Positions 1-64,000 of a DNA stretch of 64,000 nucleotides are shown piece by piece. The DNA lies in contig JHVA01000001.1 of assembly GCA_000688615.1 (NCBI GenBank), forward strand, positions 1,488,001-1,552,000. The letters run 5' to 3'. A program made the translations under genes and the position numbers. The stretch's first letter is position 1; every line of letters starts with the position of its first letter. Below the pieces are notes generated by a model, which was given only the letters and a program-made list of their open reading frames with translations, was not told the origin of the DNA and made no database searches. This DNA comes from Acidobacteriaceae bacterium KBS 146 (lineage in GTDB: Bacteria; Acidobacteriota; Terriglobia; Terriglobales; Acidobacteriaceae).

Positions 1-587
1 ACCCCCTGTTGGGCCTGTTCTTCAATCACTTCGAGATACAGGTCGATGTTAAGGTCTTCGACACGCTTAACCCTGCTCAGCGCCTCGTACAACGGCACCG
101 TGCCGATCGGCACTGGACTATGCCGCAGAATCGCCTCGCGAATCATCGGGATATCGCCGCCGGTCGAAAGATCCATGACGGTGTCGGCTCCGAAGTGCAC
201 GGCGGTGTGTAGCTTCCGCAGTTCCTCGTCAACGTTTGAAACCAGTGCCGAGTTGCCGATGTTCGCGTTGATCTTGCACAACGACTCCACACCAATCGCC
301 ATCGGCTCCAACTCAACATGGTTGATATTGGCCGGGATGATCATTGTTCCCTTGGCCACTTCGCTGCGCACTTTTTCGACGGAGATCTTCTCGCGCTCGG
401 CCACAAACGCCATCTCTTCCGTAATCAGACCCTTGCGTGCAAAGTGCATCTGGGACATATTCCCGTCGCCGGTCCGCGCGGCCTCCGCCTTACGCTTGAC
501 GATCCAATCCGCCCGACCCGTCGGAACTCTGTATCCGTCACCGTTCGTGCCGTTTTCACCCGGATGATGATTGCCATGTGTGCTCAT
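1..587 (-). CDS. thiC: Phosphomethylpyrimidine synthase ThiC, N-terminal part (runs off the left edge)
   Basis: ThiC is the radical-SAM enzyme that converts aminoimidazole ribotide to the HMP-phosphate moiety of thiamine. The minus-strand reading gives about 195 residues from an ATG at 587 and leaves the window open. Visible family motifs are [31 protein letters not shown] and [12 protein letters not shown], in the order expected near the N-terminus. The cysteine-rich Fe-S end lies outside the window. The N-terminal extension ([18 protein letters not shown]) is low complexity. An AAAGAGG Shine-Dalgarno-like stretch precedes the ATG. In the 292 bp upstream (588-879) I looked for a TPP riboswitch (CTGAGA core) and did not find one. 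That is unusual for thiC but not exceptional. Confidence 0.95.
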
Positions 588-879
588 ACCAAACCTCTTT
601 CCACCAATCGCTGCGCCGCATGCTGACGTAACACCGAGTATATCGCTGTTGGCTCGGCACAGCACACGCCGCGGGGTACCTTCCTCCAAGCATCCGCAAG
701 CACTGGTGGCCAACCCCGCCAGTCGCCTCGCATCCAACCACACAGAACGCGCACGACCCGTGAGCACTCCGGCGCACGATGCCGTCTCACTTCGGAAACA
801 AGAAATTTCATTTACCGCACCTCGCCACGAAAGGCGTTAACGGCGTCTCCACGCCAAAACATGGAAAAGGAGCATCAGC

Positions 880-1383
880 ATGAAAATGTTCTCGGCCAAC
901 ATCGAAGATCTGCGTACGCTTTACATCACCAATTTGAAGAAGGCTTTGGATATGGAGCAAAAGATTACCGATGCCCTCCCCAAAATGATCGAGAAGTCCA
1001 CCGATCCGCAGCTTGCCACAGCGTTCCGCGACCATCTGCGACAGACCGAAGGTCATGTCGCCAATGTCGAAGCCCTGGTTCGCAACGCAACCGGCGACGC
1101 CGACACAGAGACCTGCAAGGCCATTAGCGGCTTGGTCACTGAAGCCGAAGACAGCATCAAGGACGCCTCCGATACCGGTATCCGCGATATCACCCTCATC
1201 GCTTGCGGGCAGCAGGTGGAGCATCACGAGATCGCCGTGTACGGTACCTTGCGCACATGGGCCAACATTCTGGGCCTGACGGAAGACGTCCGTATCCTCG
1301 AATCTATCCTCAATGAAGAAAAGGAAGCCGATAAGTTATTGAGCACCATCTCCGATGGGGTCAATCTGCAGGCCGCCGCATAG
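880..1383 (+). CDS. DUF892 (YciE/YciF-like) ferritin-like protein
   Basis: A 167-residue all-helical protein of the DUF892/YciE family, ferritin-like four-helix proteins linked to general stress in other bacteria. Family features seen are the opening KMFSANIEDLRTLYITNLKKALDMEQKI, the segment QLATAFRDHLRQTEGHVANVEAL and the later ACGQQVEHHEIAVYGTLRTWA, which carries Glu/His positions suited to metal binding. The length is typical of the family. An AAGGAG site lies 7 nt before the ATG. The gene stands alone and ends at a strong hairpin. The role is inferred only from the family, and no substrate is known. Confidence 0.9.
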   Translation: MKMFSANIEDLRTLYITNLKKALDMEQKITDALPKMIEKSTDPQLATAFRDHLRQTEGHVANVEALVRNATGDADTETCKAISGLVTEAEDSIKDASDTGIRDITLIACGQQVEHHEIAVYGTLRTWANILGLTEDVRILESILNEEKEADKLLSTISDGVNLQAAA

Positions 1384-1410
1384 GTTCAACTTAATTTATG
1401 CAAAAAAGAC

Positions 1411-1442
1411 GCCGGCAGGAAACCTATCCCCTGCCGGCTTTT
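1411..1442 (+). terminator. Rho-independent terminator after the DUF892 gene
   Basis: A perfect 9-bp stem, GCCGGCAGG / CCTGCCGGC (1411-1419 and 1430-1438), with a 10-nt loop is followed by TTTT. An A-run on the left side (CAAAAAAGAC) means it may also serve the converging permease gene that ends at 1456. Confidence 0.85.
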
Positions 1443-1455
1443 CGTTTGAGGAGAA

Positions 1456-4128
1456 CTACTCGTTTCGCAGCGCAACCATGGGATTGATCCTTGACGCTCG
1501 CCGCGCCGGAAGATATCCCGCCAGCAGCGCCACGGCGACCAGCAGCACGGGCATCCCCGCGAAGGTGGGCGGATCCGTCGGAGCGGTTCCGAACAGCAGG
1601 GACGAGATTAGATGGGCCATGGCTATGGACAACACGGCGCCGGCCGCAATCCCGACAGCCGCCATCTGCAGCGTATTTCTGATTACGCCTATCTGAACAT
1701 GGCCCGGGGATGCCCCCAACGCCATACGGATTCCGATCTCCTGAGTCCGGCGCGTAACAGAATAAGAGATCACGCCGTAGATGCCGAGTGAGGCCAGCAG
1801 CAGCCCCAATCCGGCAAATGTGCCGACCAAAAGGACAAAGAACTGACGCGGCGAAGTAGCATGGTCAACGACGCGCTGCATCGGGCGGAACTCAACCGAG
1901 GGTTGATTAGGATTGATCTCCCGCAGCGTGCGCAATACCGTGCCGGAGAGTTGTGCCGGAGGTAGCTTCGTTCGTACCACCAGGTAGGCCCCGTCCGGGC
2001 CCCAGTCGCTCTCTGTCATTGGCAGGTACATCTGCCAGCCCGTCTGCCCTTCAATGTTGGTGTCGCGCACGTCGTCGATGACGCCGATTACGCGAACATC
2101 TTTTTTGCCTAAGACCGCGATCTTGCCGATCGGATCCTCATCGGGCCAAAGTCCCTTTGCTGCCTTCCGGTTCAGGATGATGACGCCTTCGCTCTTATCG
2201 CTATCGGACCACGCAAAATCTCTCCCTCGCAGCCGCATGCCCATCGCCTTCATGTACCCGGGCGAGACGATGTAGACGAACGCTCCCGGAACCTCTCCGG
2301 GCTTGTAGTTCTTGCCCTTGACCCGCGGCCCTCCCCAGCCCCGGTTGCGATCGAGCGGCAGGTTATCCGAGAATCCAACCGCATCGATGCCAGGAATCGC
2401 GCTCACGCGTCGCGCCACGTTCTGCAGGATCGCGCTGCGGCGATCCGTGCTGTTGCCGTCGTCGTAGTCCAGCTTCATCGCCGCTGCGGTCGCAGGCTGG
2501 AATCCGAGATCCACATCCAGCACCTTCAGAAAGCTACGCAGCAACAGGCCTGCCCCGATCAAAAGCACACAGGCAAGCGCAACCTCAGAGACCACCAGCA
2601 CCGTACGCATGGCCTCGTGCTTTCGGCCTTCGGTCGCGCCGTGACCACCGTCTTTGAGCGCCTCCTGCACGTTGGCCCGCGAGGCTCTCACTCCGGGCAG
2701 CAGACCAAAGAGCACCGATGTCGAGACGGTGATTGCCAACGTCCACAGCAGCGCGGCTGTATCCAGTCGCACGCTGTTCAGCAGAGGTAGTGCGATCGAA
2801 CCTTGGTGGGCGAGATACCGGAGCAACGCATAGGAGAGAGCCAGCCCAAAAGCGGCGCCCGCAACGGCCAGGACAAGGCTCTCCGTCAGCAACTGGCGAA
2901 TCAGTCTTCCGCGCCCCGCTCCCAGCGCGCTGCGTAGGGCGAACTCCTTACTGCGAGCCGCCGCACGCGCCAACAGAAGATTCGAGAGATTCACGCAAAC
3001 AATCAGCAGGATCAGCCCGACCGCCGACCACAGCACTACCAGAGAGCGCCTCAGCTTTCCGCTGACGTAGTCCTTCAGAGGAATTGGCCAGCCGGTATAG
3101 TTCCCCTTCGAGTCGGGATACTTCTTGCCCCAATAAAACTGGGGAAACAGCGTCTTTGCTTCGGCTCGCGCTTGCTCAACCGTAGCCCCCGGCTTCAATC
3201 TGCCGATGAGTGCCAGCGTGTTTCCTTCGTAGCGGATCTCGTCCATCATCACCGGAGTCAGAATGTCCACCTTTGATCCGGGTGAAAAAGCTGCCCCAAA
3301 ATCGAAGCTCTCAGGCAATACCCCCACGACAGTCACCGGATGGTTATCGAGAGTAATCACCTTGCCCACGATGGAGCGGTCACCGCTGAACTGCCTTTGC
3401 CAGAAAGGGTGCGCCAGAAGAACGGCCGCGGGTCCACCTTTTCTTGACTCATCCTCGGTAAACAACCGGCCCAACTGCGGCTCCACTCCGAGGACGTGAA
3501 AGAAATTTCCTGCGACCATGATGCCGGTGACCGGCTTTGGATCCCCGCGACCGGTCAGTTTGTAGTTGTCCGTCGTCGAGAAGGCAAAGTATCCCGTCAC
3601 ATCCTCGAAGGACCGGTTCATCGAGCGAAGATCTTCATAGGCATCCACCGAATACGTCGAATCCGACAGACCGTTCGGATGTTCCGGCGCAATCCAGACA
3701 AGGCGCGACGGATCGTAAAACGGCAGCGGCCGCAGCAGAATCGTGTTCACCACGCTGAACACCACCACATTCGCTCCAATGCCCAGCGCCAGAATCAGAA
3801 TCGCAACCGTCGCAAATCCCCGGTCGCGCGCCAGTGTCCGCACGGTATAGCGGAGATCCTGCAGCACCGTATCCAGCCACGGCAGCCCACGAGACTCCCG
3901 TTGCCGCTCCTTGGCCTGCTCCACGCCTCCGAAGCGCACCAGAGCCCGCCGCCTGGCCTCCTCCGGGCTCAGCCCGCGGCGCACGTTTTCTTCGGTCGCC
4001 ATTGCGATGTGAGCAGCGACTTCCTCTTCCAGATCCCTATCCATCGAGTCCCTGCGAAAGAACGCTGCCACTCTGGCCTGGGTACGGCGCAGAGCATCCA
4101 TCCACGATCCTCTTCTTTTGTGAGTCAT
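1456..4128 (-). CDS. Duplicated MacB/FtsX-like ABC permease (acidobacterial orphan permease family)
   Basis: An 890-residue membrane protein with two MacB-type halves. Residues about 1-95 are a soluble prefix common in these permeases (MDRDLEEEVAAHIAMATEENVRRG, then LPWLDTVLQDLRYTVRTLARD). The first helix is near 107-130, a periplasmic MacB-like domain follows to about 360, and an FtsX block lies at about 365-480 (SKEFALRSALGAGRGRLIRQ). A second periplasmic domain and a second FtsX block come near 770-885 (RRTQEIGIRMALGASPG; ending PARRASRINPMVALRNE). No ATPase gene is adjacent, hence 'orphan'. The ATG overlaps the PadR stop as ATGA, so the two are translationally coupled. The substrate is unknown; efflux of peptides, lipids or drugs is an inference from MacB. 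Confidence 0.93.
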   Translation of the reverse strand: MTHKRRGSWMDALRRTQARVAAFFRRDSMDRDLEEEVAAHIAMATEENVRRGLSPEEARRRALVRFGGVEQAKERQRESRGLPWLDTVLQDLRYTVRTLARDRGFATVAILILALGIGANVVVFSVVNTILLRPLPFYDPSRLVWIAPEHPNGLSDSTYSVDAYEDLRSMNRSFEDVTGYFAFSTTDNYKLTGRGDPKPVTGIMVAGNFFHVLGVEPQLGRLFTEDESRKGGPAAVLLAHPFWQRQFSGDRSIVGKVITLDNHPVTVVGVLPESFDFGAAFSPGSKVDILTPVMMDEIRYEGNTLALIGRLKPGATVEQARAEAKTLFPQFYWGKKYPDSKGNYTGWPIPLKDYVSGKLRRSLVVLWSAVGLILLIVCVNLSNLLLARAAARSKEFALRSALGAGRGRLIRQLLTESLVLAVAGAAFGLALSYALLRYLAHQGSIALPLLNSVRLDTAALLWTLAITVSTSVLFGLLPGVRASRANVQEALKDGGHGATEGRKHEAMRTVLVVSEVALACVLLIGAGLLLRSFLKVLDVDLGFQPATAAAMKLDYDDGNSTDRRSAILQNVARRVSAIPGIDAVGFSDNLPLDRNRGWGGPRVKGKNYKPGEVPGAFVYIVSPGYMKAMGMRLRGRDFAWSDSDKSEGVIILNRKAAKGLWPDEDPIGKIAVLGKKDVRVIGVIDDVRDTNIEGQTGWQMYLPMTESDWGPDGAYLVVRTKLPPAQLSGTVLRTLREINPNQPSVEFRPMQRVVDHATSPRQFFVLLVGTFAGLGLLLASLGIYGVISYSVTRRTQEIGIRMALGASPGHVQIGVIRNTLQMAAVGIAAGAVLSIAMAHLISSLLFGTAPTDPPTFAGMPVLLVAVALLAGYLPARRASRINPMVALRNE

Positions 4129-4478
4129 TGCTCTTCAACCTCCTCGCCCATCGCCAGGACGCGTCCCATCACGCTCGCCAGCCTCCGCCAGTACTCGGTA
4201 TCGTCAGCCAGCTGTTTTCTTCCCCGCTTCGTAATCGAATAGAACTTGGCGCGGCGGTTGTTGTCCGACGCTCCCCACTCCGCCTCAATCCATCCGCGCT
4301 GCTGCAGCCGCACCAGCGCCGCATAGATCGTGCCCTGATTGAGCAAAACTTCATCGCCACTGACCTGTTCAATTCGCCGCGCTATCCCATAACCATGCAT
4401 CTCGCCCATGGCCGCCAAAGTCTGTAGCACCATCAGATCCAGCGTGCCCTGCAAAAGGTCCAGCTTCGCATCGCCCAT
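4125..4478 (-). CDS. PadR-family transcriptional regulator
   Basis: A small winged-helix repressor of about 117 residues. Family motifs are LLQGTLDLMVLQTLAAMGEMHGYGIARRIEQ, the recognition helix region LLNQGTIYAALVRLQQRGWIEAEWG and the wing KFYSITKRGRKQL. Two in-frame ATGs exist upstream (4502 and 4496). I chose the ATG at 4478 because it alone has a well-placed AGGAG. Its stop overlaps the permease start, so regulator and permease form a two-gene operon, as is usual for this permease family. Two palindromes sit upstream and over the ribosome site, so autoregulation is likely. Confidence 0.9.
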   Translation of the reverse strand: MGDAKLDLLQGTLDLMVLQTLAAMGEMHGYGIARRIEQVSGDEVLLNQGTIYAALVRLQQRGWIEAEWGASDNNRRAKFYSITKRGRKQLADDTEYWRRLASVMGRVLAMGEEVEEQ

Positions 4479-4486
4479 TCGCTTCT

Positions 4487-4529
4487 CCTGTGGCATGTCC
4501 ACATTTAATACCTGTGGTTACGCCACAGG
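4487..4529 (-). promoter_or_regulatory. Tandem palindromic operator at the padR promoter
   Basis: Two related inverted repeats lie 24 bp apart centre to centre. A perfect CCTGTGG-N5-CCACAGG is at 4511-4529, and TGTGG-N5-CCACA is at 4489-4503 inside a second CCTGTGG copy that starts at 4487. The inner site overlaps the AGGAG ribosome site of the PadR gene. The arrangement fits a repressor controlling its own operon. Binding by PadR itself is inferred from position. Confidence 0.65.
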
Positions 4530-4621
4530 AGAAAGAAAGTTCCTCAAAATGTCATTTTTTCTTCGAATTTGTGCTTCCCCGCCCGTGCGGCAATGACCAG
4601 GCGTAAAATAAAGAGCAAACC

Positions 4622-5071
4622 ATGTCGAACATTGACCGTAAGAGCCCGCTTAAGATCATCGTCGCCACCCTTCTCATCCTGGGGACCGTCGCCTACCTTG
4701 CGATCACCGGCGTGCGCGACAACAAAAGCTACTACGTCACGATCACTGAGCTTCAAGGCATGGGAAACAAGGCCTACACGCGTCATCTTCGTGTGGCCGG
4801 CAATGTCGCCCCAGGGAGCATCCAGCGGACCGGGACTAACGCCACCTTCAATCTGCTGGAGCAGGGACACACCCTCCGAGTCGTCTATAGCGGGTCCGAG
4901 CCTCCGCCCGACACCTTCAAGGACGATGCTCAGGCGCTCGCCATCGGAACCTTTGGTAAGGATGGGGTCTTTCACGCCACAGAGCTGCAGGCCAAGTGCG
5001 CCTCGAAGTATGCTCCCGCCGCAAACCAGAAGCCTGTCAACACCGCGTCCGCTCTGCCCGTAGCACGCTAA
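4622..5071 (+). CDS. ccmE: CcmE-type haem chaperone with a CxxxY motif
   Basis: A 149-residue protein with one N-terminal membrane anchor (about residues 10-30) and the CcmE OB-fold. Matching segments are LRVAGNVAPGSIQRTG, TLRVVYSGSEPPPDTFKDDAQALAIG and GVFHATELQAKC. Classical CcmE binds haem covalently through a histidine in HxxxY; here the position reads C126-A-S-K-Y130. Cys-type CcmE is known from some archaea and sulfate reducers in the variant called System I*. It would hand haem from the CcmABCD complex to apocytochrome c in the periplasm. It is the first gene of the ccm run, 61 bp before ccmA. No strong ribosome site is visible. Confidence 0.92.
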   Translation: MSNIDRKSPLKIIVATLLILGTVAYLAITGVRDNKSYYVTITELQGMGNKAYTRHLRVAGNVAPGSIQRTGTNATFNLLEQGHTLRVVYSGSEPPPDTFKDDAQALAIGTFGKDGVFHATELQAKCASKYAPAANQKPVNTASALPVAR

Positions 5072-5132
5072 GCTCTCTTCGCTGAGTCGCACGCTCTATA
5101 CTCGCTAAGAAGCCTTAAAGGCAGACCCGTGC

Positions 5133-5843
5133 ATGTCCACCGCCACTCCAATCCGCGATCAGGCTCTCTCTGTCACCGCTGCATCCCTTGAGTCGGTTTC
5201 CAAGATTTACGGAGCTTTCGCCGCACTGCGGAATGTCACCGCTGCGTTTCCAGCAGGATCATCGACAGTCATCCTGGGAGAAAATGGCGCCGGAAAATCG
5301 ACGCTGTTGCGCACGGTAGCCGGTCTGATCTCGCCCACACGCGGCAGGGCAACGGCCTTTGGGGATCTGCCCCTTCGGCAACGGCACCGTATCGCCTACA
5401 TGAGCCACTCCACCATGCTGTATGACGAACTTACCGCCATGGAGAACCTCAGTTACTTCGCGACACTCCACCGCGGCGAAGGCTGCGCCTGTGTGGGTTC
5501 GCCCGAGATGGCCCTCCGCGCGGTTGGTCTCGACCCCGCACTCCCCCGTCCCGTCGGCCAATACTCCCAGGGAATGCGCCAGCGCGCCTCGCTTGCCCGC
5601 GTCCTTCAGACGGACCCTGAGCTGTTGTTGCTCGATGAGCCGTTCTCAAACCTTGATGTCTCGAGCGCGGGGCATCTCGTCGATCTGCTCGCCGACTTCC
5701 GGACCTGGCCGGTCCCAGGAGGCGGCCGCCGCACCCTGATCCTCACGACCCATCAGGCCTCACTCGCCGAACCTCTCGCCGACCGCACCCTCATCATGCG
5801 TCAGGGCCAGGTCATCGACCTCGTCACCGGAAGCCACGGATGA
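5133..5843 (+). CDS. ccmA: Haem exporter ATP-binding protein CcmA
   Basis: A 236-residue ABC ATPase. Walker A is GENGAGKST (about residues 49-57), the signature is YSQGMRQRASLARVL, Walker B is LLLLDEPFSNLD, and the switch histidine is in TTHQASL. CcmA drives release of haem-loaded CcmE from CcmC by working with CcmB. It sits directly after ccmE and overlaps the next gene, ybaK, by four bases (ATGA). The identity as CcmA rather than another ABC ATPase rests on its neighbours ccmE, ccmB and ccmC. Confidence 0.92.
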   Translation: MSTATPIRDQALSVTAASLESVSKIYGAFAALRNVTAAFPAGSSTVILGENGAGKSTLLRTVAGLISPTRGRATAFGDLPLRQRHRIAYMSHSTMLYDELTAMENLSYFATLHRGEGCACVGSPEMALRAVGLDPALPRPVGQYSQGMRQRASLARVLQTDPELLLLDEPFSNLDVSSAGHLVDLLADFRTWPVPGGGRRTLILTTHQASLAEPLADRTLIMRQGQVIDLVTGSHG

Positions 5844-6358
5844 AATCAGCCACACCTGCCCAGAAATTGACCAAGACCAATGCAGCCCGCCTCCTCGACT
5901 CCCTCGATATCAGTTACGAGCTTCGGGGGTATGAGGTCGACCCTGAGGATCTCACCGCCATTTCGGTCGCTCGCAAAATTGGATTGCCGCCTGAACAAGT
6001 CTTCAAAACGCTGCTCTCCCACACCAACACAGGCGAACATCTCTTTGCCGTCATTCCGGGCGATTCCGAGCTCGACCTTAAGAAACTCGCCCAAGCCGCC
6101 GGAGCCAAAAAGGCCGAGCTTGCCAGCCTGAAAGATGTCGAGCCCCTCACGGGCTACATCCGTGGCGGTGTGACCGTCATGGGCGCGAAGAAGCCCTTTC
6201 CCGCGTTCGCCGATGAGACCATCGAGCTCTTCGACGTTATCAGCGTCTCCGCCGGACAACGCGGCCTGCAGGTCATCCTCTCTCCGACCGACTATCTCCG
6301 CGCCTCCGAGGCCAGCCTCGCCGACCTCACGAAAGCCCCGGCCGGAGACGCCCGTTGA
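5840..6358 (+). CDS. ybaK: YbaK/EbsC-family Cys-tRNA(Pro) deacylase
   Basis: A 172-residue member of the YbaK editing family, which hydrolyses mischarged Cys-tRNA(Pro). Seen are QVFKTLLSHT, LDLKKLAQAAGAKKAELAS, the LTGYIRGGVTVMGAKK segment typical of the substrate pocket, and FDVISVSAGQRGLQVILSP. It overlaps ccmA by ATGA and ccmB by TTGA, so it is embedded in the ccm operon although it has no known part in haem handling. It probably shares the operon's expression by chance of position. A link through cysteine (the CcmE motif and the cytochrome CxxCH) is only speculation. Confidence 0.92.
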   Translation: MKSATPAQKLTKTNAARLLDSLDISYELRGYEVDPEDLTAISVARKIGLPPEQVFKTLLSHTNTGEHLFAVIPGDSELDLKKLAQAAGAKKAELASLKDVEPLTGYIRGGVTVMGAKKPFPAFADETIELFDVISVSAGQRGLQVILSPTDYLRASEASLADLTKAPAGDAR

Positions 6359-7044
6359 GGTACCTCTCCTTCGTCCTCACTCACCTTCGCAAGGATCTGC
6401 GCCTCGAATGGCGCTCGCGCGACTCCATCAATGGCATGCTGTTCTTCGTGCTCCTGATGGTGGTCGTCTTTTCCATCGCCTTCGATCCCGCCGGATACCC
6501 TTCCACCACGCGTCAGATCTCTGGCGGAGTCCTCTGGGTGGGCCTTCTCTTTGCCTCCATGACCGCGCTCAACCAGTCCTGGACCCGTGAGCAGCGCAAC
6601 CAGGTCCTCGAAGCGCAGCGGATGGCGCCTTCGCCAGCCTCAGCCCTCTTCGTCGGCAAGGCGCTGGCGAATATGATCTTTGTCCTTGTGGTCGAAGCCG
6701 TTCTCGCCCCCATCTTCGTCGTCTTTTTCAACCTGCACGTGCTTGGCAACGCATGGCTGCTCGCCGCGATCCTTCCACTTGGAACATGGGCTTTGGTCGT
6801 CAACGGGACCTTCTTCGCCGCGCTTGGGCTTCGCGCTCGCAACCGCGAGCTGCTTCTTCCCCTTATCCTGCTGCCGCTCTCCTTGCCCGCCGTCCTGATG
6901 ATGGTCCAGGCCACCACCGGCGTCCTTACCGCCGAGCTCGATCCTATCTATCTCCGCTCCTGGATCACCCAGCTGGCTTGTTACGACATCATCTATACGA
7001 CTATCTGCATCCTGCTGTTTGAGACAGTCCTCAACGCCGAGTAG
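6355..7044 (+). CDS. ccmB: Haem exporter membrane protein CcmB
   Basis: A 229-residue hydrophobic protein with about six membrane helices and the CcmB opening LRKDLRLEWRSRDSINGMLFFVLLMVVVF. Further matches are NQSWTREQRNQVLEAQRMAP and the later LPLILLPLSLPAVLMMVQATTG. It starts with TTG at 6355, overlapping the ybaK stop as TTGA. No better start is upstream in frame. CcmB is the membrane half of the CcmA transporter. The neighbouring ccmC lies 110 bp downstream, separated by a copy of a dispersed repeat. Confidence 0.92.
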   Translation: MRYLSFVLTHLRKDLRLEWRSRDSINGMLFFVLLMVVVFSIAFDPAGYPSTTRQISGGVLWVGLLFASMTALNQSWTREQRNQVLEAQRMAPSPASALFVGKALANMIFVLVVEAVLAPIFVVFFNLHVLGNAWLLAAILPLGTWALVVNGTFFAALGLRARNRELLLPLILLPLSLPAVLMMVQATTGVLTAELDPIYLRSWITQLACYDIIYTTICILLFETVLNAE

Positions 7045-7076
7045 TACTCGCCCGAGCTCTGACACGCTCAGCCGGG

Positions 7077-7097
7077 GCGAAGAATCCCTGTATTTCG
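7077..7097. repeat. Dispersed intergenic repeat, copy 1 (exact 21-bp core)
   Basis: The 21-bp core begins GCGAAGAATCCC and ends TATTTCG. It is identical to 43978-43998 and lies between ccmB and ccmC. Ten bases further on, CCGCAAA is also shared at the same spacing. An exact 21-bp match is not expected by chance in 64 kb. It resembles the short interspersed GAGCGAAGCGAAGAATC-type repeats seen between genes in many soil bacteria. Confidence 0.8.
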
Positions 7098-7154
7098 TTC
7101 GCTCTGCCGCAAATTCCCATCAAAGCTAAAGAATCGCGGTAAAATAATTCCATC

Positions 7155-7886
7155 GTGGCGCGCTCCTCCACTCTTCGCAACTTTGCCTGGCTCTGGCTCG
7201 CAGCTACCGTTGCGGTCCTGGTTGTCGGGTTCAGGCAGGCGATCTTCGTGGCTCCCATGGAAGAGACCATGGGGAATCTGCAGCGCATCTTCTATTACCA
7301 TCTGGCGCACGCCATTCTTGGTCTCGTCTTTCCTTACGTCAATCTCGCTGCCTCGCTGGCGTTTCTCTATTGGCGGCGTCGAGATCCTCTCAAGGCTCTT
7401 TCTGCCGACGCGCTTGCCGTAGCATCGGCAGAGATCACCGTTCTCTTCGTCGGCATCACGCTTGCGACAGGGATGCTCTGGGGCAAACCTGCGTGGGGAA
7501 TCTGGTGGACCTGGGATGCCCGTCTCACGACTGAGCTCCTCCTCTGGCTGCTTTATGTCAGTTACCTTCTGCTCCGTCGCTTCTCTCCTTCGGGGCAGAC
7601 CGCAGTCCTTTCAGCCGTTCTCGCAATCTTTGCGGCGATCGACGTTCCGATCATCTATATGTCGATCCACTGGTGGCGTACCCAGCATCCTGCACCGGTC
7701 TTCGGCTCGGATGGAGGTGGAATCGATCCGGCGATGGTTCCCGCCGTCCTCTGGAACCTTGCCGGCTGGGCCATGTGGGGAATCTTCCTGATTGCCTTCC
7801 GTTTCGCTCTCGAGCGCCGTCGCCAGCTCGCCGAGCAGGAGGCAGCCCTCCTGGCACTTGAAGCCTCGCTCGAAACCCCACAGTAG
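7155..7886 (+). CDS. ccmC: Haem transporter CcmC
   Basis: A 243-residue, six-helix protein of the haem-handling family. The tryptophan-rich haem motif reads WGIWWTWDARLTTELLLWLLYVSY, containing the WWxWD signature. The flanking periplasmic histidines are visible in YYHLAHAILGLVFPY and SIHWWRTQHPAP. CcmC loads haem onto CcmE. It starts with GTG at 7155. The charged C-terminal tail (LERRRQLAEQEAALLALEAS) is a predicted cytoplasmic helix. It is followed 19 bp later by ccmD. Confidence 0.94.
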   Translation: MARSSTLRNFAWLWLAATVAVLVVGFRQAIFVAPMEETMGNLQRIFYYHLAHAILGLVFPYVNLAASLAFLYWRRRDPLKALSADALAVASAEITVLFVGITLATGMLWGKPAWGIWWTWDARLTTELLLWLLYVSYLLLRRFSPSGQTAVLSAVLAIFAAIDVPIIYMSIHWWRTQHPAPVFGSDGGGIDPAMVPAVLWNLAGWAMWGIFLIAFRFALERRRQLAEQEAALLALEASLETPQ

Positions 7887-7905
7887 ACGGAGATACCCTT
7901 CACCC

Positions 7906-8043
7906 ATGACCTGGCAGACTTTCTTCGACTTCTCCACGATGGCCCATCGCCATCTCGTCTTTGTCTATGCCGGAGTGATTGCTGTGCAGCTCGGGTATGC
8001 CGGCTGGGTCGCCCGCAACTGGTCCCGCACGCGCCACCGCTGA
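7906..8043 (+). CDS. ccmD: CcmD-like small membrane protein
   Basis: A 45-residue protein with one membrane helix (VFVYAGVIAVQLGYAGWVARNW) and a basic tail, placed directly after ccmC as CcmD usually is. CcmD helps release holo-CcmE from CcmC and CcmAB. Sequence conservation in this family is low, so the call rests on size, topology and position. A GGAG lies about 13 nt before the ATG. No ccmF or ccmH follows, so the haem ligation module must be elsewhere. Confidence 0.75.
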   Translation: MTWQTFFDFSTMAHRHLVFVYAGVIAVQLGYAGWVARNWSRTRHR

Positions 8044-8087
8044 CAGATCACTAACAGATTCAGGTGATACGAGCAAAAATCATGCTC

Positions 8088-8125
8088 ATAAAAAAATCAA
8101 CGAAGCTACACGAGGTAGCTTCGTT
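8088..8125 (-). terminator. Perfect 11-bp hairpin with a T-tract only in the minus direction
   Basis: AACGAAGCTAC / GTAGCTTCGTT (8099-8109 and 8115-8125) form a perfect stem with a 5-nt loop. The left flank is an A-run (ATAAAAAAATC), so on the minus strand the hairpin is followed by a run of seven T, as in an intrinsic terminator. On the plus strand, after ccmD, the tail is TTGTCCG, which is poor. It could be a weak plus-strand terminator or the end of an antisense transcript. Confidence 0.6.
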
Positions 8126-8268
8126 GTCCGAGAAGGATTTACAGACGATGCAGGAGCTCCCCATCAGGCAACTCTCAGCATCATTCTCGTAGACACATTT
8201 CCTAAACGAAAGGTTTCGCAATTTCAAAAAATCTTTTTCCCTGTGCATGAACTTGCGACAGCCCAATC

Positions 8269-9558
8269 GTGACCGATAGACTCGGACCAGTGTCGAAATC
8301 CCAAAATCTTTTCCGCACCACCCTTGTTGCGGCTTCTTCTCTCATCCTATTCCCACTCTCGGGATGTCGCAGCAGGAGCTTCCCCGATGTGCCTGCCGGA
8401 TATCGAGAGTATGCGTATGTCACAAACGGTAACTCCAATACCGTCAGTGTTCTTGACCTGGTAAACCTGCGTCCGGACCGCACCCTCCGGGTGGGCGATA
8501 ATCCCACCGGCATCGCCGCAAACCCGCAGCGCAATGAGATCTACGCGGTCAACACAAAGTCTGGCACAATTACCGTGATCGACGCACGGAGCAACACCAT
8601 CGTGTCGACGATAGGAGTCCATCGGCAACCTTATTTCATCAGCGTGGATGCGACGGGAGCACGCGCCTACGTCGCGAACTCGGGCTCGAACTCCGTCAGC
8701 GTTATCGACCTGGACCGCCGGCGTGAGATCGCAGCCGTAGGCACGGGCGAGGAGCCCGGTCTCGCACGCGTCTCGCCGGACATGCGATCTGTAGTTGTCT
8801 CGAATCGAAGATCGGGCAGCGTCTCGATCTACAGCGCCGCTTCCTACGCCAGCCCGAGTACCCTGCAGCCAGGGTCTCCGGAAGCTCCGCAGCCTGCACC
8901 GCAAGACGGTTCCGATCCGCCGTTGAAGTTTCGCGCGGCCTTTCCCGACTGCCCTGGAGCGACAGACATCGCCATTCTTCCGGACTCCTCAAAGGCATTC
9001 ATTGCTTGCTCGGGCGGGCATCAGGTCATGGTGATTTCGCTGGCCGCGGCTGTGGGATCATGGCCCGCCCGGCAAGATCCCGCAGCAACTTCAGACCATC
9101 TTCTAACGATGCTGGACGTCGGCACGACACCAGTTCATCTCGCACTGAAGCCGGATGGCGGTGAGGTCTTCGTGTCCAACTTCGGCTCCGATTCCATCTC
9201 AGAGATCGATACCTGGAACAATCAGGTCCTCGGGACCTACATGATTGGCAATAAACCGGTCCATGGCCTGATTACCAAGGACAATTCCACACTATGGGTC
9301 GCGGACTTCGCCTCTGACCTCATCAGCATCTACAGCATCGACGACGGACGTCTCGTAACCACCGTACGTACGGGATCCGCGCCGGACGCCCTGGCTTTCT
9401 CGGCCGACGAACATATCCTTCTGGCGGCAGATGCTCACTCCGGAGACGTTGCGGTCATCCGGACCCAGGGCCAGCAGGGCGCAGCTCTCTTCACCATCCT
9501 GCCAACGGGCTCATCTCCCAACGCCATTGCCGTAAAGTCTGTGCAAACGAAGCCGTAA
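8269..9558 (+). CDS. YVTN-type beta-propeller lipoprotein
   Basis: A 429-residue predicted lipoprotein. The signal peptide ends in a lipobox LSGC with Cys33. After it come repeated blades of the YVTN family: YAYVTNGNSNTVSVLDL, IYAVNTKSGTITVIDA, AYVANSGSNSVSVIDL, VFVSNFGSDSISEIDT and LWVADFASDLISIYSI. These suggest a seven-bladed propeller on the outer or inner membrane surface. The start is GTG at 8269; a second GTG at 8290 is equally possible and would give a more normal signal length. Such proteins serve in binding or surface display; no specific role can be given. Confidence 0.85.
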   Translation: MTDRLGPVSKSQNLFRTTLVAASSLILFPLSGCRSRSFPDVPAGYREYAYVTNGNSNTVSVLDLVNLRPDRTLRVGDNPTGIAANPQRNEIYAVNTKSGTITVIDARSNTIVSTIGVHRQPYFISVDATGARAYVANSGSNSVSVIDLDRRREIAAVGTGEEPGLARVSPDMRSVVVSNRRSGSVSIYSAASYASPSTLQPGSPEAPQPAPQDGSDPPLKFRAAFPDCPGATDIAILPDSSKAFIACSGGHQVMVISLAAAVGSWPARQDPAATSDHLLTMLDVGTTPVHLALKPDGGEVFVSNFGSDSISEIDTWNNQVLGTYMIGNKPVHGLITKDNSTLWVADFASDLISIYSIDDGRLVTTVRTGSAPDALAFSADEHILLAADAHSGDVAVIRTQGQQGAALFTILPTGSSPNAIAVKSVQTKP

Positions 9559-9574
9559 TCCGCTCGCATCTGGT

Positions 9575-10522
9575 TCATCGTTTGCAACTGAATCCGTCTC
9601 TGACCGCATCCAGTTGTTTCCATAGAGCTGCCGGCCGAGGCTCCTTCGACATCTCGAAGAAGACAGCCGTATGGCCGGGCGAGCACTGGGAGGCGACGAC
9701 CTCCGAATGTAGCGAGATCAAACTGCCATGACGGTCATATAGCGTCACCAGCCCGATAAAACTCGCGGCCTGCACTCCGCCAAAACTCGTCGGCCCCATG
9801 CTGGACCCGGCATACTCCGCCGTTATTCGCGAGAGATCGGGAGTAAAGTGATTATTCTGCCCTCGCTGCTTTGCCAACCCCTGAAAGTATGTCGTCATCT
9901 CGGACTGCAGCTGTGCGGCCGAAAACTCCGTCTTGCCGTCAAGCCACCAGAGAATGAGGTAGCTGTGATATTCCGGGGACTCGAGATCATCAAAACCCGG
10001 GGCAAACGACAGATCCTCGAATCCCTGGTGGGCGATCCCTGGGGACCACGGCAAGGGAAAGGGATACCTGGGGTCCATCTCCCAGTCTCCCGGAATCACG
10101 TAGCTGAAACTATCGGTCGGCGGATTTCGATGCGGGTCGAAAGGCTTCCGCACCAGAGTCATCTTCTGAAACTCTCCACCAGCACGAACGATCGAAAGCT
10201 TGATGGACGTGCCCGCCTCGCCGCCTAATCTCTTCTTCATCTCGTTTGTGTCCAAGCCGGCTACGGGCCTCTCATCCGTCTGGACAATCACGTCGCCCGC
10301 TACGATCCCCGCGTTCGCGGCAGCGGAAGCCGGCAACACCTGTCTCACCACGTACACTCCACGCTTATTCGGCTGTTGATCGCTGAAGAGCTGCAGTACG
10401 ACCAGCCCGACCGTCCCGGGCTCTGAACCGAGGATGGGACGGGGGACGGCGACTGAGGCTATTCCGACCAGTACGAAAAGCAGCTTCTTCAGCAACCGGC
10501 ATTCTGCGTCATGTTCTCTCAT
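9575..10522 (-). CDS. Secreted PDZ-domain protein
   Basis: A 315-residue exported protein. The signal peptide is about residues 1-32 (LLKKLLFVLVGIASVAVPRPILGS). A PDZ domain follows at about 35-125, with the carboxylate-binding-type loop RGVYVVRQVLPASAAANAGIVAGDVIVQTDERPV. The C-terminal 180 residues are not recognised; they contain aromatic-rich stretches such as SYLILWWLDGKTEF. I start at the ATG at 10522 because a GAGG precedes it and a signal peptide begins there. The reading frame continues 49 codons upstream without a ribosome site. No protease domain is present, so it is probably a binding or adaptor protein. Confidence 0.75.
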   Translation of the reverse strand: MREHDAECRLLKKLLFVLVGIASVAVPRPILGSEPGTVGLVVLQLFSDQQPNKRGVYVVRQVLPASAAANAGIVAGDVIVQTDERPVAGLDTNEMKKRLGGEAGTSIKLSIVRAGGEFQKMTLVRKPFDPHRNPPTDSFSYVIPGDWEMDPRYPFPLPWSPGIAHQGFEDLSFAPGFDDLESPEYHSYLILWWLDGKTEFSAAQLQSEMTTYFQGLAKQRGQNNHFTPDLSRITAEYAGSSMGPTSFGGVQAASFIGLVTLYDRHGSLISLHSEVVASQCSPGHTAVFFEMSKEPRPAALWKQLDAVRDGFSCKR

Positions 10523-10798
10523 CTGGTTGATCCTCGAAGTTTGCTCGGTGGCAGCCCTCCCAAACGGTGGAGCCTCCCGCACCAGTAAGCACAGGGACTT
10601 CCAAATTCCGATACATAGTTTTCTTGCATTTAGCGAGAACAGCCGAAGGATTCGTTGTTCGAATATCAAAAATCACGTCCATGGACGGACATTTGACCGT
10701 CACTGGCCAGCGCTTCTCCTACAAAGATCGGGGCTGGTGATCTCTGGACACGGTTTTGATCGTCATTTTCAGGAGAGTTTGCACGTAGTGGGGAGTGT

Positions 10799-12922
10799 CT
10801 AAACCTGCCGCGCCAGCACGAGAGTGATATCGTCGGGCTGTTCCTCGGCCCCGATCCAGGCATCGAGCGCCTGCATGACCTGGTTTGAGATGACGTGCAG
10901 CGGTTCGTTTCGATACCTCCGTACCACCTCCATCAGGCGCTCTTCTCCAAACTCCCCGAAGTCGTTCTCTGGCTCTGTGACGCCATCTGAGTAGCCCACA
11001 AGGATGTCTCCAGAGCGCATCTGGAAGCGATCTTCCTCGTAGCGCATGCCGTCCATCAGGCCAACAACGGTACCTCCGCGATCGAGCCGACGCACAACGC
11101 CATCTCTCCCCAGCACAAGCGGAGGAAGCTGGCCTGCATTCGAGTAGGTGAGCATTGCCGACTGGGCATCGTAGTGTGCGAGAAATAAGGTCGCATACTT
11201 TTCCGGCTGGGTGCTGCGATAGAGATGACGATTCAAGAGCGAGAGGATTCGACCTGGCGACTGAAACAGTTCATCGCAGTCTCCTCCCAGATCGTCGCGA
11301 TCGGCCATCAGGCCCGCGAGGACCGACTCGCTGTAGACCAGCTCCTCGCTGGCAAAGCGATACGCTCGCACAGCCGAGTGCAATGTGGCCATGAGAAGCG
11401 CGGCCGAGATTCCCTTGCCGCTGATATCGCCGATGGCAATTCCCACGCCAGTCTCTTTCCGGCTCGCGTGACCATTGTGAGCCGCCTCATGAAAGACCAG
11501 GAAGTCGTAATAATCACCGCTGACTGAACGGGCAGGGCGACACACTCCATGCAGCTCGAGTGTTGGAAGGCTCGTAATCTGCCGCGGGAACAGATTGGCC
11601 TGAACCTCCTGGGCGATCGAGATCTCACTTTGGAGCCGCTCTTTCTCCTTCTGCTCCTGCAGCAAGCGCTGCAAGGAACCGGTCATCTTATTGAAAGAGC
11701 GGCTGAGCTCGGCCAGCTGATCCTGCCGTTTTACGCCGATCCTATTGATGAAATCGCCTTTGTCGATCCTTTGGGTTGCTTCGTAGAGATCGGAAACCGA
11801 AGCCGTAATCGTCTTGCTCAGTCGCGTGGCCATCACCAACGCCAACAGCTCAATTAGGGCGAAGAGCACGCACAACACGATCAGGCCCGTCTTGTAAGCG
11901 TCGATGATCTGACCCCCAAGGGAGGAGCCGAAAAGCTGGTTGTAGAGCAGCGACGGCCGCGAATCCACCTGAATGGGAACGTTGTCGCGATCCCCTGTTC
12001 CCCAGTCCGTAACCCCGATGGTCGAAAGGAAATGCACCTGAATGTCCAGCAGATTCACCCCTGGAATCTGCATGCCTCCCGAGACCGAGGTGCTCCTCCG
12101 TCGAAGACGTCCCTCGCGGGTGCGCTCCTCCGATTCCCGTTCTGCGAGGAGCTGAGCACGTCCCAGACCGGTCGAGATCCTATCCATGACCTGCCTGTCG
12201 ACGATCAGGCTGGTAATCAGACTCAGCAGACGTCCATCCCGCAGTTTGCGCTGATTGAGCGCAGTCAGGTAGAGATCATTCCCATCGAGCACAAGCCCGG
12301 AGAATTGCCCCCCTTTGACCTCCGCTGCCCAGGGAGGAAGACCGAGGGGAGTCTTTCCATGATGTGCTTCCTGCATTGCAGGAGCCCCATTGATATAGAC
12401 CGAACTCTCCAACGTAGGCCTGGCGCCTGTCACACCGCCTCCGGACAGATCGCTGCGGTCGAATGCGAGGGGCATCTGGTCGCCCTGAACGAGATGCGAT
12501 ACCAGCTCGATGCGATGCCCATTGTCACTGCTCATCTGCGCCACCTGCTCCTGAAGACGTGAATCGGCAAGGTGGATTGCAAACTGTCCAGCCGCAACAT
12601 AGCCGGAGATCGAAACCAGGATGACAAACAGGACCAGGGGGGCAAGGCCGATAAGAAGATAGGTAACGACCAGCTTGTTACGAAGACTCCACAACATCCG
12701 TCGTCGAACCGTCCGCACAAACAGCGGAATCGCCGTCGATGCCAGAGCGATGCCTACCAGCACCTGGATGACTGTAAAAAACAGTCCCGCAGTGCCGGGG
12801 AGCATTCGCAACAAAAAAAGCAGACAGAACCATACGGTCAGCCAAAACACCGCGCCAGAGAGACCCTTGGGGGCCTTCTTGAGTATGGCGAACGAGCTTT
12901 TTGTGTCGTTAGCGGTCTGCAT
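10799..12922 (-). CDS. Membrane-bound HAMP/PP2C (SpoIIE/RsbU-type) serine phosphatase
   Basis: A 707-residue protein. Three N-terminal hydrophobic segments (about 25-110) precede an extracytoplasmic sensor region. Another helix near 345-365 leads into a HAMP domain (LSKTITASVSDLYEATQRIDKGDFINRIG), a short coiled coil (LLQEQKEKERLQSEISIAQEVQ) and the PP2C domain. Catalytic metal motifs are SVSGDYYDFLVF, IGDISGKGISAALLMA and VGYSDGVTEPEND. This layout is that of RsbU-like phosphatases that control anti-sigma partner switching. No anti-sigma or anti-anti-sigma gene is adjacent. The start overlaps the end of the upstream YihY gene by 14 bp, so the two are co-transcribed. Confidence 0.9.
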   Translation of the reverse strand: MQTANDTKSSFAILKKAPKGLSGAVFWLTVWFCLLFLLRMLPGTAGLFFTVIQVLVGIALASTAIPLFVRTVRRRMLWSLRNKLVVTYLLIGLAPLVLFVILVSISGYVAAGQFAIHLADSRLQEQVAQMSSDNGHRIELVSHLVQGDQMPLAFDRSDLSGGGVTGARPTLESSVYINGAPAMQEAHHGKTPLGLPPWAAEVKGGQFSGLVLDGNDLYLTALNQRKLRDGRLLSLITSLIVDRQVMDRISTGLGRAQLLAERESEERTREGRLRRRSTSVSGGMQIPGVNLLDIQVHFLSTIGVTDWGTGDRDNVPIQVDSRPSLLYNQLFGSSLGGQIIDAYKTGLIVLCVLFALIELLALVMATRLSKTITASVSDLYEATQRIDKGDFINRIGVKRQDQLAELSRSFNKMTGSLQRLLQEQKEKERLQSEISIAQEVQANLFPRQITSLPTLELHGVCRPARSVSGDYYDFLVFHEAAHNGHASRKETGVGIAIGDISGKGISAALLMATLHSAVRAYRFASEELVYSESVLAGLMADRDDLGGDCDELFQSPGRILSLLNRHLYRSTQPEKYATLFLAHYDAQSAMLTYSNAGQLPPLVLGRDGVVRRLDRGGTVVGLMDGMRYEEDRFQMRSGDILVGYSDGVTEPENDFGEFGEERLMEVVRRYRNEPLHVISNQVMQALDAWIGAEEQPDDITLVLARQV

Positions 12923-13922
12923 CTATCTCTTTCTTTGTTTCCAGCGCCGCCAGCTGTTCCTCCATCTTAGCTTTTCGTGCGAGCCGCAGAGTATAGCGAG
13001 TCGCAGAGACGTGCGCACCTGCAAGAACCAGCAGTCCTGACAGGAATGCCCACATCATCAAGCCTACCGAGATGTAGAACGGTCCATATACAGACTGAAA
13101 GTCAAGCCAGGGTAAAGCCCTTACATAAAGATACTTCGCCAGTTCCCAAAGCAATCCTACAATCAGAGCGGTCGGAATTACGGCGCGCGCTGGAACCTTC
13201 CGATTGGGAAGAATCCAGTAGATCAGAAAGAACAGAAGAATACTGAGGGCGATGCCACAGAATTTCATGAACCATTGTGCAGCGAAGCCATACGCGGGAC
13301 TCTCTGTATGCCCGAAAAACAAGAGGCCCAGAAAGGTTTTTGAACCGGAGGTGGAAGCAACCGAAGCCAGTGCAAGAACACCGACCGCAAAGGCAAGGCC
13401 CAGAGAAACAAACTGATTCCGCAGATAGCTACGGTTTGTAGTGACTCCCCACACGCTGTTGAGCGCGACTTCGAGCGGAAGAAAGACTCCGGTTGAGCTG
13501 ACCAGAAGCATGACCAGCGAGAAGACCTGCACACCTTTTCTGGGGTGAGCCAGAAGCTGCATATTGCGCATGACAAAATCCTGCCCTACGGGAAGGAAAC
13601 CATGCATCATGTCGCCGACCACCTGCTCCATCGCGCGAGAGTGGAAAACTCTCCGGCAGAGCGTCAATAACAGCACAATGAAGGGAAACAGAGACAAAAT
13701 CGCATTCGCCGCTACGCTGAAGGCGTACGTATGAACCTCCGTACGCGTCATGTACTGGACGAGAGCTACGACCTGTGGCCAGAATCCTGATTCAAGGACC
13801 GCAGGAGCGACGAACTCAATAGGGACCTCGGGAGCACCTTCCTGCTTTTCTGATTGCGATTCGGTCGTGGCGGGGCTTCCTGTTTCTACAGATTTGGGAT
13901 TGGGCGGACGAATGGAAAACAT
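12909..13922 (-). CDS. YihY/BrkB-family inner-membrane protein
   Basis: A 337-residue polytopic membrane protein of the YihY (virulence factor BrkB) family. Seen are the family's TYAFSVAANAILSLFPFIVLLLTL, the glycine/serine-rich helix LVMLLVSSTGVFLPLEVALNSVWGV, YWILPNRKVPARAVIPTALIVGLLWELAKYLY, and YGPFYISVGLMMWAFLSGLLVLAGAHVSA. The N-terminal 40 residues are charged and probably disordered. The C-terminal tail is a charged helix (ARKAKMEEQLAALETKKE). Its function is unknown. BrkB was once thought to be RNase BN, which is now discarded. It is the first gene of a two-gene unit with the PP2C phosphatase. Confidence 0.9.
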   Translation of the reverse strand: MFSIRPPNPKSVETGSPATTESQSEKQEGAPEVPIEFVAPAVLESGFWPQVVALVQYMTRTEVHTYAFSVAANAILSLFPFIVLLLTLCRRVFHSRAMEQVVGDMMHGFLPVGQDFVMRNMQLLAHPRKGVQVFSLVMLLVSSTGVFLPLEVALNSVWGVTTNRSYLRNQFVSLGLAFAVGVLALASVASTSGSKTFLGLLFFGHTESPAYGFAAQWFMKFCGIALSILLFFLIYWILPNRKVPARAVIPTALIVGLLWELAKYLYVRALPWLDFQSVYGPFYISVGLMMWAFLSGLLVLAGAHVSATRYTLRLARKAKMEEQLAALETKKEIDADR

Positions 13923-13948
13923 AGAGATCCAGGAGCGACCGGGGAGTA

Positions 13949-13968
13949 GCCTCGTATTGATACGAGGC
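13949..13968 (-). promoter_or_regulatory. Perfect palindrome in the leader of the YihY gene
   Basis: GCCTCGTAT-TG-ATACGAGGC lies 26 bp upstream of the YihY start. With a 4-nt loop it forms an 8-bp hairpin, or it may be a symmetric protein site. No T-run follows, so it is not a terminator. Confidence 0.4.
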
Positions 13969-14331
13969 CAGTGTCCCTCCTAATCCATCTTCGATGCTAG
14001 CAGAGTGAATTGGGCGACCTCATTTGCAATAACGATCTGCAGCTGCAATGGAAGATTTCTCCGCAGGAGCCACGACACCTCCGAACCTTCTTCGATCACA
14101 CCCTTCATGCCCACAGAGATTCACTTAGCGGTGCTCTTGGCCAGAGAAGGGCGAGAGCCTGTTCCTCAGGATCACAACTCTCCTATGCCGCTGGGTTCAC
14201 TACGCGAGTCCGATTCGCTTGCCTACAGGGCTGACGGTGCGAGCAACCAAGCTTGTTCCCTAACAGTCGTACTAGTTTGTACGTTGCACGCATTCTGCGC
14301 AGGCTATGCGCCGCCCAATGGAGTCTCCGAG
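13969..14331. other. Intergenic region between divergent genes, with one possible promoter
   Basis: No credible gene is seen in these 363 bp. A possible sigma-70 site for the DUF4142 gene is TTGTTC at 14253-14258, a 17-nt spacer, and TTTGTA at 14276-14281, about 50 bp before the start codon. The remaining sequence contains readings without ribosome sites or family resemblance. Confidence 0.35.
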
Positions 14332-14841
14332 ATGAAGAAGTTAAGAAAAGCCGCCTCGCTTGCCCTCGTCGTGGGGTCGTTGATGACGATCTCCGCGACA
14401 GCCCAATCTCCGTCAGATGGCGACAAGAAGTTTCTCGCCACAGCATCCCAATCAGATGTCAATGAGATCAAACTCAGTGAACTCGCAGAGCAAAAAGCAA
14501 CTAACCCGGCTGTCAAGGCGTTCGCAACGAAGATGGTGTCTGAGCACAAGAAGATGAGCGCTAGCATGAAACCATTTGCCGAATCGTGGGGCTTAACCGC
14601 ACCTACAGATCTAGATGAGGACCACAAATCTGACTATGCCAAACTAAATGGCCTGTCGGGTGCGGATTTCGACAAGGAGTATATGGATCTCATGGTTTCC
14701 GATCATTCGAAGGCGCTCGATTTATTCACCGACGAAGCGAAGGACACTAAAGACAAGAAGTTCCGTGCTGTAGTGCTTAAGGGCAAAACCATGGTGGCGG
14801 CCCATAAAAACATGGCGTATGACCTGAAGAAGAAGTTGTAA
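14332..14841 (+). CDS. Secreted DUF4142 protein
   Basis: A 169-residue exported protein. A signal peptide of about 25 residues (KKLRKAASLALVVGSLMTISATAQS) precedes the DUF4142 domain, with DKKFLATASQSDVNEIKLSELAEQKATNP, FATKMVSEHKKMSA and DKEYMDLMVSDHSKALDLF. The domain is a ferritin-like helical bundle of unknown function that is very common in soil bacteria. The ATG at 14332 has a GGAG about 9 nt upstream. The longer in-frame reading from 14005 lacks a ribosome site and would bury the signal peptide. Confidence 0.88.
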   Translation: MKKLRKAASLALVVGSLMTISATAQSPSDGDKKFLATASQSDVNEIKLSELAEQKATNPAVKAFATKMVSEHKKMSASMKPFAESWGLTAPTDLDEDHKSDYAKLNGLSGADFDKEYMDLMVSDHSKALDLFTDEAKDTKDKKFRAVVLKGKTMVAAHKNMAYDLKKKL

Positions 14842-15350
14842 ATCCGAATGGTGGTGAAGTAGACCCGGCCTGAACGCCGAATAGATGCCAGTTTGTGGCG
14901 GTCTTACTATTTGTTCACGCGTTCATTACGAGAAGTTCACGTAGTCGACGGTGATGCGCGCAGGTAGGACTGCGAACCGCTTCGCGTGGCGTGGAGGCCG
15001 ACTGTGCCGTAGAAAGCGAACCGCGGATACAGATCAGCCTTTGCGCTGCCGATGCGTTCAGATTGTGCCATCGCGACGAGTCCAGCCTTCCGATATCCGG
15101 AAGGCGCCGCAGCATTTCTGCTTTATTCCCAGTCATCCTTAGGTGATTTGTTCGTCCGCAACTGCTGAGGTTCAGCGCGATACGCGTTTCATGTACCCAA
15201 TAAGGTATAGTGACGCTGTGCATAACACTGCACCTGACGAGAGCTAATTTCGGGGAACCTACACCCGGATAGTCTTTACCTTCCGATCACAATCCTCCCT
15301 GGCTGCATCTGTTGCTCAATTCCAACAACGACGCACAGTGGAGATCCGTC
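14842..15350. other. Gene-free region
   Basis: No reading frame here has a ribosome site, codon bias or family resemblance on either strand. I see no tRNA-like or terminator-like structure. Confidence 0.5.
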
Positions 15351-15818
15351 ATGTCTGAAAAGCACGAATCAAATTGGGTTAACGGGACCGACCAATACGC
15401 AAATGAAACCCCTGACAAACCAACCAAAGCCACATCCTCCAGCAACCTAGATCGGTTCCCGCCTTGGTCTACAATTCAAGACTCCGAAACTTCTGAAAAC
15501 TCATCCAGTAGCCCCGAGACGGCAACGCAAGAAGATCGGGGCCAGCTTAAATGGAATGAGCAACGTCGCGGAAAAGGCGCTACGTCCAACAACCCAAAGG
15601 AAGGTTCTGACTGGTTAGGAGGGCCGCAGAACGGAAATGAATCCCCCAGCACATCGACCGAAGGAGCCTACCAGTCAACGGCTCACTCAACTGGTTACAC
15701 GGATCAGTTGGGTAGTGCTGATTGGCTGGGAGGGCCGCAGAACGGAAACGAAATTCCCGGTAACGGTGGCAATGGCGGTAATGGCGGTAATGCCAGCGAA
15801 TCTCTCAAGAAACCATAG
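15351..15818 (+). CDS. Hydrophilic repeat-containing protein of unknown function
   Basis: A 155-residue, strongly polar protein with no hydrophobic segment and few long aliphatics, predicted to be disordered. It opens MSEKHESNWVNGTDQYANE and contains two copies of DWLGGPQNGNE (encoded at 15609-15641 and 15720-15752). It ends in a Gly/Asn run (GNGGNGGNGGN). A related short motif near the start (NWVNGTDQYANE) may be a third, diverged copy. A GGAG lies about 7 nt before the ATG, which supports translation. I do not recognise the family. It stands alone between two gene-poor stretches. Confidence 0.5.
   Translation: MSEKHESNWVNGTDQYANETPDKPTKATSSSNLDRFPPWSTIQDSETSENSSSSPETATQEDRGQLKWNEQRRGKGATSNNPKEGSDWLGGPQNGNESPSTSTEGAYQSTAHSTGYTDQLGSADWLGGPQNGNEIPGNGGNGGNGGNASESLKKP
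15609..15752 (+). repeat. Two 33-bp direct repeats encoding DWLGGPQNGNE
   Basis: The copies at 15609-15641 and 15720-15752 are 111 bp (37 codons) apart. The middle GAGGGCCGCAGAACGGAAA is identical at DNA level, while the flanking codons differ synonymously (TTA/CTG, AAT/AAC, GAC/GAT). That pattern suggests selection on the peptide. Confidence 0.7.
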
Positions 15819-16429
15819 ACCGCTCCAAAAACGACAACTCAACAAGGTTATGGCCACACCAAAGGTGGTTGGTAATGGAATGCCCGTCTTAGCCCGATGC
15901 AATTCCTAGTCAATACATGACTGATCCAACCACGGTCCCGCACAGTGTGCGTTGTCAAAAGCGCACACTGCGCGGACCTTGTCACATCCAGCGATAAGCT
16001 ACTTCGTCTGTGATCCCTGTCGGGCATTGTCCCTCATCACTAGGAGCGGTCGTGTTGAAGACGCGGAAGCTGCCGGTCAGAGTTCGAACCGTGTGGCTAG
16101 GTGTCGTGTAGATCGGTGGGTGTTGGTACTTGCGATGATCGGCGCAATGGTATGCGCTGTACCGATGCAAACTTGGGGGCACCCGGTTGAGCGCCTAGGG
16201 CGAATGGACTGTAGACCTGTTGAGCGCATGCGACGAGTGTGCCGAGCGCCAGGGCAAGTGCAGCAAAGAGGATGGGAAACCGTGATATGGCTTTTCGGCC
16301 TTGTGATTGTTTTTAGCCGTATCAAGACTAAAAAGCCGGAATTCCTGGACTATGCGGAAAACACGGAATCCAGCTAACCTGCTGTATTTGCCATATTTGG
16401 TTGATTTGTTAGAGGTTTGGAGGTGTAGA
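15819..16429. other. Gene-poor region with one hairpin
   Basis: No confident gene is seen in 611 bp. An inverted repeat, CAGTGTGCG / CGCACACTG (15943-15951 and 15962-15970, 10-nt loop), lies 125 bp after the repeat protein and has no T-tail. On the minus strand, 16097-16318 reads as a lipoprotein-like signal sequence (RFPILFAALALALGTLVAC) followed by about 42 residues, but without any usable start codon. Confidence 0.4.
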
Positions 16430-16521
16430 TGGCGGAGAGGGAGGGATTCGAACCCCCGATAGCCTTGCGACTATGTCTGATTTCGAGTCAGGTGCATTCA
16501 ACCGGGCTCTGCCACCTCTCC
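16430..16521 (-). tRNA. tRNA-Ser (anticodon CGA)
   Basis: On the minus strand the sequence begins GGAGAGGTGGCAGAGCCCGG and ends with the paired CCTCTCC, a discriminator G and an encoded CCA. The anticodon loop reads CT-CGA-AA. A long variable arm with an ATAG/CTAT stem and the T-arm GGGGGTTCGAATCCCTC complete a class II serine tRNA of 92 nt. It reads UCG codons. It is oriented away from queG, which starts 32 bp to the right. Confidence 0.97.
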
Positions 16522-16553
16522 GTCCATTCAGTTTACCCTGAACCTGGTGTCAG

Positions 16554-17720
16554 ATGAAAGTGGATGGAGAGGAACAGAAACTCGTCTCTACATGGACTGC
16601 TGAACTTACCTCGTGGGTTGAGCAGGAAGCGCTCCGTTTGGGGTTCGATACTGCAACTATCGCGCCAGTTCCCGAAGCAGGAAGCGACGTTGCGAAACGT
16701 GATGCCACCCGATTTTCGACATGGGTTGAAGCTGGCCGCGCCGGAGAGATGGAGTATCTGAAGCGTCGGGGTGAGGATGGCGTACTCCTTCGCAGTGGAG
16801 TGTCAGCAGCAATACCGTGGGCAAGGTCGGTTCTCGTCTGTGCCTGGAATTACCATGTACCGGCTCCCCTCTCGACCACGCCTGTAGCTGGAGCCGGCTG
16901 GATTGCGCGGTATGCCTGGAGCGGCCGCACACTCGATAACGGAGAGACTGCTCCCACCGACTACCACGAAGAACTGCTTGCGAAGCTCCGGTCGCTCGAA
17001 GCTGGCCTCAAGAATCGTGTCTCGACGGATACCCGTTGCTACGTCGATACTGGCCCTCTTGTGGAGAGATCGATGGCAGCTCTGTCTGGTCTGGGATGGA
17101 TCGGAAAAAATACCTGCGTGATCAACGAGCAGCTTGGATCGTGGTTGTTGCTGGGTGTGATCGTCACCTCACTCCCGGTCTCAAATGATGCAGTCCCGCA
17201 ACTCGCGGCCGACCGCTGCGGAAGTTGTACCCGATGTCTCGATGCGTGCCCGACACAAGCGCTGATCGGTCCGCGCGAGATGGATGCATCTCGCTGTATC
17301 GCCTATCTGACGATTGAGAAGAAAGGCGCCATTCCGGAAGAGCTTCGGGAGCCAATGGGAAGGCAAGTCTTCGGATGCGACATCTGTCAGGAGGTCTGTC
17401 CATGGAACCGTCGTGCACCTGTCGCCATCCAACAAGGAACGCGAATGCGTCCTGAGCTTGTGAATCCCGCTCTGGAATGGCTGGCCAGTCTTGACCCTAA
17501 TGACTTTCGCAAGAATTTCAAGGGCTCTCCCCTCGAGAGGACTCGTCGGAGACGGCTGCATCGAAATGTTGCCATTGCCATGGGCAACAGCCGCGACAAA
17601 ACCTTCCTTCCTCAACTTGAAGCCTGGCGCCAGAGTGAAGATGAAGTACTTGCTGAAAGTGCTGGCTGGGCCATCCGGCAGATCCTCCCCAGCGACGAAA
17701 AGTCTCCGCCGATGACATGA
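16554..17720 (+). CDS. queG: Epoxyqueuosine reductase QueG
   Basis: A 388-residue enzyme of the last step of queuosine synthesis, reducing epoxyqueuosine in tRNA with cobalamin and two [4Fe-4S] clusters. Both ferredoxin-like clusters are visible: CGSCTRCLDACP with a downstream Cys in MDASRCIAYLT, and CDICQEVCPWN. The DUF1730 region holds MEYLKRRGEDG and the active-site stretch DTGPLVERSMAALSGLGWIGKNTCVI. The C-terminus (RRRLHRNVAIAMGN, then LAESAGWAIRQIL) is a HEAT-like repeat, as in full-length QueG. It lies beside a tRNA gene, although tRNA-Ser is not a queuosine substrate. Confidence 0.95.
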   Translation: MKVDGEEQKLVSTWTAELTSWVEQEALRLGFDTATIAPVPEAGSDVAKRDATRFSTWVEAGRAGEMEYLKRRGEDGVLLRSGVSAAIPWARSVLVCAWNYHVPAPLSTTPVAGAGWIARYAWSGRTLDNGETAPTDYHEELLAKLRSLEAGLKNRVSTDTRCYVDTGPLVERSMAALSGLGWIGKNTCVINEQLGSWLLLGVIVTSLPVSNDAVPQLAADRCGSCTRCLDACPTQALIGPREMDASRCIAYLTIEKKGAIPEELREPMGRQVFGCDICQEVCPWNRRAPVAIQQGTRMRPELVNPALEWLASLDPNDFRKNFKGSPLERTRRRRLHRNVAIAMGNSRDKTFLPQLEAWRQSEDEVLAESAGWAIRQILPSDEKSPPMT

Positions 17721-17780
17721 GAGCCTTTTCGCACAGTTCGCAATGGATGTTACGATTTTTAGGTGGAGGGAGTAGCGTTT

Positions 17781-17894
17781 ATGAGTTCATCGAATGAATC
17801 GAGCCACTGGATTGATCGGTCGTGGTACTGGCTAGTGATCCTTTATGGAATTATCTTCGTGACTTTTCTGGTGTCGTTCGCACCGACCTGGTAG
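17781..17894 (+). CDS. 37-residue single-helix membrane peptide
   Basis: A short gene with a GGAGGGAG ribosome site about 10 nt before an ATG. The product begins MSSSNESSHWIDRSWYW, then has one membrane helix (LVILYGIIFVTFLVSF) and ends APTW. It lies 60 bp after queG and is followed by two hairpins, so it looks like an independent small transcript. The aromatic His-Trp-Ile-Asp-Arg-Ser-Trp-Tyr-Trp face before the helix is a distinctive feature. The function is unknown. Confidence 0.6.
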   Translation: MSSSNESSHWIDRSWYWLVILYGIIFVTFLVSFAPTW

Positions 17895-17949
17895 CAGAGT
17901 GCCCGGTATCTAGGTCTTTGCGAAGGTCGCTTTTGTGAGAACCAAACTG

Positions 17950-18000
17950 ATGCTCTGGATTCGCTCTCTGTCGATGAGAGATCGAGATCCGGAGCATTTT
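17950..18000 (+). terminator. Imperfect long hairpin ending in TTTT
   Basis: ATGCTCTGGAT (17950-17960) pairs with ATCCGGAGCAT (17987-17997), with one G-U pair. An inner CTCTCT / AGAG stem lies between them. TTTT follows at 17997-18000. It would end the transcript of the 37-residue peptide. Confidence 0.6.
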
Positions 18001-18065
18001 GCTTTCTGGAGCGTGAGACGATGATCGCTTCCAAACATCAGCCGGAAGATTGAGTTCAGAAGAGT

Positions 18066-18091
18066 GGGAGAGCTTAATGCTCTCCCTTTTT
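18066..18091 (+). terminator. Strong intrinsic terminator
   Basis: A perfect 8-bp stem, GGGAGAGC-TTAAT-GCTCTCCC, is followed by TTTTT. It is the second terminator-like structure after the small membrane gene. It also lies just past the 3' end of the GH79 remnant on the other strand. Confidence 0.8.
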
Positions 18092-18099
18092 ATTGCGAA

Positions 18100-18466
18100 A
18101 GCCGGTATACCGTGGCGGTATAAGGATCCGCGGTTACGTCTCCGCGCATGGATCCTTTATGGCGGACATCTCGACAGCTTCTTTTGCGTCGATTGCAGGC
18201 GCGTGCAATCTTGCCACAGGTGCGGCCCTGATGCCCGCGGGGAAAGAACAGCTGACAGGCTCTGAAGTCTTGTTGATCAACACGAGCTCACGAACCACCC
18301 CCAACCGAAGGTTGCCATCAGGAGCGAGCTCGCGAAACAGTTCGACTAATGGTTTGTTCTTTGCAGAAACCGGGATTGGCTAACTGCGCGCTCTCATAGG
18401 ACAGCCCCACAAAATCCGACGGAATAGCCCTGGAAGATGGCCCTCCTCCAGATGAGGTCGCTGGTA
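18100..18466 (-). pseudogene. Internally deleted GH79 beta-glucuronidase remnant
   Basis: Read on the minus strand, the left part gives SSRAIPSDFVGLSYESAQLANPGF (about 18440-18368), matching the conserved start of GH79 enzymes. After a frameshift near 18365 it continues AKNKPLVELFRELAPDGNLRLG, still the N-terminal region. It then jumps directly into VLINKTSEPVSCSFPAG and VARLHAPAIDAKEAVEM, which resemble the C-terminal beta-sandwich of the same family. The catalytic barrel of roughly 300 residues is missing. An in-frame stop follows near 18147. There is no start codon with a ribosome site. GH79 enzymes remove glucuronic acid from plant polymers. Confidence 0.6.
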
Positions 18467-18503
18467 TCTGATGAAAGGAGTTTATTCTGTAATGAAAATA
18501 AGT

Positions 18504-18523
18504 CTTTGTTTATGACAACAAAG
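18504..18523 (+). promoter_or_regulatory. Palindrome upstream of the zinc dehydrogenase
   Basis: CTTTGT-N8-ACAAAG is centred 30 bp before the start codon of the zinc dehydrogenase, just upstream of its ribosome site. The spacing fits a repressor site. The regulator is unknown; the IclR gene whose remnant lies on the other side of the dehydrogenase is a candidate. Confidence 0.35.
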
Positions 18524-18543
18524 TTTTGCAGCGAGGAGAAGGC

Positions 18544-19551
18544 ATGAAAGCTGTGGCGTTGGTGGAGGCCGGGGAGGCGAGGATCGTCGAAACGCGTGCC
18601 CCGCAGAAACGTCCGGGAGAGCTATTGCTGAAGGTAGAGATGGTTGGTCTGTGTGGCACGGACTTGAACAGCTTTCGCGGCAAAAATCCTTTGATCAGCT
18701 ATCCGCGCATTCTGGGACATGAGATTGCTGCGACGGTCCTGGAGGGCTCGACGGCGATTCCCGCGGGTATGCGAGTTACGGTGTCTCCCTACAGCAGCTG
18801 TGGAACCTGCGCCTCCTGCCGCCGACAAAGATTCAATGCCTGTCAGGGCAATCAGACCCTCGGTGTGCAGCGGGATGGCGCTCTTGCGGAATGGATCGCT
18901 GTTCCTGAGGAAAAGGTTTATCCATCCCATCTCTCGCTGAAAGAGCTCTGCTTGGTAGAACCATTGACCGTCGGGTTCCACTCTGTTGCTCGGGGCCGTG
19001 TAACAAAAGACGATATTGTTGCAGTCTTCGGATGCGGAGGCGTCGGCTTGGGAGCGATTGCCGGTTCCGCTTTTCGGGGAGCTCGAACGATCGCCATCGA
19101 CCTGGACGATACCAAGTTGGACACCGCACGCGCCGCTGGAGCTACCGATCTCATCCATTCCGGCCGTGAGGATTTCCGCACACGTCTTCGTGAGCTAACA
19201 AACGGGCACGGACCCGATGTCATCATCGAAGCCATCGGCCTGCCGGACACATTCCGCGCTGCGGTCGAAGAGGTCGCCTTTACCGGGCGCGTCGTTTATA
19301 TCGGTTATGCGAAAGAACCTATTGCTTACGAGACCAAGCTTTTCGTTCAAAAGGAGCTGGACGTTCTGGGCTCACGCAATGCGCTGCCGCCAGATTTTCG
19401 TGAGGTGATCGCGATGCTCGAGCGGGGACACTTCCCTGTCGATCGTGCAATCTCCGCCATCATTTCAATGGAAGAAACACCGGCGATGCTCGCACAATGG
19501 TCAGCTTCTCCCGCTTCGTTTACTAAAATTATTGTCGAGGTCGGCAGATAG
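18544..19551 (+). CDS. Zinc-dependent medium-chain dehydrogenase (sugar alcohol/sugar acid type)
   Basis: A 335-residue MDR-family enzyme. The catalytic zinc ligands are in GLCGTDLNSF and PRILGHEIAATV. The structural zinc loop has four cysteines, CGTCASCRRQRFNAC. The NAD-binding motif is FGCGGVGLGAIA, with an acidic ADIDL-like end (IAIDLDDTKLD) favouring NAD over NADP. The ATG at 18544 follows GAGGAG by five bases; an upstream TTG at 18526 is less likely. It resembles sorbitol, galactitol-phosphate and L-galactonate dehydrogenases; the substrate cannot be fixed. It is intact between two degraded genes for glucuronide and pectin breakdown, so a role with uronate-derived products is plausible. 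Confidence 0.85.
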   Translation: MKAVALVEAGEARIVETRAPQKRPGELLLKVEMVGLCGTDLNSFRGKNPLISYPRILGHEIAATVLEGSTAIPAGMRVTVSPYSSCGTCASCRRQRFNACQGNQTLGVQRDGALAEWIAVPEEKVYPSHLSLKELCLVEPLTVGFHSVARGRVTKDDIVAVFGCGGVGLGAIAGSAFRGARTIAIDLDDTKLDTARAAGATDLIHSGREDFRTRLRELTNGHGPDVIIEAIGLPDTFRAAVEEVAFTGRVVYIGYAKEPIAYETKLFVQKELDVLGSRNALPPDFREVIAMLERGHFPVDRAISAIISMEETPAMLAQWSASPASFTKIIVEVGR

Positions 19552-19595
19552 TTCCACTTTTTGTCAGGACGCCTTGATCCTTACAGAACTCCAAG

Positions 19596-20009
19596 TCAGA
19601 GTTGCTTTGCGATCGCGGCCGCCGACTCCTGCAGTGCAGCCTGAACCTCTGCCTCATGTTTCTTGTCCATGCGAATGGTAGGTGTAGAAAGGCTGATGAC
19701 CGCGACAACACGGTCCCCATCAAGCCAGATCGGAGCACTGAAACAGACTCCGCCTCGAATGGACTCTTCTCTATCCCAGGCAATGCCCTTCTTGCGAATC
19801 TCTTCAAACTCGGTGAACAGCTTCTTGCGATCCGTGGCACATGGCTCTTCCAGTCGAGCGGTCCAGAGACATATGTCCCTGTTGCGAAGTGCACCGTCCC
19901 TCCGTTTCCCTTCGCGCAGGAATCGATCGCACGCTGAATCGCTCCAGCATCTTTGGTGCCCATCTCCTACAGCTCCCGCATGTCGCACTTCGCAGATCTT
20001 GTCAGCATG
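19596..20009 (-). pseudogene. Chimeric scar: start of a GH28 polygalacturonase joined to the end of an IclR regulator
   Basis: On the minus strand, 20009 to about 19840 encodes EVRHAGAVGDG, then after a one-base frameshift near 19960 GTKDAGAIQRAIDSCAKGNG and GTVHFATGTYVSGPLDWKSHV. This is the conserved N-terminal beta-helix entry of GH28 enzymes. From about 19838 another frame gives ATDRKKLFTEFEEIRKKGIA and GGVCFSAPIWLDGDRVVAVISLS, then a stop at 19596. That is the C-terminal effector domain of an IclR-family regulator. Signal peptide, catalytic residues and helix-turn-helix are all missing. A deletion evidently joined two neighbouring genes. Confidence 0.65.
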
Positions 20010-20067
20010 GAACTATCGAGGAAAAGACGAGAAGGAGTGTCAGGCTGTAGCCATAGGTGAGCGACCG

Positions 20068-20084
20068 TTACCGATATTCGGTAA
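20068..20084. promoter_or_regulatory. 17-bp palindrome upstream of the GH28 remnant
   Basis: TTACCGA-TAT-TCGGTAA is a perfect 7-bp inverted repeat with a 3-nt centre, 59 bp upstream of the surviving GH28 reading and 108 bp downstream of the rhamnosidase gene. It has the size of a regulator site and may be the old operator of the lost polygalacturonase gene. Confidence 0.45.
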
Positions 20085-20191
20085 TTATTTTCATAAACGA
20101 GAATAAGACCACACGGAAGAAATATTGCTCCAAGTGAGGTCATGTGACAGGATGCCAAATCGATACCGGGAAGGCTCCGAACGCACAAGAC

Positions 20192-22903
20192 CTACTGCTC
20201 TTTTTCTCGCACAATCTGGACAGGTCCAAAGATGCCCGAAGGAACGGGCTGCAGGTTCTCCATATCCTGCATCTGGAAGCGCTCCCCATACTTTTTATTC
20301 AAAGCCGTATAATCGCGCGGAGGCTGACCCGCCAGTTCATTGATGGCCGTGTTGTAAATACGAATTTCGATGGTATTTTCACCCGCATGAACCCGATCGG
20401 TGAGGTCGAGCTCATACGGCGGATGCCAAAGCGAACCCACTCGCTTCCCATTGAGAAACACAATCGCCGCCTCCCGAATGGGTGCATCATACCAGGCACG
20501 CATACCGTTCTTGCCCTCAGCCTGCGTGTTCGGCAACGCTTTTCCATCAGCGAAGTGAAGGACAAGATGCTCTCCTAACTTCAGGGATGATGCCTGAAAT
20601 TTGGTGCTATAGCGAACCTCACCCGAGTAAAACTTCTCAGCCCCCTCATCGGTCCAAGCCGTCTTTGCATCCTTTTGCGAAGGCAATGCTGGGGATCCCT
20701 TACTCCCGGGAAACTCTGCGGTCCAATGATCCAACTCGATAGGAGTGCCGCCCTCCCTCGTCAATATCCTCGCCCTTGCAGCCGAAGGAGCTCCGGCATG
20801 GAGGACCAATAGCCGAGACCCATAGGGCTCAAGCCTATAGGGAGTGCCTGGCTCGGCGGCAGTCACGGTGCCGAACTCGGGATCCCACCACTCCGCGGCC
20901 TTGTAGCTGCTTGCTGTATCCAACGGAAGCGTCTGCGGCTCCGATGATGTGTTCGCGATAAAGTACACATCCGCATCATTCAAATGGCGATGCAGAAAGC
21001 CAATTGCTCCCGCAGCTGTGTGGATGTCGAGATCAGGACGCAAAGTCCTCCCAATGGCAGCTGGCAATTCTTGTTCACTCTTGACGTGAACGGAATGAGC
21101 GCTGATTTGCGCCATGACGGTCTTGATACGTGGCTCGTCGTTAGCATCTTCTAAGCCACTCGCCATGGAAGGCACGGCGCCAAGGAGGATGACTTTCCCT
21201 CCTTTATTGGCATAATCCGCCAGCTGCTCCAGCGCGGCCAGATGCATCCGCTGGGTCGGAGGAACGATCAACAGCTTGTGATCGTGAAGATGGGAGAGGG
21301 ACGCACCGTCTACATAATCTACATTGTGGCCCGAGTTGAGGATTGCCTGCATCAGCGCGGGCGAAATCTTGGTCTTCATCGCATCTGTTACAGACACATG
21401 GCCCGGCCGGAACTCCGCTTGAGCATCGTCCTCCGGCAACAGCAACGCAATATCGTTTGCTGGTTCTCCTTGACGTAACATCCAGCTCACACGCTGCAGA
21501 TATTTCGTAACATCAGGCATCACCGGCCACCAAGGATTATGGGCATTGAAAACAGCCGCAGCATAGAGCGAATACCCAGGCTCCGTCGCGTACGACGGCG
21601 AATAAGGCCAGCCATGACCGATAATCTGGTTCACTCCCTCAACAAACATCCGGTCAGCTTCTGCCTTCATGTCCAGGGGAGTCGCGCGAAACGCGGGGGA
21701 ATGCAGCCACGTCCAGGTCTCTGCCGAAGTGACGTTGTTCCCAAAGATGTGGTTGGCCGACGACGCCCACCGCGTGAACGAGAAGCGATCCCATTGTGGA
21801 CCCTCGCCCTCAGGCAGTTGCGGAACAACCTCATCGCTCAGTGTGGCGGCAGGACTGCCATACGTCTGCGAACGAAACCTCGTCTTGTGAGCCGCCGCAT
21901 ACTCCGCCATCGGGCGAAGATAGTCTTCGCGGACCAGGTCAGACATCGTCTCCGCCCAGTCATGACGAATCGCCTCGGCTTGCGGGCCCTCTCCCGCTGC
22001 CAGCTCCGGGAGATGCGGAATCAGATCATAGCCACGCCGTTTTTTGAACTCTTCGGGAAGATGCAGCGTCCAATCGCTCCCGTAAACCTCAAGAGAGTCT
22101 GAAAAGATCGCATACGGCGGCGCATCGCTGAACCCCTTCATCAGCGCATCACCCACAGTATGCAAGTGAGTATCGATCGCCTCCCGTGACATGTGGTCAA
22201 GAACAAATCCCTCTCCCCCCACCGCCGCACGCTTCACCATCTGGCGCGTATGGCTGCTGATAAACAAGAGGAGCACTTGCGATTCCTGAGACGTGCCAAC
22301 CAGCGAACTCACATCGCGAGGATACGGAATCTGTTTGGCAGTGGCAGCATCGTAGTGCTGCGGCGTACCCTTTGCAATAAATGCAGCCACCGGAGTATCA
22401 CCCTCCACAAGCTCCGGGAGTTTGGCAACTGGAAACGCCGACGCCACAATCTTCAAGCGCCCTGCTGCAAGTTCAATCGGAATTTGGGGACCGCCAAAGG
22501 GCCATCCGCTGCCCAGGGTCAGGTCGACGCGCATGCCCAACGAACTTCCCTGCTGGCGCGCAAAGTGAAGCATATCCACCATCTCCGGCGAAGCGTAACG
22601 GAGATTATGAATTCCCTTCTGCGGATCATCCAGGGCCAGGGGATATACCGAAGCAAGTTCGAAACCGCCAAAGCCGCCCTCATGCATCTGATGAATCTCG
22701 CGAGCGATCTCCTCCTTGGTGACAGCGGGGCCAAACCACCACCATCGCACCATCGGCCGAGCATCGTTCGGAGGCTCAGCAAACTCTTTCTTCAGCTGAT
22801 CGATACTCTGCTGCGCCTGCGACGAAACCGATCCCATGGCTGCAATAGCCACCGACAACACAGCCGTGCAGAGACGGCCTCCAGAAACCGCATTGCGCTT
22901 CAT
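20192..22903 (-). CDS. GH106 alpha-L-rhamnosidase
   Basis: A 903-residue exported enzyme. A signal peptide of about 30 residues is followed by the GH106 opening ARPMVRWWWFGPAVTKEEI and GGFGGFELASVYPLALDD, then LGMRVDLTLGSGWPFGGP. The C-terminal part contains a galactose-binding-like sandwich (HLVLHFADGKALPNTQ, NTIEIRIYNTAINELAG). The family releases L-rhamnose from rhamnogalacturonan and plant glycosides. It is the last gene of the minus-strand run after rhaI, regulator, aldolase and kinase, 20 bp behind the kinase, so the enzyme supplies the sugar that the other genes consume. GH106 is large and diverse, so the exact substrate is uncertain. Confidence 0.88.
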   Translation of the reverse strand: MKRNAVSGGRLCTAVLSVAIAAMGSVSSQAQQSIDQLKKEFAEPPNDARPMVRWWWFGPAVTKEEIAREIHQMHEGGFGGFELASVYPLALDDPQKGIHNLRYASPEMVDMLHFARQQGSSLGMRVDLTLGSGWPFGGPQIPIELAAGRLKIVASAFPVAKLPELVEGDTPVAAFIAKGTPQHYDAATAKQIPYPRDVSSLVGTSQESQVLLLFISSHTRQMVKRAAVGGEGFVLDHMSREAIDTHLHTVGDALMKGFSDAPPYAIFSDSLEVYGSDWTLHLPEEFKKRRGYDLIPHLPELAAGEGPQAEAIRHDWAETMSDLVREDYLRPMAEYAAAHKTRFRSQTYGSPAATLSDEVVPQLPEGEGPQWDRFSFTRWASSANHIFGNNVTSAETWTWLHSPAFRATPLDMKAEADRMFVEGVNQIIGHGWPYSPSYATEPGYSLYAAAVFNAHNPWWPVMPDVTKYLQRVSWMLRQGEPANDIALLLPEDDAQAEFRPGHVSVTDAMKTKISPALMQAILNSGHNVDYVDGASLSHLHDHKLLIVPPTQRMHLAALEQLADYANKGGKVILLGAVPSMASGLEDANDEPRIKTVMAQISAHSVHVKSEQELPAAIGRTLRPDLDIHTAAGAIGFLHRHLNDADVYFIANTSSEPQTLPLDTASSYKAAEWWDPEFGTVTAAEPGTPYRLEPYGSRLLVLHAGAPSAARARILTREGGTPIELDHWTAEFPGSKGSPALPSQKDAKTAWTDEGAEKFYSGEVRYSTKFQASSLKLGEHLVLHFADGKALPNTQAEGKNGMRAWYDAPIREAAIVFLNGKRVGSLWHPPYELDLTDRVHAGENTIEIRIYNTAINELAGQPPRDYTALNKKYGERFQMQDMENLQPVPSGIFGPVQIVREKEQ

Positions 22904-22923
22904 CGATCACTACTCCTATACCT

Positions 22924-24372
22924 TCAGGACAGCTGACGGACCCATGCATACACCTCCGCCGCATACTCGGAAGAGACCGGCGGATACGAAGATTCCAGCG
23001 TGGCAAGCTGTACCGCGAAGTTGCCGAGCGTAGAGCTCTCCGCCGAGCCGCAACAGACATCGAGCCCGGTCATCTCGGCGGTGAGACGATTCAGCACCGT
23101 ATTCCGCGATCCTCCGCCAACAACAAAAAGACGTCTAAGCTTCTTCCCGGTATGCTGCTGTACGCTGGCAAGCACCTCTGCATAGCGTGAGGCAAGACTA
23201 TGCAGAATCAGCGAGACCATCGCAGGTGCCCCCGCTGGCGATTCATCCAGCAAATTCGCGCCTTTGGCCGCTAGCTGACGGTTGATCCGTTGAGGCATCT
23301 CTCCCATGAGGAGAAGATCAGGATCGTCGACCTCCAGTAACGTCTCAGGAGGATCCACATCTTCACAGCATCGCAGCAGTTCAACCACCCCGGGGTGGAA
23401 GCCCTGCTCCGCCCATGCGTTCTCGCACTGCTTTAACAGCCACATGCCGTTCACATTTTTGTGGAAGCAATTTGCTCCACCTACCGCGCCAAGATTGGTG
23501 AAGTTATCCGCACGCACCCCGGGGCTATCGACAGGCTGCCGAGTCAATGCGCCGACCAGCGACCACGTTCCGGAGCTGATATACGCCCAGTCATCCCCCA
23601 GCGCAGGAATCCCCGCAATCGCAGATGCCGTATCGTGACACGCCGGAGCAATCAGCTCCGTATCGCGAAAAGCGTCCAGCGCGCCGAGAGCTTCTGACAC
23701 TTTGCCCAAGCGGGTCCCCGGAGGAACAATCTTTGGCGCAAGCTCGAGGCTTAGACCGGCTTCACGAAAGATCTCGGGACTCCATTCGCGGCTATGCAAG
23801 TCAATCAACTGGCCGTGGGTCGCATTCGTAAACTCTGCAACGGGTGCACCGCCCAACCTCGACAACACATATTCAGGAAGATTCAACCATCGCGAAGGAG
23901 CGTATCCAGCGAGTCGATCAGCATAAAGCTGATATACGGTGTTGATCGAGAGCTGCTGGATGCCCGTAATCTCGCGCATTCGCTGCGCGGAGATCTTTTT
24001 GTGAAGTTCTGTTTCAGCGCGAACGTTCCGCTCATCTCGATAGCAAAAGGGCTCACCGAGCGGAACTCCATCCTCATTTAGGCGAACGTAGTCCACTGCC
24101 CAACCATCCACCGCAATTGAGCGAACGCCTTCCGTCGCGCGGGCAGCGCACATCCGCAGCCCTTCCTCGACTCCCTCCACAATCCGGTTCAACGGCCAGT
24201 GCAATCCATCTTCGCGCTGAACCGGACCGTTGCCAAAGCGATGAACCAGTTCCATCTGCGGCGTACCTTCCCTCCAGCGCAACAGACTCACACGGCAGCT
24301 TTCCGCGCCCAGATCAATCGCGATGGAGGCACGCCTGTCCTTGGGTAAACGTGTCCCCGTCGCTTCGCTCAT
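22924..24372 (-). CDS. rhaB: L-rhamnulokinase (FGGY family)
   Basis: A 482-residue FGGY kinase that phosphorylates L-rhamnulose at C1. The N-terminal ATP fold opens ASIAIDLGAESCRVSLLRW. Further signatures are SIAVDGWAVDYVRLN, HDTASAIAGIPALGDDWAYISSGTWSL and the second ATPase domain FVVGGGSRNTVLNRLTAEMTG. I start at the ATG at 24372, which overlaps the stop of the preceding aldolase gene as ATGA. The frame is open 19 codons further, but that part lies inside the neighbour. Context with rhaI and the aldolase fixes the substrate. Confidence 0.93.
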   Translation of the reverse strand: MSEATGTRLPKDRRASIAIDLGAESCRVSLLRWREGTPQMELVHRFGNGPVQREDGLHWPLNRIVEGVEEGLRMCAARATEGVRSIAVDGWAVDYVRLNEDGVPLGEPFCYRDERNVRAETELHKKISAQRMREITGIQQLSINTVYQLYADRLAGYAPSRWLNLPEYVLSRLGGAPVAEFTNATHGQLIDLHSREWSPEIFREAGLSLELAPKIVPPGTRLGKVSEALGALDAFRDTELIAPACHDTASAIAGIPALGDDWAYISSGTWSLVGALTRQPVDSPGVRADNFTNLGAVGGANCFHKNVNGMWLLKQCENAWAEQGFHPGVVELLRCCEDVDPPETLLEVDDPDLLLMGEMPQRINRQLAAKGANLLDESPAGAPAMVSLILHSLASRYAEVLASVQQHTGKKLRRLFVVGGGSRNTVLNRLTAEMTGLDVCCGSAESSTLGNFAVQLATLESSYPPVSSEYAAEVYAWVRQLS

Positions 24373-26576
24373 CGCAAATACGCCTCCACCAGGCCGCCGT
24401 CCACCGGAATGATGTGTCCGGTCGTGCACCGCGTCAGCGGACCTGCGAGGAACATGATTGCTTCCGCGCAGTCTTTCGGATCGATTGGCGTGTGCGTCAG
24501 CGTACGCTCTGCGTAGAACTGGGCCAGAGCATTGCGCAACTCGTCGTCGGAACTCGAGTCACTGAATGGGATGTTGTACTTGACCAAAGACGCTTTCACA
24601 CGATCTCGTGGGAACATGGTCGAGCCCTTCACAACCGTCGCCGGGCTGATGCCGTTTACGCGCACCTTCGGTGACAGGCTTACTGCAAGCTCGCGAACCA
24701 GATGGCTCAACGCCGCCTTGCTCACGTCGTACGCCTCGCTTCCTCGTTTCGCAACCACCGCATTGGCTGAGCTCGTAAGCACAACGCTGGAATCCAGCCC
24801 CTGTGCCTTCAACACCTTCTTCGCCTCATCCACCAGCAGATAGTTCGCCGTGACGTTAACCTCGAGGGTCAAAGCCCACTGTGCATCGGTGATAATCCCA
24901 TCCGGTGAAGATGGAAACATCGCGGCGGTATTTACCAGAATATCCACGCCGCCAAACAGCTTGATCGTAGCTTCCAGCGCTGCCTGAATCGCCTTACGAT
25001 CTCGAATGTCGATCGAGGTGACCCCTACCGCCTCTTTCCCCGCAATCGCCTTGCACTCCTCCGCGACCTTCTCGGCCCCTGCAAGATCGCGATCCGCAAC
25101 CATTACATGAGCGCCGCGTTCAGCTGCAATCAATGCAACCTGGTGCCCGATGCCGCTTCCTCCCCCAACGATGAGGGCGACTTGGCGGCTTAACTGCTTC
25201 TCGGGAGGCTGGCGCCGGATCTTAGCCTCTTCCAACGCCCAATACTCGATCCGGAAGGCTTCGCTTGGGGGGAGCGCGACGTAGTTGTCATACACGGTAA
25301 ATTGGTCAGCCGATGCTGCCGGTCCGGCCTGCGGAATATCCTTGCAGTCCACTCCCCCGCCCAGAGCACCAGCACCCTGCATCACGCCGATGGCATTGAT
25401 GTAGAACTCACCCGTCAGCCGAGCCTCGGTCTTGTTCTTCCCGAAGGTGAACATTCCTACTCCCGGCAACAACACGACTGTGGGGCTGGCATCGCGCTGC
25501 TTCGGAGAGTCCGTTAGAGCATGCTTCTTGTAGTAATCGGAATATTCCGCCCGATACGTCTCGAGAGATCGTTCAATAATCTCCGGAATCTCCTTTGCGT
25601 CGCCGGCCGGATCCCACTTGAGAAACATTGGACGAATCTTGGTGCGGATAAAGTGGTCAGGGCAGCTCGTTCCCAGATGTGCCAGCGCCTCTGCATTCTT
25701 CGAGTTCACGAAGTCCAGCACGGCATCGGAATCCGTGAAGCTTCCGATCCAGCGTTGCTTGCGCGAAACCGCGCCACGCAAAGAAGGCATAACCTCGACT
25801 GCGATCCTGTTGCGCTCCGCGTGCGACTTAACCTTCGCTCCACCAAAACGGCTGTAGTTCGGCTGTGCTGCATGACGCTCAATGAACTGTCCCACCTGAT
25901 CGATGATCGTAATGGTGTTCCGGTAACATTCGCGCTGAGTATCACCCCATGTAAACAAACCATGCCCGCCCAGCACGACACCGTCACAGCCCGGGGTCTC
26001 CTGCACAATCTTGCGCAGCATCATCCCGAGCTCAAATCCGGGTCGTTGCCACGGCAGCCATGCGAGCTTATGCCCAAACTCTTTGTTAAACTCCTCCATC
26101 TTCTGTTTGCCGTTGGCGGAAGCAGCAAGTGCTATCGCCCAGTCAGGGTGAAGATGGTCCACATGATCAAACGGAAGAAAACCATGCAGCGGTGTATCGA
26201 TGGAAGCTGCCGTAGGATTGTTGTTAAACGTCACCAGAGGATACAAAGCCACCATCGCATCCTCTTCGGTCACACCTTTATATTGCTTTTCGAGAGCGAG
26301 CAGTCGGTCGAGATAAAGCGTTGCGAAGCCGGCACGCTTGATGCTGCCCAGATCGCCACCCGAACCCTTGACCCATAAGACCTTGACCTTCTCTCCCGTA
26401 ACAGGATCGATCTGCTCCAGCTTGGAGCTCGTATTTCCGCCGCCGAAATTCGTGATACGCAGGTCCGATCCCAGTAGATTGCTGCGGTAGCGTAGAAGCT
26501 CCGGCGAGTCAAGCTTTTGAGCGACCGCCTCATCCCATTTGTCTTCCAGAAACTTCAATTTTCCTGCCGCAGCCAT
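24369..26576 (-). CDS. rhaD: Bifunctional rhamnulose-1-phosphate aldolase / lactaldehyde dehydrogenase
   Basis: A 735-residue fusion. Residues about 1-430 are a class II aldolase-type domain, with ITNFGGGNTSSKLEQ, LPWQRPGFELGMMLRKIV and the metal region VVLGGHGLFTWGDT. It splits L-rhamnulose-1-phosphate into dihydroxyacetone phosphate and L-lactaldehyde. Residues about 460-735 are a short-chain dehydrogenase with LIVGGGSGIGHQVALIAAERG, NTAAMFPSSPDG and the catalytic YDVSK. This half should oxidise lactaldehyde to lactate. The fused form is known from Bacillus (YuxG) and several soil bacteria. An AGGAG ribosome site precedes the ATG. The upstream gap of 159 bp to the regulator gene may hold an internal promoter. 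Confidence 0.93.
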   Translation of the reverse strand: MAAAGKLKFLEDKWDEAVAQKLDSPELLRYRSNLLGSDLRITNFGGGNTSSKLEQIDPVTGEKVKVLWVKGSGGDLGSIKRAGFATLYLDRLLALEKQYKGVTEEDAMVALYPLVTFNNNPTAASIDTPLHGFLPFDHVDHLHPDWAIALAASANGKQKMEEFNKEFGHKLAWLPWQRPGFELGMMLRKIVQETPGCDGVVLGGHGLFTWGDTQRECYRNTITIIDQVGQFIERHAAQPNYSRFGGAKVKSHAERNRIAVEVMPSLRGAVSRKQRWIGSFTDSDAVLDFVNSKNAEALAHLGTSCPDHFIRTKIRPMFLKWDPAGDAKEIPEIIERSLETYRAEYSDYYKKHALTDSPKQRDASPTVVLLPGVGMFTFGKNKTEARLTGEFYINAIGVMQGAGALGGGVDCKDIPQAGPAASADQFTVYDNYVALPPSEAFRIEYWALEEAKIRRQPPEKQLSRQVALIVGGGSGIGHQVALIAAERGAHVMVADRDLAGAEKVAEECKAIAGKEAVGVTSIDIRDRKAIQAALEATIKLFGGVDILVNTAAMFPSSPDGIITDAQWALTLEVNVTANYLLVDEAKKVLKAQGLDSSVVLTSSANAVVAKRGSEAYDVSKAALSHLVRELAVSLSPKVRVNGISPATVVKGSTMFPRDRVKASLVKYNIPFSDSSSDDELRNALAQFYAERTLTHTPIDPKDCAEAIMFLAGPLTRCTTGHIIPVDGGLVEAYLR

Positions 26577-26735
26577 TGAGCTCTCTCCTTCAAAAATCCT
26601 TCAGAATTCGACCACCATCATTCCATAGCTGGGACCAATACGGCAAATGTTTCTTATTGGGAATTACGGGAAAAATCGTGGAGTCGTTGAAAACGCTAGG
26701 AGTTCAACCTGCCCGCAAGGTGCCTTCGTCCTTCG

Positions 26736-27836
26736 CTACGGCAAGGAGGTGCGGGTCACCAGCTTGTGCGACACATAGTTATAAGGAGGCACAATCTGAC
26801 CTTTCAGGAGCGACAGCCCGAGTTGCATCAGGTTTGGACCATAGGCATTCGTCTCGTGCGAAACTGAGGCAATCAACGGAGAGGAGCCGGATTTGATCTC
26901 TTCCAGAGCCTCCGCAATGCAGTCCTGGCCCACCACCACGAGATGACGCTGACGCTTAAGCTGGCGCGCCGCATCGACGGCTCCCAGTGCGCTGGTGTCC
27001 GTCGCCGCCGCCACCAGGATGTGTCGCTCGTTGGGATGTTTTCTAAGGTAATCTGCGATCAATTTTGCGCTGGTCTCCCGTATCCCCCGTCCGTCCATGC
27101 GCAAAAAAGCATCTGCGGGCAGGGTTGGTAACGCAGACCGAACTGCCTCAAACGCACCCGAAATCCTTCCCTGAACCAGCAGTCCGGCTTCCGGAAGGTC
27201 GAGCCCGATCATACGATCCACTTTTCCCTTCCACTCTGCAAGCGCATGACGTGCCAGCATCTCGCCCGCCTCCACCCCCACTCGATAGTTATCCACTCCA
27301 AAGTAGGTAGCGTTCGGATGTGGAATATCAATCGCAATTAACGGAATATTCGCGGAAGCGACCTTATCGCCAATGGTCGCGGCAACCGATTGTTCCACAT
27401 TAAATTCAATGATCAGATCGACCTTGCTCCGGATGAACTCTTCCGCGTTCTGGATAGCCGTGGCAGCATCGTAGCGATTATCCAGCTCAATCAAATCCAC
27501 TCCCGAGGAAGCGGCCGCATCCCTCAGGCTTCGCGTCACTTCTTCCGAGAACGGCATGTCTGCACTCTGACCGGCAAAACCGAAACGTAGCTTCTTCGGT
27601 CGCATGACATGGCGGTACATGCCATCTGGCGACTGCGCCAGATAGCCGCGATGCACCAGGGTCTTCAATACCCGGTACACCGTGGTCTTTGAGATTCGGG
27701 TCCGCCGATGAACCGCCTCCAGCGACATCGGTCGGGTTTCGGCTTGCAAAAGCTCGAGGATATCCAGTGATTTCGAAAGAACAGGGATCAGATAAAGACG
27801 CTTCGATGTCTTGGCCAACGCAGGCGGCTCCTTCAA
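26736..27836 (-). CDS. Regulator joining an IclR-type helix-turn-helix to a periplasmic-binding-protein sugar sensor
   Basis: 366 residues in two parts. Residues about 12-75 are an IclR-type winged helix: VLSKSLDILELLQAETRPMS, RRTRISKTTVYRVLKTLVHRGYL. Residues about 83-360 are a type I periplasmic-binding fold as in LacI regulators and ribose-binding proteins: LRFGFAGQSADMPFSEEVTRSL, VDLIIEFNVEQS, IPLIAIDIPHPNATYFGVDNY and VVVGQDCIAEALEEI. It has no signal peptide, so the sensor is cytoplasmic. True IclR proteins carry a GAF-like effector domain instead, so the combination is unusual. It sits between rhaI and the aldolase gene, 52 bp after rhaI, and very probably senses rhamnose or rhamnulose. 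Confidence 0.85.
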   Translation of the reverse strand: MKEPPALAKTSKRLYLIPVLSKSLDILELLQAETRPMSLEAVHRRTRISKTTVYRVLKTLVHRGYLAQSPDGMYRHVMRPKKLRFGFAGQSADMPFSEEVTRSLRDAAASSGVDLIELDNRYDAATAIQNAEEFIRSKVDLIIEFNVEQSVAATIGDKVASANIPLIAIDIPHPNATYFGVDNYRVGVEAGEMLARHALAEWKGKVDRMIGLDLPEAGLLVQGRISGAFEAVRSALPTLPADAFLRMDGRGIRETSAKLIADYLRKHPNERHILVAAATDTSALGAVDAARQLKRQRHLVVVGQDCIAEALEEIKSGSSPLIASVSHETNAYGPNLMQLGLSLLKGQIVPPYNYVSHKLVTRTSLP

Positions 27837-27888
27837 TAGCTCGCGACCATTATTACCTGAACACTCGATTTCTTCTTACCGGAGAGCT

Positions 27889-29088
27889 CTATGCATAGCT
27901 CGAAACGGCACTACGGTTCCGTTCTGCCCGTTCCTTCGCAATACGGTCGACATATCCACCGGCACGCAGCTCCTCCAGGGGATCCGCAGGCAGACCGTGA
28001 GCCTCGCGCCACGCCCGAACCATAGGCCGCACATCTGTCCAGAAACTGTCACGGAATAACTCCTCAGCTTCGACCAGTCGGCATTCATCCTGGAGCTTGG
28101 TCAACTCTCTGCGATCGATCATCGCAGCCCGCGCAAACAGCTCCTGGGCCGTCACCACGCTCTGCACCATCGCCTCCATCTTCCCTTTCAGGTTATGGCT
28201 CTGATCGATCATGTAGGCAATCCCTTCCGTTGCCGCAGCAGGAGCACTCAGAATCTCGTGGAAGATCCGGAAAAGCTGATACGGATCGATCGATCCCAGC
28301 GTCAGGTCGTCATCCGCATACTTACGGTCGTTGAAGTGGAAGCCTCCCAGAGCGTCGAGATGCAACAACCACGCAACGATCTGCTCAATGTTTGTGCCCG
28401 GATAATGATGGCCGGTATCCACCAGAACCTTGGCCCGCGGCCCAACCTTCTGCGCCAGATGGAGAGCCATTCCCCAATCAGCAATATCCGTGTGATAAAA
28501 AGCCGGCTCGAAAGGCTTGTATTCGATCAGCAGCCGCTGGTCCGCCGTGGTCGCGGCATGGGTCGCACCAAGTACTTCTTCCATCCAGCCAATCCGACGG
28601 CTGATCGACTGCGTTCCTGGGTAATTCGAACCATCAGAAACCCAGATTGAGATGTCGCGCGTCTGCAATGCGCGGCCAATCTCTACGGACTCCAGCAGAT
28701 GGTCCAGCGCCATCTTCCGCACTTCACAACTGGGGTTGGCGATCGAGCCGAACTTGTACTCCTGCGACTGGAAGAGGTTGGGATTGATCGAGCCGGCCTT
28801 CACTCCATGCTGCTTTTCAAGCGCATGGATCTTTTGCACATCCGCCGTTCCATTTGGGACATCCCAAAGCACATGCAGTGCAACCGTCGGACTGGCACCA
28901 GTCAGGCGATTCACCTCGCCGGCATCGGCAAACTTCTCTTCAATCGTCGTCGCCGCAGCATTCTGAACAAACTTTCCGAAACGCGTTCCTGTATTCGCGA
29001 ACCCCCAGGACGGAATCTCAATGCGAAAACGATCCAGTGCCGCCCATACGTTTTCCTGTTTTGACTGTTTGGTTCCGTTGTTCGCCAT
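27889..29088 (-). CDS. rhaI: L-rhamnose isomerase (RhaI, TIM-barrel type)
   Basis: A 399-residue isomerase converting L-rhamnose to L-rhamnulose. It belongs to the Pseudomonas stutzeri/Bacillus RhaI type, not E. coli RhaA. Family segments are IEIPSWGFANTGTRF, ALHVLWDVPNG, KAGSINPNLFQSQEYKFGSI, the metal-site stretch VLVDTGHHYPGTNIEQI and GGFHFNDRKYADDDLTLGSIDPYQLF. It is the first gene of the rhamnose run. The 162-bp region upstream is shared with the divergent trehalase gene. Confidence 0.95.
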   Translation of the reverse strand: MANNGTKQSKQENVWAALDRFRIEIPSWGFANTGTRFGKFVQNAAATTIEEKFADAGEVNRLTGASPTVALHVLWDVPNGTADVQKIHALEKQHGVKAGSINPNLFQSQEYKFGSIANPSCEVRKMALDHLLESVEIGRALQTRDISIWVSDGSNYPGTQSISRRIGWMEEVLGATHAATTADQRLLIEYKPFEPAFYHTDIADWGMALHLAQKVGPRAKVLVDTGHHYPGTNIEQIVAWLLHLDALGGFHFNDRKYADDDLTLGSIDPYQLFRIFHEILSAPAAATEGIAYMIDQSHNLKGKMEAMVQSVVTAQELFARAAMIDRRELTKLQDECRLVEAEELFRDSFWTDVRPMVRAWREAHGLPADPLEELRAGGYVDRIAKERAERNRSAVSSYA

Positions 29089-29250
29089 AATGCACCGCTT
29101 TCCTTTCCGAAAATAAGTCTCTATTGAAACGTTGATTTATGCAAGCAAGGAACTGCGGAATTCCAACGACGCAGCATCCATTCCCGCAGTCCCGCCCAGC
29201 AGCCTACAATAGCTACAAGTTTGCGCATTTACACAGCGGAGATTTTCTCG
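29089..29250. promoter_or_regulatory. Divergent control region between rhaI and trehalase
   Basis: An imperfect operator-like sequence, TTGAAACGTTGAT (29124-29136), has a central CG as in sites bound by LacI-type proteins. It lies about 36 bp from the rhaI start. A neighbouring GAAAATAAGTCT (29109-29120) also occurs before the zinc dehydrogenase (at 18494). A 12-bp match alone is weak evidence. Confidence 0.3.
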
Positions 29251-31050
29251 ATGAAGCGACTCCTTCGCCTGTCCTTGCTTTTGATGGTTAGCTTGCCCTT
29301 TGCAGCGGGTAAAGCGGGGGCACAATCGGCTGGCCCTACGGTCGCTGACAAGGCAAAGATCCTCTCTTACATCCACAACAGCTGGAACACACTCTCGCGC
29401 TCCATGTCGAGCTGCAAGACGATCGTCGATCCCAAAGTCACTACCGTTCCTGTTCTCTATCTTCCCGATGGTATGACCACCCCTGCCTCTGTTATCTCCA
29501 TGCAGAAGGAGTGCAAAGTAGAGGTTCGGAATCTCCCCCGAAAGATCACCCACATGGGCGATGTGACGGCATCTGACCTCAAGGACGAAGGCCTTCTCTA
29601 TCTGCCCAATCCTTATGTCGTTCCCGGTGGTCGCTTCAACGAGATGTATGGGTGGGACAGTTATTTCATCATCCTGGGTTTGATCGCCGACCGGCGCACT
29701 GATCTGGCCCGGGGAATGATCGAAAACTTTTTCTTTGAAATCGAGAACTACGGCTCCATCCTGAACGCCAACCGGACTTATCAACTCACCCGTTCGCAGC
29801 CGCCCTTCCTGACCTCGATGATCCGTGAACTGTACGAGCATCCAGCAGGCCATCCGGTAAGCCGTGCGTGGCTTGCTCGAGCCTATGGCTACGCCAAACA
29901 GGACTATAACGTCTGGATTACAGATCCACATCTCGCGGGAGATACCGGCCTCGCTCGTTACTTCGACGTCGGCGCCGGCCCGGTCCCCGAAATGGCTGAC
30001 GACAGTGCCTACTACCCTGACGTCATCCGCTGGCTCCTCTCGCATCCCAACGTCCACACCGACTATCTCCTCGAAGCTCCTGACGATCCCGACCCCGCCC
30101 AGGCGGCGGAGCTGGCAAAGAGCAGTTGCGATATTGCTGCCTCCCGGGTCTGCGCCGCTGCGCATGTCGAGGGTCATCGTTTGACTGCGGCGTTTTATCG
30201 TGGCGACCGGGCCATGCGCGAATCAGGCTTTGACCCCAGCTTTCGCTTCGGCCCGTTCAGCGGGTCCACCGATCACTACGCTCCTGTTTGCCTCAACAGC
30301 CTGCTATACAAATACGAGCGCGACATGGCACACTTCGCCAGCCTGCTTGGACGCGGTAGCGAAGCCGCCGAATGGAATCGCCGGGCCGTTGTCCGAAAAG
30401 CCGCAATCAACCAGTATCTGTGGGACCAGAAAACAGGCATGTTTTACGACTATGACTTCGTGAACAAGCGCCTCTCGCCGTACAACTACATCACCACGTT
30501 CTACCCGCTCTGGGCTGGTCTGGCCTCCCCAGATCAGGCTGCATCCCTCCGCCTGCATTTACCTCTTTTCGAGCGCAGCGGAGGCATCGCCATGAGCGAC
30601 TTCGACTCCGGTACCCAGTGGGACATGCCCTTCGGCTGGGCTCCCACAACCTGGCTCACCATCAAAGGTCTTTCGCAATATGGCTTGCGGAGCGATGCCG
30701 AACGGATCGCAACAAAGTTCTCCGGCACTGTCCTCGACAACTTCCTCCATGACGGCACCATCCGCGAAAAATACAACGTCGTCAGCGGTTCCGCCAACGT
30801 TGCTGTAGCAACGGGTTACAAAAGCAACGTCGTCGGTTTTGGCTGGACCAATGGCGTCTACTTGCAGATCAACAACCTGATCGCCCAATCTGCGAAAAGA
30901 CGCGCTGCTGCCTCGCTGTCTCGCGACTACGACCCCGATTCCGTTCCATACTCGCTTAGAATCGACGCGCGCGATCGGCATTCGCCATTCCTGCAAAAGC
31001 GACTAACGGCGTGGGATTCCTCCGCATCTCCTCTCAGCCGTCTCAACTGA
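29251..31050 (+). CDS. treA: Periplasmic trehalase (GH37)
   Basis: A 599-residue enzyme hydrolysing trehalose to two glucose units. Both family signatures are intact: PGGRFNEMYGWDSYF and TQWDMPFGWAPTTW. The catalytic region VGFGWTNGVYL is also present. A signal peptide (MKRLLRLSLLLMVSLPFAAGKAGAQS) marks export to the periplasm. The ATG at 29251 has a GGAG 9 nt upstream; the frame is open from a TTG at 29221, but that would place ten extra residues before the signal peptide. The gene is divergent from rhaI and stands alone. Confidence 0.95.
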   Translation: MKRLLRLSLLLMVSLPFAAGKAGAQSAGPTVADKAKILSYIHNSWNTLSRSMSSCKTIVDPKVTTVPVLYLPDGMTTPASVISMQKECKVEVRNLPRKITHMGDVTASDLKDEGLLYLPNPYVVPGGRFNEMYGWDSYFIILGLIADRRTDLARGMIENFFFEIENYGSILNANRTYQLTRSQPPFLTSMIRELYEHPAGHPVSRAWLARAYGYAKQDYNVWITDPHLAGDTGLARYFDVGAGPVPEMADDSAYYPDVIRWLLSHPNVHTDYLLEAPDDPDPAQAAELAKSSCDIAASRVCAAAHVEGHRLTAAFYRGDRAMRESGFDPSFRFGPFSGSTDHYAPVCLNSLLYKYERDMAHFASLLGRGSEAAEWNRRAVVRKAAINQYLWDQKTGMFYDYDFVNKRLSPYNYITTFYPLWAGLASPDQAASLRLHLPLFERSGGIAMSDFDSGTQWDMPFGWAPTTWLTIKGLSQYGLRSDAERIATKFSGTVLDNFLHDGTIREKYNVVSGSANVAVATGYKSNVVGFGWTNGVYLQINNLIAQSAKRRAAASLSRDYDPDSVPYSLRIDARDRHSPFLQKRLTAWDSSASPLSRLN

Positions 31051-31112
31051 ACTCGGTCGCTCCTTCATCGAATCGTTGCAGCAGGGTCAGAACAGAAGTA
31101 CGATGGCAACGC

Positions 31113-31652
31113 ATGCTTCGCCGCCTTCTCTCCGCCGCCACCGTCCTCGCCTTCCTCTGCGCGCCTTTTGCAATCTCCCAGGCTGGCGCACCTAACCCGG
31201 ATTCGCCGATCCTCAAAGCTGCTGAAGCAGGCTCCATACTGCCGCCCGCCGTCTTTTTCCGTGGACAGTCTGCCTCGATTCAGGCTCGCAACTCCGCAGG
31301 GATCCACCTTTCCAAAGACGCCCTGCTTCTTGTGGCGCTGGTCGATACCTCCGGTTACTCCAGCTCAATCCAACAGAAATATCAGGCGTACCTCATCACA
31401 GAGTCATCGATCGAGATCGGCGGACATCGTCTTGCTCCCGGAGCCTATGGCTGCGGGTTCATTGCCAACAATCAGTTCATCGTGATGGATATTGGTGGCC
31501 ACGACCTCTTCACCGTCGGCTCCAAACATGACGCCGAGCTTAGACGTCCCACCCCGCTTCAGATCCTTCCTTCTTCCTCTGCGAATTCCTTCCGCTTGTA
31601 CGCCGGACGGAGCTTTGTCGAGCTCACCCCGGCCTCCGGCGCACTGCAATAA
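31113..31652 (+). CDS. Small secreted protein of unknown function
   Basis: A 179-residue protein with a signal peptide (LRRLLSAATVLAFLCAPFAISQAGA) and a mature part of mixed beta character: LPPAVFFRGQSASIQARNSAGIHLSK, YLITESSIEIGGHRLAPGAYGCGFIANNQF and SFRLYAGRSFVELTPA. I do not recognise a domain. The start at 31113 is chosen for the signal peptide; no strong ribosome site is present, and the frame is open back to 31011 inside the end of the trehalase gene. It lies 62 bp after trehalase and may share its transcript. Confidence 0.65.
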   Translation: MLRRLLSAATVLAFLCAPFAISQAGAPNPDSPILKAAEAGSILPPAVFFRGQSASIQARNSAGIHLSKDALLLVALVDTSGYSSSIQQKYQAYLITESSIEIGGHRLAPGAYGCGFIANNQFIVMDIGGHDLFTVGSKHDAELRRPTPLQILPSSSANSFRLYAGRSFVELTPASGALQ

Positions 31653-31809
31653 GCTCGTCACAGAAAAAGAACGGATGCGGTGAACGCCTCGTCCTTCTTT
31701 CATCGATCACGTATACAATTGGCCAAAGAATCAATCGCAATTTGCTGTTCCGGGCCCGTACAAGCGTTTGTTTGGCGTCAGTTTTTTACGCTCTAAAAGG
31801 AGAAAGACT

Positions 31810-32115
31810 GTGGCAACCAGGAAAGCTGCAAGCAAAAAAGCTGTAAAGAAGTCACCAGCAAAAAAAGCCGTAAAGTCAGCTGCGAAGGCGCCAGCCAGGA
31901 AAGCAGCAAAGAAGAGATCGGCCCCGAAGGTTTCTAACATCGAGCGTCTGACTGCCGCTGGCGTCATCGCCCAGGAAAACGTGGCCGATCACGATCACTC
32001 CATCATCAACAAGCTCAGCGCTTCTGAGGTCAACACTCTGATTAAGCTGCGCAAAAAGATGGGGGATGCTCCACTCGCAACCAAGGCCACCGTTCGTCCC
32101 AATTTCCCGGTATAG
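31810..32115 (+). CDS. Lysine/alanine-rich histone H1-like small protein
   Basis: A 101-residue basic protein. The first 45 residues are Lys/Ala repeats (KKAVKKSPAKKAVKSAAKAP) like bacterial histone H1-type tails. The last 55 are a compact acidic-to-neutral segment (SNIERLTAAGVIAQENVADH, SASEVNTLIKLRKKMGDAP). I choose the GTG at 31810, since AAGGAG stands 7 nt before it; the upstream ATG at 31768 has no such site. Nucleic-acid binding by the tail is an inference from charge. The C-terminal part is unrecognised. Confidence 0.7.
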   Translation: MATRKAASKKAVKKSPAKKAVKSAAKAPARKAAKKRSAPKVSNIERLTAAGVIAQENVADHDHSIINKLSASEVNTLIKLRKKMGDAPLATKATVRPNFPV

Positions 32116-32211
32116 TTACCGTCTTCGAAGAACTCGTACGTGAGGGCTGCCGCATTTCTACTTGCGGCGCCTCGCCACGAAAGGCATTGCCAGGACTCAG
32201 GATTACCCGTC

Positions 32212-32919
32212 ATGCTCTCGTCAAACAGCGATCTTCTCTGGGCAAAAATCCACCTTGCTGAAGGCCGGCTTAACGCTGCCAGCGAGCAGTTTTGGACCCA
32301 CCCTGAGCTGGCACATCTGCTGCCTGTCTTTTTGGTTCAGCTGCACAGGGTGATGCAGGCGGGTCTCCACTTGATGCAGACCGCGCGAGATCGCGCTTTG
32401 ACCTTCACCGACGACCCAGTCTCCCGCATTGTTGCTCCCTATCTCGATCAGCACATCCTGGAAGAGAAGGATCATGATGACTGGCTGTTAGACGACATCG
32501 GCACCCTCGGGATCACACCGGCTGAAGTGGCCTCAACTGCCCCGGTCCCCTCGGTGGTCTCTCTACTTGGAGCTCAATATTTTTGGGCCCTCCACATTCA
32601 CCCGGTCACGGTCTTCGGGTATCTCATCGTCCTTGAAGGTTATCCCCCTCTTGCCGAGCAGCTTGAGGCCATCCGCAAGCGGACTCGCCTGCCGGCAACC
32701 GCCTTTCGCTGCCTTATCGCGCACGCGGACAATGACCCGCACCACATCGCGGACCTCAATCGCACACTCGACTCCATGCCACTCTCCGAAGAGCAACAGA
32801 TGTACATCGCGCTCAGCGCCTTTCACACGATCGATGCGGTTGCCTCTGTCTTTGAAGATCTGCTGGCACTTCATGCCACCTCTTCAGAGATCAGGCTTTC
32901 TTCCCTTCGAGCATCGTAG
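32212..32919 (+). CDS. Haem-oxygenase-fold, iron-containing redox enzyme family protein
   Basis: A 235-residue helical protein resembling the haem-oxygenase-like group that includes PqqC, TenA and the diiron oxidases of the CADD/UndA kind. Candidate metal ligands are spread as in that group: LDQHILEEKDHDDW, a glutamate in VLEGYPPLAEQ and the closing HADNDPHHIADL. The ATG at 32212 has an AGGA at suitable distance; the frame is open from 32140. It lies 20 bp before the Ser/Thr kinase gene, so the two are probably co-transcribed. The substrate is unknown. Confidence 0.7.
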   Translation: MLSSNSDLLWAKIHLAEGRLNAASEQFWTHPELAHLLPVFLVQLHRVMQAGLHLMQTARDRALTFTDDPVSRIVAPYLDQHILEEKDHDDWLLDDIGTLGITPAEVASTAPVPSVVSLLGAQYFWALHIHPVTVFGYLIVLEGYPPLAEQLEAIRKRTRLPATAFRCLIAHADNDPHHIADLNRTLDSMPLSEEQQMYIALSAFHTIDAVASVFEDLLALHATSSEIRLSSLRAS

Positions 32920-32939
32920 AAGCACCTTGCGGGAGAAAA

Positions 32940-35234
32940 ATGAACGAAGGACAGACCATCTCGCATTATCGCGTTCTTGAACATCTTGGCTCCGGAGCCA
33001 TGGGAGTCGTCTGCAAGGCAGAAGACCTTCTCCTGCATCGCACCGTCGCACTCAAGAGCCTCTCTCCCTTATCCCTCTCCGACCCAGCTCTCAAGCGGAG
33101 CCTGCTCGAGGAGGCCCGCGCCGCCTGTGTTCTCGACCACCCCAACATCTGCCGCATCCATCACATCGAAGAACTCGCCGATGGCCAAATCATCCTCGTG
33201 ATGGCGTATTACGAGGGAGAAACCGTGGCCCAGCGAATCGCCCGCGGTCCCCTCGATCTGTCTTCTTCCTCAATGATCGCCATTCAGCTGCTTGCTGGCT
33301 TGCAGCACGCCCACGGCAAAGGCATCATTCATCGCGACATCAAGCCCTCCAACCTCATCCTCAATCCCGAAGGTGAGGTCAAAATTGTCGACTTCGGGCT
33401 CGCCCGGCGGCCTCACATCGCTCGTGCCCTCACCGAAACCGGCGTGCTCGTCGGAACGATCAGCTACATGGCCCCCGAACAGGTGCTCTCCCGGCCCGTA
33501 GATCATCGCGCCGATCTCTGGGCTGCAGGGGTCGTCCTGTACGAAATGCTCACGGCATCTCTGCCCTTCCCCGGGGCCACTCCTTACGCTGTCTTCGATT
33601 CCATTCTCCACACCCCTCCTCGACCGCTCACAGACTACCGGTCCGACCTCCCCGACGCTCTTCGCCAGCTCCTCGACCGCTCGCTTGCCAAAGATCCCGC
33701 TCAGCGATTTCAGGATGCGAACCAGTTCATCGCAGCTCTCGACCCCTTTTCGAAGCACCGCTCCGGCTATACCGTCACTCTTCCAACCTTACTGATGGAT
33801 TACCGGCGCGACACCGCCGATCCTTCCGTTGTCGTTCTTCCCTTCACGACCATGCCCGCCGACAGCAGCAGCGATTACTTCTGCGACGGCCTGACGGAAG
33901 AGATCATCACAGATCTTTCCAGCGTCCGGGCCCTCAGAATCATCTGCCGCGCCTCCGCGATGCAGTTGAAAGGCACACACGACTCTCCTCGCAAGATTGC
34001 CCGCGACCTCAACGTTCGCTACGTTCTTGAGGGATCGGTCCGCATGAACAATGCTCCAAGGGAGGGGAAGGCAAATATTCGGGTCACCGCTCAGCTGATC
34101 GACCCGGAGAGCCAGTCTCTACTCTGGGCAGACAAATACAATGGAACTCTGGATGATGTCTTTGCCATCCAGGAAAACATCTCGCGTCAGATCGTCTCCG
34201 CGCTCAAGATCAAGCTCACACCTGCAGAGGATCAACATATGCATGAACGTCCCCTCCCCGACGTTGAAGCGTACCGCTACTACCTGATGGCAAAACACGA
34301 GATCCTGAACTACTCCGAAGACGGCCTGGCCCGGGCTCTCGAGTATCTCGACACAGGAGAAAAGATCGTCGGCAAGAATGCTCTTTTGCTCGCGGCCAAG
34401 GGGCAGGTCTATTGGCAGTACATCAATGCGGGAATCTCCTCCGACACCTCTTACCTTACGAAGGCCCGCGACTGCGCCAATCAGGCGCTCGAGATCGATC
34501 CCAACTCAGCGCATGCGCACCGCCTGCTCGGCCTTATCAGTGTGCAGGAGGGCGATAGCCAGCGTGCCGTCCATCTGCTGAAGCGTGCCATCACTGCCGA
34601 CCCCAACGACTCCGATACCCTCAGCTGGTATTCGGCCGTCTGCGGGCTCAGTGGAAAAGCACATGCCGCCATGCCTCTGGCGCGCCGCATCCTGGAGATC
34701 GATCCGCTGACCCCCGTCTATCGCTTCATACCAGGGCTGCTGTGCTTGATGGGTGGCGAGTTCGCTGACGCGTTGCCTTCCTTCGAAGATGCCATCCGTC
34801 TCGACCCGACCAACGCCATGTTGCTCTGGTGCCGCGGTCAGATCCTCGCTCTGCTTCGCCGCGATGAGGAAGCCGTCACGCAATTCGATGCCATCCAGCA
34901 ACTCGATCCTGCACACTTCTTCTCGCAGCTCGGAGCCGTGATGCAGGCTGCCCTCCGCTCCGATGCCGTCGCCTTCAAGGCTGCCGCGACAACGGACCTC
35001 TTTCAGATCTCCGAATGCGACCCTCACTACTCCTGGAACGTCGCCCAGTGCTTCGCGCTCATGGGAGACACGACCAGCGCACTCGACTGGATCGAAAAAG
35101 CGGCGAGCAAAGGCTTCATCAACTATCCAATGATCAGTCGTTGGGATCCGCTTCTTACCTCAGTCCGCCATACCCCGAAATTCGATGAAGTCGTCGATCG
35201 CATCCGCGAACGCTGGGAAACCTTCGAAGTCTGA
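32940..35234 (+). CDS. Soluble Ser/Thr protein kinase with TolB-like and TPR domains
   Basis: A 764-residue protein without a membrane segment. Residues about 8-270 are a PknB-type kinase: VLEHLGSGAMGVVCKAED, Lys in TVALKSL, catalytic HRDIKPSNLIL, DFGLAR in the activation loop, and MAPEQ. Residues about 295-430 match the TolB-like N-terminal domain often fused to such kinases and adenylate cyclases (VVVLPFTTMPADSSSDYFCDGLTEEI, YVLEGSVRM, LWADKYNGTLDDVFAIQENI). From about 465 to 720 there are TPR-like repeats (ALEIDPNSAHAHRLLGLI, AIRLDPTNAMLLWCRGQI). This architecture is common in Acidobacteria. Targets are unknown. Confidence 0.92.
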   Translation: MNEGQTISHYRVLEHLGSGAMGVVCKAEDLLLHRTVALKSLSPLSLSDPALKRSLLEEARAACVLDHPNICRIHHIEELADGQIILVMAYYEGETVAQRIARGPLDLSSSSMIAIQLLAGLQHAHGKGIIHRDIKPSNLILNPEGEVKIVDFGLARRPHIARALTETGVLVGTISYMAPEQVLSRPVDHRADLWAAGVVLYEMLTASLPFPGATPYAVFDSILHTPPRPLTDYRSDLPDALRQLLDRSLAKDPAQRFQDANQFIAALDPFSKHRSGYTVTLPTLLMDYRRDTADPSVVVLPFTTMPADSSSDYFCDGLTEEIITDLSSVRALRIICRASAMQLKGTHDSPRKIARDLNVRYVLEGSVRMNNAPREGKANIRVTAQLIDPESQSLLWADKYNGTLDDVFAIQENISRQIVSALKIKLTPAEDQHMHERPLPDVEAYRYYLMAKHEILNYSEDGLARALEYLDTGEKIVGKNALLLAAKGQVYWQYINAGISSDTSYLTKARDCANQALEIDPNSAHAHRLLGLISVQEGDSQRAVHLLKRAITADPNDSDTLSWYSAVCGLSGKAHAAMPLARRILEIDPLTPVYRFIPGLLCLMGGEFADALPSFEDAIRLDPTNAMLLWCRGQILALLRRDEEAVTQFDAIQQLDPAHFFSQLGAVMQAALRSDAVAFKAAATTDLFQISECDPHYSWNVAQCFALMGDTTSALDWIEKAASKGFINYPMISRWDPLLTSVRHTPKFDEVVDRIRERWETFEV

Positions 35235-35329
35235 AGCAGCTACGCTTCGTTATTCTGACTTACCCAATCATCGCGACAGGAGTGGGCATTCGGGCAAGGC
35301 TCGAACCGCCGCGATTTACGCCACGGATT

Positions 35330-35396
35330 CGAAACGCGCCGCTCCCCCCAAAGCGAGTGTCATTTCGAACCGCGCCGCTCCCCCAAGCGAGTGTCA
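35330..35396. repeat. Tandem pair of about 33-bp direct repeats
   Basis: Unit 1 (35330-35363) and unit 2 (35366-35396) share CGAA-CGCGCCGCTCCCCC and AAGCGAGTGTCAT, with small length differences in the C-run. They lie in the gene-free gap (35235-35518) between convergent genes. Confidence 0.75.
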
Positions 35397-35441
35397 TCCT
35401 GAGCGAAGCGACCGGAGGGAGCGCAGTCGAAGGATCTGCGG
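35388..35441. repeat. Dispersed REP-like intergenic element, diverged copy
   Basis: The stretch GTGTCATCCTGAGCGAAGCG, 9 bp after the second unit's C-run, followed by GCAGTCGAAGGATCTGCGGT, has the form of the short interspersed repeat found between genes in many soil bacteria. It is related to the 21-bp repeat at 7077 and 43978 (CTGAGC-GAAGCGAAGAATC consensus). The rest of the 284-bp gap holds no gene. Confidence 0.6.
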
Positions 35442-35518
35442 TTCAGCGCCAGCCAGGTCCCATTCGTGCAAACGAGGAGCGGGCCCTTCGAAGAAACCCT
35501 CGGTCAATCCCTAGTGGC

Positions 35519-36673
35519 TCACCCTCGACTGGGGGCTTTTCCTAGCAGCTCTCGAGCGATCACCATTCGCTGAATCTCGCTCGTTCCCTCACCAATCGGA
35601 CATAACCGCACGTCACGATAAAACTTCTCCGCCGGATAGTCCTTAATAAATCCATACCCTCCGTGAATCTGCACACTTTCATCGCAGATCCTGCAAGCCG
35701 CTTCGCTCGCGTAGAGCTTTGCCATCGCGGACTCTCGGGTCACGCGCATTCCCTTATCCTTCATCTGGGCCGCCCGCATCGTCAGCAGCCACGCCGCGTC
35801 AAGCTCCGTTGCCATATCCGCAAGCTTGAACTGAATCGCCTGAAACTCTGAGATCGTCTTACCGAACTGCTTTCGCTCCTTCGAATACTTCACCGCGGCA
35901 TCTAGCGCGCCCCGCCCTATACCGAGGCTGAGCGCTGCAATCGAGATCCTTCCTCCATCCAGCACGCGCATTGCATCCTTGAAGCCCTCGCCGATCTTGC
36001 CAATCAGGTTCTCCCCCGGAACCTCGCAGTTCTCAAAGATCAGCTCCGCGGTATCGCTCGCACGCAACCCCAGCTTGTTCTCTTTTTTCCCTGGCCGAAA
36101 TCCAGGCGTGCCCTTCTCCACGACGAACGCCGTAATCCCTCCACTCGCTGCCTTCTCCTTGTCCGTGACCGCAAGCACTACCGCGCAATTCGCATACGTC
36201 CCATTCGTGATGAACGTCTTCGAACCGTTAAGCACCCACTTATCCCCGCGCTTTACCGCCGTCGTTCGCGCCCCACCTGCATCACTTCCCGATCCCGGCT
36301 CCGTCAAGCCCCAGGCGCCCAGCCATTCGCCGCTCGCCAGCTTCGGAATCCACCGCTTCTTCTGCTCGTCACTTCCCGCAAGCATAATGTGGTTCGTACA
36401 TAGCGAATTGTGCGCGGCCACAATAATCCCCACACTTCCATCTACGCGCGACAGCTCTTCGATCGCTGTCACATACTCCACGTACCCCATTCCCGCACCG
36501 CCCAGCTCTTCGGGAAAGATCACGCCCATCAATCCCATAGCGCCCAGCTTCTTCACCACAGCCTGCGGAAATTCGCTCTTCTCATCCCACTCGCTGACAT
36601 AGGGAGCAATCTCTCTCTCCGCAAATGCCCGCACCTCCTTCCGCAGCTGCTCCTGCTCTTCGGTCAGAAACAT
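35519..36673 (-). CDS. Acyl-CoA dehydrogenase
   Basis: A 384-residue flavoenzyme that introduces a 2,3 double bond into acyl-CoA thioesters. The N-terminal helical domain opens [20 protein letters not shown]. Family signature 1 is [17 protein letters not shown], and signature 2 is [20 protein letters not shown], followed by [18 protein letters not shown] with the catalytic glutamate in the EGTS position. The length is standard for short/branched-chain enzymes. No electron-transfer flavoprotein or thiolase genes are adjacent, so the chain specificity cannot be assigned. Confidence 0.95.
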
Positions 36674-36840
36674 TTGATTTCCTCCGTCATCGCATAACCA
36701 AAACTAATACATTCATCACCGAAAACGATACTACTCACCGTCTGTTTCTGTCTCCAGTATCCGATTCTGGTAGTCATCACCTCTCCCGCGCATGCATCAG
36801 TCAGGAAAGGTTGCCTGGTACAGAAAATGTTTTCCCTTCT

Positions 36841-36860
36841 TTGGCAAAAGTCTTTGCCAA
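36841..36860. promoter_or_regulatory. Perfect 20-bp operator-like palindrome
   Basis: TTGGCAAA-AGTC-TTTGCCAA lies in the 386-bp divergent region between acyl-CoA dehydrogenase and the TonB receptor. A second inverted repeat, TAACAC-N9-GTGTTA, is at 36905-36925, about 135 bp before the receptor start. No gene is seen in this gap. Either site could control either neighbour. Confidence 0.5.
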
Positions 36861-37059
36861 CCTTCTCGGCCTCCCTCTCTAGGACCAGCCAACCCTCCTC
36901 CGACTAACACCTTTATTATGTGTTAATTATCTCGAATTTGCATTTTGGGGATAAACGTGCTTTAGGCCGGTGCATGCGGAGATTTGCGACGAGAGATAAC
37001 AAACTTCCCCCGAAGGAGCAATTAACGCACAAATTCAAATAGAAAGCCGGGCTCTTCTC

Positions 37060-39324
37060 ATGCTGAGTCACAACCTTGCTTCATTTCCCCGTAGTTTGTG
37101 TGCTGTCGCCACGTTTCTAGTCGCCTCACCCCATGCTTGGACACAGATCAGTTCAAGCACGTCCAGCATGGACCGAACCGCCGTATCCTCTCCCAAGCAG
37201 GCACGAGAACCGAATCTTGGAGGCTTGCCCCCAATCGTCGCCAGAAGTGCGTCCGATGCTGAATCGGATCAGTATCCCGGCGGCTCCCCTGTATCACTGG
37301 CAGCTAATTCGCCTGCATCCCCGACCGGGACTCGTTCAAAAGATAGCGTCGGGATCGTCAAAACGGACATAAAAGTAGTTGCGACACAAGCGGACAGCAG
37401 CGAAGGCTTCGAGAGAAAAATCAGTCCGAAAGAGATCGAGACGTCTGCCGGGACATTCGGAGATCCCTCGCGATTCCTGCAAATGCTGCCTGGAATCGTA
37501 TCCGACAACGACAAGTTCAATGACTTTATCGTTCGCGGCGGCAACTCGCAGGAAACCCTCTTTATCGTCGACAACATCGAGATGCCGTCGATCAATCAAC
37601 TGGCTCTCTCCGACACGACAGGAGGCTTCGTCTCCATGATCGACAACAAGGCAATTCAGCAGATGACCTTGCATACAGATACCTATGACAGCAAATTTGA
37701 TCAAAGGCTCTCTGCCATCGTCGAGATCACGACCACCAAAAATTCCCGAACCGTCCCGCATGCAGAGATAGAACTGGGTATGGCAGGAGCCGGAGGTTCA
37801 ATCGATCGGCCCTGGGGGCCTAACGGATCGATGTTTGTCTCCGGGCGTCGAAGCATTCTCAACCTGCTGACCAACGATATCGGTATGAATGGTGTACCGA
37901 TCTACAGCAACGGGTTGTTCCGTGCAGACAAGCGCCTCAACGAGAAGAATAACTTCTGGGGACTCTCCCTCACAGGAGTGGACTCCATCCAGATCCATCC
38001 CGACCCCCACAATCGATGGGAAACAAATCCTTATGACATCACTTACCAGGGTTGGAGAAATACAACGGGGCTCAACTGGCAGCACGTCTTCTCCAGTCGA
38101 TCCTTTGGAGTTCTCAGTCTTTCAAACTCAGAACAATCCCAATCTCTCCGGGAAAATGCGCAGCTACAGGCAGACGCCACGGTGTATGCAGAAGATACAA
38201 GGAACGGAATTACAAGAGCAAAATACGATGGAACCTTACAGGCAAAGCCCTGGCTCACGATCACAGCCGGCGTCAGGACAGCTTTAGACCGGACGAACTA
38301 CCGGCTCAATCAACCGCTGGGACTCCAAAATCCATACAGCGAGAACGCCACGCCTGTGAATGCGACCTCGTTCCATCGCGATTTCTCCACCTTCTCCTCG
38401 GCGGAATATAGCCAGGCTGCATTCCTGCTTCCACACGGAATGAAGATTGTGGTCGGCCAGAGGTTTTCGCAATGGGCTATCGTTGGAAGCGAGGCATGGA
38501 CTCCCAAAGCTTTGTTCGTGATGCCGATCTTTGGCAGAATCGCGCACATCGGCTATGCCGAGTATGCGCAGCTTCCGCCTTCGCTCTACATCCTCTCGTT
38601 CAACAACCAGTCGTTGCAACCGATTCGAGCACGTCATATCACCGGCGGGTTTGAAGCAATCCACTATCAACGCATGCGGCTTTCCATTGAGGCCTATCAA
38701 AAACGTTATTCCGATTATCCGGTCGCTCTCAACGTTCCTCAGCTTTCACTCGCAAATATCACGAACACCTTCGGGCAGGCTTTTCTCATGTTTCCCATGA
38801 CCAGTAAAGGTCTGGGGATCGCTCGGGGCGTCGAGTTGGCACTGGATTGCAAGTTGTCTTCCCGTTTCTCCCTCACCAGTTCGATGACATATTCCAGAAG
38901 CTGGTACTCAGGGCTGGATGGCGTGCTTCGGCGAGGTAGCTTCGATCTACCCTTTGTCGCAAACATCGCAGGAAATCTCCGCCTGGGTAAAACGATGATC
39001 ATGTCATCTCGCTACAGTCTTGCCTCGGGAAGGCCTTACACGCCCGACAATCTTCTTCGAAGCACCTCGCAGAACCGGGATGTCTACGACCTCTCAAAGA
39101 TCAATGCAGCGCGAGGGCCGGAATACAGTCGACTGGACTTCAGGTTGGAGCAAAGTCATCCCGTGAAACGAGGAACGTTCACATGGCATGTCGGCCTGCA
39201 AAATGCCATGGGAACGAACAATTTTTATTCCTATGAATGGCGGCCGCGAGCGACAGGAGCCGGTGTTCTCGCTCAGGACCAGATGCCGAGATTCCCGGAT
39301 GGAGGGTTCAAATACATCTTCTGA
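37060..39324 (+). CDS. TonB-dependent outer-membrane receptor
   Basis: A 754-residue receptor. A signal peptide (about residues 1-28, ending near SPHAWTQ) is followed by a long low-complexity spacer. A plug domain comes at about 110-220 (IETSAGTFGDPSRFLQMLPGIV, FIVRGGNSQETLFIVDNIEMP, SAIVEITTTKNS), then a beta-barrel ending FPDGGFKYIF with the terminal phenylalanine expected for barrel assembly. The carboxypeptidase-regulatory-like domain typical of the larger acidobacterial OmpA/TonB proteins is absent. No inner-membrane transporter is adjacent, so the ligand is unknown. Palindromes upstream suggest ligand-responsive control. Confidence 0.88.
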   Translation: MLSHNLASFPRSLCAVATFLVASPHAWTQISSSTSSMDRTAVSSPKQAREPNLGGLPPIVARSASDAESDQYPGGSPVSLAANSPASPTGTRSKDSVGIVKTDIKVVATQADSSEGFERKISPKEIETSAGTFGDPSRFLQMLPGIVSDNDKFNDFIVRGGNSQETLFIVDNIEMPSINQLALSDTTGGFVSMIDNKAIQQMTLHTDTYDSKFDQRLSAIVEITTTKNSRTVPHAEIELGMAGAGGSIDRPWGPNGSMFVSGRRSILNLLTNDIGMNGVPIYSNGLFRADKRLNEKNNFWGLSLTGVDSIQIHPDPHNRWETNPYDITYQGWRNTTGLNWQHVFSSRSFGVLSLSNSEQSQSLRENAQLQADATVYAEDTRNGITRAKYDGTLQAKPWLTITAGVRTALDRTNYRLNQPLGLQNPYSENATPVNATSFHRDFSTFSSAEYSQAAFLLPHGMKIVVGQRFSQWAIVGSEAWTPKALFVMPIFGRIAHIGYAEYAQLPPSLYILSFNNQSLQPIRARHITGGFEAIHYQRMRLSIEAYQKRYSDYPVALNVPQLSLANITNTFGQAFLMFPMTSKGLGIARGVELALDCKLSSRFSLTSSMTYSRSWYSGLDGVLRRGSFDLPFVANIAGNLRLGKTMIMSSRYSLASGRPYTPDNLLRSTSQNRDVYDLSKINAARGPEYSRLDFRLEQSHPVKRGTFTWHVGLQNAMGTNNFYSYEWRPRATGAGVLAQDQMPRFPDGGFKYIF

Positions 39325-39520
39325 GCAGGACTGGATACGCCCCCCAGCCGTCCGTCGGCCAGTCAAGCCTCCAGGCCATCGAAATCCATGTAAGCCCGCG
39401 TTGTCACCGTCCTTACACAGCCAGCAGGGAGTGCTGATTCCCCTCCCTGCGTCGATGAATTCACGCTCTTCTCCTATCACTCCATTCGGAAACGAGCGAC
39501 AAAGCATGGCAACAGATATT

Positions 39521-40666
39521 TCAAAAAGATCGCGCCCGTAACAGCCCAAGGTCCACTGCCGGAACCTCTATTTGTAGTCGGAATCTTCCCGCAGGCTCGT
39601 ATTCTGAAAATGTCATCTCACTGCCCGGACACACCTTCCCGAGCTGGAGCTCCTCCTGAACCACAGGGTCTACCGTACTCCCCCCGGGCAGCTGTCTCAG
39701 ATTGGCGTAGACCGGCCCGCCCACTTTCCTAGTGTCTTCGCATGCGCCCTGATCCGCGGGAGCGCTAATCCTCGTCGGGACATCCACCCTGTACGCATAC
39801 CGGCACACAGGCAAACCAGCTCCCACAAGAACACATCGTCCGTTGCTCGGAGCATTGAAGCTTTTGTTTACCGTAATCACCTCCGGCATCTTCGGCCGCA
39901 GCCTCTCCCCGACCAGCTCCATCCGCAACTGAGCCTTACGTCCGTCCACTTGCGTCAGGATCTCCTGCGGCACCACGAACGAAAGCGCGTCTTCATTCAG
40001 GATTGCCGTCTGCCACGGCGAAACATAGCGCTTCCCAGCTGCTTCGATCACATACGACACATTCGTGTCATGCAGCTTATAACCCGCGTTTAGCCCCTCC
40101 AGCCTCACTCGAACCTTCAGCTCCACCAGTCCTCGTGACGCATTCATCTCTTCCTTGCGTTCCGTGTAAGGCACCGGTCCCGGCAAAACCACCAGCCGCA
40201 GGCCCGCGTCTCGCGATAAGGGATAGTGGCTCCGGATCAGGGCACGGATTGGAGCGCCGAGGTGCGTCCCGGAAAATCCATAGAACAACACCAGAAACAG
40301 TCCCGCAACCGCTCCAAACGCTACCTGCGATCGCCTCGTTTGCCGCCTCGAATACTGATACACCACCACCCCGATCAGCAGCCCGGCAAACAGCACCGCC
40401 ATCGCCTCGAACGAATACGGAGGCGGCATCCGCATATCAGACGAGCGGAACACGGTACTCAGCACCGTCACCCAGATCGCTATGATCCCAATTAGCACCA
40501 GAAACGCCTCGATCACCGTCGTCGTTACGGCTCCGATCAGCACAAAGGGTAACCACGCGTCCAACGCGATCATCGTCAGGCAGCGCATCATCCCTGTGGG
40601 CGAGCTTAGTAATCCGAGCCCGGCTCGCGACAGCAGCCACCACTGCATCAGCACAAATGGAATCAC
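39521..40666 (-). CDS. Membrane protein of unknown function, probably 5'-truncated
   Basis: 381 residues. The first 150 contain about four membrane helices (VLMQWWLLSRAGLGLL, WLPFVLIGAVTTTVIEAFLVLIGIIA, AMAVLFAGLLIGVVVYQY, VAFGAVAGLFLVLFYGF). The remainder is a soluble, beta-rich domain, probably extracytoplasmic, with paired cysteines. The only start is a GTG with no good ribosome site. The hydrophobic frame continues upstream through it (VITNISGGVVVIP) to a stop near 40695, exactly where an inserted segment begins. I infer that the native 5' end was lost to that insertion. The family is not recognised. Confidence 0.6.
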   Translation of the reverse strand: MIPFVLMQWWLLSRAGLGLLSSPTGMMRCLTMIALDAWLPFVLIGAVTTTVIEAFLVLIGIIAIWVTVLSTVFRSSDMRMPPPYSFEAMAVLFAGLLIGVVVYQYSRRQTRRSQVAFGAVAGLFLVLFYGFSGTHLGAPIRALIRSHYPLSRDAGLRLVVLPGPVPYTERKEEMNASRGLVELKVRVRLEGLNAGYKLHDTNVSYVIEAAGKRYVSPWQTAILNEDALSFVVPQEILTQVDGRKAQLRMELVGERLRPKMPEVITVNKSFNAPSNGRCVLVGAGLPVCRYAYRVDVPTRISAPADQGACEDTRKVGGPVYANLRQLPGGSTVDPVVQEELQLGKVCPGSEMTFSEYEPAGRFRLQIEVPAVDLGLLRARSF

Positions 40667-40698
40667 GACAACCCCACCAGAAATATTGGTAATAACTC

Positions 40699-40714
40699 AC
40701 TTGACGAATCAAGT
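40699..40714. promoter_or_regulatory. Palindrome at the edge of the inserted segment
   Basis: ACTTGA-CGAA-TCAAGT is a perfect 6-bp inverted repeat with a 4-nt centre. It lies 41 bp before the DUF3800 start and directly beside the point where the truncated membrane gene stops matching. It may be a regulatory site for the DUF3800 pair or part of an element end. Confidence 0.4.
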
Positions 40715-40754
40715 AGCATAGGTCATCTATCTCTCAGAAAAATGGGGGGATGCG

Positions 40755-41618
40755 ATGATTAAATCCGTTCGCATAGCGGAGGCTGCGGTAGTGCTCAGCG
40801 TGTTCGGTGATGAGAGTTCGGACGAGACAAAGCGGCGCGTGTTTGCCGTTGCAGGCGTGATTGGAACGGAACCCATGTGGGAAGCGCTGGAGGCGGCATG
40901 GGTTGATCGAACTGGAGGCATACCTTTCCATGCCAACCATTGCGAGAGTGATTGGGGAGACTACAAAAATACTCCGCATGCAGAAAACCAACTTCTATAT
41001 CGAGACCTAACAACGCTACTGGCGAAAAGCGACTTATCTGGCTGGGGATTTGCGATTGATCTAATAGCTCAGAAAAAAGTTTTTCCCGACGCTCCTGAAA
41101 TTGCTTATTACAAAGGATTTTCGGAAGTTGTGTCTTCCATGCTTGTTTTCGCTGCTAGTTGCAATCAGCCCGTCAAATTCACTTTTGATAGGCGGGCAGA
41201 AAGCGAATACAACTCCGCCTATCTCTACAAGATTTATCGTGAGCGACCCGAAAACAGGGTTGATATGTTTAGGAATATCACTTTCGCATGTTCACGCGAG
41301 GAGCCTAGAGTTCAAGTGGCGGATCTATGGGCCAGAGAAACTATGAAAGCGGTAGATAACCTGATTGGACCGAAGAAAAGACCTCCTAGGAAATCATGGG
41401 AGGCTTTAGTGGGAACTAACCGCTTTAAGGCCGATGCGATTAGCGAAGAATGGTTCTATTCCCTAAAGATACAGATGACGGAAATTCAGAAAAAATTTGG
41501 AATGGAGCCTACTACATACGGGCGTTGGCTCAACGAAAACGGGTTATCCAACAACGTGACTAACGTGTTCAGATTTTTAGGACGCTCATATAACGGAGAG
41601 GGACCGGAAATCATATGA
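40755..41618 (+). CDS. DUF3800 domain protein
   Basis: A 287-residue soluble protein of the DUF3800 family, recognised by the opening acidic motif VFGDESSDETKRRVFAVAGVI, the later FTFDRRAESEYNSAY and EEPRVQVADLWARETMKA. The spaced acidic residues and fold suggest an RNase H-like nuclease, but no activity is established. DUF3800 genes often travel with mobile elements and defence islands. Base composition is clearly more AT-rich than the neighbours, which fits transfer. A GGGGGA precedes the ATG. The stop overlaps the start of a 47-residue gene as ATGA. Confidence 0.85.
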   Translation: MIKSVRIAEAAVVLSVFGDESSDETKRRVFAVAGVIGTEPMWEALEAAWVDRTGGIPFHANHCESDWGDYKNTPHAENQLLYRDLTTLLAKSDLSGWGFAIDLIAQKKVFPDAPEIAYYKGFSEVVSSMLVFAASCNQPVKFTFDRRAESEYNSAYLYKIYRERPENRVDMFRNITFACSREEPRVQVADLWARETMKAVDNLIGPKKRPPRKSWEALVGTNRFKADAISEEWFYSLKIQMTEIQKKFGMEPTTYGRWLNENGLSNNVTNVFRFLGRSYNGEGPEII

Positions 41619-41758
41619 CGGAAAAACAAAATTACGATCAAGCGATGAAGAAGATACTCTCCGTATCTAAGCAAGAGTTACAACGCAGGATTGAGGAAGA
41701 AAAAAAGATCAAACATCCGTCTAAACCTTCCTCTTCCCACGACCCTGCCTCTTCCTAG
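41615..41758 (+). CDS. 47-residue partner of DUF3800, function unknown
   Basis: The product begins MTEKQNYDQAMKKILSVSKQ and continues with a charged helix (ELQRRIEEEKKIKHPSKP) and a Ser-rich tail. It is translationally coupled to the DUF3800 gene through ATGA, which supports a two-protein unit. Its stop codon overlaps the stop of the convergent transposase remnant by two bases. It is probably a small helical binding partner or antidote; this is inference from the arrangement only. Confidence 0.65.
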   Translation: MTEKQNYDQAMKKILSVSKQELQRRIEEEKKIKHPSKPSSSHDPASS

Positions 41759-42000
41759 AAGGCCGTTTCTCCCACCTTGCCGGTGACCTCAGCAAAGGTT
41801 AATCGCTTGCCTGCGATCTGCGATAAGACTTTCTTGAAACGTTTTTCATCGGACTTGTTATGACGAATGTTGAAACGAAAAACCTGTTCATCGATGAACG
41901 GTTCACCGCCACATAGGTACCGCTAAGGTTGCGTTTCATCAAGCCCCAGAAATCCTCCAGAGAGTTAGTGTGAACCTGACCGTTCACAGCGCTGCCGCAC
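41755..42000 (-). pseudogene. IS1595-type (ISXO2-like) transposase, C-terminal remnant
   Basis: The minus strand encodes VNGQVHTNSLEDFWGLMKRN and LSGTYVAV, then after a frameshift and a small deletion DEQVFRFNIRHNKSDEKRFK, KVLSQIAGKRLTFAEVTGKV and GETAF before a TAG at 41755. This is the conserved end of IS1595-family transposases, including the HTN...FW..LKR motif around the last catalytic acidic residue. The whole N-terminal two-thirds is missing and the sequence runs directly into the GntR gene. It cannot make an active enzyme. Confidence 0.8.
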
Positions 42001-42426
42001 CTCAATTGCCGCGCCTTCTCTCTTCATCGGGTCTCTTCCCTCAACTGCCATCGAAAGTCGCTCCCAGTGACGCGCGATCGCCGCCGTCACCTCCTCCAGG
42101 CCCACCGACAGCCGCTTGGCCTCTACGACCAGCTCCTCGATCTGCCGGTTCAAAAGCTCCGTGCGCTCCGCTGCCGTCGCTCCGGGAGGCGCCGCCACCA
42201 CCGTGCCGATTCCCGGGCGCGACTCCAGCAGTCCATCGGCAATCAGCTTCCCAATCACCTTGTGCGCCGTATTTGGGTTGATCTTCAGCTCCCGCGACAG
42301 CGTACGCACCGAAGGAAAGGGGTCGCCCGCCCGTAACTGCCCGGCCACAATCGCACGCGTCGCCGCATAGACCGCCTGCTCATAGATCGGGACACCGGGC
42401 CGTGGAATCAGTCGAAAAGGGATCAC
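41965..42426 (-). CDS. GntR-family (YtrA-type) regulator with a disturbed 3' end
   Basis: About 153 residues. The winged helix is typical: GVPIYEQAVYAATRAIVAGQLRAGDPFPSVRTLSRELKINPNTAHKVIGKLIADGLLESRPGIGTVVA (residues about 10-78). A short C-terminal helix region of the YtrA type follows. The last 16-25 residues (EGAAIEVRQRCERSGSH) read into the transposase remnant, so the native end is lost. The preceding MKREGAAIEVR would suit the start of an ABC ATPase gene, the usual neighbour of YtrA-type regulators. I prefer the GTG at 42426 over the ATG at 42453, because the palindromic operator occupies the codons between. Confidence 0.8.
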   Translation of the reverse strand: MIPFRLIPRPGVPIYEQAVYAATRAIVAGQLRAGDPFPSVRTLSRELKINPNTAHKVIGKLIADGLLESRPGIGTVVAAPPGATAAERTELLNRQIEELVVEAKRLSVGLEEVTAAIARHWERLSMAVEGRDPMKREGAAIEVRQRCERSGSH

Positions 42427-42428
42427 GC

Positions 42429-42451
42429 GTGTACTACTACACCTAGTACAC
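42429..42451 (-). promoter_or_regulatory. GntR operator over the promoter
   Basis: GTGTACTA-N7-TAGTACAC is a perfect 8-bp inverted repeat immediately before the GTG start. On the minus strand TTGTGC, 16 nt and TGTAGT could serve as -35 and -10, which would put the -10 inside the operator and the transcript start at or next to the GTG (leaderless). Confidence 0.7.
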
Positions 42452-42453
42452 AT

Positions 42454-42789
42454 TCAAGCACAAGTACTTTTTTTATCCGTTCTTATCGCTGTCAAGAGCC
42501 GCCCAGAATGGAGAACCCATCAAACGGAAACTATTCAACTACTTAGCGGTCAACTCCAAAGTGCCGATCAATTATGGTCATCTCGCTACAATGGAAGCAG
42601 CATCGGGAATTCGAGACAAAAAAACCGCCGGAGCAGGTAGTTTTCTTATCAACCATATTGTTTTGAAGACTTTACTGAAAATCATCAGCAATTTCCCTGT
42701 AAAATCAAGACTTTAACTGGACTCGAATTTAGAAGGCCAAGCCTAAGTCGCATCGATAGAATACTTTGCGCAAAAAGGGGGGGGAGGGG
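42454..42789. other. AT-rich intergenic region
   Basis: No gene is supported. One plus-strand frame stays open for about 90 codons (EPIKRKLFNYLAVNSKVP in its middle) but has no start codon or ribosome site upstream. A G-run of eight followed by AGGGG (42777-42789) lies next to the 3' end of the transsulfuration gene. Confidence 0.4.
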
Positions 42790-43941
42790 TCACCCACTGA
42801 GAGCTTGGTCCAGATCGGAGATGATGTCTGCGACATCCTCGATCCCGACCGAGATCCGCATCAGTCCGTCCGTGATTCCCAGGCGGGCTCTTCCTTCAGC
42901 TCCGATCGCCGCGTGCGTCATCGTCGCCGGATGACAGATCAGTGTCTCCACACCTCCCAGAGACTCTGCGAGAAATGCAAGGCGCAGCCGCTTCGCAAAT
43001 TCGTTGGCTTGCTCCAGCGAGCCCAGTTCGATCGAGATCATCGATCCGAAACCGCTCTGCTGCCGCTTCGCCAGCTCATGCTGGGGGTGGTCTTTGAGGC
43101 CAGGGTAGAAGACCTTCTTCACCGCTCTGTGACCGGCAAGAAAATCTGCCACAGCGCGACCGTTCACATCATGCTGCCTCATCCGTACTGCCAGCGTCTT
43201 TACGCCACGCAGTAACAAATAGCTCTCAAACGGAGAGAGAATCCCTCCCGTGCACTTCTGCACAAAACGGAACCGGTCCGCCTGCTCCGGCGTCGTGCAA
43301 ATCAGAACTCCGCCTAGCCCGTCCGAGTGGCCGTTCAGAAACTTCGTCGTCGAATGCATCACGATGTCCGCTCCCAGTGCAATCGGCTGCTGCAGGTAGG
43401 GCGACAGAAATGTGTTGTCGACGCTCAACTCCACTCCCTTTGCGTGGCAGATATCGGCGACTGCGCGAATATCTGTGATCGCCATCATCGGATTCGTGGG
43501 CGTCTCGATATGCACCAGCTTCGTCTCCGGACGAAGCGCCGCAGCAACATTCTCGGCTTTGCTGGTATCGACATAGGTGAAAGTCAGGCCATAATTCGCC
43601 AGCACCTTGTCGAAGACACGCTGGGTCCCTCCGTAGACATTGTCCGAGCAGACGATGTGATCGCCCGTCTTCATCATCGTCAGCATCGCCGTGATTGCAG
43701 CCATGCCGGATGCAAACGCATGCGCGCTCGTACCTCCCTCAAGCGAGCAGAGACTCTCCTCCAGAGCATCGCGAGTGGGGTTCGTCAACCGGGCGTACTC
43801 ATGGCCTCTGTTTTTTCCGATCGCCTCCTGCTGATAGGTCGAGGTCAAAAAAATCGGAACATTCACAGCACCTGTCAGCTTCTCAGGCTCCTGACCGTCG
43901 TGGATCGCTCGCGTCGCAAATCCCAACTTCTTCTCAGCCAT
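42790..43941 (-). CDS. Cys/Met metabolism PLP enzyme (cystathionine gamma-lyase / gamma-synthase type)
   Basis: A 383-residue PLP enzyme of the transsulfuration group. Seen are GFATRAIHDGQEPEKLTGAV, YEYARLTNPTR-like HEYARLTNPTRDALEE, SGMAAITAMLTMMKTGDHIV, the PLP aspartate in VDNTFLSPYLQQP, and the lysine site HSTTKFLNGHSDGLGG. The ATG at 43941 has AAGG upstream; the longer frame to 44013 overlaps a repeat and is unlikely. It follows the cystathionine beta-synthase-like gene by 74 bp, so cleavage of cystathionine to cysteine (reverse transsulfuration) is the likely direction. Gamma-synthase cannot be excluded by sequence alone. Confidence 0.88.
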   Translation of the reverse strand: MAEKKLGFATRAIHDGQEPEKLTGAVNVPIFLTSTYQQEAIGKNRGHEYARLTNPTRDALEESLCSLEGGTSAHAFASGMAAITAMLTMMKTGDHIVCSDNVYGGTQRVFDKVLANYGLTFTYVDTSKAENVAAALRPETKLVHIETPTNPMMAITDIRAVADICHAKGVELSVDNTFLSPYLQQPIALGADIVMHSTTKFLNGHSDGLGGVLICTTPEQADRFRFVQKCTGGILSPFESYLLLRGVKTLAVRMRQHDVNGRAVADFLAGHRAVKKVFYPGLKDHPQHELAKRQQSGFGSMISIELGSLEQANEFAKRLRLAFLAESLGGVETLICHPATMTHAAIGAEGRARLGITDGLMRISVGIEDVADIISDLDQALSG

Positions 43942-43977
43942 TTCATCCGCCTTCCAAATCGTAATTCTGAGCCATAA

Positions 43978-43998
43978 GCGAAGAATCCCTGTATTTCG
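43978..43998. repeat. Dispersed intergenic repeat, copy 2 (exact 21-bp core)
   Basis: Identical over 21 bp to 7077-7097. The left flank ATTCTGAGCCATAA resembles the ATTCTGAGC start of the REP-like consensus. It lies in the 74-bp gap between two sulfur genes, probably inside their transcript. Confidence 0.8.
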
Positions 43999-44015
43999 CC
44001 TGGACCACCGCAAAC

Positions 44016-44933
44016 CTACCCGTTGAAGATCTCCTTCGACAGGTACCGCTCCGCTGAATCCGGAATCACGGTAACGACACGCTTTCCTGCTCCAAGGTCG
44101 CGCGCCACCTCAACTGCCGCACAGACCATTGCGCCTGCACTCGAACCTGCAAAAACGCCTGTCTCGGCAGCCAGGCGCCGGACCATCTCGAACGCGGGAG
44201 GATCCATCACGCGAATCACCCGATCGCAGACGCTCCTGTCAAATGTCGCGGGAATAAACGACACTCCTATTCCCTCAACCTTGTGTTTACCCGCCTGACC
44301 GCCCTGGAGAACGCTGCCTTGCGGCTCGACGGCAACACAAAGAATCTCAGCGCGACGCTTCTTCAGAAACCGCGCAACGCCCGTAAATGTTCCCGCTGAA
44401 CCAACACCTGAGATCCATGCATCGATGCGACTTTCCATCTGCTCCCAGATCTCAACCGCAGTCGTCTGCTCGTGGAAGTCGGGGTTCGCCGGATTCTCGA
44501 ACTGAAGTGCGGCAAAAGCCCCCGGAGTTTCTCGCTCGAAGTCGAGCGCCCTTTGGATCGCTCCTGCCATCCCTTCCGCCTCAGGCGTCCGGATGACGGT
44601 CGCGCCAAGCCCGCGCATCAGGATGCATTTCTCTTCGGCAAACTGCTCCGGGACATAGAGCACCACGCGATACCCTCGGTTGACTCCGATCAGGGCCAGC
44701 CCGACACCAGTATTACCCGCCGTCGCTTCCACAATCGTCGATCCCGGAATGAGAACCCCGCGACGCTCGGCATCGAGCACGATTCCAAGAGCCGCGCGAT
44801 CCTTCACACTTCCGCCCGGATTCAGATATTCGAGCTTCGCCCAAATCTCCGCGCCGCCTTTGGGTTCGAGCGCTGCCAGACGCACCATCGGCGTCTGACC
44901 TACCAGTTCTGTAATCGTCTGTGCGCTGCGCAT
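44016..44933 (-). CDS. Cysteine synthase / cystathionine beta-synthase-type PLP enzyme
   Basis: A 305-residue fold-type II PLP enzyme. The PLP lysine is in LEYLNPGGSVKDRAALGI, the substrate loop is VEATAGNTGVGLALIGV, the phosphate-binding glycines are in GVGSAGTFTGVARFL, and the C-terminal serine is in VFAGSSAGAMVCAAVEVA. No CBS or haem domain is present. The GGSVKDR form and the partner gene downstream recall the MccA/MccB pair of Bacillus that converts homocysteine to cysteine. A plain O-acetylserine sulfhydrylase is the alternative. The start lies 2 bp after the stop of the preceding VWA gene, so it is in that operon. Confidence 0.88.
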   Translation of the reverse strand: MRSAQTITELVGQTPMVRLAALEPKGGAEIWAKLEYLNPGGSVKDRAALGIVLDAERRGVLIPGSTIVEATAGNTGVGLALIGVNRGYRVVLYVPEQFAEEKCILMRGLGATVIRTPEAEGMAGAIQRALDFERETPGAFAALQFENPANPDFHEQTTAVEIWEQMESRIDAWISGVGSAGTFTGVARFLKKRRAEILCVAVEPQGSVLQGGQAGKHKVEGIGVSFIPATFDRSVCDRVIRVMDPPAFEMVRRLAAETGVFAGSSAGAMVCAAVEVARDLGAGKRVVTVIPDSAERYLSKEIFNG

Positions 44934-44935
44934 TC

Positions 44936-46123
44936 TCAGGGTCGCGTTGCCGCGTTGTCTGCTCCTCGTGGGTTGGACGCGGCCTGCCCTTCGGAAGCAG
45001 CATCGGACGCTATGCGCGGATAGTAGCCGGTACGCGTACGAACCGACAACTTTCCCATTCCCTTGGCTTTGGCATCGACATGGACCTGCCGATAGCCCCC
45101 CAGCGTTGGCGACTTCGTGGAGTGATACGCGATGGTGTATTGGGTCCGGATATCCTGGGCCACCTGCGCTGCGATCGTATCGACCTCTTTGAGTGATCTC
45201 GGAAAATAGGCCGCTCCTCCGGTTTGCTCACTCAATGTCTCCAACACCCGCCTTGCATGGCGCGACTCCCGCTTGTCCGTGTCCTGGCCGAAAAGCAGAC
45301 CGACGGAGTAGATCACAGGGCCATCGAGGTCCTGAATCCGTCGAATAGCCTGTTCGAGGGTCGCACTGGATGCATTGTCTTCGCCGTCTGTAACGACCAG
45401 TAGAACCTGCTTGGGATGCTTGGCATTCTTTGTCAGATAATCCGCCGAGGCTACAAGCGCGTCATAGACCGCCGTTCCTCCGCTGGATTTGATGTAGCTC
45501 AATCCATCGCGCAGCTTATCGATATTATTGGTGAAGTCTGTATCGATGAACGCCTCCCACGAGAAGTCCACGACAAAGGCCTCGTCTTCTTTATTCGATA
45601 GTTTGATTAGATCGAGAGCGGCTTGTTCAACGGCGGCGCGCTTGTCATACATCGACCCGGAGCTATCTATCAAGATTCCGAGCGAGACCGGAAGGTCCTC
45701 GTGTCGAAAAGAAGCAATTGTCTGGGGAACCCCGTCCTCGAAGACGTGGAAGTCATCTTTTTGAAGCGTCAGGACAGATCTTCCGTCCGAATCCAGAACC
45801 GTGGCATTCAGACGAACCTCATAGGCCTCCGTCCTGAGCGTGTATTTTCCGCCTGCGCCCCGCTGAATTGGGCCAGCGGGCCCTTCCGGCCCCTGAGTCC
45901 CTCGCTTCTGGGAAGGAGCCGTATCGGGATCAGGCGAAGCCACAGGATCACGATCGACTGTAAGCGAGGGCTGAACGGACGGTTGCGCTGCGCTCCGCTG
46001 CGTTCCAGAAGCGGGCTGGGTCGTCGCCGCTCCCTGGCTCACCAGGCCGTTTGCCCCTGTGGGCCCTGTCAGCAACAGAGCCGTCGCAGCGGCATACGGT
46101 AAAACTTTACTCCGAAGGTGCAT
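44936..46123 (-). CDS. VWFA-related protein of the acidobacterial type (second of two)
   Basis: A 395-residue exported protein. A signal peptide (about residues 1-27) is followed by a Pro/Gln/Ser-rich spacer. The shared entry VRLNATVLDSDGRSVLTLQKDDFHVFEDGVPQ leads into a von Willebrand A domain with the MIDAS motif LIDSSGSM, VVTDGEDNASSATLEQ and the closing DIRTQYTIAYHSTKSPTLGGYRQVHVDAKAKGM. This set defines the family first described from Acidobacteria. It probably binds metal-dependent ligands in the periplasm; the specific role is unknown. It overlaps the first VWA gene by 17 bp. Confidence 0.9.
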   Translation of the reverse strand: MHLRSKVLPYAAATALLLTGPTGANGLVSQGAATTQPASGTQRSAAQPSVQPSLTVDRDPVASPDPDTAPSQKRGTQGPEGPAGPIQRGAGGKYTLRTEAYEVRLNATVLDSDGRSVLTLQKDDFHVFEDGVPQTIASFRHEDLPVSLGILIDSSGSMYDKRAAVEQAALDLIKLSNKEDEAFVVDFSWEAFIDTDFTNNIDKLRDGLSYIKSSGGTAVYDALVASADYLTKNAKHPKQVLLVVTDGEDNASSATLEQAIRRIQDLDGPVIYSVGLLFGQDTDKRESRHARRVLETLSEQTGGAAYFPRSLKEVDTIAAQVAQDIRTQYTIAYHSTKSPTLGGYRQVHVDAKAKGMGKLSVRTRTGYYPRIASDAASEGQAASNPRGADNAATRP

Positions 46124-47216
46124 AGTACCCCTGGCGATTGTGCACCGTCAGTGGGGGAAGCCCCGGCGGCGGCACCAGTCTTATCTTCAATTTACGCCAG
46201 TTCCCATCCTTCTTCATATCCGATGGCCGATAACCTAGAACGTACTCGTTTCTCAACTCTGCACTGATGCGGGTTGCAATATCGCCCAGGTCAGCAATAT
46301 CGCCCACCCGAAACATCCTTCCTCCCGTCATATCGCAGATATCACTCAATAACACAGGACCAAGCTGTTCTTCCTGGGTGGGGGCGTATTGGTCAAAGAT
46401 GCCGATCGAATAGATCTGAACATCGCTCTCGCGAACAGCACGGCGCAGCTCGCCCTCGGTGTAACGGCTGCGATTGTCCCCACCGTCCGAAATGATGAGC
46501 AAAGCCTTCCGTTCGTACTTCGCATCTCGAAGCTTCGTGATGCCGAGATACGCGGCGTCAATCAATGCCGTCCGGTTCTCCGGCTTCAACATCACCATTC
46601 GCGCCTCGACGTCATCGATATTCGAGGTATAGTCGACGATTACCGCAGGCCGGTCATTGAATCCGACCACGAAAAACTCGTCCGCCGGATTCGAAGTTCG
46701 CAGGAATTCGCTCAGGGCACGGCGGGCACGATTGAACTTCGAGTTCATGCTTCCGCTCAGATCAAAAACGATCCCGATCGTTACCGGAGCATCCTCAGTC
46801 GAGAAGCTCTTGATGAGCTGACCTACGTTGTTGTCGTAGATCTCAAAATTCTCTTTCTCCAGCCCGGTGACGAGACGGTTCATAGGATCGGTAACGGTCG
46901 CCGGCACGAGTACCAGATTCACATCCACCCGTAACCGGGAATCGCGCCGCGAAGTTCCGCTGGCTGCAACGTTGCCTGCCCCCTCGATCACCGGACGCGA
47001 GTCCTCAGGAGACTTCGGCGGAGGTGGAGGTGGCTGGGTATGAATCTCCCCAAGCGGATTTTCCTGTGCAGAAGCCGTCACTCCGACGGCTCCGCCCAGC
47101 ACCAACGCAAGCAGAACTACTCCCGATACCGAGATATCTCTAAATAGCTGAAACGCTCGCCCCGGCAACTCGGCAAATCCGAAGCGATAACCGAACGCTG
47201 TTTCTTCGTCCCGCAT
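46107..47216 (-). CDS. VWFA-related protein of the acidobacterial type (first of two)
   Basis: A 369-residue protein, paralogous to the next gene. After a charged 25-residue head, one hydrophobic segment (ISVSGVVLLALVLGGAVGVTASAQ) acts as signal or anchor. A proline run (HTQPPPPPPKSPED) precedes the entry motif DVNLVLVPATVTDPMNRLVTGLEKENFEIYDN. The VWA domain has MIDAS GIVFDLSGSM and LLIISDGGDNRSRY, and closes with NEYVLGYRPSDMKKDGNWRKLKIRL. It heads a four-gene minus-strand run ending with the two sulfur genes. Confidence 0.9.
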   Translation of the reverse strand: MRDEETAFGYRFGFAELPGRAFQLFRDISVSGVVLLALVLGGAVGVTASAQENPLGEIHTQPPPPPPKSPEDSRPVIEGAGNVAASGTSRRDSRLRVDVNLVLVPATVTDPMNRLVTGLEKENFEIYDNNVGQLIKSFSTEDAPVTIGIVFDLSGSMNSKFNRARRALSEFLRTSNPADEFFVVGFNDRPAVIVDYTSNIDDVEARMVMLKPENRTALIDAAYLGITKLRDAKYERKALLIISDGGDNRSRYTEGELRRAVRESDVQIYSIGIFDQYAPTQEEQLGPVLLSDICDMTGGRMFRVGDIADLGDIATRISAELRNEYVLGYRPSDMKKDGNWRKLKIRLVPPPGLPPLTVHNRQGYYAPSE

Positions 47217-47487
47217 AATCTGGTCATCTCCGCGACCTGTCTTATTCCGGCTGACCTGCGTTGTTGAAATTCTGCTACGGATCCGCCAGATCCAGCAGGA
47301 AACTCCGTCCGCAGAATATACACCGAATCTGCCGAATTAAGAGTGCAACCTCACCTATATAGACGCTTTTTATGCCTGAGATGTCATCGTTTTGCAAAAC
47401 GGGAAGAACTGGGGCTGCCAGTCCCTCGCCATCGCCCGGTACAATCACTGCATATCACTCATTTTGAGGGAGACCAAAACACACCGC

Positions 47488-48843
47488 ATGGCCCGCATCT
47501 ATCCTTTCCGCGCCCTTCGCTACAACCTTGCTCGCGTCAACATGGAAGACGTGGTGACGCAGCCATACGACAAGATCAGCCCGGCCATGCAGGATCGCTA
47601 CTACGAAACCAGCCCCTACAACCTTGTGCGCGTCATCCTGGGCAAACACCTGCCCGATGATAACGATCAGCAGAATGTCTACACGCGCGCCGCAGACACG
47701 CTGCGCACCTGGCGCAAGGAAGGGATCCTTGAGGAAGAGGGCGAGCCGGCGCTTTATGGCTACTCTCAGACCTACACGGTCCCGCATACCAACGAAGTCA
47801 GGGAACGAAGAGGATTTATCGCCCTGGGTCATCTTTATGACTATGCCGACAAGGTCGTCTACCGGCATGAGCAGACCTTTCCCAAGCATAAGAGTGACCG
47901 TATGAGCCTGTTTAAAGCGACGCGGGCCTATTGCGAACAGATTTACATGTTGTACTCAGATCCGGCTTTCACCGCGGAAAAGCTGATCTTCGGAGTCAAA
48001 GGACCCGAAGGCCAGGATAGCAATCCGGCTGACCTTGCAATCACGGATGAATACGGCGTCGTGCATCGGGTCTGGAAACTAACCGACCCCAACCTGATTA
48101 ATCTGCTCGTTACCGCCATGGCGGATAAAAAGCTGATCATCGCCGACGGGCACCATCGTTATGAGACGTCGGTTGCCTATGCAAAGGAGCGGTCAGCCCA
48201 GCTCAAACTTCCGTTAAACCAGCCACGGGACGAGGAGGAGAAGCTTTCTTCTGGCCACCTCCCCGTTCCGCCGTTTCCGGAAGCCGCAATGATGATGACC
48301 TTCGTGAACATGGATGCCCCAGGAATCACGATTCTTCCTACGCATCGGGTCGTACATGGCATTCAAGGATTCTCCTCTCCGGACTTCATCACCCGCGCGA
48401 GTGCCTACTTCGACATCAAAGAATTGGCGTCGCACGACGTATCCATACTCGCCCAAATCGACCGAACCGCGTTTATCGCCGTTACTGTCGACGGCAGCTA
48501 TCTGCTGACTGCAAAACCGGAGGCCATCGAGCCTTTACTTCAGGATCTGCCTGCAAGACAGCGTCAGCTGGATGTCGTACAGCTTCACCGCATTGTCTTG
48601 GACAAGCTTCTAGGACTGGATCAGGAGACCATCACCCGGCTGGGAAGCGTGAACTACCTGCGGGAGGCCGACGAGGCTGCTGCCATGGTCACCGAAGGAG
48701 ATGCCAACATCGCCTTCCTGATCAAGCCCATCACCCTGGAGCAGCTCAAAGAAGTCTCCCTCGCAGGCGATGTGATGCCTCAGAAGTCTACGGACTTCTA
48801 TCCCAAGCTCCTGAGCGGACTTGCCATCTACGCGCTCGACTAA
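47488..48843 (+). CDS. DUF1015 family protein
   Basis: A 451-residue soluble protein. It has the family opening ARIYPFRALRYNLARVNMEDVVTQPYDKI, then RGFIALGHLYDYADKVVYRHEQTFPKHKSDRMSLFKATRA, IADGHHRYETSVAYAKER and MMTFVNMDAPGITILPTHRV. DUF1015 proteins are widespread and of unknown function, often annotated as putative HTH or kinase-like without proof; the ADGHHRY segment looks like an active site. The ATG at 47488 begins the conserved part; a GAGGGAGA lies 14 nt upstream. The gene is divergent from the VWA operon. Confidence 0.9.
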   Translation: MARIYPFRALRYNLARVNMEDVVTQPYDKISPAMQDRYYETSPYNLVRVILGKHLPDDNDQQNVYTRAADTLRTWRKEGILEEEGEPALYGYSQTYTVPHTNEVRERRGFIALGHLYDYADKVVYRHEQTFPKHKSDRMSLFKATRAYCEQIYMLYSDPAFTAEKLIFGVKGPEGQDSNPADLAITDEYGVVHRVWKLTDPNLINLLVTAMADKKLIIADGHHRYETSVAYAKERSAQLKLPLNQPRDEEEKLSSGHLPVPPFPEAAMMMTFVNMDAPGITILPTHRVVHGIQGFSSPDFITRASAYFDIKELASHDVSILAQIDRTAFIAVTVDGSYLLTAKPEAIEPLLQDLPARQRQLDVVQLHRIVLDKLLGLDQETITRLGSVNYLREADEAAAMVTEGDANIAFLIKPITLEQLKEVSLAGDVMPQKSTDFYPKLLSGLAIYALD

Positions 48844-48959
48844 TGAATTACGGCCTCATCTCTCCCTACGTTGGTTGGGAAAGCTGAGGCCGCGTTTTCC
48901 CTCCAGCTGCCTGGGCAAAGACGGCTGGCGATACAATCGATCACAACCTCCCCAAAACC

Positions 48960-49769
48960 GTGACTCGAATCTACAACTCCATTCTGGCGCTGGCACTCTT
49001 CCTGACCGGCGGCGTATACATGATGCCGGCACAGACCCAACCTGCCGTGCCCCAGACTCTCCCTGTGCCAGGTGTCGCTGCTCCCGCGCCTGTTCCCCAG
49101 CCTCCCAGGCCAGCACCGGCTTTTTATCGCAATCTGGTCGTCCTCGACCCCGCACATGGAGGCCGAGACAATGGCGCTCAGCTCTCCAGTAATGCGGTCG
49201 AGAAAGATCTCACTCTCGCATTCGCTCAGAAGCTGCGTCCCGCGCTCGTGGCCCAGGGATTCACCGTGGTCGTGACTCGCGATTCGGATCCGTCTGATGA
49301 ACTCACCACCGATGAACGGGCGGGGATCGCCAATCACGTGCGGCCTCTGGTCTGCATCGTGATCCATGCAACCGCAGCCGGAAACGGAGTTCATGTTGTC
49401 TCTTCCTCCCTGGCAGAGGTCGATTCAAAACCATCCAGCCGCGCTCTCCTATGGAATAGAGCCCAGGAACCGATGGTTGCCATGAGCCTCAAGCTAGCCA
49501 ACGAGGTAGGCCTGACTCTCGAAACAAATCACCTTCCCGTCATGCTCTTCCGGGCCTCGGTTCCTCCAATCGACAGCCTCATCTGCCCGACAATTGCTAT
49601 CGAACTGGCGCCGCTCAAGGGCAACTCCGGGAAGCCGATGCTACCGTCCGACAGCTCTTACCAGCAGCGAGTCATTACAGCGATCGCCGACGGCATCGCC
49701 TCCTTCCGGACTCACAACGCACCTCCTCCAACCTCCGTACCTGGGGCGAAACCGGGAGTCACTCCATGA
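48960..49769 (+). CDS. N-acetylmuramoyl-L-alanine amidase (Amidase_3)
   Basis: A 269-residue exported zinc amidase that cuts the stem peptide from peptidoglycan. A signal peptide and Pro/Ala linker (to about residue 55) precede the domain. Zinc and catalytic positions are visible in VVLDPAHGGRDNGA, the glutamate in AVEKDLTLAFAQ, the histidine in CIVIHATAA and the C-terminal glutamate in TIAIELAPLKG. Several positions differ from classical AmiC, notably the SxHxNA box read as IHATA. Translation starts with GTG. Its stop overlaps the GerMN gene start (ATGA). Confidence 0.85.
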   Translation: MTRIYNSILALALFLTGGVYMMPAQTQPAVPQTLPVPGVAAPAPVPQPPRPAPAFYRNLVVLDPAHGGRDNGAQLSSNAVEKDLTLAFAQKLRPALVAQGFTVVVTRDSDPSDELTTDERAGIANHVRPLVCIVIHATAAGNGVHVVSSSLAEVDSKPSSRALLWNRAQEPMVAMSLKLANEVGLTLETNHLPVMLFRASVPPIDSLICPTIAIELAPLKGNSGKPMLPSDSSYQQRVITAIADGIASFRTHNAPPPTSVPGAKPGVTP

Positions 49770-50395
49770 TTCCTCGCTACCAGCGCATTGTCTTCTGGAC
49801 CCTGATCGGTTGCATTTTGCTGATGGGTGCTTTTTTGTTGCGGGGGTGCAGAGAGGCTCATAAGCGCCTGACAGCACTCAATGACGCAACTCCCCTGGCC
49901 GCACCAACAGCAACTGCTACAGAAGAGGTCACGTTGTATACCGCCTCCGATTCCGACGGCGTGATTCGCCCTGTTCGCTCTCAGGCTGCTCTGCCCCCTG
50001 ATCCCTCGCTGCGTGCCCGCGCGCTGGTTGAGAACCTGCTTGCACAGTACTCCCAACAGGATTCCGCACATCCTCTTCAAAGCGGTCCTGCCGTCGACGA
50101 TGTGTATTTTCTGGAGGAACCGGCACGCTCCGGTAAAAACCGCACGATTCTGGTCAACCTTAGAGGCTCCTTTGCCGACAATCATCCCTCAGGAATCGAG
50201 GTAGAACAGCTCACGCTGAATTCCATCATCGGGACCCTGCACGCCGCCTTCCCCGATTTCGCGGAGGTCAGGTTCCTGGTCGATGGACAATCTCGAGCCA
50301 CGCTCGCTGGGCATGCCGAACTCGATCACTCCTATCCCCTGATCGATACGGCAGGCCGTCCAGTCGTTCCAACCGAGGCAGCGATCCACTCATGA
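49766..50395 (+). CDS. GerMN-domain membrane protein
   Basis: A 209-residue protein with one N-terminal membrane segment (IVFWTLIGCILLMGAFLLRGC) and a GerMN domain. The domain includes EEVTLYTASDSDGVIRPVR, RARALVENLLAQYS, TILVNLRGSF and QLTLNSIIGTLHAAFPDFAEVRFLVDGQ. The domain was named from spore germination and sporulation proteins but also occurs in non-sporing bacteria next to cell-wall enzymes. It overlaps both neighbours by ATGA, so it is translationally tied to the amidase and to glutamate racemase. A wall-associated role is likely. Confidence 0.88.
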   Translation: MIPRYQRIVFWTLIGCILLMGAFLLRGCREAHKRLTALNDATPLAAPTATATEEVTLYTASDSDGVIRPVRSQAALPPDPSLRARALVENLLAQYSQQDSAHPLQSGPAVDDVYFLEEPARSGKNRTILVNLRGSFADNHPSGIEVEQLTLNSIIGTLHAAFPDFAEVRFLVDGQSRATLAGHAELDHSYPLIDTAGRPVVPTEAAIHS

Positions 50396-51228
50396 AAACG
50401 ATTGGCGTCTTCGATTCTGGTTTTGGCGGACTGACGGTGCTTCGTGAGCTGCTCCCTCTCATCCCCGATACACGATACGTCTATCTGGGCGATACAGCTC
50501 GCCTTCCGTATGGCTCCAAATCCCGCGAGACAATCGTACGGTACGCCGTCTCAAGCGCTCACTTTCTCGCCGACCAGGGAGCTGAGCTGCTGGTGATCGC
50601 GTGCAACACAGCCACAGCGTTAGCCCTCGACGAGATTCGCGAAGCCATGCCAATCCCTGTGATCGGGGTGGTCGAGCCTGGGGCGCAAGCGGTACTGGCG
50701 GCCGCCAAGGCCAGCCGCGCCGGAACAGGCCAGAGCAAAGTGGTCGTCCTGGCAACCGCGGCGACGACACAGTCGAAGGCATACTCGCGTAGCCTGAGCG
50801 CGCTCGGCCTGAGTTCGATCGAAAAGGCCTGCCCTCTCTTGGTCCCTTTGGTCGAAGAGGGATGGCTTGAGCAGCCCGCTCACAAGGCTGTGACCTTGGA
50901 CGTACTGCGGATTTATCTGCTGGAGGCTCTGGAGCAGGCTCCCGGCGCGAATATCCTTCTGCTTGGATGCACGCATTATCCGCTGCTGACGCCGCTCATC
51001 GAAACCACGCTCAAGAACCTGCATCACTCCATGCAGATCATCGATTCTGCAGCGGCCACAGCAAACGCAGTAGCTGCACATCTCTCCGGGTCGCCCCCAA
51101 GACTCGTAGACGCAAATCCGGAATGCATCTTTTACGCGACCGATTCCATTGAGAAGTTTCAGCGATTGGGCTCGGCGTTTCTGCGTCAACCATTATCCGA
51201 GGTCCATCTGGTTGATCTTGGAGGATGA
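50392..51228 (+). CDS. murI: Glutamate racemase
   Basis: A 278-residue enzyme making D-glutamate for peptidoglycan. Hallmarks are IGVFDSGFGGLTVLRE, YLGDTARLPYGSKS, and the two catalytic cysteines in LVIACNTATALAL and LLLGCTHYPLL. The general acid and base residues lie beside them. The length is normal. It is the third gene of the amidase-GerMN-murI unit, giving a small cluster for wall synthesis and remodelling. Confidence 0.97.
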   Translation: MKTIGVFDSGFGGLTVLRELLPLIPDTRYVYLGDTARLPYGSKSRETIVRYAVSSAHFLADQGAELLVIACNTATALALDEIREAMPIPVIGVVEPGAQAVLAAAKASRAGTGQSKVVVLATAATTQSKAYSRSLSALGLSSIEKACPLLVPLVEEGWLEQPAHKAVTLDVLRIYLLEALEQAPGANILLLGCTHYPLLTPLIETTLKNLHHSMQIIDSAAATANAVAAHLSGSPPRLVDANPECIFYATDSIEKFQRLGSAFLRQPLSEVHLVDLGG

Positions 51229-51273
51229 TAATTTCCTGCTCTCAAACAGCGTTCACGCGATAATCTTTTTTGC

Positions 51274-51654
51274 ATGCACTACTTGCTGAAGACCGAACCG
51301 AATAAATACTCCTTCGATGACCTTCTCCGTGACGGCGAGACGACTTGGGATGGAATTTCGAATAACCAGGCATTGCTGACCCTTCGAAACATGAAAAAGG
51401 GGGACAAGCTGGTCATCTATCACTCGAATATCGGCAAGGCTGCCGTTGGGACAGCCAAAGTCGTCTCTGTCGATGCGTCCGATCCTAAAAATCCCAACGT
51501 TCGCATTGCTCCCGTGAAGAAGCTAAAGCGGGAGAAGCCGCTTGCTGAGATCCGGGAAGCTACTGTCTTCCAAGGATCGATCCTCTTTCGTCAGTTCCGT
51601 CTCTCCGTCGTTCCCCTCACGGAGGACCAGTACGACTGGCTCATTCAGCCGTAA
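51274..51654 (+). CDS. EVE-domain protein
   Basis: A 126-residue single-domain protein of the EVE family, related to PUA and YTH folds that recognise modified bases in RNA or DNA. Seen are the opening HYLLKTEPNKYSFDDLLRDGETTWDGI, the KKGDKLVIYHSNIGKAAVGTAKVV core and the FRQFRLSVVPLTEDQYDWLI end. Family members bind modified nucleobases. It follows murI by 45 bp. Its 3' end overlaps the convergent pheA gene by 14 bp. Confidence 0.93.
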   Translation: MHYLLKTEPNKYSFDDLLRDGETTWDGISNNQALLTLRNMKKGDKLVIYHSNIGKAAVGTAKVVSVDASDPKNPNVRIAPVKKLKREKPLAEIREATVFQGSILFRQFRLSVVPLTEDQYDWLIQP

Positions 51655-52489
51655 ATGAAGCTGAGCGATATCTTCCGAGCACCTTGACCATCCGGCAGTG
51701 CTCCACAAGCGCAGCTATGGCGGCTTCTGCCTTGGCTGGAGTATCGAAGCGGACATCGACGTAGAACACGTATTCCCAGGGGCTGCCGGGAACCGGACGG
51801 GACTCGATTTTGGTCAAGTCAACGCCGGCCAACGCCAGCTTCTCTAACGCTGCCACCAGCGTGCCGGGGCGATGCTCGATCGCGAAAGCGACACTCATCT
51901 TGTTCTCTGGTTCTTCCAAAGGAAGCAGCAAGGGATCATCGCTTCGCCGAATGAGATGAAATCGGGTGAAGTTTTGAGCATGATCTTCAACAGCGGGGAT
52001 AAGAACCTCTCCGCCATATTGGGTAGCCGCCAGTTGAGGAGCGATGCCGCCAACATCCTTGAGCCCCTGTTCCATGAGGTATTTAACACTTCCTGCGGTG
52101 TCATAGAACGGCATCACTTCAAGCTGCGGCTGCGACGCCAGAAACTTCCTGCACTGCGACAGCGCTACCGGATGCGAGATAACCCTGCGCAGATCGGACA
52201 GGCCGACTCCAGGCGCAACAATCAGGTTATGGCGAATCCGTAAAAGACTTTCGCGCTCAATGAGAACGTCCAACTCCAACAGCAGATCGTAGTGTTCCGC
52301 GACCGAGCCATGGAGGCTGTTCTCTATCGGCAACACAGCCGCGTCTACGTCGCGAGATACGACGCGTGTCATCACTTCCGCTGACACGTTACATGGGACG
52401 ATGCTTATCTCGGCAACTTCGTTGCCCAGCATCGAGATAGCAGCCATGTGACTGTTGGAGCCAAGTTCACCCTGAATTGCGATTCGCAA
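51641..52489 (-). CDS. pheA: Prephenate dehydratase
   Basis: A 282-residue enzyme for phenylalanine synthesis, converting prephenate to phenylpyruvate. The catalytic domain (about 1-180) shows IAIQGELGSNSHMAA, AVLPIENSLHGSVAEHYDLLLE, HPVALSQCRKFL and PFYDTAGSVKYL. A regulatory ACT domain (about 195-275) carries MSVAFAIEHRPGTLVAALEKLALAGVDLTKIESRP, the ESRP motif being the phenylalanine site. There is no chorismate mutase part. The start is TTG at 52489, supported by AAGGAG eight bases upstream. Confidence 0.95.
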   Translation of the reverse strand: MRIAIQGELGSNSHMAAISMLGNEVAEISIVPCNVSAEVMTRVVSRDVDAAVLPIENSLHGSVAEHYDLLLELDVLIERESLLRIRHNLIVAPGVGLSDLRRVISHPVALSQCRKFLASQPQLEVMPFYDTAGSVKYLMEQGLKDVGGIAPQLAATQYGGEVLIPAVEDHAQNFTRFHLIRRSDDPLLLPLEEPENKMSVAFAIEHRPGTLVAALEKLALAGVDLTKIESRPVPGSPWEYVFYVDVRFDTPAKAEAAIAALVEHCRMVKVLGRYRSASFTAE

Positions 52490-52593
52490 AAGTCGATCTC
52501 CTTTGCCTCCCCTATTTTATGCACGAATGGCAACCTCCCCCGGCTCAAAGGCAACTTACAACAGGAAGGCCGCGCCATTATCGGAATTCTGAC

Positions 52594-52621
52594 TTGTGCG
52601 GAACGGCGCAACTTGTATTTA
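52594..52621 (+). promoter_or_regulatory. Probable promoter of the lmo0937/csbD stress pair
   Basis: TTGTGC at 52594-52599, a 16-nt spacer and TATTTA at 52616-52621 lie 20 bp before the start of the lmo0937-type gene, in the divergent region with pheA. The fit to sigma-70 is moderate. A GGAAC immediately after the -35 box would also suit an extracytoplasmic-function sigma factor. Confidence 0.35.
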
Positions 52622-52641
52622 TCCCTCTACAGGAGCTACAC

Positions 52642-52791
52642 ATGCTTTGGACGATCACAATCATCCTGTTTATTCTCTGGATCCTTGGGTTGGTCAGCAG
52701 CTACACGCTGGGCGGCTGGATTCACATTCTTCTCGTACTCGCGATCATCGTTCTGATCTTCAACCTGCTTAGCGGGCGCAAGGCACTATAG
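52642..52791 (+). CDS. lmo0937-family small membrane protein
   Basis: 49 residues with two membrane helices (MLWTITIILFILWILGLVSS and IHILLVLAIIVLIFNLL) joined by the turn YTLGGW. This is the typical lmo0937 pattern, often annotated as a stress-induced small protein. An AGGAG ribosome site lies 7 nt before the ATG. The csbD gene follows 62 bp later, a common pairing. Confidence 0.85.
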   Translation: MLWTITIILFILWILGLVSSYTLGGWIHILLVLAIIVLIFNLLSGRKAL

Positions 52792-52853
52792 CGTAGTTTT
52801 GCCCGCGGCAGAAGCTCAGCATCGATGATCCCGCAACGAACATGGAGTTGATT

Positions 52854-53156
52854 ATGAACAAGGAAACGTTAGAAGGAAAACTCGACCAGGCAGCCGGCGC
52901 AGTCAAACAGAAGGTCGGCGAGGCCTTTCACGATCAGAGCATGGCGAACTCTGGAGCAGCCGAGCAGGTCAAAGGTGCTGCCAAAGAGACCTGGGGCAAG
53001 GCAAAGGACGTTGCCAAAGAGAATCGGGCTGAGGCGGCCGATCGCTCCGTAGATCACGCGGATAGTGCTCGGGACAAGATCGTCAATACTGCTCAGAACC
53101 TCAAAGAGAATGTCAACAAAAAACTAGACGAAGTCCGCGATCGCCACAAACGCTGA
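52854..53156 (+). CDS. CsbD-family stress protein
   Basis: A 100-residue hydrophilic helical protein. The CsbD domain opens MNKETLEGKLDQAAGAVKQK and continues QVKGAAKETWGKAKDVAKEN. CsbD is a general-stress protein in Bacillus; its molecular role is unknown. I prefer the ATG at 52854, which has GGAG six bases upstream, over the ATG at 52842 that contains that same site. It is followed by a clear terminator. Confidence 0.9.
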   Translation: MNKETLEGKLDQAAGAVKQKVGEAFHDQSMANSGAAEQVKGAAKETWGKAKDVAKENRAEAADRSVDHADSARDKIVNTAQNLKENVNKKLDEVRDRHKR

Positions 53157-53179
53157 TTCGTGGCAAAACGCTCTTACAG

Positions 53180-53209
53180 CAGCCCGCCGATCAAAGCGGG
53201 CTGTTCTTT
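53180..53209 (+). terminator. Intrinsic terminator after csbD
   Basis: CAGCCCGC (53180-53187), an 8-nt loop, GCGGGCTG (53196-53203), then TTCTTT. It also ends close to the converging UbiA gene. Confidence 0.85.
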
Positions 53210-53210
53210 C

Positions 53211-54074
53211 TTAACGCCTCAGCAAAACATCAGTTGCAATAAACAGAAAGAAGACGACCGAGATAATCCCGTTCAAGGTGAAGAAGGCGGCGTTCATCCG
53301 CCGCAAATCCTTGGGCGAAATAATCAGGTGCTCATAGAGCAGCAGCAGTGCAACCACCGCAATCCCCACCATAGCCACCCAGCCCAGGTGAAATGATGCG
53401 GCCAGCCAGTACAGGGTGATCAGCATTCCCACATGCATAGCCCTTGCAATCCAGAACGCCCCTTCTATCCCGAAAGCCTGCGGAATGCTGTTAAGGCCTG
53501 CCCTCCTGTCATGCTCGAAATCCTGACAGGCATACAGAACATCGAAGCCGCCGACCCACAAAAGAACTGCAAACGTGAGAATGATGATTCTTGGATCCAG
53601 GGAGCCGCGCACCGCGATCCAGGCAGCCGAAGGAGCGATCCCTAGAGCAAGTCCTAAAACGAGGTGGGACCAGCGAGTGATCCGCTTCATATAGCTGTAC
53701 GCCAGGACCACGGCAAGGGCTACGGGGGCCAAAAGCAGGGTCAAGTGATTGAGCATTGCTGCTCCCCAGAAAAAAACCCCGGCCGAAACGACGACAAACC
53801 CCGCCACAAAGCCGGTCGTCAGCATACCCGCAGGTATGGCTCGAGTTGCCGTGCGCGGGTTGGCCGCATCCAGCTTGGCATCCACCAGGCGATTGAAGGC
53901 CATCGCTGCCGACCGCGCTGCCACCATGCATACGACGATCCATACCAGGACACGTAGAGGCGGCCATGCTCCGGCAGCAAGAACGGCTCCGGTAAGTGCG
54001 AAGGGGAGAGCAAAGACCGAGTGCTCCCATTTGATCATCTCAAGTGTGACTGCTGTACTCTTCCACAAGCCCAT
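53211..54074 (-). CDS. UbiA-family prenyltransferase (menaquinone type)
   Basis: A 287-residue protein with about eight membrane helices. The two Asp-rich prenyl-diphosphate motifs are NRLVDAKLDAANPRTATRAIPAG and YACQDFEHDRRAGLNSIPQAFG. The opening IKWEHSVFALPFALTGAVLA is typical of UbiA/MqnP enzymes that attach a polyprenyl tail to an aromatic acid. In this phylum, quinone synthesis is by menaquinone, so a futalosine-route enzyme (MqnP) is a good guess. No other quinone gene lies near to confirm it. Confidence 0.88.
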   Translation of the reverse strand: MGLWKSTAVTLEMIKWEHSVFALPFALTGAVLAAGAWPPLRVLVWIVVCMVAARSAAMAFNRLVDAKLDAANPRTATRAIPAGMLTTGFVAGFVVVSAGVFFWGAAMLNHLTLLLAPVALAVVLAYSYMKRITRWSHLVLGLALGIAPSAAWIAVRGSLDPRIIILTFAVLLWVGGFDVLYACQDFEHDRRAGLNSIPQAFGIEGAFWIARAMHVGMLITLYWLAASFHLGWVAMVGIAVVALLLLYEHLIISPKDLRRMNAAFFTLNGIISVVFFLFIATDVLLRR

Positions 54075-54085
54075 AGAACCATCTT

Positions 54086-54126
54086 AAAAGACAATGGGCA
54101 GCAAAACATCCTGTTTGCTGCCCATT
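54086..54126 (-). terminator. Intrinsic terminator after the BON gene
   Basis: A perfect 13-bp stem, AATGGGCAGCAAA / TTTGCTGCCCATT (54093-54105 and 54114-54126), with an 8-nt loop is followed on the minus strand by GTCTTTTA. It separates the BON gene from the UbiA gene. Confidence 0.8.
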
Positions 54127-54149
54127 TGAAGTTGAAGACTGACCTCGCC

Positions 54150-54941
54150 TTACTTTTCTTTCTCGGGAGAGGGACCGGCAACCTGTAGGTTGTTTGTCAC
54201 CTTGAAGACCCCGGGAACCCCATTGGCGCGAATATTGGCTACATCTTTATCCGCTTCGTTATCCACCATGCCCGACAGCGTAACGTTGCCGTTCACAACC
54301 GTGATCCGGATCGGTTTCGCCGGATCAATCGCGTATTTGTTCAATTGGGGTGCACCGTAAACCGCTCGTGCCGTCGCCAACCGGATATGGTCATCCATGG
54401 GCGAGACCGGAGCCACTTCGATGTTGTCCACAACATCCTTTACCCCCGGATAATTCGAGACCAGACTGATCGCGGAATCCTTATCCGTAGGGCCATACGC
54501 TACACCGCCCAGGGTGACGACCCCGTTCTGAACTCCAATCGTAAACGCGTTGAACGCAGTCGTACCGTAGCCAACCCGGTCATAAGTTAGCTTTTCTGCG
54601 AGCTTATTGCGCAGGGTCACATCATCCACCGCAGGGCCAGCGACCTCGATCAGGTTCTGCACCGCCCTGACGTTCCTGCGATGGTGGACCTTCTTGTCCG
54701 CATCCTCTTTGTCGGAATAGAGGCCGACAGTTCCCCGAAGCGTCACGACACCGCCCTGCACTGTGGCTTTGATGTCTTTGAATCGCTTGTTATCAAGAGC
54801 CTTCGAAACGTCGGTTTGGATCGCTGCGTCCTGCGGACTCACTGCGGCAGCCGTTTGAGCAACTCCCCGCGTAACGCCGGTCCCCCAAAAAATCGTTGCA
54901 ATCGTTGCGACAATTGCGACTCGCGTCATTCTGCCCTTCAT
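54150..54941 (-). CDS. Secreted protein with three BON domains
   Basis: A 263-residue exported protein. After a signal peptide ending near GVAQT come three BON repeats: IQTDVSKALDNKRFKDIKATVQGGVVTLRGTVGL, then a middle one with IGVQNGVVTLGGVAYGPTDKDSAI, then ITVVNGNVTLSGMVDNEADKDVA. BON domains bind phospholipid and stabilise the envelope under osmotic stress, as in OsmY. The ATG at 54941 has GGAGG six bases upstream; the first ATG at 54971 has none. It lies 62 bp after the end of the TamB operon. Confidence 0.88.
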   Translation of the reverse strand: MKGRMTRVAIVATIATIFWGTGVTRGVAQTAAAVSPQDAAIQTDVSKALDNKRFKDIKATVQGGVVTLRGTVGLYSDKEDADKKVHHRRNVRAVQNLIEVAGPAVDDVTLRNKLAEKLTYDRVGYGTTAFNAFTIGVQNGVVTLGGVAYGPTDKDSAISLVSNYPGVKDVVDNIEVAPVSPMDDHIRLATARAVYGAPQLNKYAIDPAKPIRITVVNGNVTLSGMVDNEADKDVANIRANGVPGVFKVTNNLQVAGPSPEKEK

Positions 54942-55003
54942 ATCCGTCCTCCAAACTAAGCCAGGCAACATGGATCAAAGATAAGATGCCGATTCGCCAA
55001 AGA

Positions 55004-58000
55004 TTATCGGTATCGTCGGCGGAGCTTATAGACGATGCTGAACACACCCGATTCATCGCGCGTCACGACGATGGAAGAGTTGTGCGTCAAATCATATTGC
55101 ACCTGAATCAATTGCTGCGCTGAAGTATTGACGTTCGTTGCAAAAGTCGCAGTGACCTGCTTCGAAATCTGTTCCTGGATCGTAATTCTCGCTGAAGAAT
55201 TGCCCAGTGTTCCGACAAACGCCGGATCGATCTTCACACTTCCTACGCCAAACAACTTCTCGACGCGCGAACTCACCGTCGCATTGAGAGCCCCTCCGAG
55301 CAGCGCACTTGTGGTCGGGTCCGTCCCCGCAGCGATCTGTCGTTCCTGATAAATCTGGGCCTCTTCCTGGGTCCTGCCCAGTGCCAGCAGGGCGAATACG
55401 TCCGCCTCGCTCAACGGTGGCTCCGAGCGATACGATGGTTTTAGGTTGCTCGCTGTCCCGTGCAGCCCAACCGTGATCTCATAATTCTCCACCTGTGCCG
55501 TGGCATCGATATCGATCGTTGGATCGATGCGAACTGGATTCGTGAAGTAAATGTCACCGCGCTGCAGCTGATACTTCGTATTGGCGAAGGTGGCGCTCCC
55601 GTCCGTGATTTGAATTCTGCCAAGGATAGAAGGGGCCGCAACCGTTCCTCGGATATTCAGGTCGACAGAGCCGGCAAGCTTGGCGTACGAGTTCTGAAAA
55701 TCCAGTTGAGGGGAGCTGGTAACATGAACGTCGAGCCGAATCTTGTTGGCGGGGGCATCCGGATCGGGCGGAGTGCTGATGGAGCCACCGCCTCCTGCAA
55801 AAGCGGCAAAGTCCACGTCCGGTCCCACGCCGAATCGCGTAATCAGGATATTGCCGCTCAGCAGCGCGCTTGATGGCGTGCCTTGTAATTTGAAACTGGC
55901 ATTTGCCGTCGTGCTCAGCCCATATAAGCGGACACGAACCGCATCGCCCGTTGCGGTTAGATCCGCGTAGAAGCCATTGCGAAAACGCAGCGAACCACCT
56001 AGCTTCAACTCCCCGCCGCCGGTTTTGCCGATGACGTTCTGAACTTGCACCCGGTCGTCCGTAAAGATCAGCGAACCATTCACATCGCTCAGGCCGTTCG
56101 GCACACCATCGAGCGCCAGGTTTACATGTTCAAGTTGAGCTTTTCCACTGATCTTTGGCGCCTTAACCAGGCCCCCCACGGCGACCGTAAATTGGACGTG
56201 GCCACTCGAGAGCACATCAGGATCAAGCGTGTGAAGAAGGGCCGTGCTAATCCCGCCTTCTCCTCGCACGTTCAGTTTTCCGCCCTTTGGATCAGTGGCC
56301 CCAAACAACTGCGCCGTTCCTGAGAAGTGCAGGTCCGTGTCCTGGCCGGTGATGTGAAATTGTTCGAGAGTTGCAAGCCCATCGCGAAGCGTCACCCTCA
56401 GCGGCTCAGCTGCTTTCAGTTCGATCCCCTGCAGCTTCATATCGACATTGTCGAGCTCGGCGGTGCCACTCAGCGAGCGGGGGTTCTTCAGCGGACCGCT
56501 CACGGAAGCACTCCCGCTGATGGAAGTCTGGGCTTTGATATTCGCTGGCCCAAACATAGCAAGCGGCCGACTGAGATCCAGATCGGCCAAAGCAAGCTTG
56601 GCTTGCGTCTGATAGTCTCCCGTCAGCTGGGTTTGGCCCTGCAGGTTTACCTTTGCGCCGACCACGCTTGAATTTGCATTGAAAAAGAGACTGCTGCCCT
56701 GACTGTGTGCATCGAGGATGGCATTGCCGACGTTTTGTCCCGCGTAAGTAACGTCGTCCAGCCTGAGATTGGCACGCAGACCCGGCTCTGTAATCGTGCC
56801 ATTCGCATCGGCAACCAGCGTCAATTTCCCGCCAGCATCGACCCCGCTTTTCTTGACAGTCTCAAACTTCGACAACACAAGATCATGACCTTCGATATGT
56901 CCATGAAGATGCCGGCTGGCCATGTCATATCCACCAAATCCCGTGACCTGCATACCATGGAGCCTCAGGACAACATATGTGGCGTCGAGCGCTTTACCTT
57001 TAGCCGACAGATCCGCCGAGACACTTTCATAGGGTTCGCCATACGCCACGCCATTCGTGAGAACAACCTGACCGTTGCCAACCAGGTCTGCGAGCGTTCC
57101 GGACGCGTGGGCATGAGCCGTAATGGTTCCCGTCACAGGAATTTTTTGCCGTTGGCCCGCGATGTCAAGCAGGTCGGGAACCTGAGCGTCGGCGAGCTGG
57201 AGCTGCGCGTCAATGCCAGTACCGTCATCCCAGACAAAACTTACGGCTCCCCTGCGCGAAACCTGCCTCCGAGGCTTGACCGTTCCGGCAGCGTTTAGAA
57301 CCGCCGTCCCTTGATGAATCGTAGAGCGCGCGACGGCCACTCCCGAATTCGGCGAATACTCCGCGTCCGCAACCAGCGAATCAATCAAAACATCCGTCGA
57401 ACCCATCTCAAATTCAAGATCGGATGCCTGGACATGCCCTTTTACGTCCAGGTCTCGCGCCACTCCCTGGGCCGTTCCGGAGAAGTGCAGTACTCCATGC
57501 AGCTTCACAGGAATCGCGGCGCTTCCCTTTTTGCCATTACCTTCGAGACCAAGAGAAGTCAGCAGTTGGTTATATTCTTCAAGGTCCCGAACAGAAAGGT
57601 CTACATGAAGAGCCGTCAGCGGATCGCCGCGATTGACTCCCAGAATTCCTGAGGCCTGCACCGTCGACTGTGGGGTCTGAAGATGAAGTTGCCGAATCTG
57701 TACCGTCTCATTTTTCCCGGTGTAATGCGCCAGAATCTGTCCCGTCACAGGAATATTCGAAAGGCTTCCTTTGCGCACAGCGCCTGTGGGCGAAATCTTG
57801 AGATCGCCATCCAGCTCTACCGTATCCGCGACGTCCTTCGCAGATCCTCCCCACTCCACCTTCACTGGCCCGCTGACCGCGGTATCAAAGCCCAGGTCGC
57901 CAAAGTGTTCCGCCGTAATGTCCATAATGGATCTCAGCGGAACTCGATTTAGCTCGGCATCGACGTAGGCATGCGATGGCTTAATCGTGGGCAACGTCGT

Positions 58001-59461
58001 AACAGGCGTCTTTGCATTCAGGGCCCGTGCTGTCTTATTTGCGGTCGAGGCCGCAGCCTTCGCAGTAGGCGAATTCGAGTCTGGAATCGCCGTCTCTCCG
58101 ATCCAGTCTTCAATCCGCAGACTGCCAGTCACGGATCCGCCACCGGGAAGCTTCGCAACGATATCGGATACGCTGAGTTCCGCCGGGGTCATCCGAAGTT
58201 GCGTCGTTGCGTCCACATCATGCAGCGTTACATACTCATCCCGATAAGCTGCTCCGCGCAGCTTCGCAGAGCCTGCAACGAGGAACTTCGCCGGGCATCC
58301 AGGTTCTACTATAGGCGGGGATGGAACGGGGTTCGATCGGCGGGCCGGGGGGCGAAGCCGTCGCCAAAGAGGGGGATTCTTCTCCGATTGAGGAGTTGTG
58401 GCCAGACAGTTTCGACCCTGAAGATTAAGGTCGACAATACCGGCTCGAAGACCATCAACTCCTGTCAAAACCGCGACCTGACGTACCTCGAGAGAACCAC
58501 TGGCCTTCGCCTGCCATTCAGGATTCGCGAAGTGCTTCAGCGTCCCCGAAGCCTGGAGTTGCGATTTCTCTCCGGTCTTAATCTCAAGCCGGCCGAGGTC
58601 AGCCTCGTCGCGGCCTAACTCCGCCTCCAGATGGATCGTCGAGCGTGCCTCAGGCTCATCTTTGAGACGTGTGCGCAGATCCTTCAGATCGACAGTCGCT
58701 CCATAACGATCGGTGTGCGGAAGATAGTGGACCTCCGCATCGAGGTCGCGGGCTGCCATATCGAAGGGGATGGCACGATCGTTTATCAGTGCAACGCCGT
58801 CCGCGATCTCCACGCTCTTCGCTTTCAGATCCAGCAGCGTGTCGGTAAGCGGCTTCTCGCTTGTGCTGGTGTGCTTCGGGGTCGGCTGATTCGTGTGGCC
58901 ATCCTTATCCACAATCAGATGAAACTGTGGACGATCCACACGCAGATAACTTAGAGACACATGCGAAGCGAGGTTCTTTCCAACGACCCTCGAAAAGAGA
59001 TTGATAATCCTCAGGTGAAGGTCAATCTTGTCGATCGACAGATAAGGAGCCTCGCCCGGGCCTTCCAGACCGTGAATCACGAGATTATCGACCTGTACGG
59101 AGAGGCGCGACAGGTGAAATTGAACCCGTTTGACCTCGACGCGACCTCCGGTAGCATCCCCCAGTACGTTGATGACCTCCCGCTCCACCCTGCGTTCAAA
59201 ATCAGGAGTCGTGGTGTACCAGGCGAAGAGTCCGAAGACGACGAACACAAACACAAAAATTCCGCCCAGTGTCCACAGTGTCCCCCGGGTAATCCGCGAT
59301 GCGATCGAACGCTTTACTTTTTTCAGCTTCTGTTCGATCTGTTCTTTTTTCTCTTCAATCTTCTCTTCGATCTGCTGACGCTTTTCCCCAATGCGTTCCT
59401 GCAGCCGGTGACGAGGATCGTCGCCAGGAGGTGGCGCGGGTGGTCCCTGGCGTTCGCTCAT
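55004..59461 (-). CDS. tamB: TamB-like translocation and assembly module protein
   Basis: A 1485-residue protein. A charged, coiled-coil cytoplasmic head (EKRQQIEEKIEEKKEQIEQK) precedes one membrane helix (TLWTLGGIFVFVFVVFGLFAW, about 61-82). An AsmA-like entry then leads into long beta-rich repeats as in bridge-like lipid transfer proteins, and a C-terminal DUF490 domain (about 1130-1485). The latter shows NIRGTVAAPSILGRIQITDGSATFANTKYQLQRGDI and FALLALGRTQEEAQIYQE. TamB spans the periplasm and helps insert outer-membrane proteins or move phospholipids. It overlaps the SurA-like gene by ATGA and is the last gene of the envelope operon. Confidence 0.93.
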   Translation of the reverse strand: MSERQGPPAPPPGDDPRHRLQERIGEKRQQIEEKIEEKKEQIEQKLKKVKRSIASRITRGTLWTLGGIFVFVFVVFGLFAWYTTTPDFERRVEREVINVLGDATGGRVEVKRVQFHLSRLSVQVDNLVIHGLEGPGEAPYLSIDKIDLHLRIINLFSRVVGKNLASHVSLSYLRVDRPQFHLIVDKDGHTNQPTPKHTSTSEKPLTDTLLDLKAKSVEIADGVALINDRAIPFDMAARDLDAEVHYLPHTDRYGATVDLKDLRTRLKDEPEARSTIHLEAELGRDEADLGRLEIKTGEKSQLQASGTLKHFANPEWQAKASGSLEVRQVAVLTGVDGLRAGIVDLNLQGRNCLATTPQSEKNPPLWRRLRPPARRSNPVPSPPIVEPGCPAKFLVAGSAKLRGAAYRDEYVTLHDVDATTQLRMTPAELSVSDIVAKLPGGGSVTGSLRIEDWIGETAIPDSNSPTAKAAASTANKTARALNAKTPVTTLPTIKPSHAYVDAELNRVPLRSIMDITAEHFGDLGFDTAVSGPVKVEWGGSAKDVADTVELDGDLKISPTGAVRKGSLSNIPVTGQILAHYTGKNETVQIRQLHLQTPQSTVQASGILGVNRGDPLTALHVDLSVRDLEEYNQLLTSLGLEGNGKKGSAAIPVKLHGVLHFSGTAQGVARDLDVKGHVQASDLEFEMGSTDVLIDSLVADAEYSPNSGVAVARSTIHQGTAVLNAAGTVKPRRQVSRRGAVSFVWDDGTGIDAQLQLADAQVPDLLDIAGQRQKIPVTGTITAHAHASGTLADLVGNGQVVLTNGVAYGEPYESVSADLSAKGKALDATYVVLRLHGMQVTGFGGYDMASRHLHGHIEGHDLVLSKFETVKKSGVDAGGKLTLVADANGTITEPGLRANLRLDDVTYAGQNVGNAILDAHSQGSSLFFNANSSVVGAKVNLQGQTQLTGDYQTQAKLALADLDLSRPLAMFGPANIKAQTSISGSASVSGPLKNPRSLSGTAELDNVDMKLQGIELKAAEPLRVTLRDGLATLEQFHITGQDTDLHFSGTAQLFGATDPKGGKLNVRGEGGISTALLHTLDPDVLSSGHVQFTVAVGGLVKAPKISGKAQLEHVNLALDGVPNGLSDVNGSLIFTDDRVQVQNVIGKTGGGELKLGGSLRFRNGFYADLTATGDAVRVRLYGLSTTANASFKLQGTPSSALLSGNILITRFGVGPDVDFAAFAGGGGSISTPPDPDAPANKIRLDVHVTSSPQLDFQNSYAKLAGSVDLNIRGTVAAPSILGRIQITDGSATFANTKYQLQRGDIYFTNPVRIDPTIDIDATAQVENYEITVGLHGTASNLKPSYRSEPPLSEADVFALLALGRTQEEAQIYQERQIAAGTDPTTSALLGGALNATVSSRVEKLFGVGSVKIDPAFVGTLGNSSARITIQEQISKQVTATFATNVNTSAQQLIQVQYDLTHNSSIVVTRDESGVFSIVYKLRRRYR

Positions 59462-60219
59462 GGAGCCACCTCACCCTGCCTCATAATCCATACATTGCCC
59501 TGCGCGCGCAGCGACTGGAGCCAATCCCGCAACAGACTCCCGACCTGCTGCTGCAGCAGCACCTCTTCGATACGGCGCGAGATCGTATCTAGCTTTGGCG
59601 GCGTAACCTTCTGCCTCGCATACTCCGGCAGCATGGTCTTTTCGTAATACTGTTTGATCTCGTCGTCGGAGATATGAATTCCGTTCCGGAACCGCACCTC
59701 AATCAATCGCAAAAGCTCCATTCGCTTCCGCCAGCGATCCCGAAACTCCTGCGCCACAAAGCCATTCGCAGCAAGATACTTCTCCCACCCAGCGTCCGTC
59801 TCGCAGTGGTATTGCACGCAGGCCGGAATGTCTTTCCGCAGTGTCTGGAGTTGCTTGTCCAACTCTTCATCAGAAACAGAAATCTGATCGGCTTCGATTG
59901 CCGCCTGCTGCAGAATCAAGGTTCGGTCAATTAACCGCTGCACAGCCCGATCTCGCGAAAACTCTGCCGTAGAGCCGCGATACGGCTGGATCGCTTCGAA
60001 TCTCTTCTCCTCATCGACGTCGCTTTCCAGAATTACATCGCCATTCACAACAGCCACAACGCCATCGATCTCAGTTCCCTTCTCCTGTCCGGGAGCCACC
60101 GTCGGAGGAAGGGCAGGAGGTACGCTCTTTTGTTGTGCAGCAGCAGGCATGGCCAATTGCGCAGCAAAGAACAGGCCCGCAAGGCATCTCCATCCCGTGT
60201 TGTCGCTCGCGCTGCGCAC
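59458..60219 (-). CDS. SurA-like periplasmic chaperone without a rotamase domain
   Basis: A 253-residue exported protein. A signal peptide (to about residue 29) is followed by the SurA N-terminal chaperone fold: IDGVVAVVNGDVILESDVDEEKRFEAIQ, AVQRLIDRTLILQQA, ISVSDEELDKQLQTLRKDI and FRDRWRKRMELLRLIEVRFRNGIHISDDEIKQYYE. The chain then goes straight to the closing helix and strand RRIEEVLLQQQVGSLLRDWLQSLRAQGNVWI. The parvulin domains of canonical SurA (about 430 residues) are absent, so it should be a holdase. It starts with GTG, overlapping the stop of the Omp85 gene (TAGTG), which fixes its co-translation. Confidence 0.88.
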   Translation of the reverse strand: MRSASDNTGWRCLAGLFFAAQLAMPAAAQQKSVPPALPPTVAPGQEKGTEIDGVVAVVNGDVILESDVDEEKRFEAIQPYRGSTAEFSRDRAVQRLIDRTLILQQAAIEADQISVSDEELDKQLQTLRKDIPACVQYHCETDAGWEKYLAANGFVAQEFRDRWRKRMELLRLIEVRFRNGIHISDDEIKQYYEKTMLPEYARQKVTPPKLDTISRRIEEVLLQQQVGSLLRDWLQSLRAQGNVWIMRQGEVAP

Positions 60220-63200
60220 TAGAAGCTCTGTCCGATACTGAAAAAGAAGTTGAAGTGATTTCCTTCCCCCACGTATGGAGGACGCCCGGCATAATCGTCG
60301 ATCACCGGATAAATCGGTGGGTTGAGGTTATAGCTGAAGTCGAAGCGGATAGGCCCGACCGGAGTCCGGTAACGCGCACCGAGGCCGACTGCGTGTGAGA
60401 AATAGTTAAAGCTGCAATGGCCGATCGTGCCGGAGATATCGCGACAGGTATCCCGATTGGGCTGATGGAAATTCAGGAAGCTCGGAAACATGTCTTCGGG
60501 ATTCTGAAACACATTTCCCATGTCATGGAACAGCACGAAGCTGACGCTGTCTCCTACATAAGGCAGCGTGGGAGGAGGCATTCGCAGCTCGAACGTATTG
60601 ACGAAGGCTGCCGAACCTCCGACCGGGTATCCGGTCTGCAGGTCGCGAGGTCCTGCCGCATTGATCCCGAAGCCTCGATGGGAAGTTGCGCCGCCGGCAT
60701 AGAGCCGTTCCGGCAGTGGCACTGCGTTGCACGTAGGATTCGTCGTCCGCAGCTCTCCGGCGCACACCTCGATGTTTGCATTCGGGTTCGGTCCCGAAGG
60801 ATGCTCATAACCGATCCGCGTATTTCGTGCCAAGGTATACCGGTGATGGAACAGAGAGTAGTAGGTCGAATTCGTCCCATCGATCTTCCAGAAATCGGTC
60901 TGCGAACCGAACTTCGAAGAAGCGAAAAATCCCTGCAGGGAAGCGTACATGCCCTTCGTTGCATCCAGTGGCGAAGGCTGCCGGGTGTCATGGAACCACG
61001 TAAAGTTTGGACCGCCTACACGAACCGGCTGCGACAACAACGGAATAAGGTCCGAGGAGATTCGCAGGCTGTTCGGATCGACCTTGACGCGGCGATAAAG
61101 AAACTCATAGATAAACGTGTCGGTTCTCTTCCACTTCTCCGTCACCCGAACGCTTCCCTGCAACGTTGAAGAGGCAAAGGTGGTGATGTCCTGGATGTTG
61201 GTATAACCACCGGAAAGCGCGGTCGAGAAGTTTTTCGAGCCGAACGTATTCGGGTTCTGGTAAGTAAGAATTCCAATCTGCTCCAGCAAGCCGTACGTTG
61301 ATCGAAGGCTGATCGAGTCCTGCGTGCCGCGCAGGTTGATGCGAGAAACATCCAGCGATACGCGCGGACTTACGCTGCCTCGTCCCTCCGGTCCGTACGC
61401 TCCAGGATTTCCCGAGTTCGACTGCGTCGTTCCACCCGGGTTTCCGGTCTCCGCTTCAAACCCGAATCCATAGGTCACGTTCCATCGCTTCGCCTCGGTC
61501 GTCTGAATCAGAACATTTTTCTTCGGAGCCTGCCCCTGCGGATTCTGCACCGCCGTGACGACCTCATTGAAGAGTGCGAGGTTATATAAGTTGCGTTGTG
61601 TCTCCAGAAGAGCCGTCTGGTCCAGTGGGTCGCCCGGATGGACCAGAACCTGATTCTGGACGACCTTCGGCTGGGTATAGTTCAGCCCCGATAGCAGAAC
61701 GCGGTTGACGAAAACCTGCTGCCCTTCTGCGACGTTAAGGGACACATCGGTTCGCGAGGGGTCGGCCTCTTTGTGCAATTGAAGATCTACCTTGGCCTGA
61801 TCGAAACCATGACTCAGGTAATAAGTCAGGACCGTGTCTCGGTCTCCTGACAGCGTCACCAGCGAGAACGGTTGCCCTTCCTGCGTATTCATCAGCGCCT
61901 TCACCTCTTGCAGTCTGCTCGGATTGACGCCCGCAATATTGACCTTGCCAAACTTCCTCTGCAGTCCCTCCTCCACGTTGTAAACCACGGAGATCTGGCC
62001 TTCCTTCTTCTTGTCCTTTGCTGCATCCGCATCCTTCACATCGGACGTAACCTTTACCTGATCAAAACCATTCGCTCGATACAGGGCCTGAATGGAAGCA
62101 ACATCGCTGGAAACCAGCCCCGGGCTATATCTTCCGCTTCTCTGATAGGCATCAGCCTTTTTGACCTGCATCCGTTCTCGCAAAATATCGTCGGAGAAGT
62201 ACCGATTTCCCCTGAGCTCCACGACGACGACCTTGTGCTTGATTCCTCGATCGACGGTATAGACAACGCGCGCGGTCGGCGTGTTCTGCCCAATCACCTT
62301 CACATCGACCGTGGCATCAAAATAGCCCTGCTGCTGTACAAAATCACGAATATTATGCAGCCCCTCATTCAACAGATCGTTGTCGATCGTTCCTTCCTCG
62401 AAGATGGGGACCAGCAAGTGCAGCCGGCCTTTGGAGACCTTCGTGCCTTCGACTAGAACCTTGACCTCCGGCCCCTGATTTACGTGGAACTGATAATCCA
62501 GCTGTTTACGTTGCGGATCATACGTCTGCTGCTGCATGCTGACCGTGGCTTCCAGCCGGTCACGCTTCTGATACTGCGTTCGCAGACGCGACAAGGCGTT
62601 GCTGACCGTATCCCGCGTCACCTTCTTCCCGCGCTTCAGCTTGCCCTTCTTCCGAAACTCCTCGATCGTCATGCCGAGATCCGGACTATCTACCGTAACC
62701 TCGCCAATCCGCGCCTGCGGACCCACATTGACGTCATACTCCACGTTGACCTGGCTGTTAGGACGGTCCAACGTCGTACCCGCGTAGATCTTCGGCTCAT
62801 GGTATCCGTTGGATCGCAAAATATCGCGGATCCCCTCCGTTCCGGCCGAAACTGAGGTATCGGTATACCCTGTGCCGGGACTCAGTTTGGTGGCATATTC
62901 CAGCAACGACGTCAGCCGGTCGCTCTTCACTCCAGTGATCGTGACTTTCCCGACGTAGTAACGTGGGGTTCCCGCGAAGATAAGAACCATCCCACTACCC
63001 TCGCGGATTCCGCGTACAGAAATATCTCGATAACGTCCGCTGTCAAAAAGACGGCGCGTACTCTCACGCACCTTTTGCGGATCTAACGGCTCGCCCGCTT
63101 TTTGCGTCAGCTCATTCGGCAGAGTGTCCGTCGCCTCGAACGTTACCCCGGTAAACTCGATCCGGCTGACCAACAGCCCTTTCCACTCCCAGACCGAAGT

Positions 63201-63485
63201 GGTCAGGCCAGGCCCCGTGGAAATCGTAGGTTCTGTCAACCGCTGTTGCCGTCTGGGTCTCTGCGTCTGAGAAGCTGGAGACGTCGTCGGGGGACGCGTC
63301 CCTTGTTGCGGTGTCGATAAAGTCGGAGCCTCGGGAGTGGAAGGCGTCAGGATCGAGGGATTCAAATCACCGGGTTCGCTCTGCCCCAGGCAACGGAGCG
63401 CCATCGCTGTCCAGAGAAGCAGGACAGCCATCACACCAGACGTCAGCCTGTCACCGCGCCCGCTTCTCGTTGGACCTCTTCGCAA
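60219..63485 (-). CDS. Omp85-family outer-membrane assembly protein (BamA/TamA-like)
   Basis: A 1088-residue protein. A signal sequence near residues 10-36 and a Pro/Thr/Gln-rich linker (to about 90) precede a long POTRA region (about 100-680). At least six repeats can be picked by their strand-turn motifs, for example VSRIEFTGVTFEATDTL, YVGKVTITGVKSDRL, HKVVVVELRGNRYFSDDILRERM, RKFGKVNIAGVNPSRLQEVKAL and VFVNRVLLSGLNYTQPKVV. The beta-barrel ends NHFNFFFSIGQSF with the terminal aromatic signal. The YAGGATSHRGFGINAAGPRD segment corresponds to the VRGF lid-lock motif. Placement with a SurA-like and a TamB gene favours a TamA role; the number of POTRA repeats exceeds both BamA (5) and TamA (3). 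Confidence 0.9.
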   Translation of the reverse strand: MRRGPTRSGRGDRLTSGVMAVLLLWTAMALRCLGQSEPGDLNPSILTPSTPEAPTLSTPQQGTRPPTTSPASQTQRPRRQQRLTEPTISTGPGLTTSVWEWKGLLVSRIEFTGVTFEATDTLPNELTQKAGEPLDPQKVRESTRRLFDSGRYRDISVRGIREGSGMVLIFAGTPRYYVGKVTITGVKSDRLTSLLEYATKLSPGTGYTDTSVSAGTEGIRDILRSNGYHEPKIYAGTTLDRPNSQVNVEYDVNVGPQARIGEVTVDSPDLGMTIEEFRKKGKLKRGKKVTRDTVSNALSRLRTQYQKRDRLEATVSMQQQTYDPQRKQLDYQFHVNQGPEVKVLVEGTKVSKGRLHLLVPIFEEGTIDNDLLNEGLHNIRDFVQQQGYFDATVDVKVIGQNTPTARVVYTVDRGIKHKVVVVELRGNRYFSDDILRERMQVKKADAYQRSGRYSPGLVSSDVASIQALYRANGFDQVKVTSDVKDADAAKDKKKEGQISVVYNVEEGLQRKFGKVNIAGVNPSRLQEVKALMNTQEGQPFSLVTLSGDRDTVLTYYLSHGFDQAKVDLQLHKEADPSRTDVSLNVAEGQQVFVNRVLLSGLNYTQPKVVQNQVLVHPGDPLDQTALLETQRNLYNLALFNEVVTAVQNPQGQAPKKNVLIQTTEAKRWNVTYGFGFEAETGNPGGTTQSNSGNPGAYGPEGRGSVSPRVSLDVSRINLRGTQDSISLRSTYGLLEQIGILTYQNPNTFGSKNFSTALSGGYTNIQDITTFASSTLQGSVRVTEKWKRTDTFIYEFLYRRVKVDPNSLRISSDLIPLLSQPVRVGGPNFTWFHDTRQPSPLDATKGMYASLQGFFASSKFGSQTDFWKIDGTNSTYYSLFHHRYTLARNTRIGYEHPSGPNPNANIEVCAGELRTTNPTCNAVPLPERLYAGGATSHRGFGINAAGPRDLQTGYPVGGSAAFVNTFELRMPPPTLPYVGDSVSFVLFHDMGNVFQNPEDMFPSFLNFHQPNRDTCRDISGTIGHCSFNYFSHAVGLGARYRTPVGPIRFDFSYNLNPPIYPVIDDYAGRPPYVGEGNHFNFFFSIGQSF

Positions 63486-63691
63486 CTGACCCCATAAACC
63501 TTTCTAAACCACAGTCTTGTGACATCAGCGCCTACCTTGCAGCCTGCGAGCGGTGATCCTCAATCTGACTTGCGGTCTTGCCCCCTGTAGGATGCAGTCC
63601 GGCGGCCTGAAGCCCACCGGTTCCGCATCAGGCGACCATTTCCCTATACTACGAAAGAGCAGAGTCCTTCGGGGACCCAGAAAGACGACCT

Positions 63692-64000
63692 ATGCAACAG
63701 ACCTCGCCGGAGTTCGCTCCATCCTCATCTCCCGGCCCCTCCCTGATAGACGACCAGGAGCGCTACTCCCGCCAGATCCTCTTCTCGGGCATTGGACCCG
63801 AAGGGCAGGCTCGGCTTGCACAATCCCACGTCGCGGTCGTGGGCTGCGGAGCCACAGGAGCAGCTGCGGCCTCCCTGCTGGCGCGCGCCGGCGTGGGAAT
63901 CCTGACACTCATTGACCGGGATTTCGTGGAAGCCTCCAACCTGCAACGCCAGATCCTCTTCGATGAGGCCGACGCCCTCCAGGCTCTTCCCAAGGCCGAA
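63692..64000 (+). CDS. ThiF/MoeB/HesA-family adenylyltransferase, N-terminal part (runs off the right edge)
   Basis: The first 103 residues of an E1-like enzyme that adenylates the C-terminus of a sulfur-carrier protein. The entry [22 protein letters not shown] leads into the nucleotide motif [23 protein letters not shown], followed by [24 protein letters not shown], which is the family's conserved Asp/Asn-Arg-Gln block. The catalytic cysteine and any rhodanese domain lie beyond the window, so ThiF, MoeB and MoeZ cannot be told apart. The 206 bp upstream of it, shared divergently with the Omp85 gene, show no other gene. Confidence 0.9.

Follow-up and report, generated by a model that had tools for sequence, protein, structure and literature searches.

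A probable remnant of a passenger-carrying IS1595 transposon, with a DUF3800-like gene and a small coupled gene, in a GntR-led operon of an Acidobacteriaceae bacterium

The DNA analyzed here, a stretch of 64,000 nucleotides from the genome of Acidobacteriaceae bacterium KBS 146 (the window), holds a disrupted GntR-led operon whose present form is probably explained by the insertion of an IS1595 passenger transposon and a later deletion. On this explanation, a DUF3800-like protein of 287 amino acids would be interchangeable cargo of the transposon, and a protein of 47 amino acids, encoded by the adjoining gene, would belong to the backbone of the element. The small gene is read as backbone and the large gene as exchangeable because, across related elements, the distances between small proteins follow those between transposases and not those between DUF3800-like proteins.

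Results

The passenger remnant was located at positions 40688-41987 of the window, and its features, with those of the disrupted operon, are collected in Table 1. An earlier note, made from the sequence alone, had described a DUF3800-like gene and a gene for a 47-residue protein joined by ATGA, and both reading frames were recovered as described, the two overlapping by that tetranucleotide. The convergence of this pair, stop on stop, with the end of a transposase gene was likewise borne out, since the TAG of the small frame (41756-41758) overlaps the TAG of the transposase end (41755-41757, minus strand). The insert is indeed AT-rich, with a G+C content of 0.44 (41000-41749) against 0.59 (40000-40499) and 0.61 (42000-42499) at its sides. 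The transposase end, which the note had called degraded and of IS1595 type, was aligned to the IS1595 transposase of locus L052, and the assignment of the remnant to IS1595 rests on this alignment; the match runs from codon 250 to the end of the gene and is interrupted by two gaps, of 1 base and of 15 bases, so that the remnant is frameshifted. Rfam gave no match in the window between 39500 and 43000 at an E-value of 5, and none at the gathering score in 18 loci. Further along the window (44936-47216), two adjoining long minus-strand reading frames of 395 and 369 amino acids are alike in build and may be von Willebrand A-type paralogues.

Table 1. Features of the disrupted operon and of the element remnant (positions in the window)
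Feature	Position	Strand	Remark
Permease of GntR-ABC operon, 5' part missing	39521-40687	-	Truncated near codon 94 as counted in the intact L024 homologue
gaaatatt, presumed target-site octamer	40680-40687		Adjoins the inverted repeat; presumed because relatives show 8-bp duplications
Cargo-side terminal inverted repeat GGTAATAACTCACTTGACGAATCAAGT	40688-40714	+	Motif shared with both ends of complete relatives
DUF3800-like cargo gene, 287 amino acids	40755-41618	+	Predicted RNase HII-like fold; D19, E20, D146, D190 present
Gene for small protein, 47 amino acids	41615-41758	+	ATGA-coupled; small-protein family of this IS1595 clade
3' remnant of IS1595 transposase gene	41755-41987	-	Codon 250 to end; frameshifted
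Deletion junction and first ~11 codons of lost ABC ATPase gene (MKREGAAIEVR)	41988-42027	-	Resembles the L024 ATPase start
GntR-family regulator of disrupted operon	42028-42453	-	PF00392, E 1e-11

The original arrangement of the operon was sought in related genomes, as the note had proposed, and two genomes of the same genus, G021 (locus L024) and G028 (locus L025), were found to keep GntR and then the permease with a gene-sized space between them. In L024 an ATPase gene was read in that space, overlapping the end of the GntR gene. The GntR protein is 77% identical between the window and these two genomes and the permease about 40%, its local alignment beginning at residue 103 of the L024 frame. 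On the left side of the insert, the permease frame of the window meets no stop before the terminal inverted repeat at 40688, and so the frame of the membrane gene does run unbroken into the element, as had been claimed; the cut lies, however, at 40687/40688, where the inverted repeat, which is intact, starts, and not near 40695. On the right side, the GntR frame continues into MKREGAAIEVR, and the resemblance of this peptide to the first codons of an ABC ATPase gene was confirmed by L024, in which the ATPase gene following GntR starts MTALSPAVEVR. The note had proposed one insertion or rearrangement that removed the ATPase gene and truncated both flanks. The loss of the ATPase gene and of the permease 5' end stands; its attribution to a single event does not, an insertion with a later deletion giving a better fit. 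No related genome was found in which the gene pair forms an old, vertically inherited unit at the GntR-permease locus.

In the history that we favor, an IS1595 passenger transposon, in which the transposase gene and a convergent cargo unit occupied opposite ends, would have entered the permease gene of a GntR-ATPase-permease operon at 40687/40688. A later single deletion, spanning the interval between transposase codon 249 and approximately codon 11 of the ATPase gene, would then have taken the 5' part of the transposase gene, one inverted end, the 5' end of the permease gene and nearly all of the ATPase gene, and would have left a remnant unable to move itself with its cargo unit intact. The partner copy of the gaaatatt octamer belongs on the far side of the element, which is deleted in the window. 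The ends, the remnant and the relatives of the element are observed directly, and insertion followed by deletion is the simplest history that accommodates them, the order of the two events being presumed. Alternatively, the left side could be the product of a deletion that began exactly at the inverted end. When the genome itself was searched, the tail sequence of the element matched only itself, with no other copy, and the transposase found no match at E 1e-60; the element in the window is therefore most likely dead.

Inverted ends starting with GG and an 8-bp target duplication are typical of the IS1595 family. The GG end is present at the left end of the window element (40688) and at both ends of complete relatives, and a search with the terminal inverted repeat of the window gave a match of 30 bases at 93% in genome G031. 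This genome contains a complete element (L051) in which GGTAGTAATATAGTTGACGAATCAAGAT and its inverted partner enclose 2631 bases; the octamer AATAAAGT flanks the element on both sides, an 8/8 target duplication. Its transposase of 320 amino acids matched NF033547 (E 3.7e-50) and PF12762 (E 1.4e-34); the transposase of L052 also matched PF12762 (E 5.9e-39). In the L051 element, too, a DUF3800-like gene is linked through ATGA to a gene for a small protein, here of 43 amino acids and 65% identical to the 47-residue protein, and one extra reading frame is present. The statement in the earlier note that IS1595 elements can carry passenger genes thus applies here, L051 being complete with the same gene pair. 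Passengers unrelated to transposition lie between the inverted ends in L051 and in other complete elements, which is the mark of a transporter IS, and the window keeps one of these ends.

It could be that the DUF3800-like and small genes are an old resident unit and that an IS landed beside them, and genome G015 does hold a 53-56% identical DUF3800-like gene, directly downstream of a gene that is presumably holA-like, in a stretch where both a small gene and the TTGACGAATCAA motif are missing. The gene pair of the window, however, lies inside the element end, since the left inverted repeat directly adjoins the permease frame; the occurrence of the same pair in L051 within a complete element with its duplication contradicts residence, and the small protein is patchy, being found in 51 of the 150 genomes of the family. 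We consider a resident unit extremely improbable.

The L051 transposase served as query in a survey of how such elements are distributed, and among 150 genomes of the family 53 gave a match at E 1e-60. Sixty loci (L121-L180) were fetched by transposase alone and added to 18 earlier loci, and 77 of these 78 loci gave a transposase. The loci L051-L061 had been found by a DNA query that included the end of the small gene, and L080-L089 had been chosen because they hold the small protein. A complete element, defined by inverted ends and a duplication of at least 7/8, was present in 54 of the 77 transposase loci (8/8 in 52), with the GG feature of the ends holding by construction, as the script demanded GG/CC ends. 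The gene calls of the survey are longest-ORF guesses, some of them surely wrong. The complete elements are 1727-4584 bases long, and as a bare IS with this transposase is estimated to be near 1.05 kb, each complete element carries extra DNA. Among the 60 loci selected by transposase, 39 were complete, and the small protein was detected in 33 of these 39 and in 47 of the 60 overall.

Two further observations concern the elements themselves. At L082 (541-2448), inverted ends and an 8/8 duplication enclose a transposase that is broken, while the RelA/SpoT-type cargo gene (PDC-S33) is intact, and this is another dead element keeping its cargo. The inner part of the inverted repeat, after CTTGAC, varies between elements (41 complete elements among L051-L180); it follows the N-terminal third of the transposase (r 0.42) and does not clearly follow the middle and C-terminal thirds (p 0.14 and 0.07). 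The conserved TTGAC in both element ends has, to our eyes, the look of a -35 box.

The cargo was examined by scanning 74 reading frames that were picked by hand, some of them from elements whose ends were not found, and DUF3800 was the commonest Pfam family among them (12 of 74). The 25 of 36 families listed also include RelA_SpoT (three cases), IrrE-like peptidase (two) and DUF4145 (two), and single cases of AIPR, SocA/Panacea, AbiEii-like AAA, GmrSD, Schlafen AlbA, PIN and HNH. For comparison, 74 of 199 flank reading frames were chosen by hand, and DUF3800 was not among the 25 of 172 Pfam families listed for these, a selection that could hide a family with one member or two weak ones; the difference from the cargo set (Fisher p 0.00015) is valid only if the flank count is zero. 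With our own profile, a DUF3800-like reading frame was found in 16 of the 54 complete elements, most of these being rows of that profile, and none was found in their 220,602 flanking bases. The DUF3800 carriers did not cluster on the transposase (p 0.40).

Some of the cargo genes gave near full-length matches to PADLOC models, namely AbiU (L147, E 1.5e-139), PDC-S33 (L082 and L175) and AbiLi (L087). A general enrichment of PADLOC models in cargo is not claimed, as flank reading frames were also hit at E 1e-3 (58 families, compared with 151 for cargo), and neither window protein matched any PADLOC defense model at E 1. One complete 3.5-kb element, L158, holds an Argonaute-like cargo gene (2105-3709) that runs in the same direction as the transposase and matches the pAgo model in part (E 1.6e-45, residues 63-445 of 534).

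The 287-residue protein of the window scored 15.3 bits against Pfam DUF3800 (PF12686), below the cut-off of 21 (E 0.034), and its 53% identical relative in L032 scored 28.7 bits, above the cut-off; the window protein is for this reason called DUF3800-like. An AlphaFold2 model built with 21 sequences had a pLDDT of 81.9, and the best solved match to it was RNase HII (1eke_B; Z 13.2, rmsd 3.3, 172 residues aligned), with other type 2 RNases H ranking next. Residues D19 and D190 are invariant in the 21 sequences, and the window protein also has E20 and D146. The D19-E20 pair would correspond to the DE of RNase HII, and the acidic positions are presumably catalytic. Judged by the model, the protein most likely functions as a nuclease of RNase H fold, with RNA or RNA/DNA hybrids as its substrate, and it is presumably kept because it defends the host or stabilizes the element. 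A genome scan with the DUF3800-like protein returned two distant partial hits only.

A profile of the small protein identified 64 reading frames in the 77 loci, and in complete-element loci 47 of 47 lay inside the element. In 42 of the 64, which lie on the strand opposite to the transposase, the end falls in the interval from 4 bases ahead of the transposase stop to 11 bases past it, and this is the stop-on-stop geometry of the window. The remaining small genes lie further off, often still directly behind a cargo gene, and in L160 and L158 the small gene stands behind cargo running in the direction of the transposase. In the 150 genomes the profile found 91 places (E 1e-5), of which 63 had a transposase no more than 4 kb away and 49 had one no more than 100 bases away (0.11 expected); 30 of these 63 were seeds of the profile, and when the seeds, a list compiled by hand, were left out, 33 of 60 places were near a transposase against 0.07 expected. 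Outside the family, genome G323, of another class, has a transposase, a DUF3800-like gene and the small protein, the last two overlapping, and genome G358, of another family, has the small protein beside a gene judged by eye to be AIPR-like and a transposase.

The other 28 of the 91 places had no close transposase within 4 kb. Eighteen such places were inspected; six hold pieces of a transposase, and the others showed none in the stretch fetched, several of these stretches running out at a contig end. A DUF3800-like gene immediately precedes the small gene in L193 and L194, as does a gene that by eye is AIPR-like in L198, with no transposase detected in any of the three, indicating that the small gene can persist with cargo alone. 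Conversely, the small protein went undetected in seven of the 54 complete elements, the DUF3800 carrier L159 among them.

A search of plasmids with either window protein or another small protein gave no match. Plasmid IS1595 elements of Methylobacterium and Roseomonas contain a PIN/VapC gene and then a protein of 61-62 amino acids, which was considered as a family member and set aside, there being no match to the small-protein profile at E 1. Two alphaproteobacterial plasmid loci, L182 (pMOC1) and L183 (p1318-1), have the order transposase, unknown gene, PIN/VapC gene and 61-62-residue protein, which is like the gene order of L160, but their small proteins likewise give no match to the profile.

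The relationship of the small protein to its neighbors was studied by comparing distance matrices. In a Mantel test, the distances among small proteins were correlated with those among transposases (r 0.41, n=56, p 0.0005). Among the DUF3800 carriers (n=17) the small protein followed the transposase (r 0.52) and not DUF3800 (r -0.16), and the same was observed for the 11 elements in which the small and DUF3800-like genes touch (r 0.48 and -0.14, respectively), with no single element driving the difference. The DUF3800 alignment is itself informative, since its two halves agree at r 0.72. The two halves of the transposase agree at r 0.24 only, and it may be that the transposase is a mosaic, or that its N-terminal third is simply the best record of element ancestry. 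In 41 complete elements the small-protein signal resides in this N-terminal third (r 0.45; partial r 0.42) and is missing from the C-terminal third, which adjoins the small gene (partial r -0.05), so plain physical linkage is no explanation. The correlation of the small protein with the inner inverted repeat disappeared once the transposase was removed (partial r -0.01).

One interpretation of the gene pair is that the DUF3800-like and 47-residue proteins form a specific toxin-antitoxin or defense pair for which IS1595 is only the vehicle. The ATGA coupling in the window and in L051 is in keeping with this, and the outcome that the earlier note would have counted against its reading, the small protein never occurring next to DUF3800, was not obtained, the two being neighbors in other genomes: 13 of 31 long DUF3800-like hits have it, 12 at a distance of no more than 25 bases and one as a fusion, and L193 and L194 have such pairs with no transposase detected. 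The natural fusion (L128, 3419-4492; 357 amino acids) joins a DUF3800-like protein to a C-terminal small domain, modeled as two helices with a pLDDT of 85-93 at residues 311-340, and suggests contact between the two. The small family is, however, also coupled to unrelated cargo, at -4 in each of L147 (AbiU), L145, L144 and L138, and at gap 0 from a gene judged by eye to be PIN-like in L160; its distances ignore those of DUF3800, and the seven complete elements lacking the small gene include a DUF3800 carrier. The specificity of a type II antitoxin is thus not seen, the family being common to unrelated cargo and showing no covariation with DUF3800, although the L128 fusion points the opposite way. 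A dedicated pair is on this evidence unlikely. The note had offered the pair as IS1595 cargo or as a defense or addiction module; its place as an IS1595 passenger holds, and the small protein as DUF3800's own addiction partner is disfavored by the unrelated cargo neighbors and by distances that follow the transposase.

From these sequence comparisons, the reading that fits best is that the gene for the 47-residue protein belongs to the transposon backbone as its second gene, and not that the protein is an antitoxin of the DUF3800-like protein. It would be translated by coupling to the upstream cargo gene and, to judge by the covariation, most likely works with the transposase, for instance with an N-terminal part that reads the element ends. 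The L128 fusion and the transposase-free pairs of L193, L194 and L198 speak against this backbone role.

The DUF3800-like protein could, for its part, be an accessory of transposition, for example by clearing hybrid intermediates, instead of cargo that benefits the host. Its predicted RNase H fold and the rank of DUF3800 as commonest cargo family would agree with such a task. Yet 38 of the 54 complete elements have no DUF3800-like reading frame, many of them carrying other cargo, and the DUF3800 distances do not track those of the transposase (r 0.09, p 0.18), and an accessory role is accordingly rated as very unlikely.

Discussion

Members of the IS1595 family that carry passenger genes are described as transporter IS (tIS) in passages of PMC3129680 and PMC7986276, both of which cite Siguier 2009, and include tISCpe8 and MTnSag1/tISSag10 (tISCpe8 and MTnSag1 in a passage of PMC5704250). 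As far as these passages describe them, tISCpe8 and MTnSag1 resemble the elements studied here in combining an IS1595-type DDE transposase with passengers in one IS. In contrast, all 54 complete elements of the present survey have room for cargo, and the cargo changes while the small-protein family mostly stays. The cargo is here partly defense- or toxin-like, in place of drug-resistance or conjugation genes.

A second parallel is offered by Tn3 transposons, in which toxin-antitoxin pairs are part of the transposition module according to PMC7157771. The likeness lies in counting small accessory genes in the transposition module, and PIN and HEPN are named in section titles of that paper. The elements studied here belong to another transposon family, however, and have a constant protein of ~40-70 amino acids beside variable larger genes instead of toxin-antitoxin pairs.

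DUF3800 proteins have also been placed beside Cas12a2 and in types VI-F and V-A2 (passages of PMC10910872 and PMC12669027); they were assigned an RNase H fold by AlphaFold work in the former, and the latter counts DUF3800 among the accessory nucleases of some VI-F and V-A2 loci. The window protein shares with these, as there described, the RNase H fold and a likely nuclease activity, but it is an IS passenger with no Rfam match nearby.

The literature searched, which lay largely outside subscription papers and gives a weak absence, contained no description of the small protein or of the cargo pattern. Passenger-carrying IS1595 elements are known, and a mostly constant small protein with changing cargo is a regularity that we have not seen described.

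A wider proposal is offered tentatively, as an idea more doubtful than probable. This IS1595 clade might consist of a transposase and a basic helical protein of ~40-70 amino acids that together take up and express interchangeable single defense effectors, and the small protein, translated behind the cargo, might link cargo expression to the N-terminal, end-reading activity of the transposase. Such elements would act as a shuttle redistributing defense genes among bacteria.

In the 54 complete elements with duplications, cargo is the rule and is exchanged, with the small second gene mostly kept, and several of the cargo genes have matches among known or candidate defense genes. Should the small protein act in transposition or in the control of cargo, it would provide a direct handle on how single-gene defense is spread by a simple IS, and many anonymous proteins of ~50 amino acids in these genomes would gain a place.
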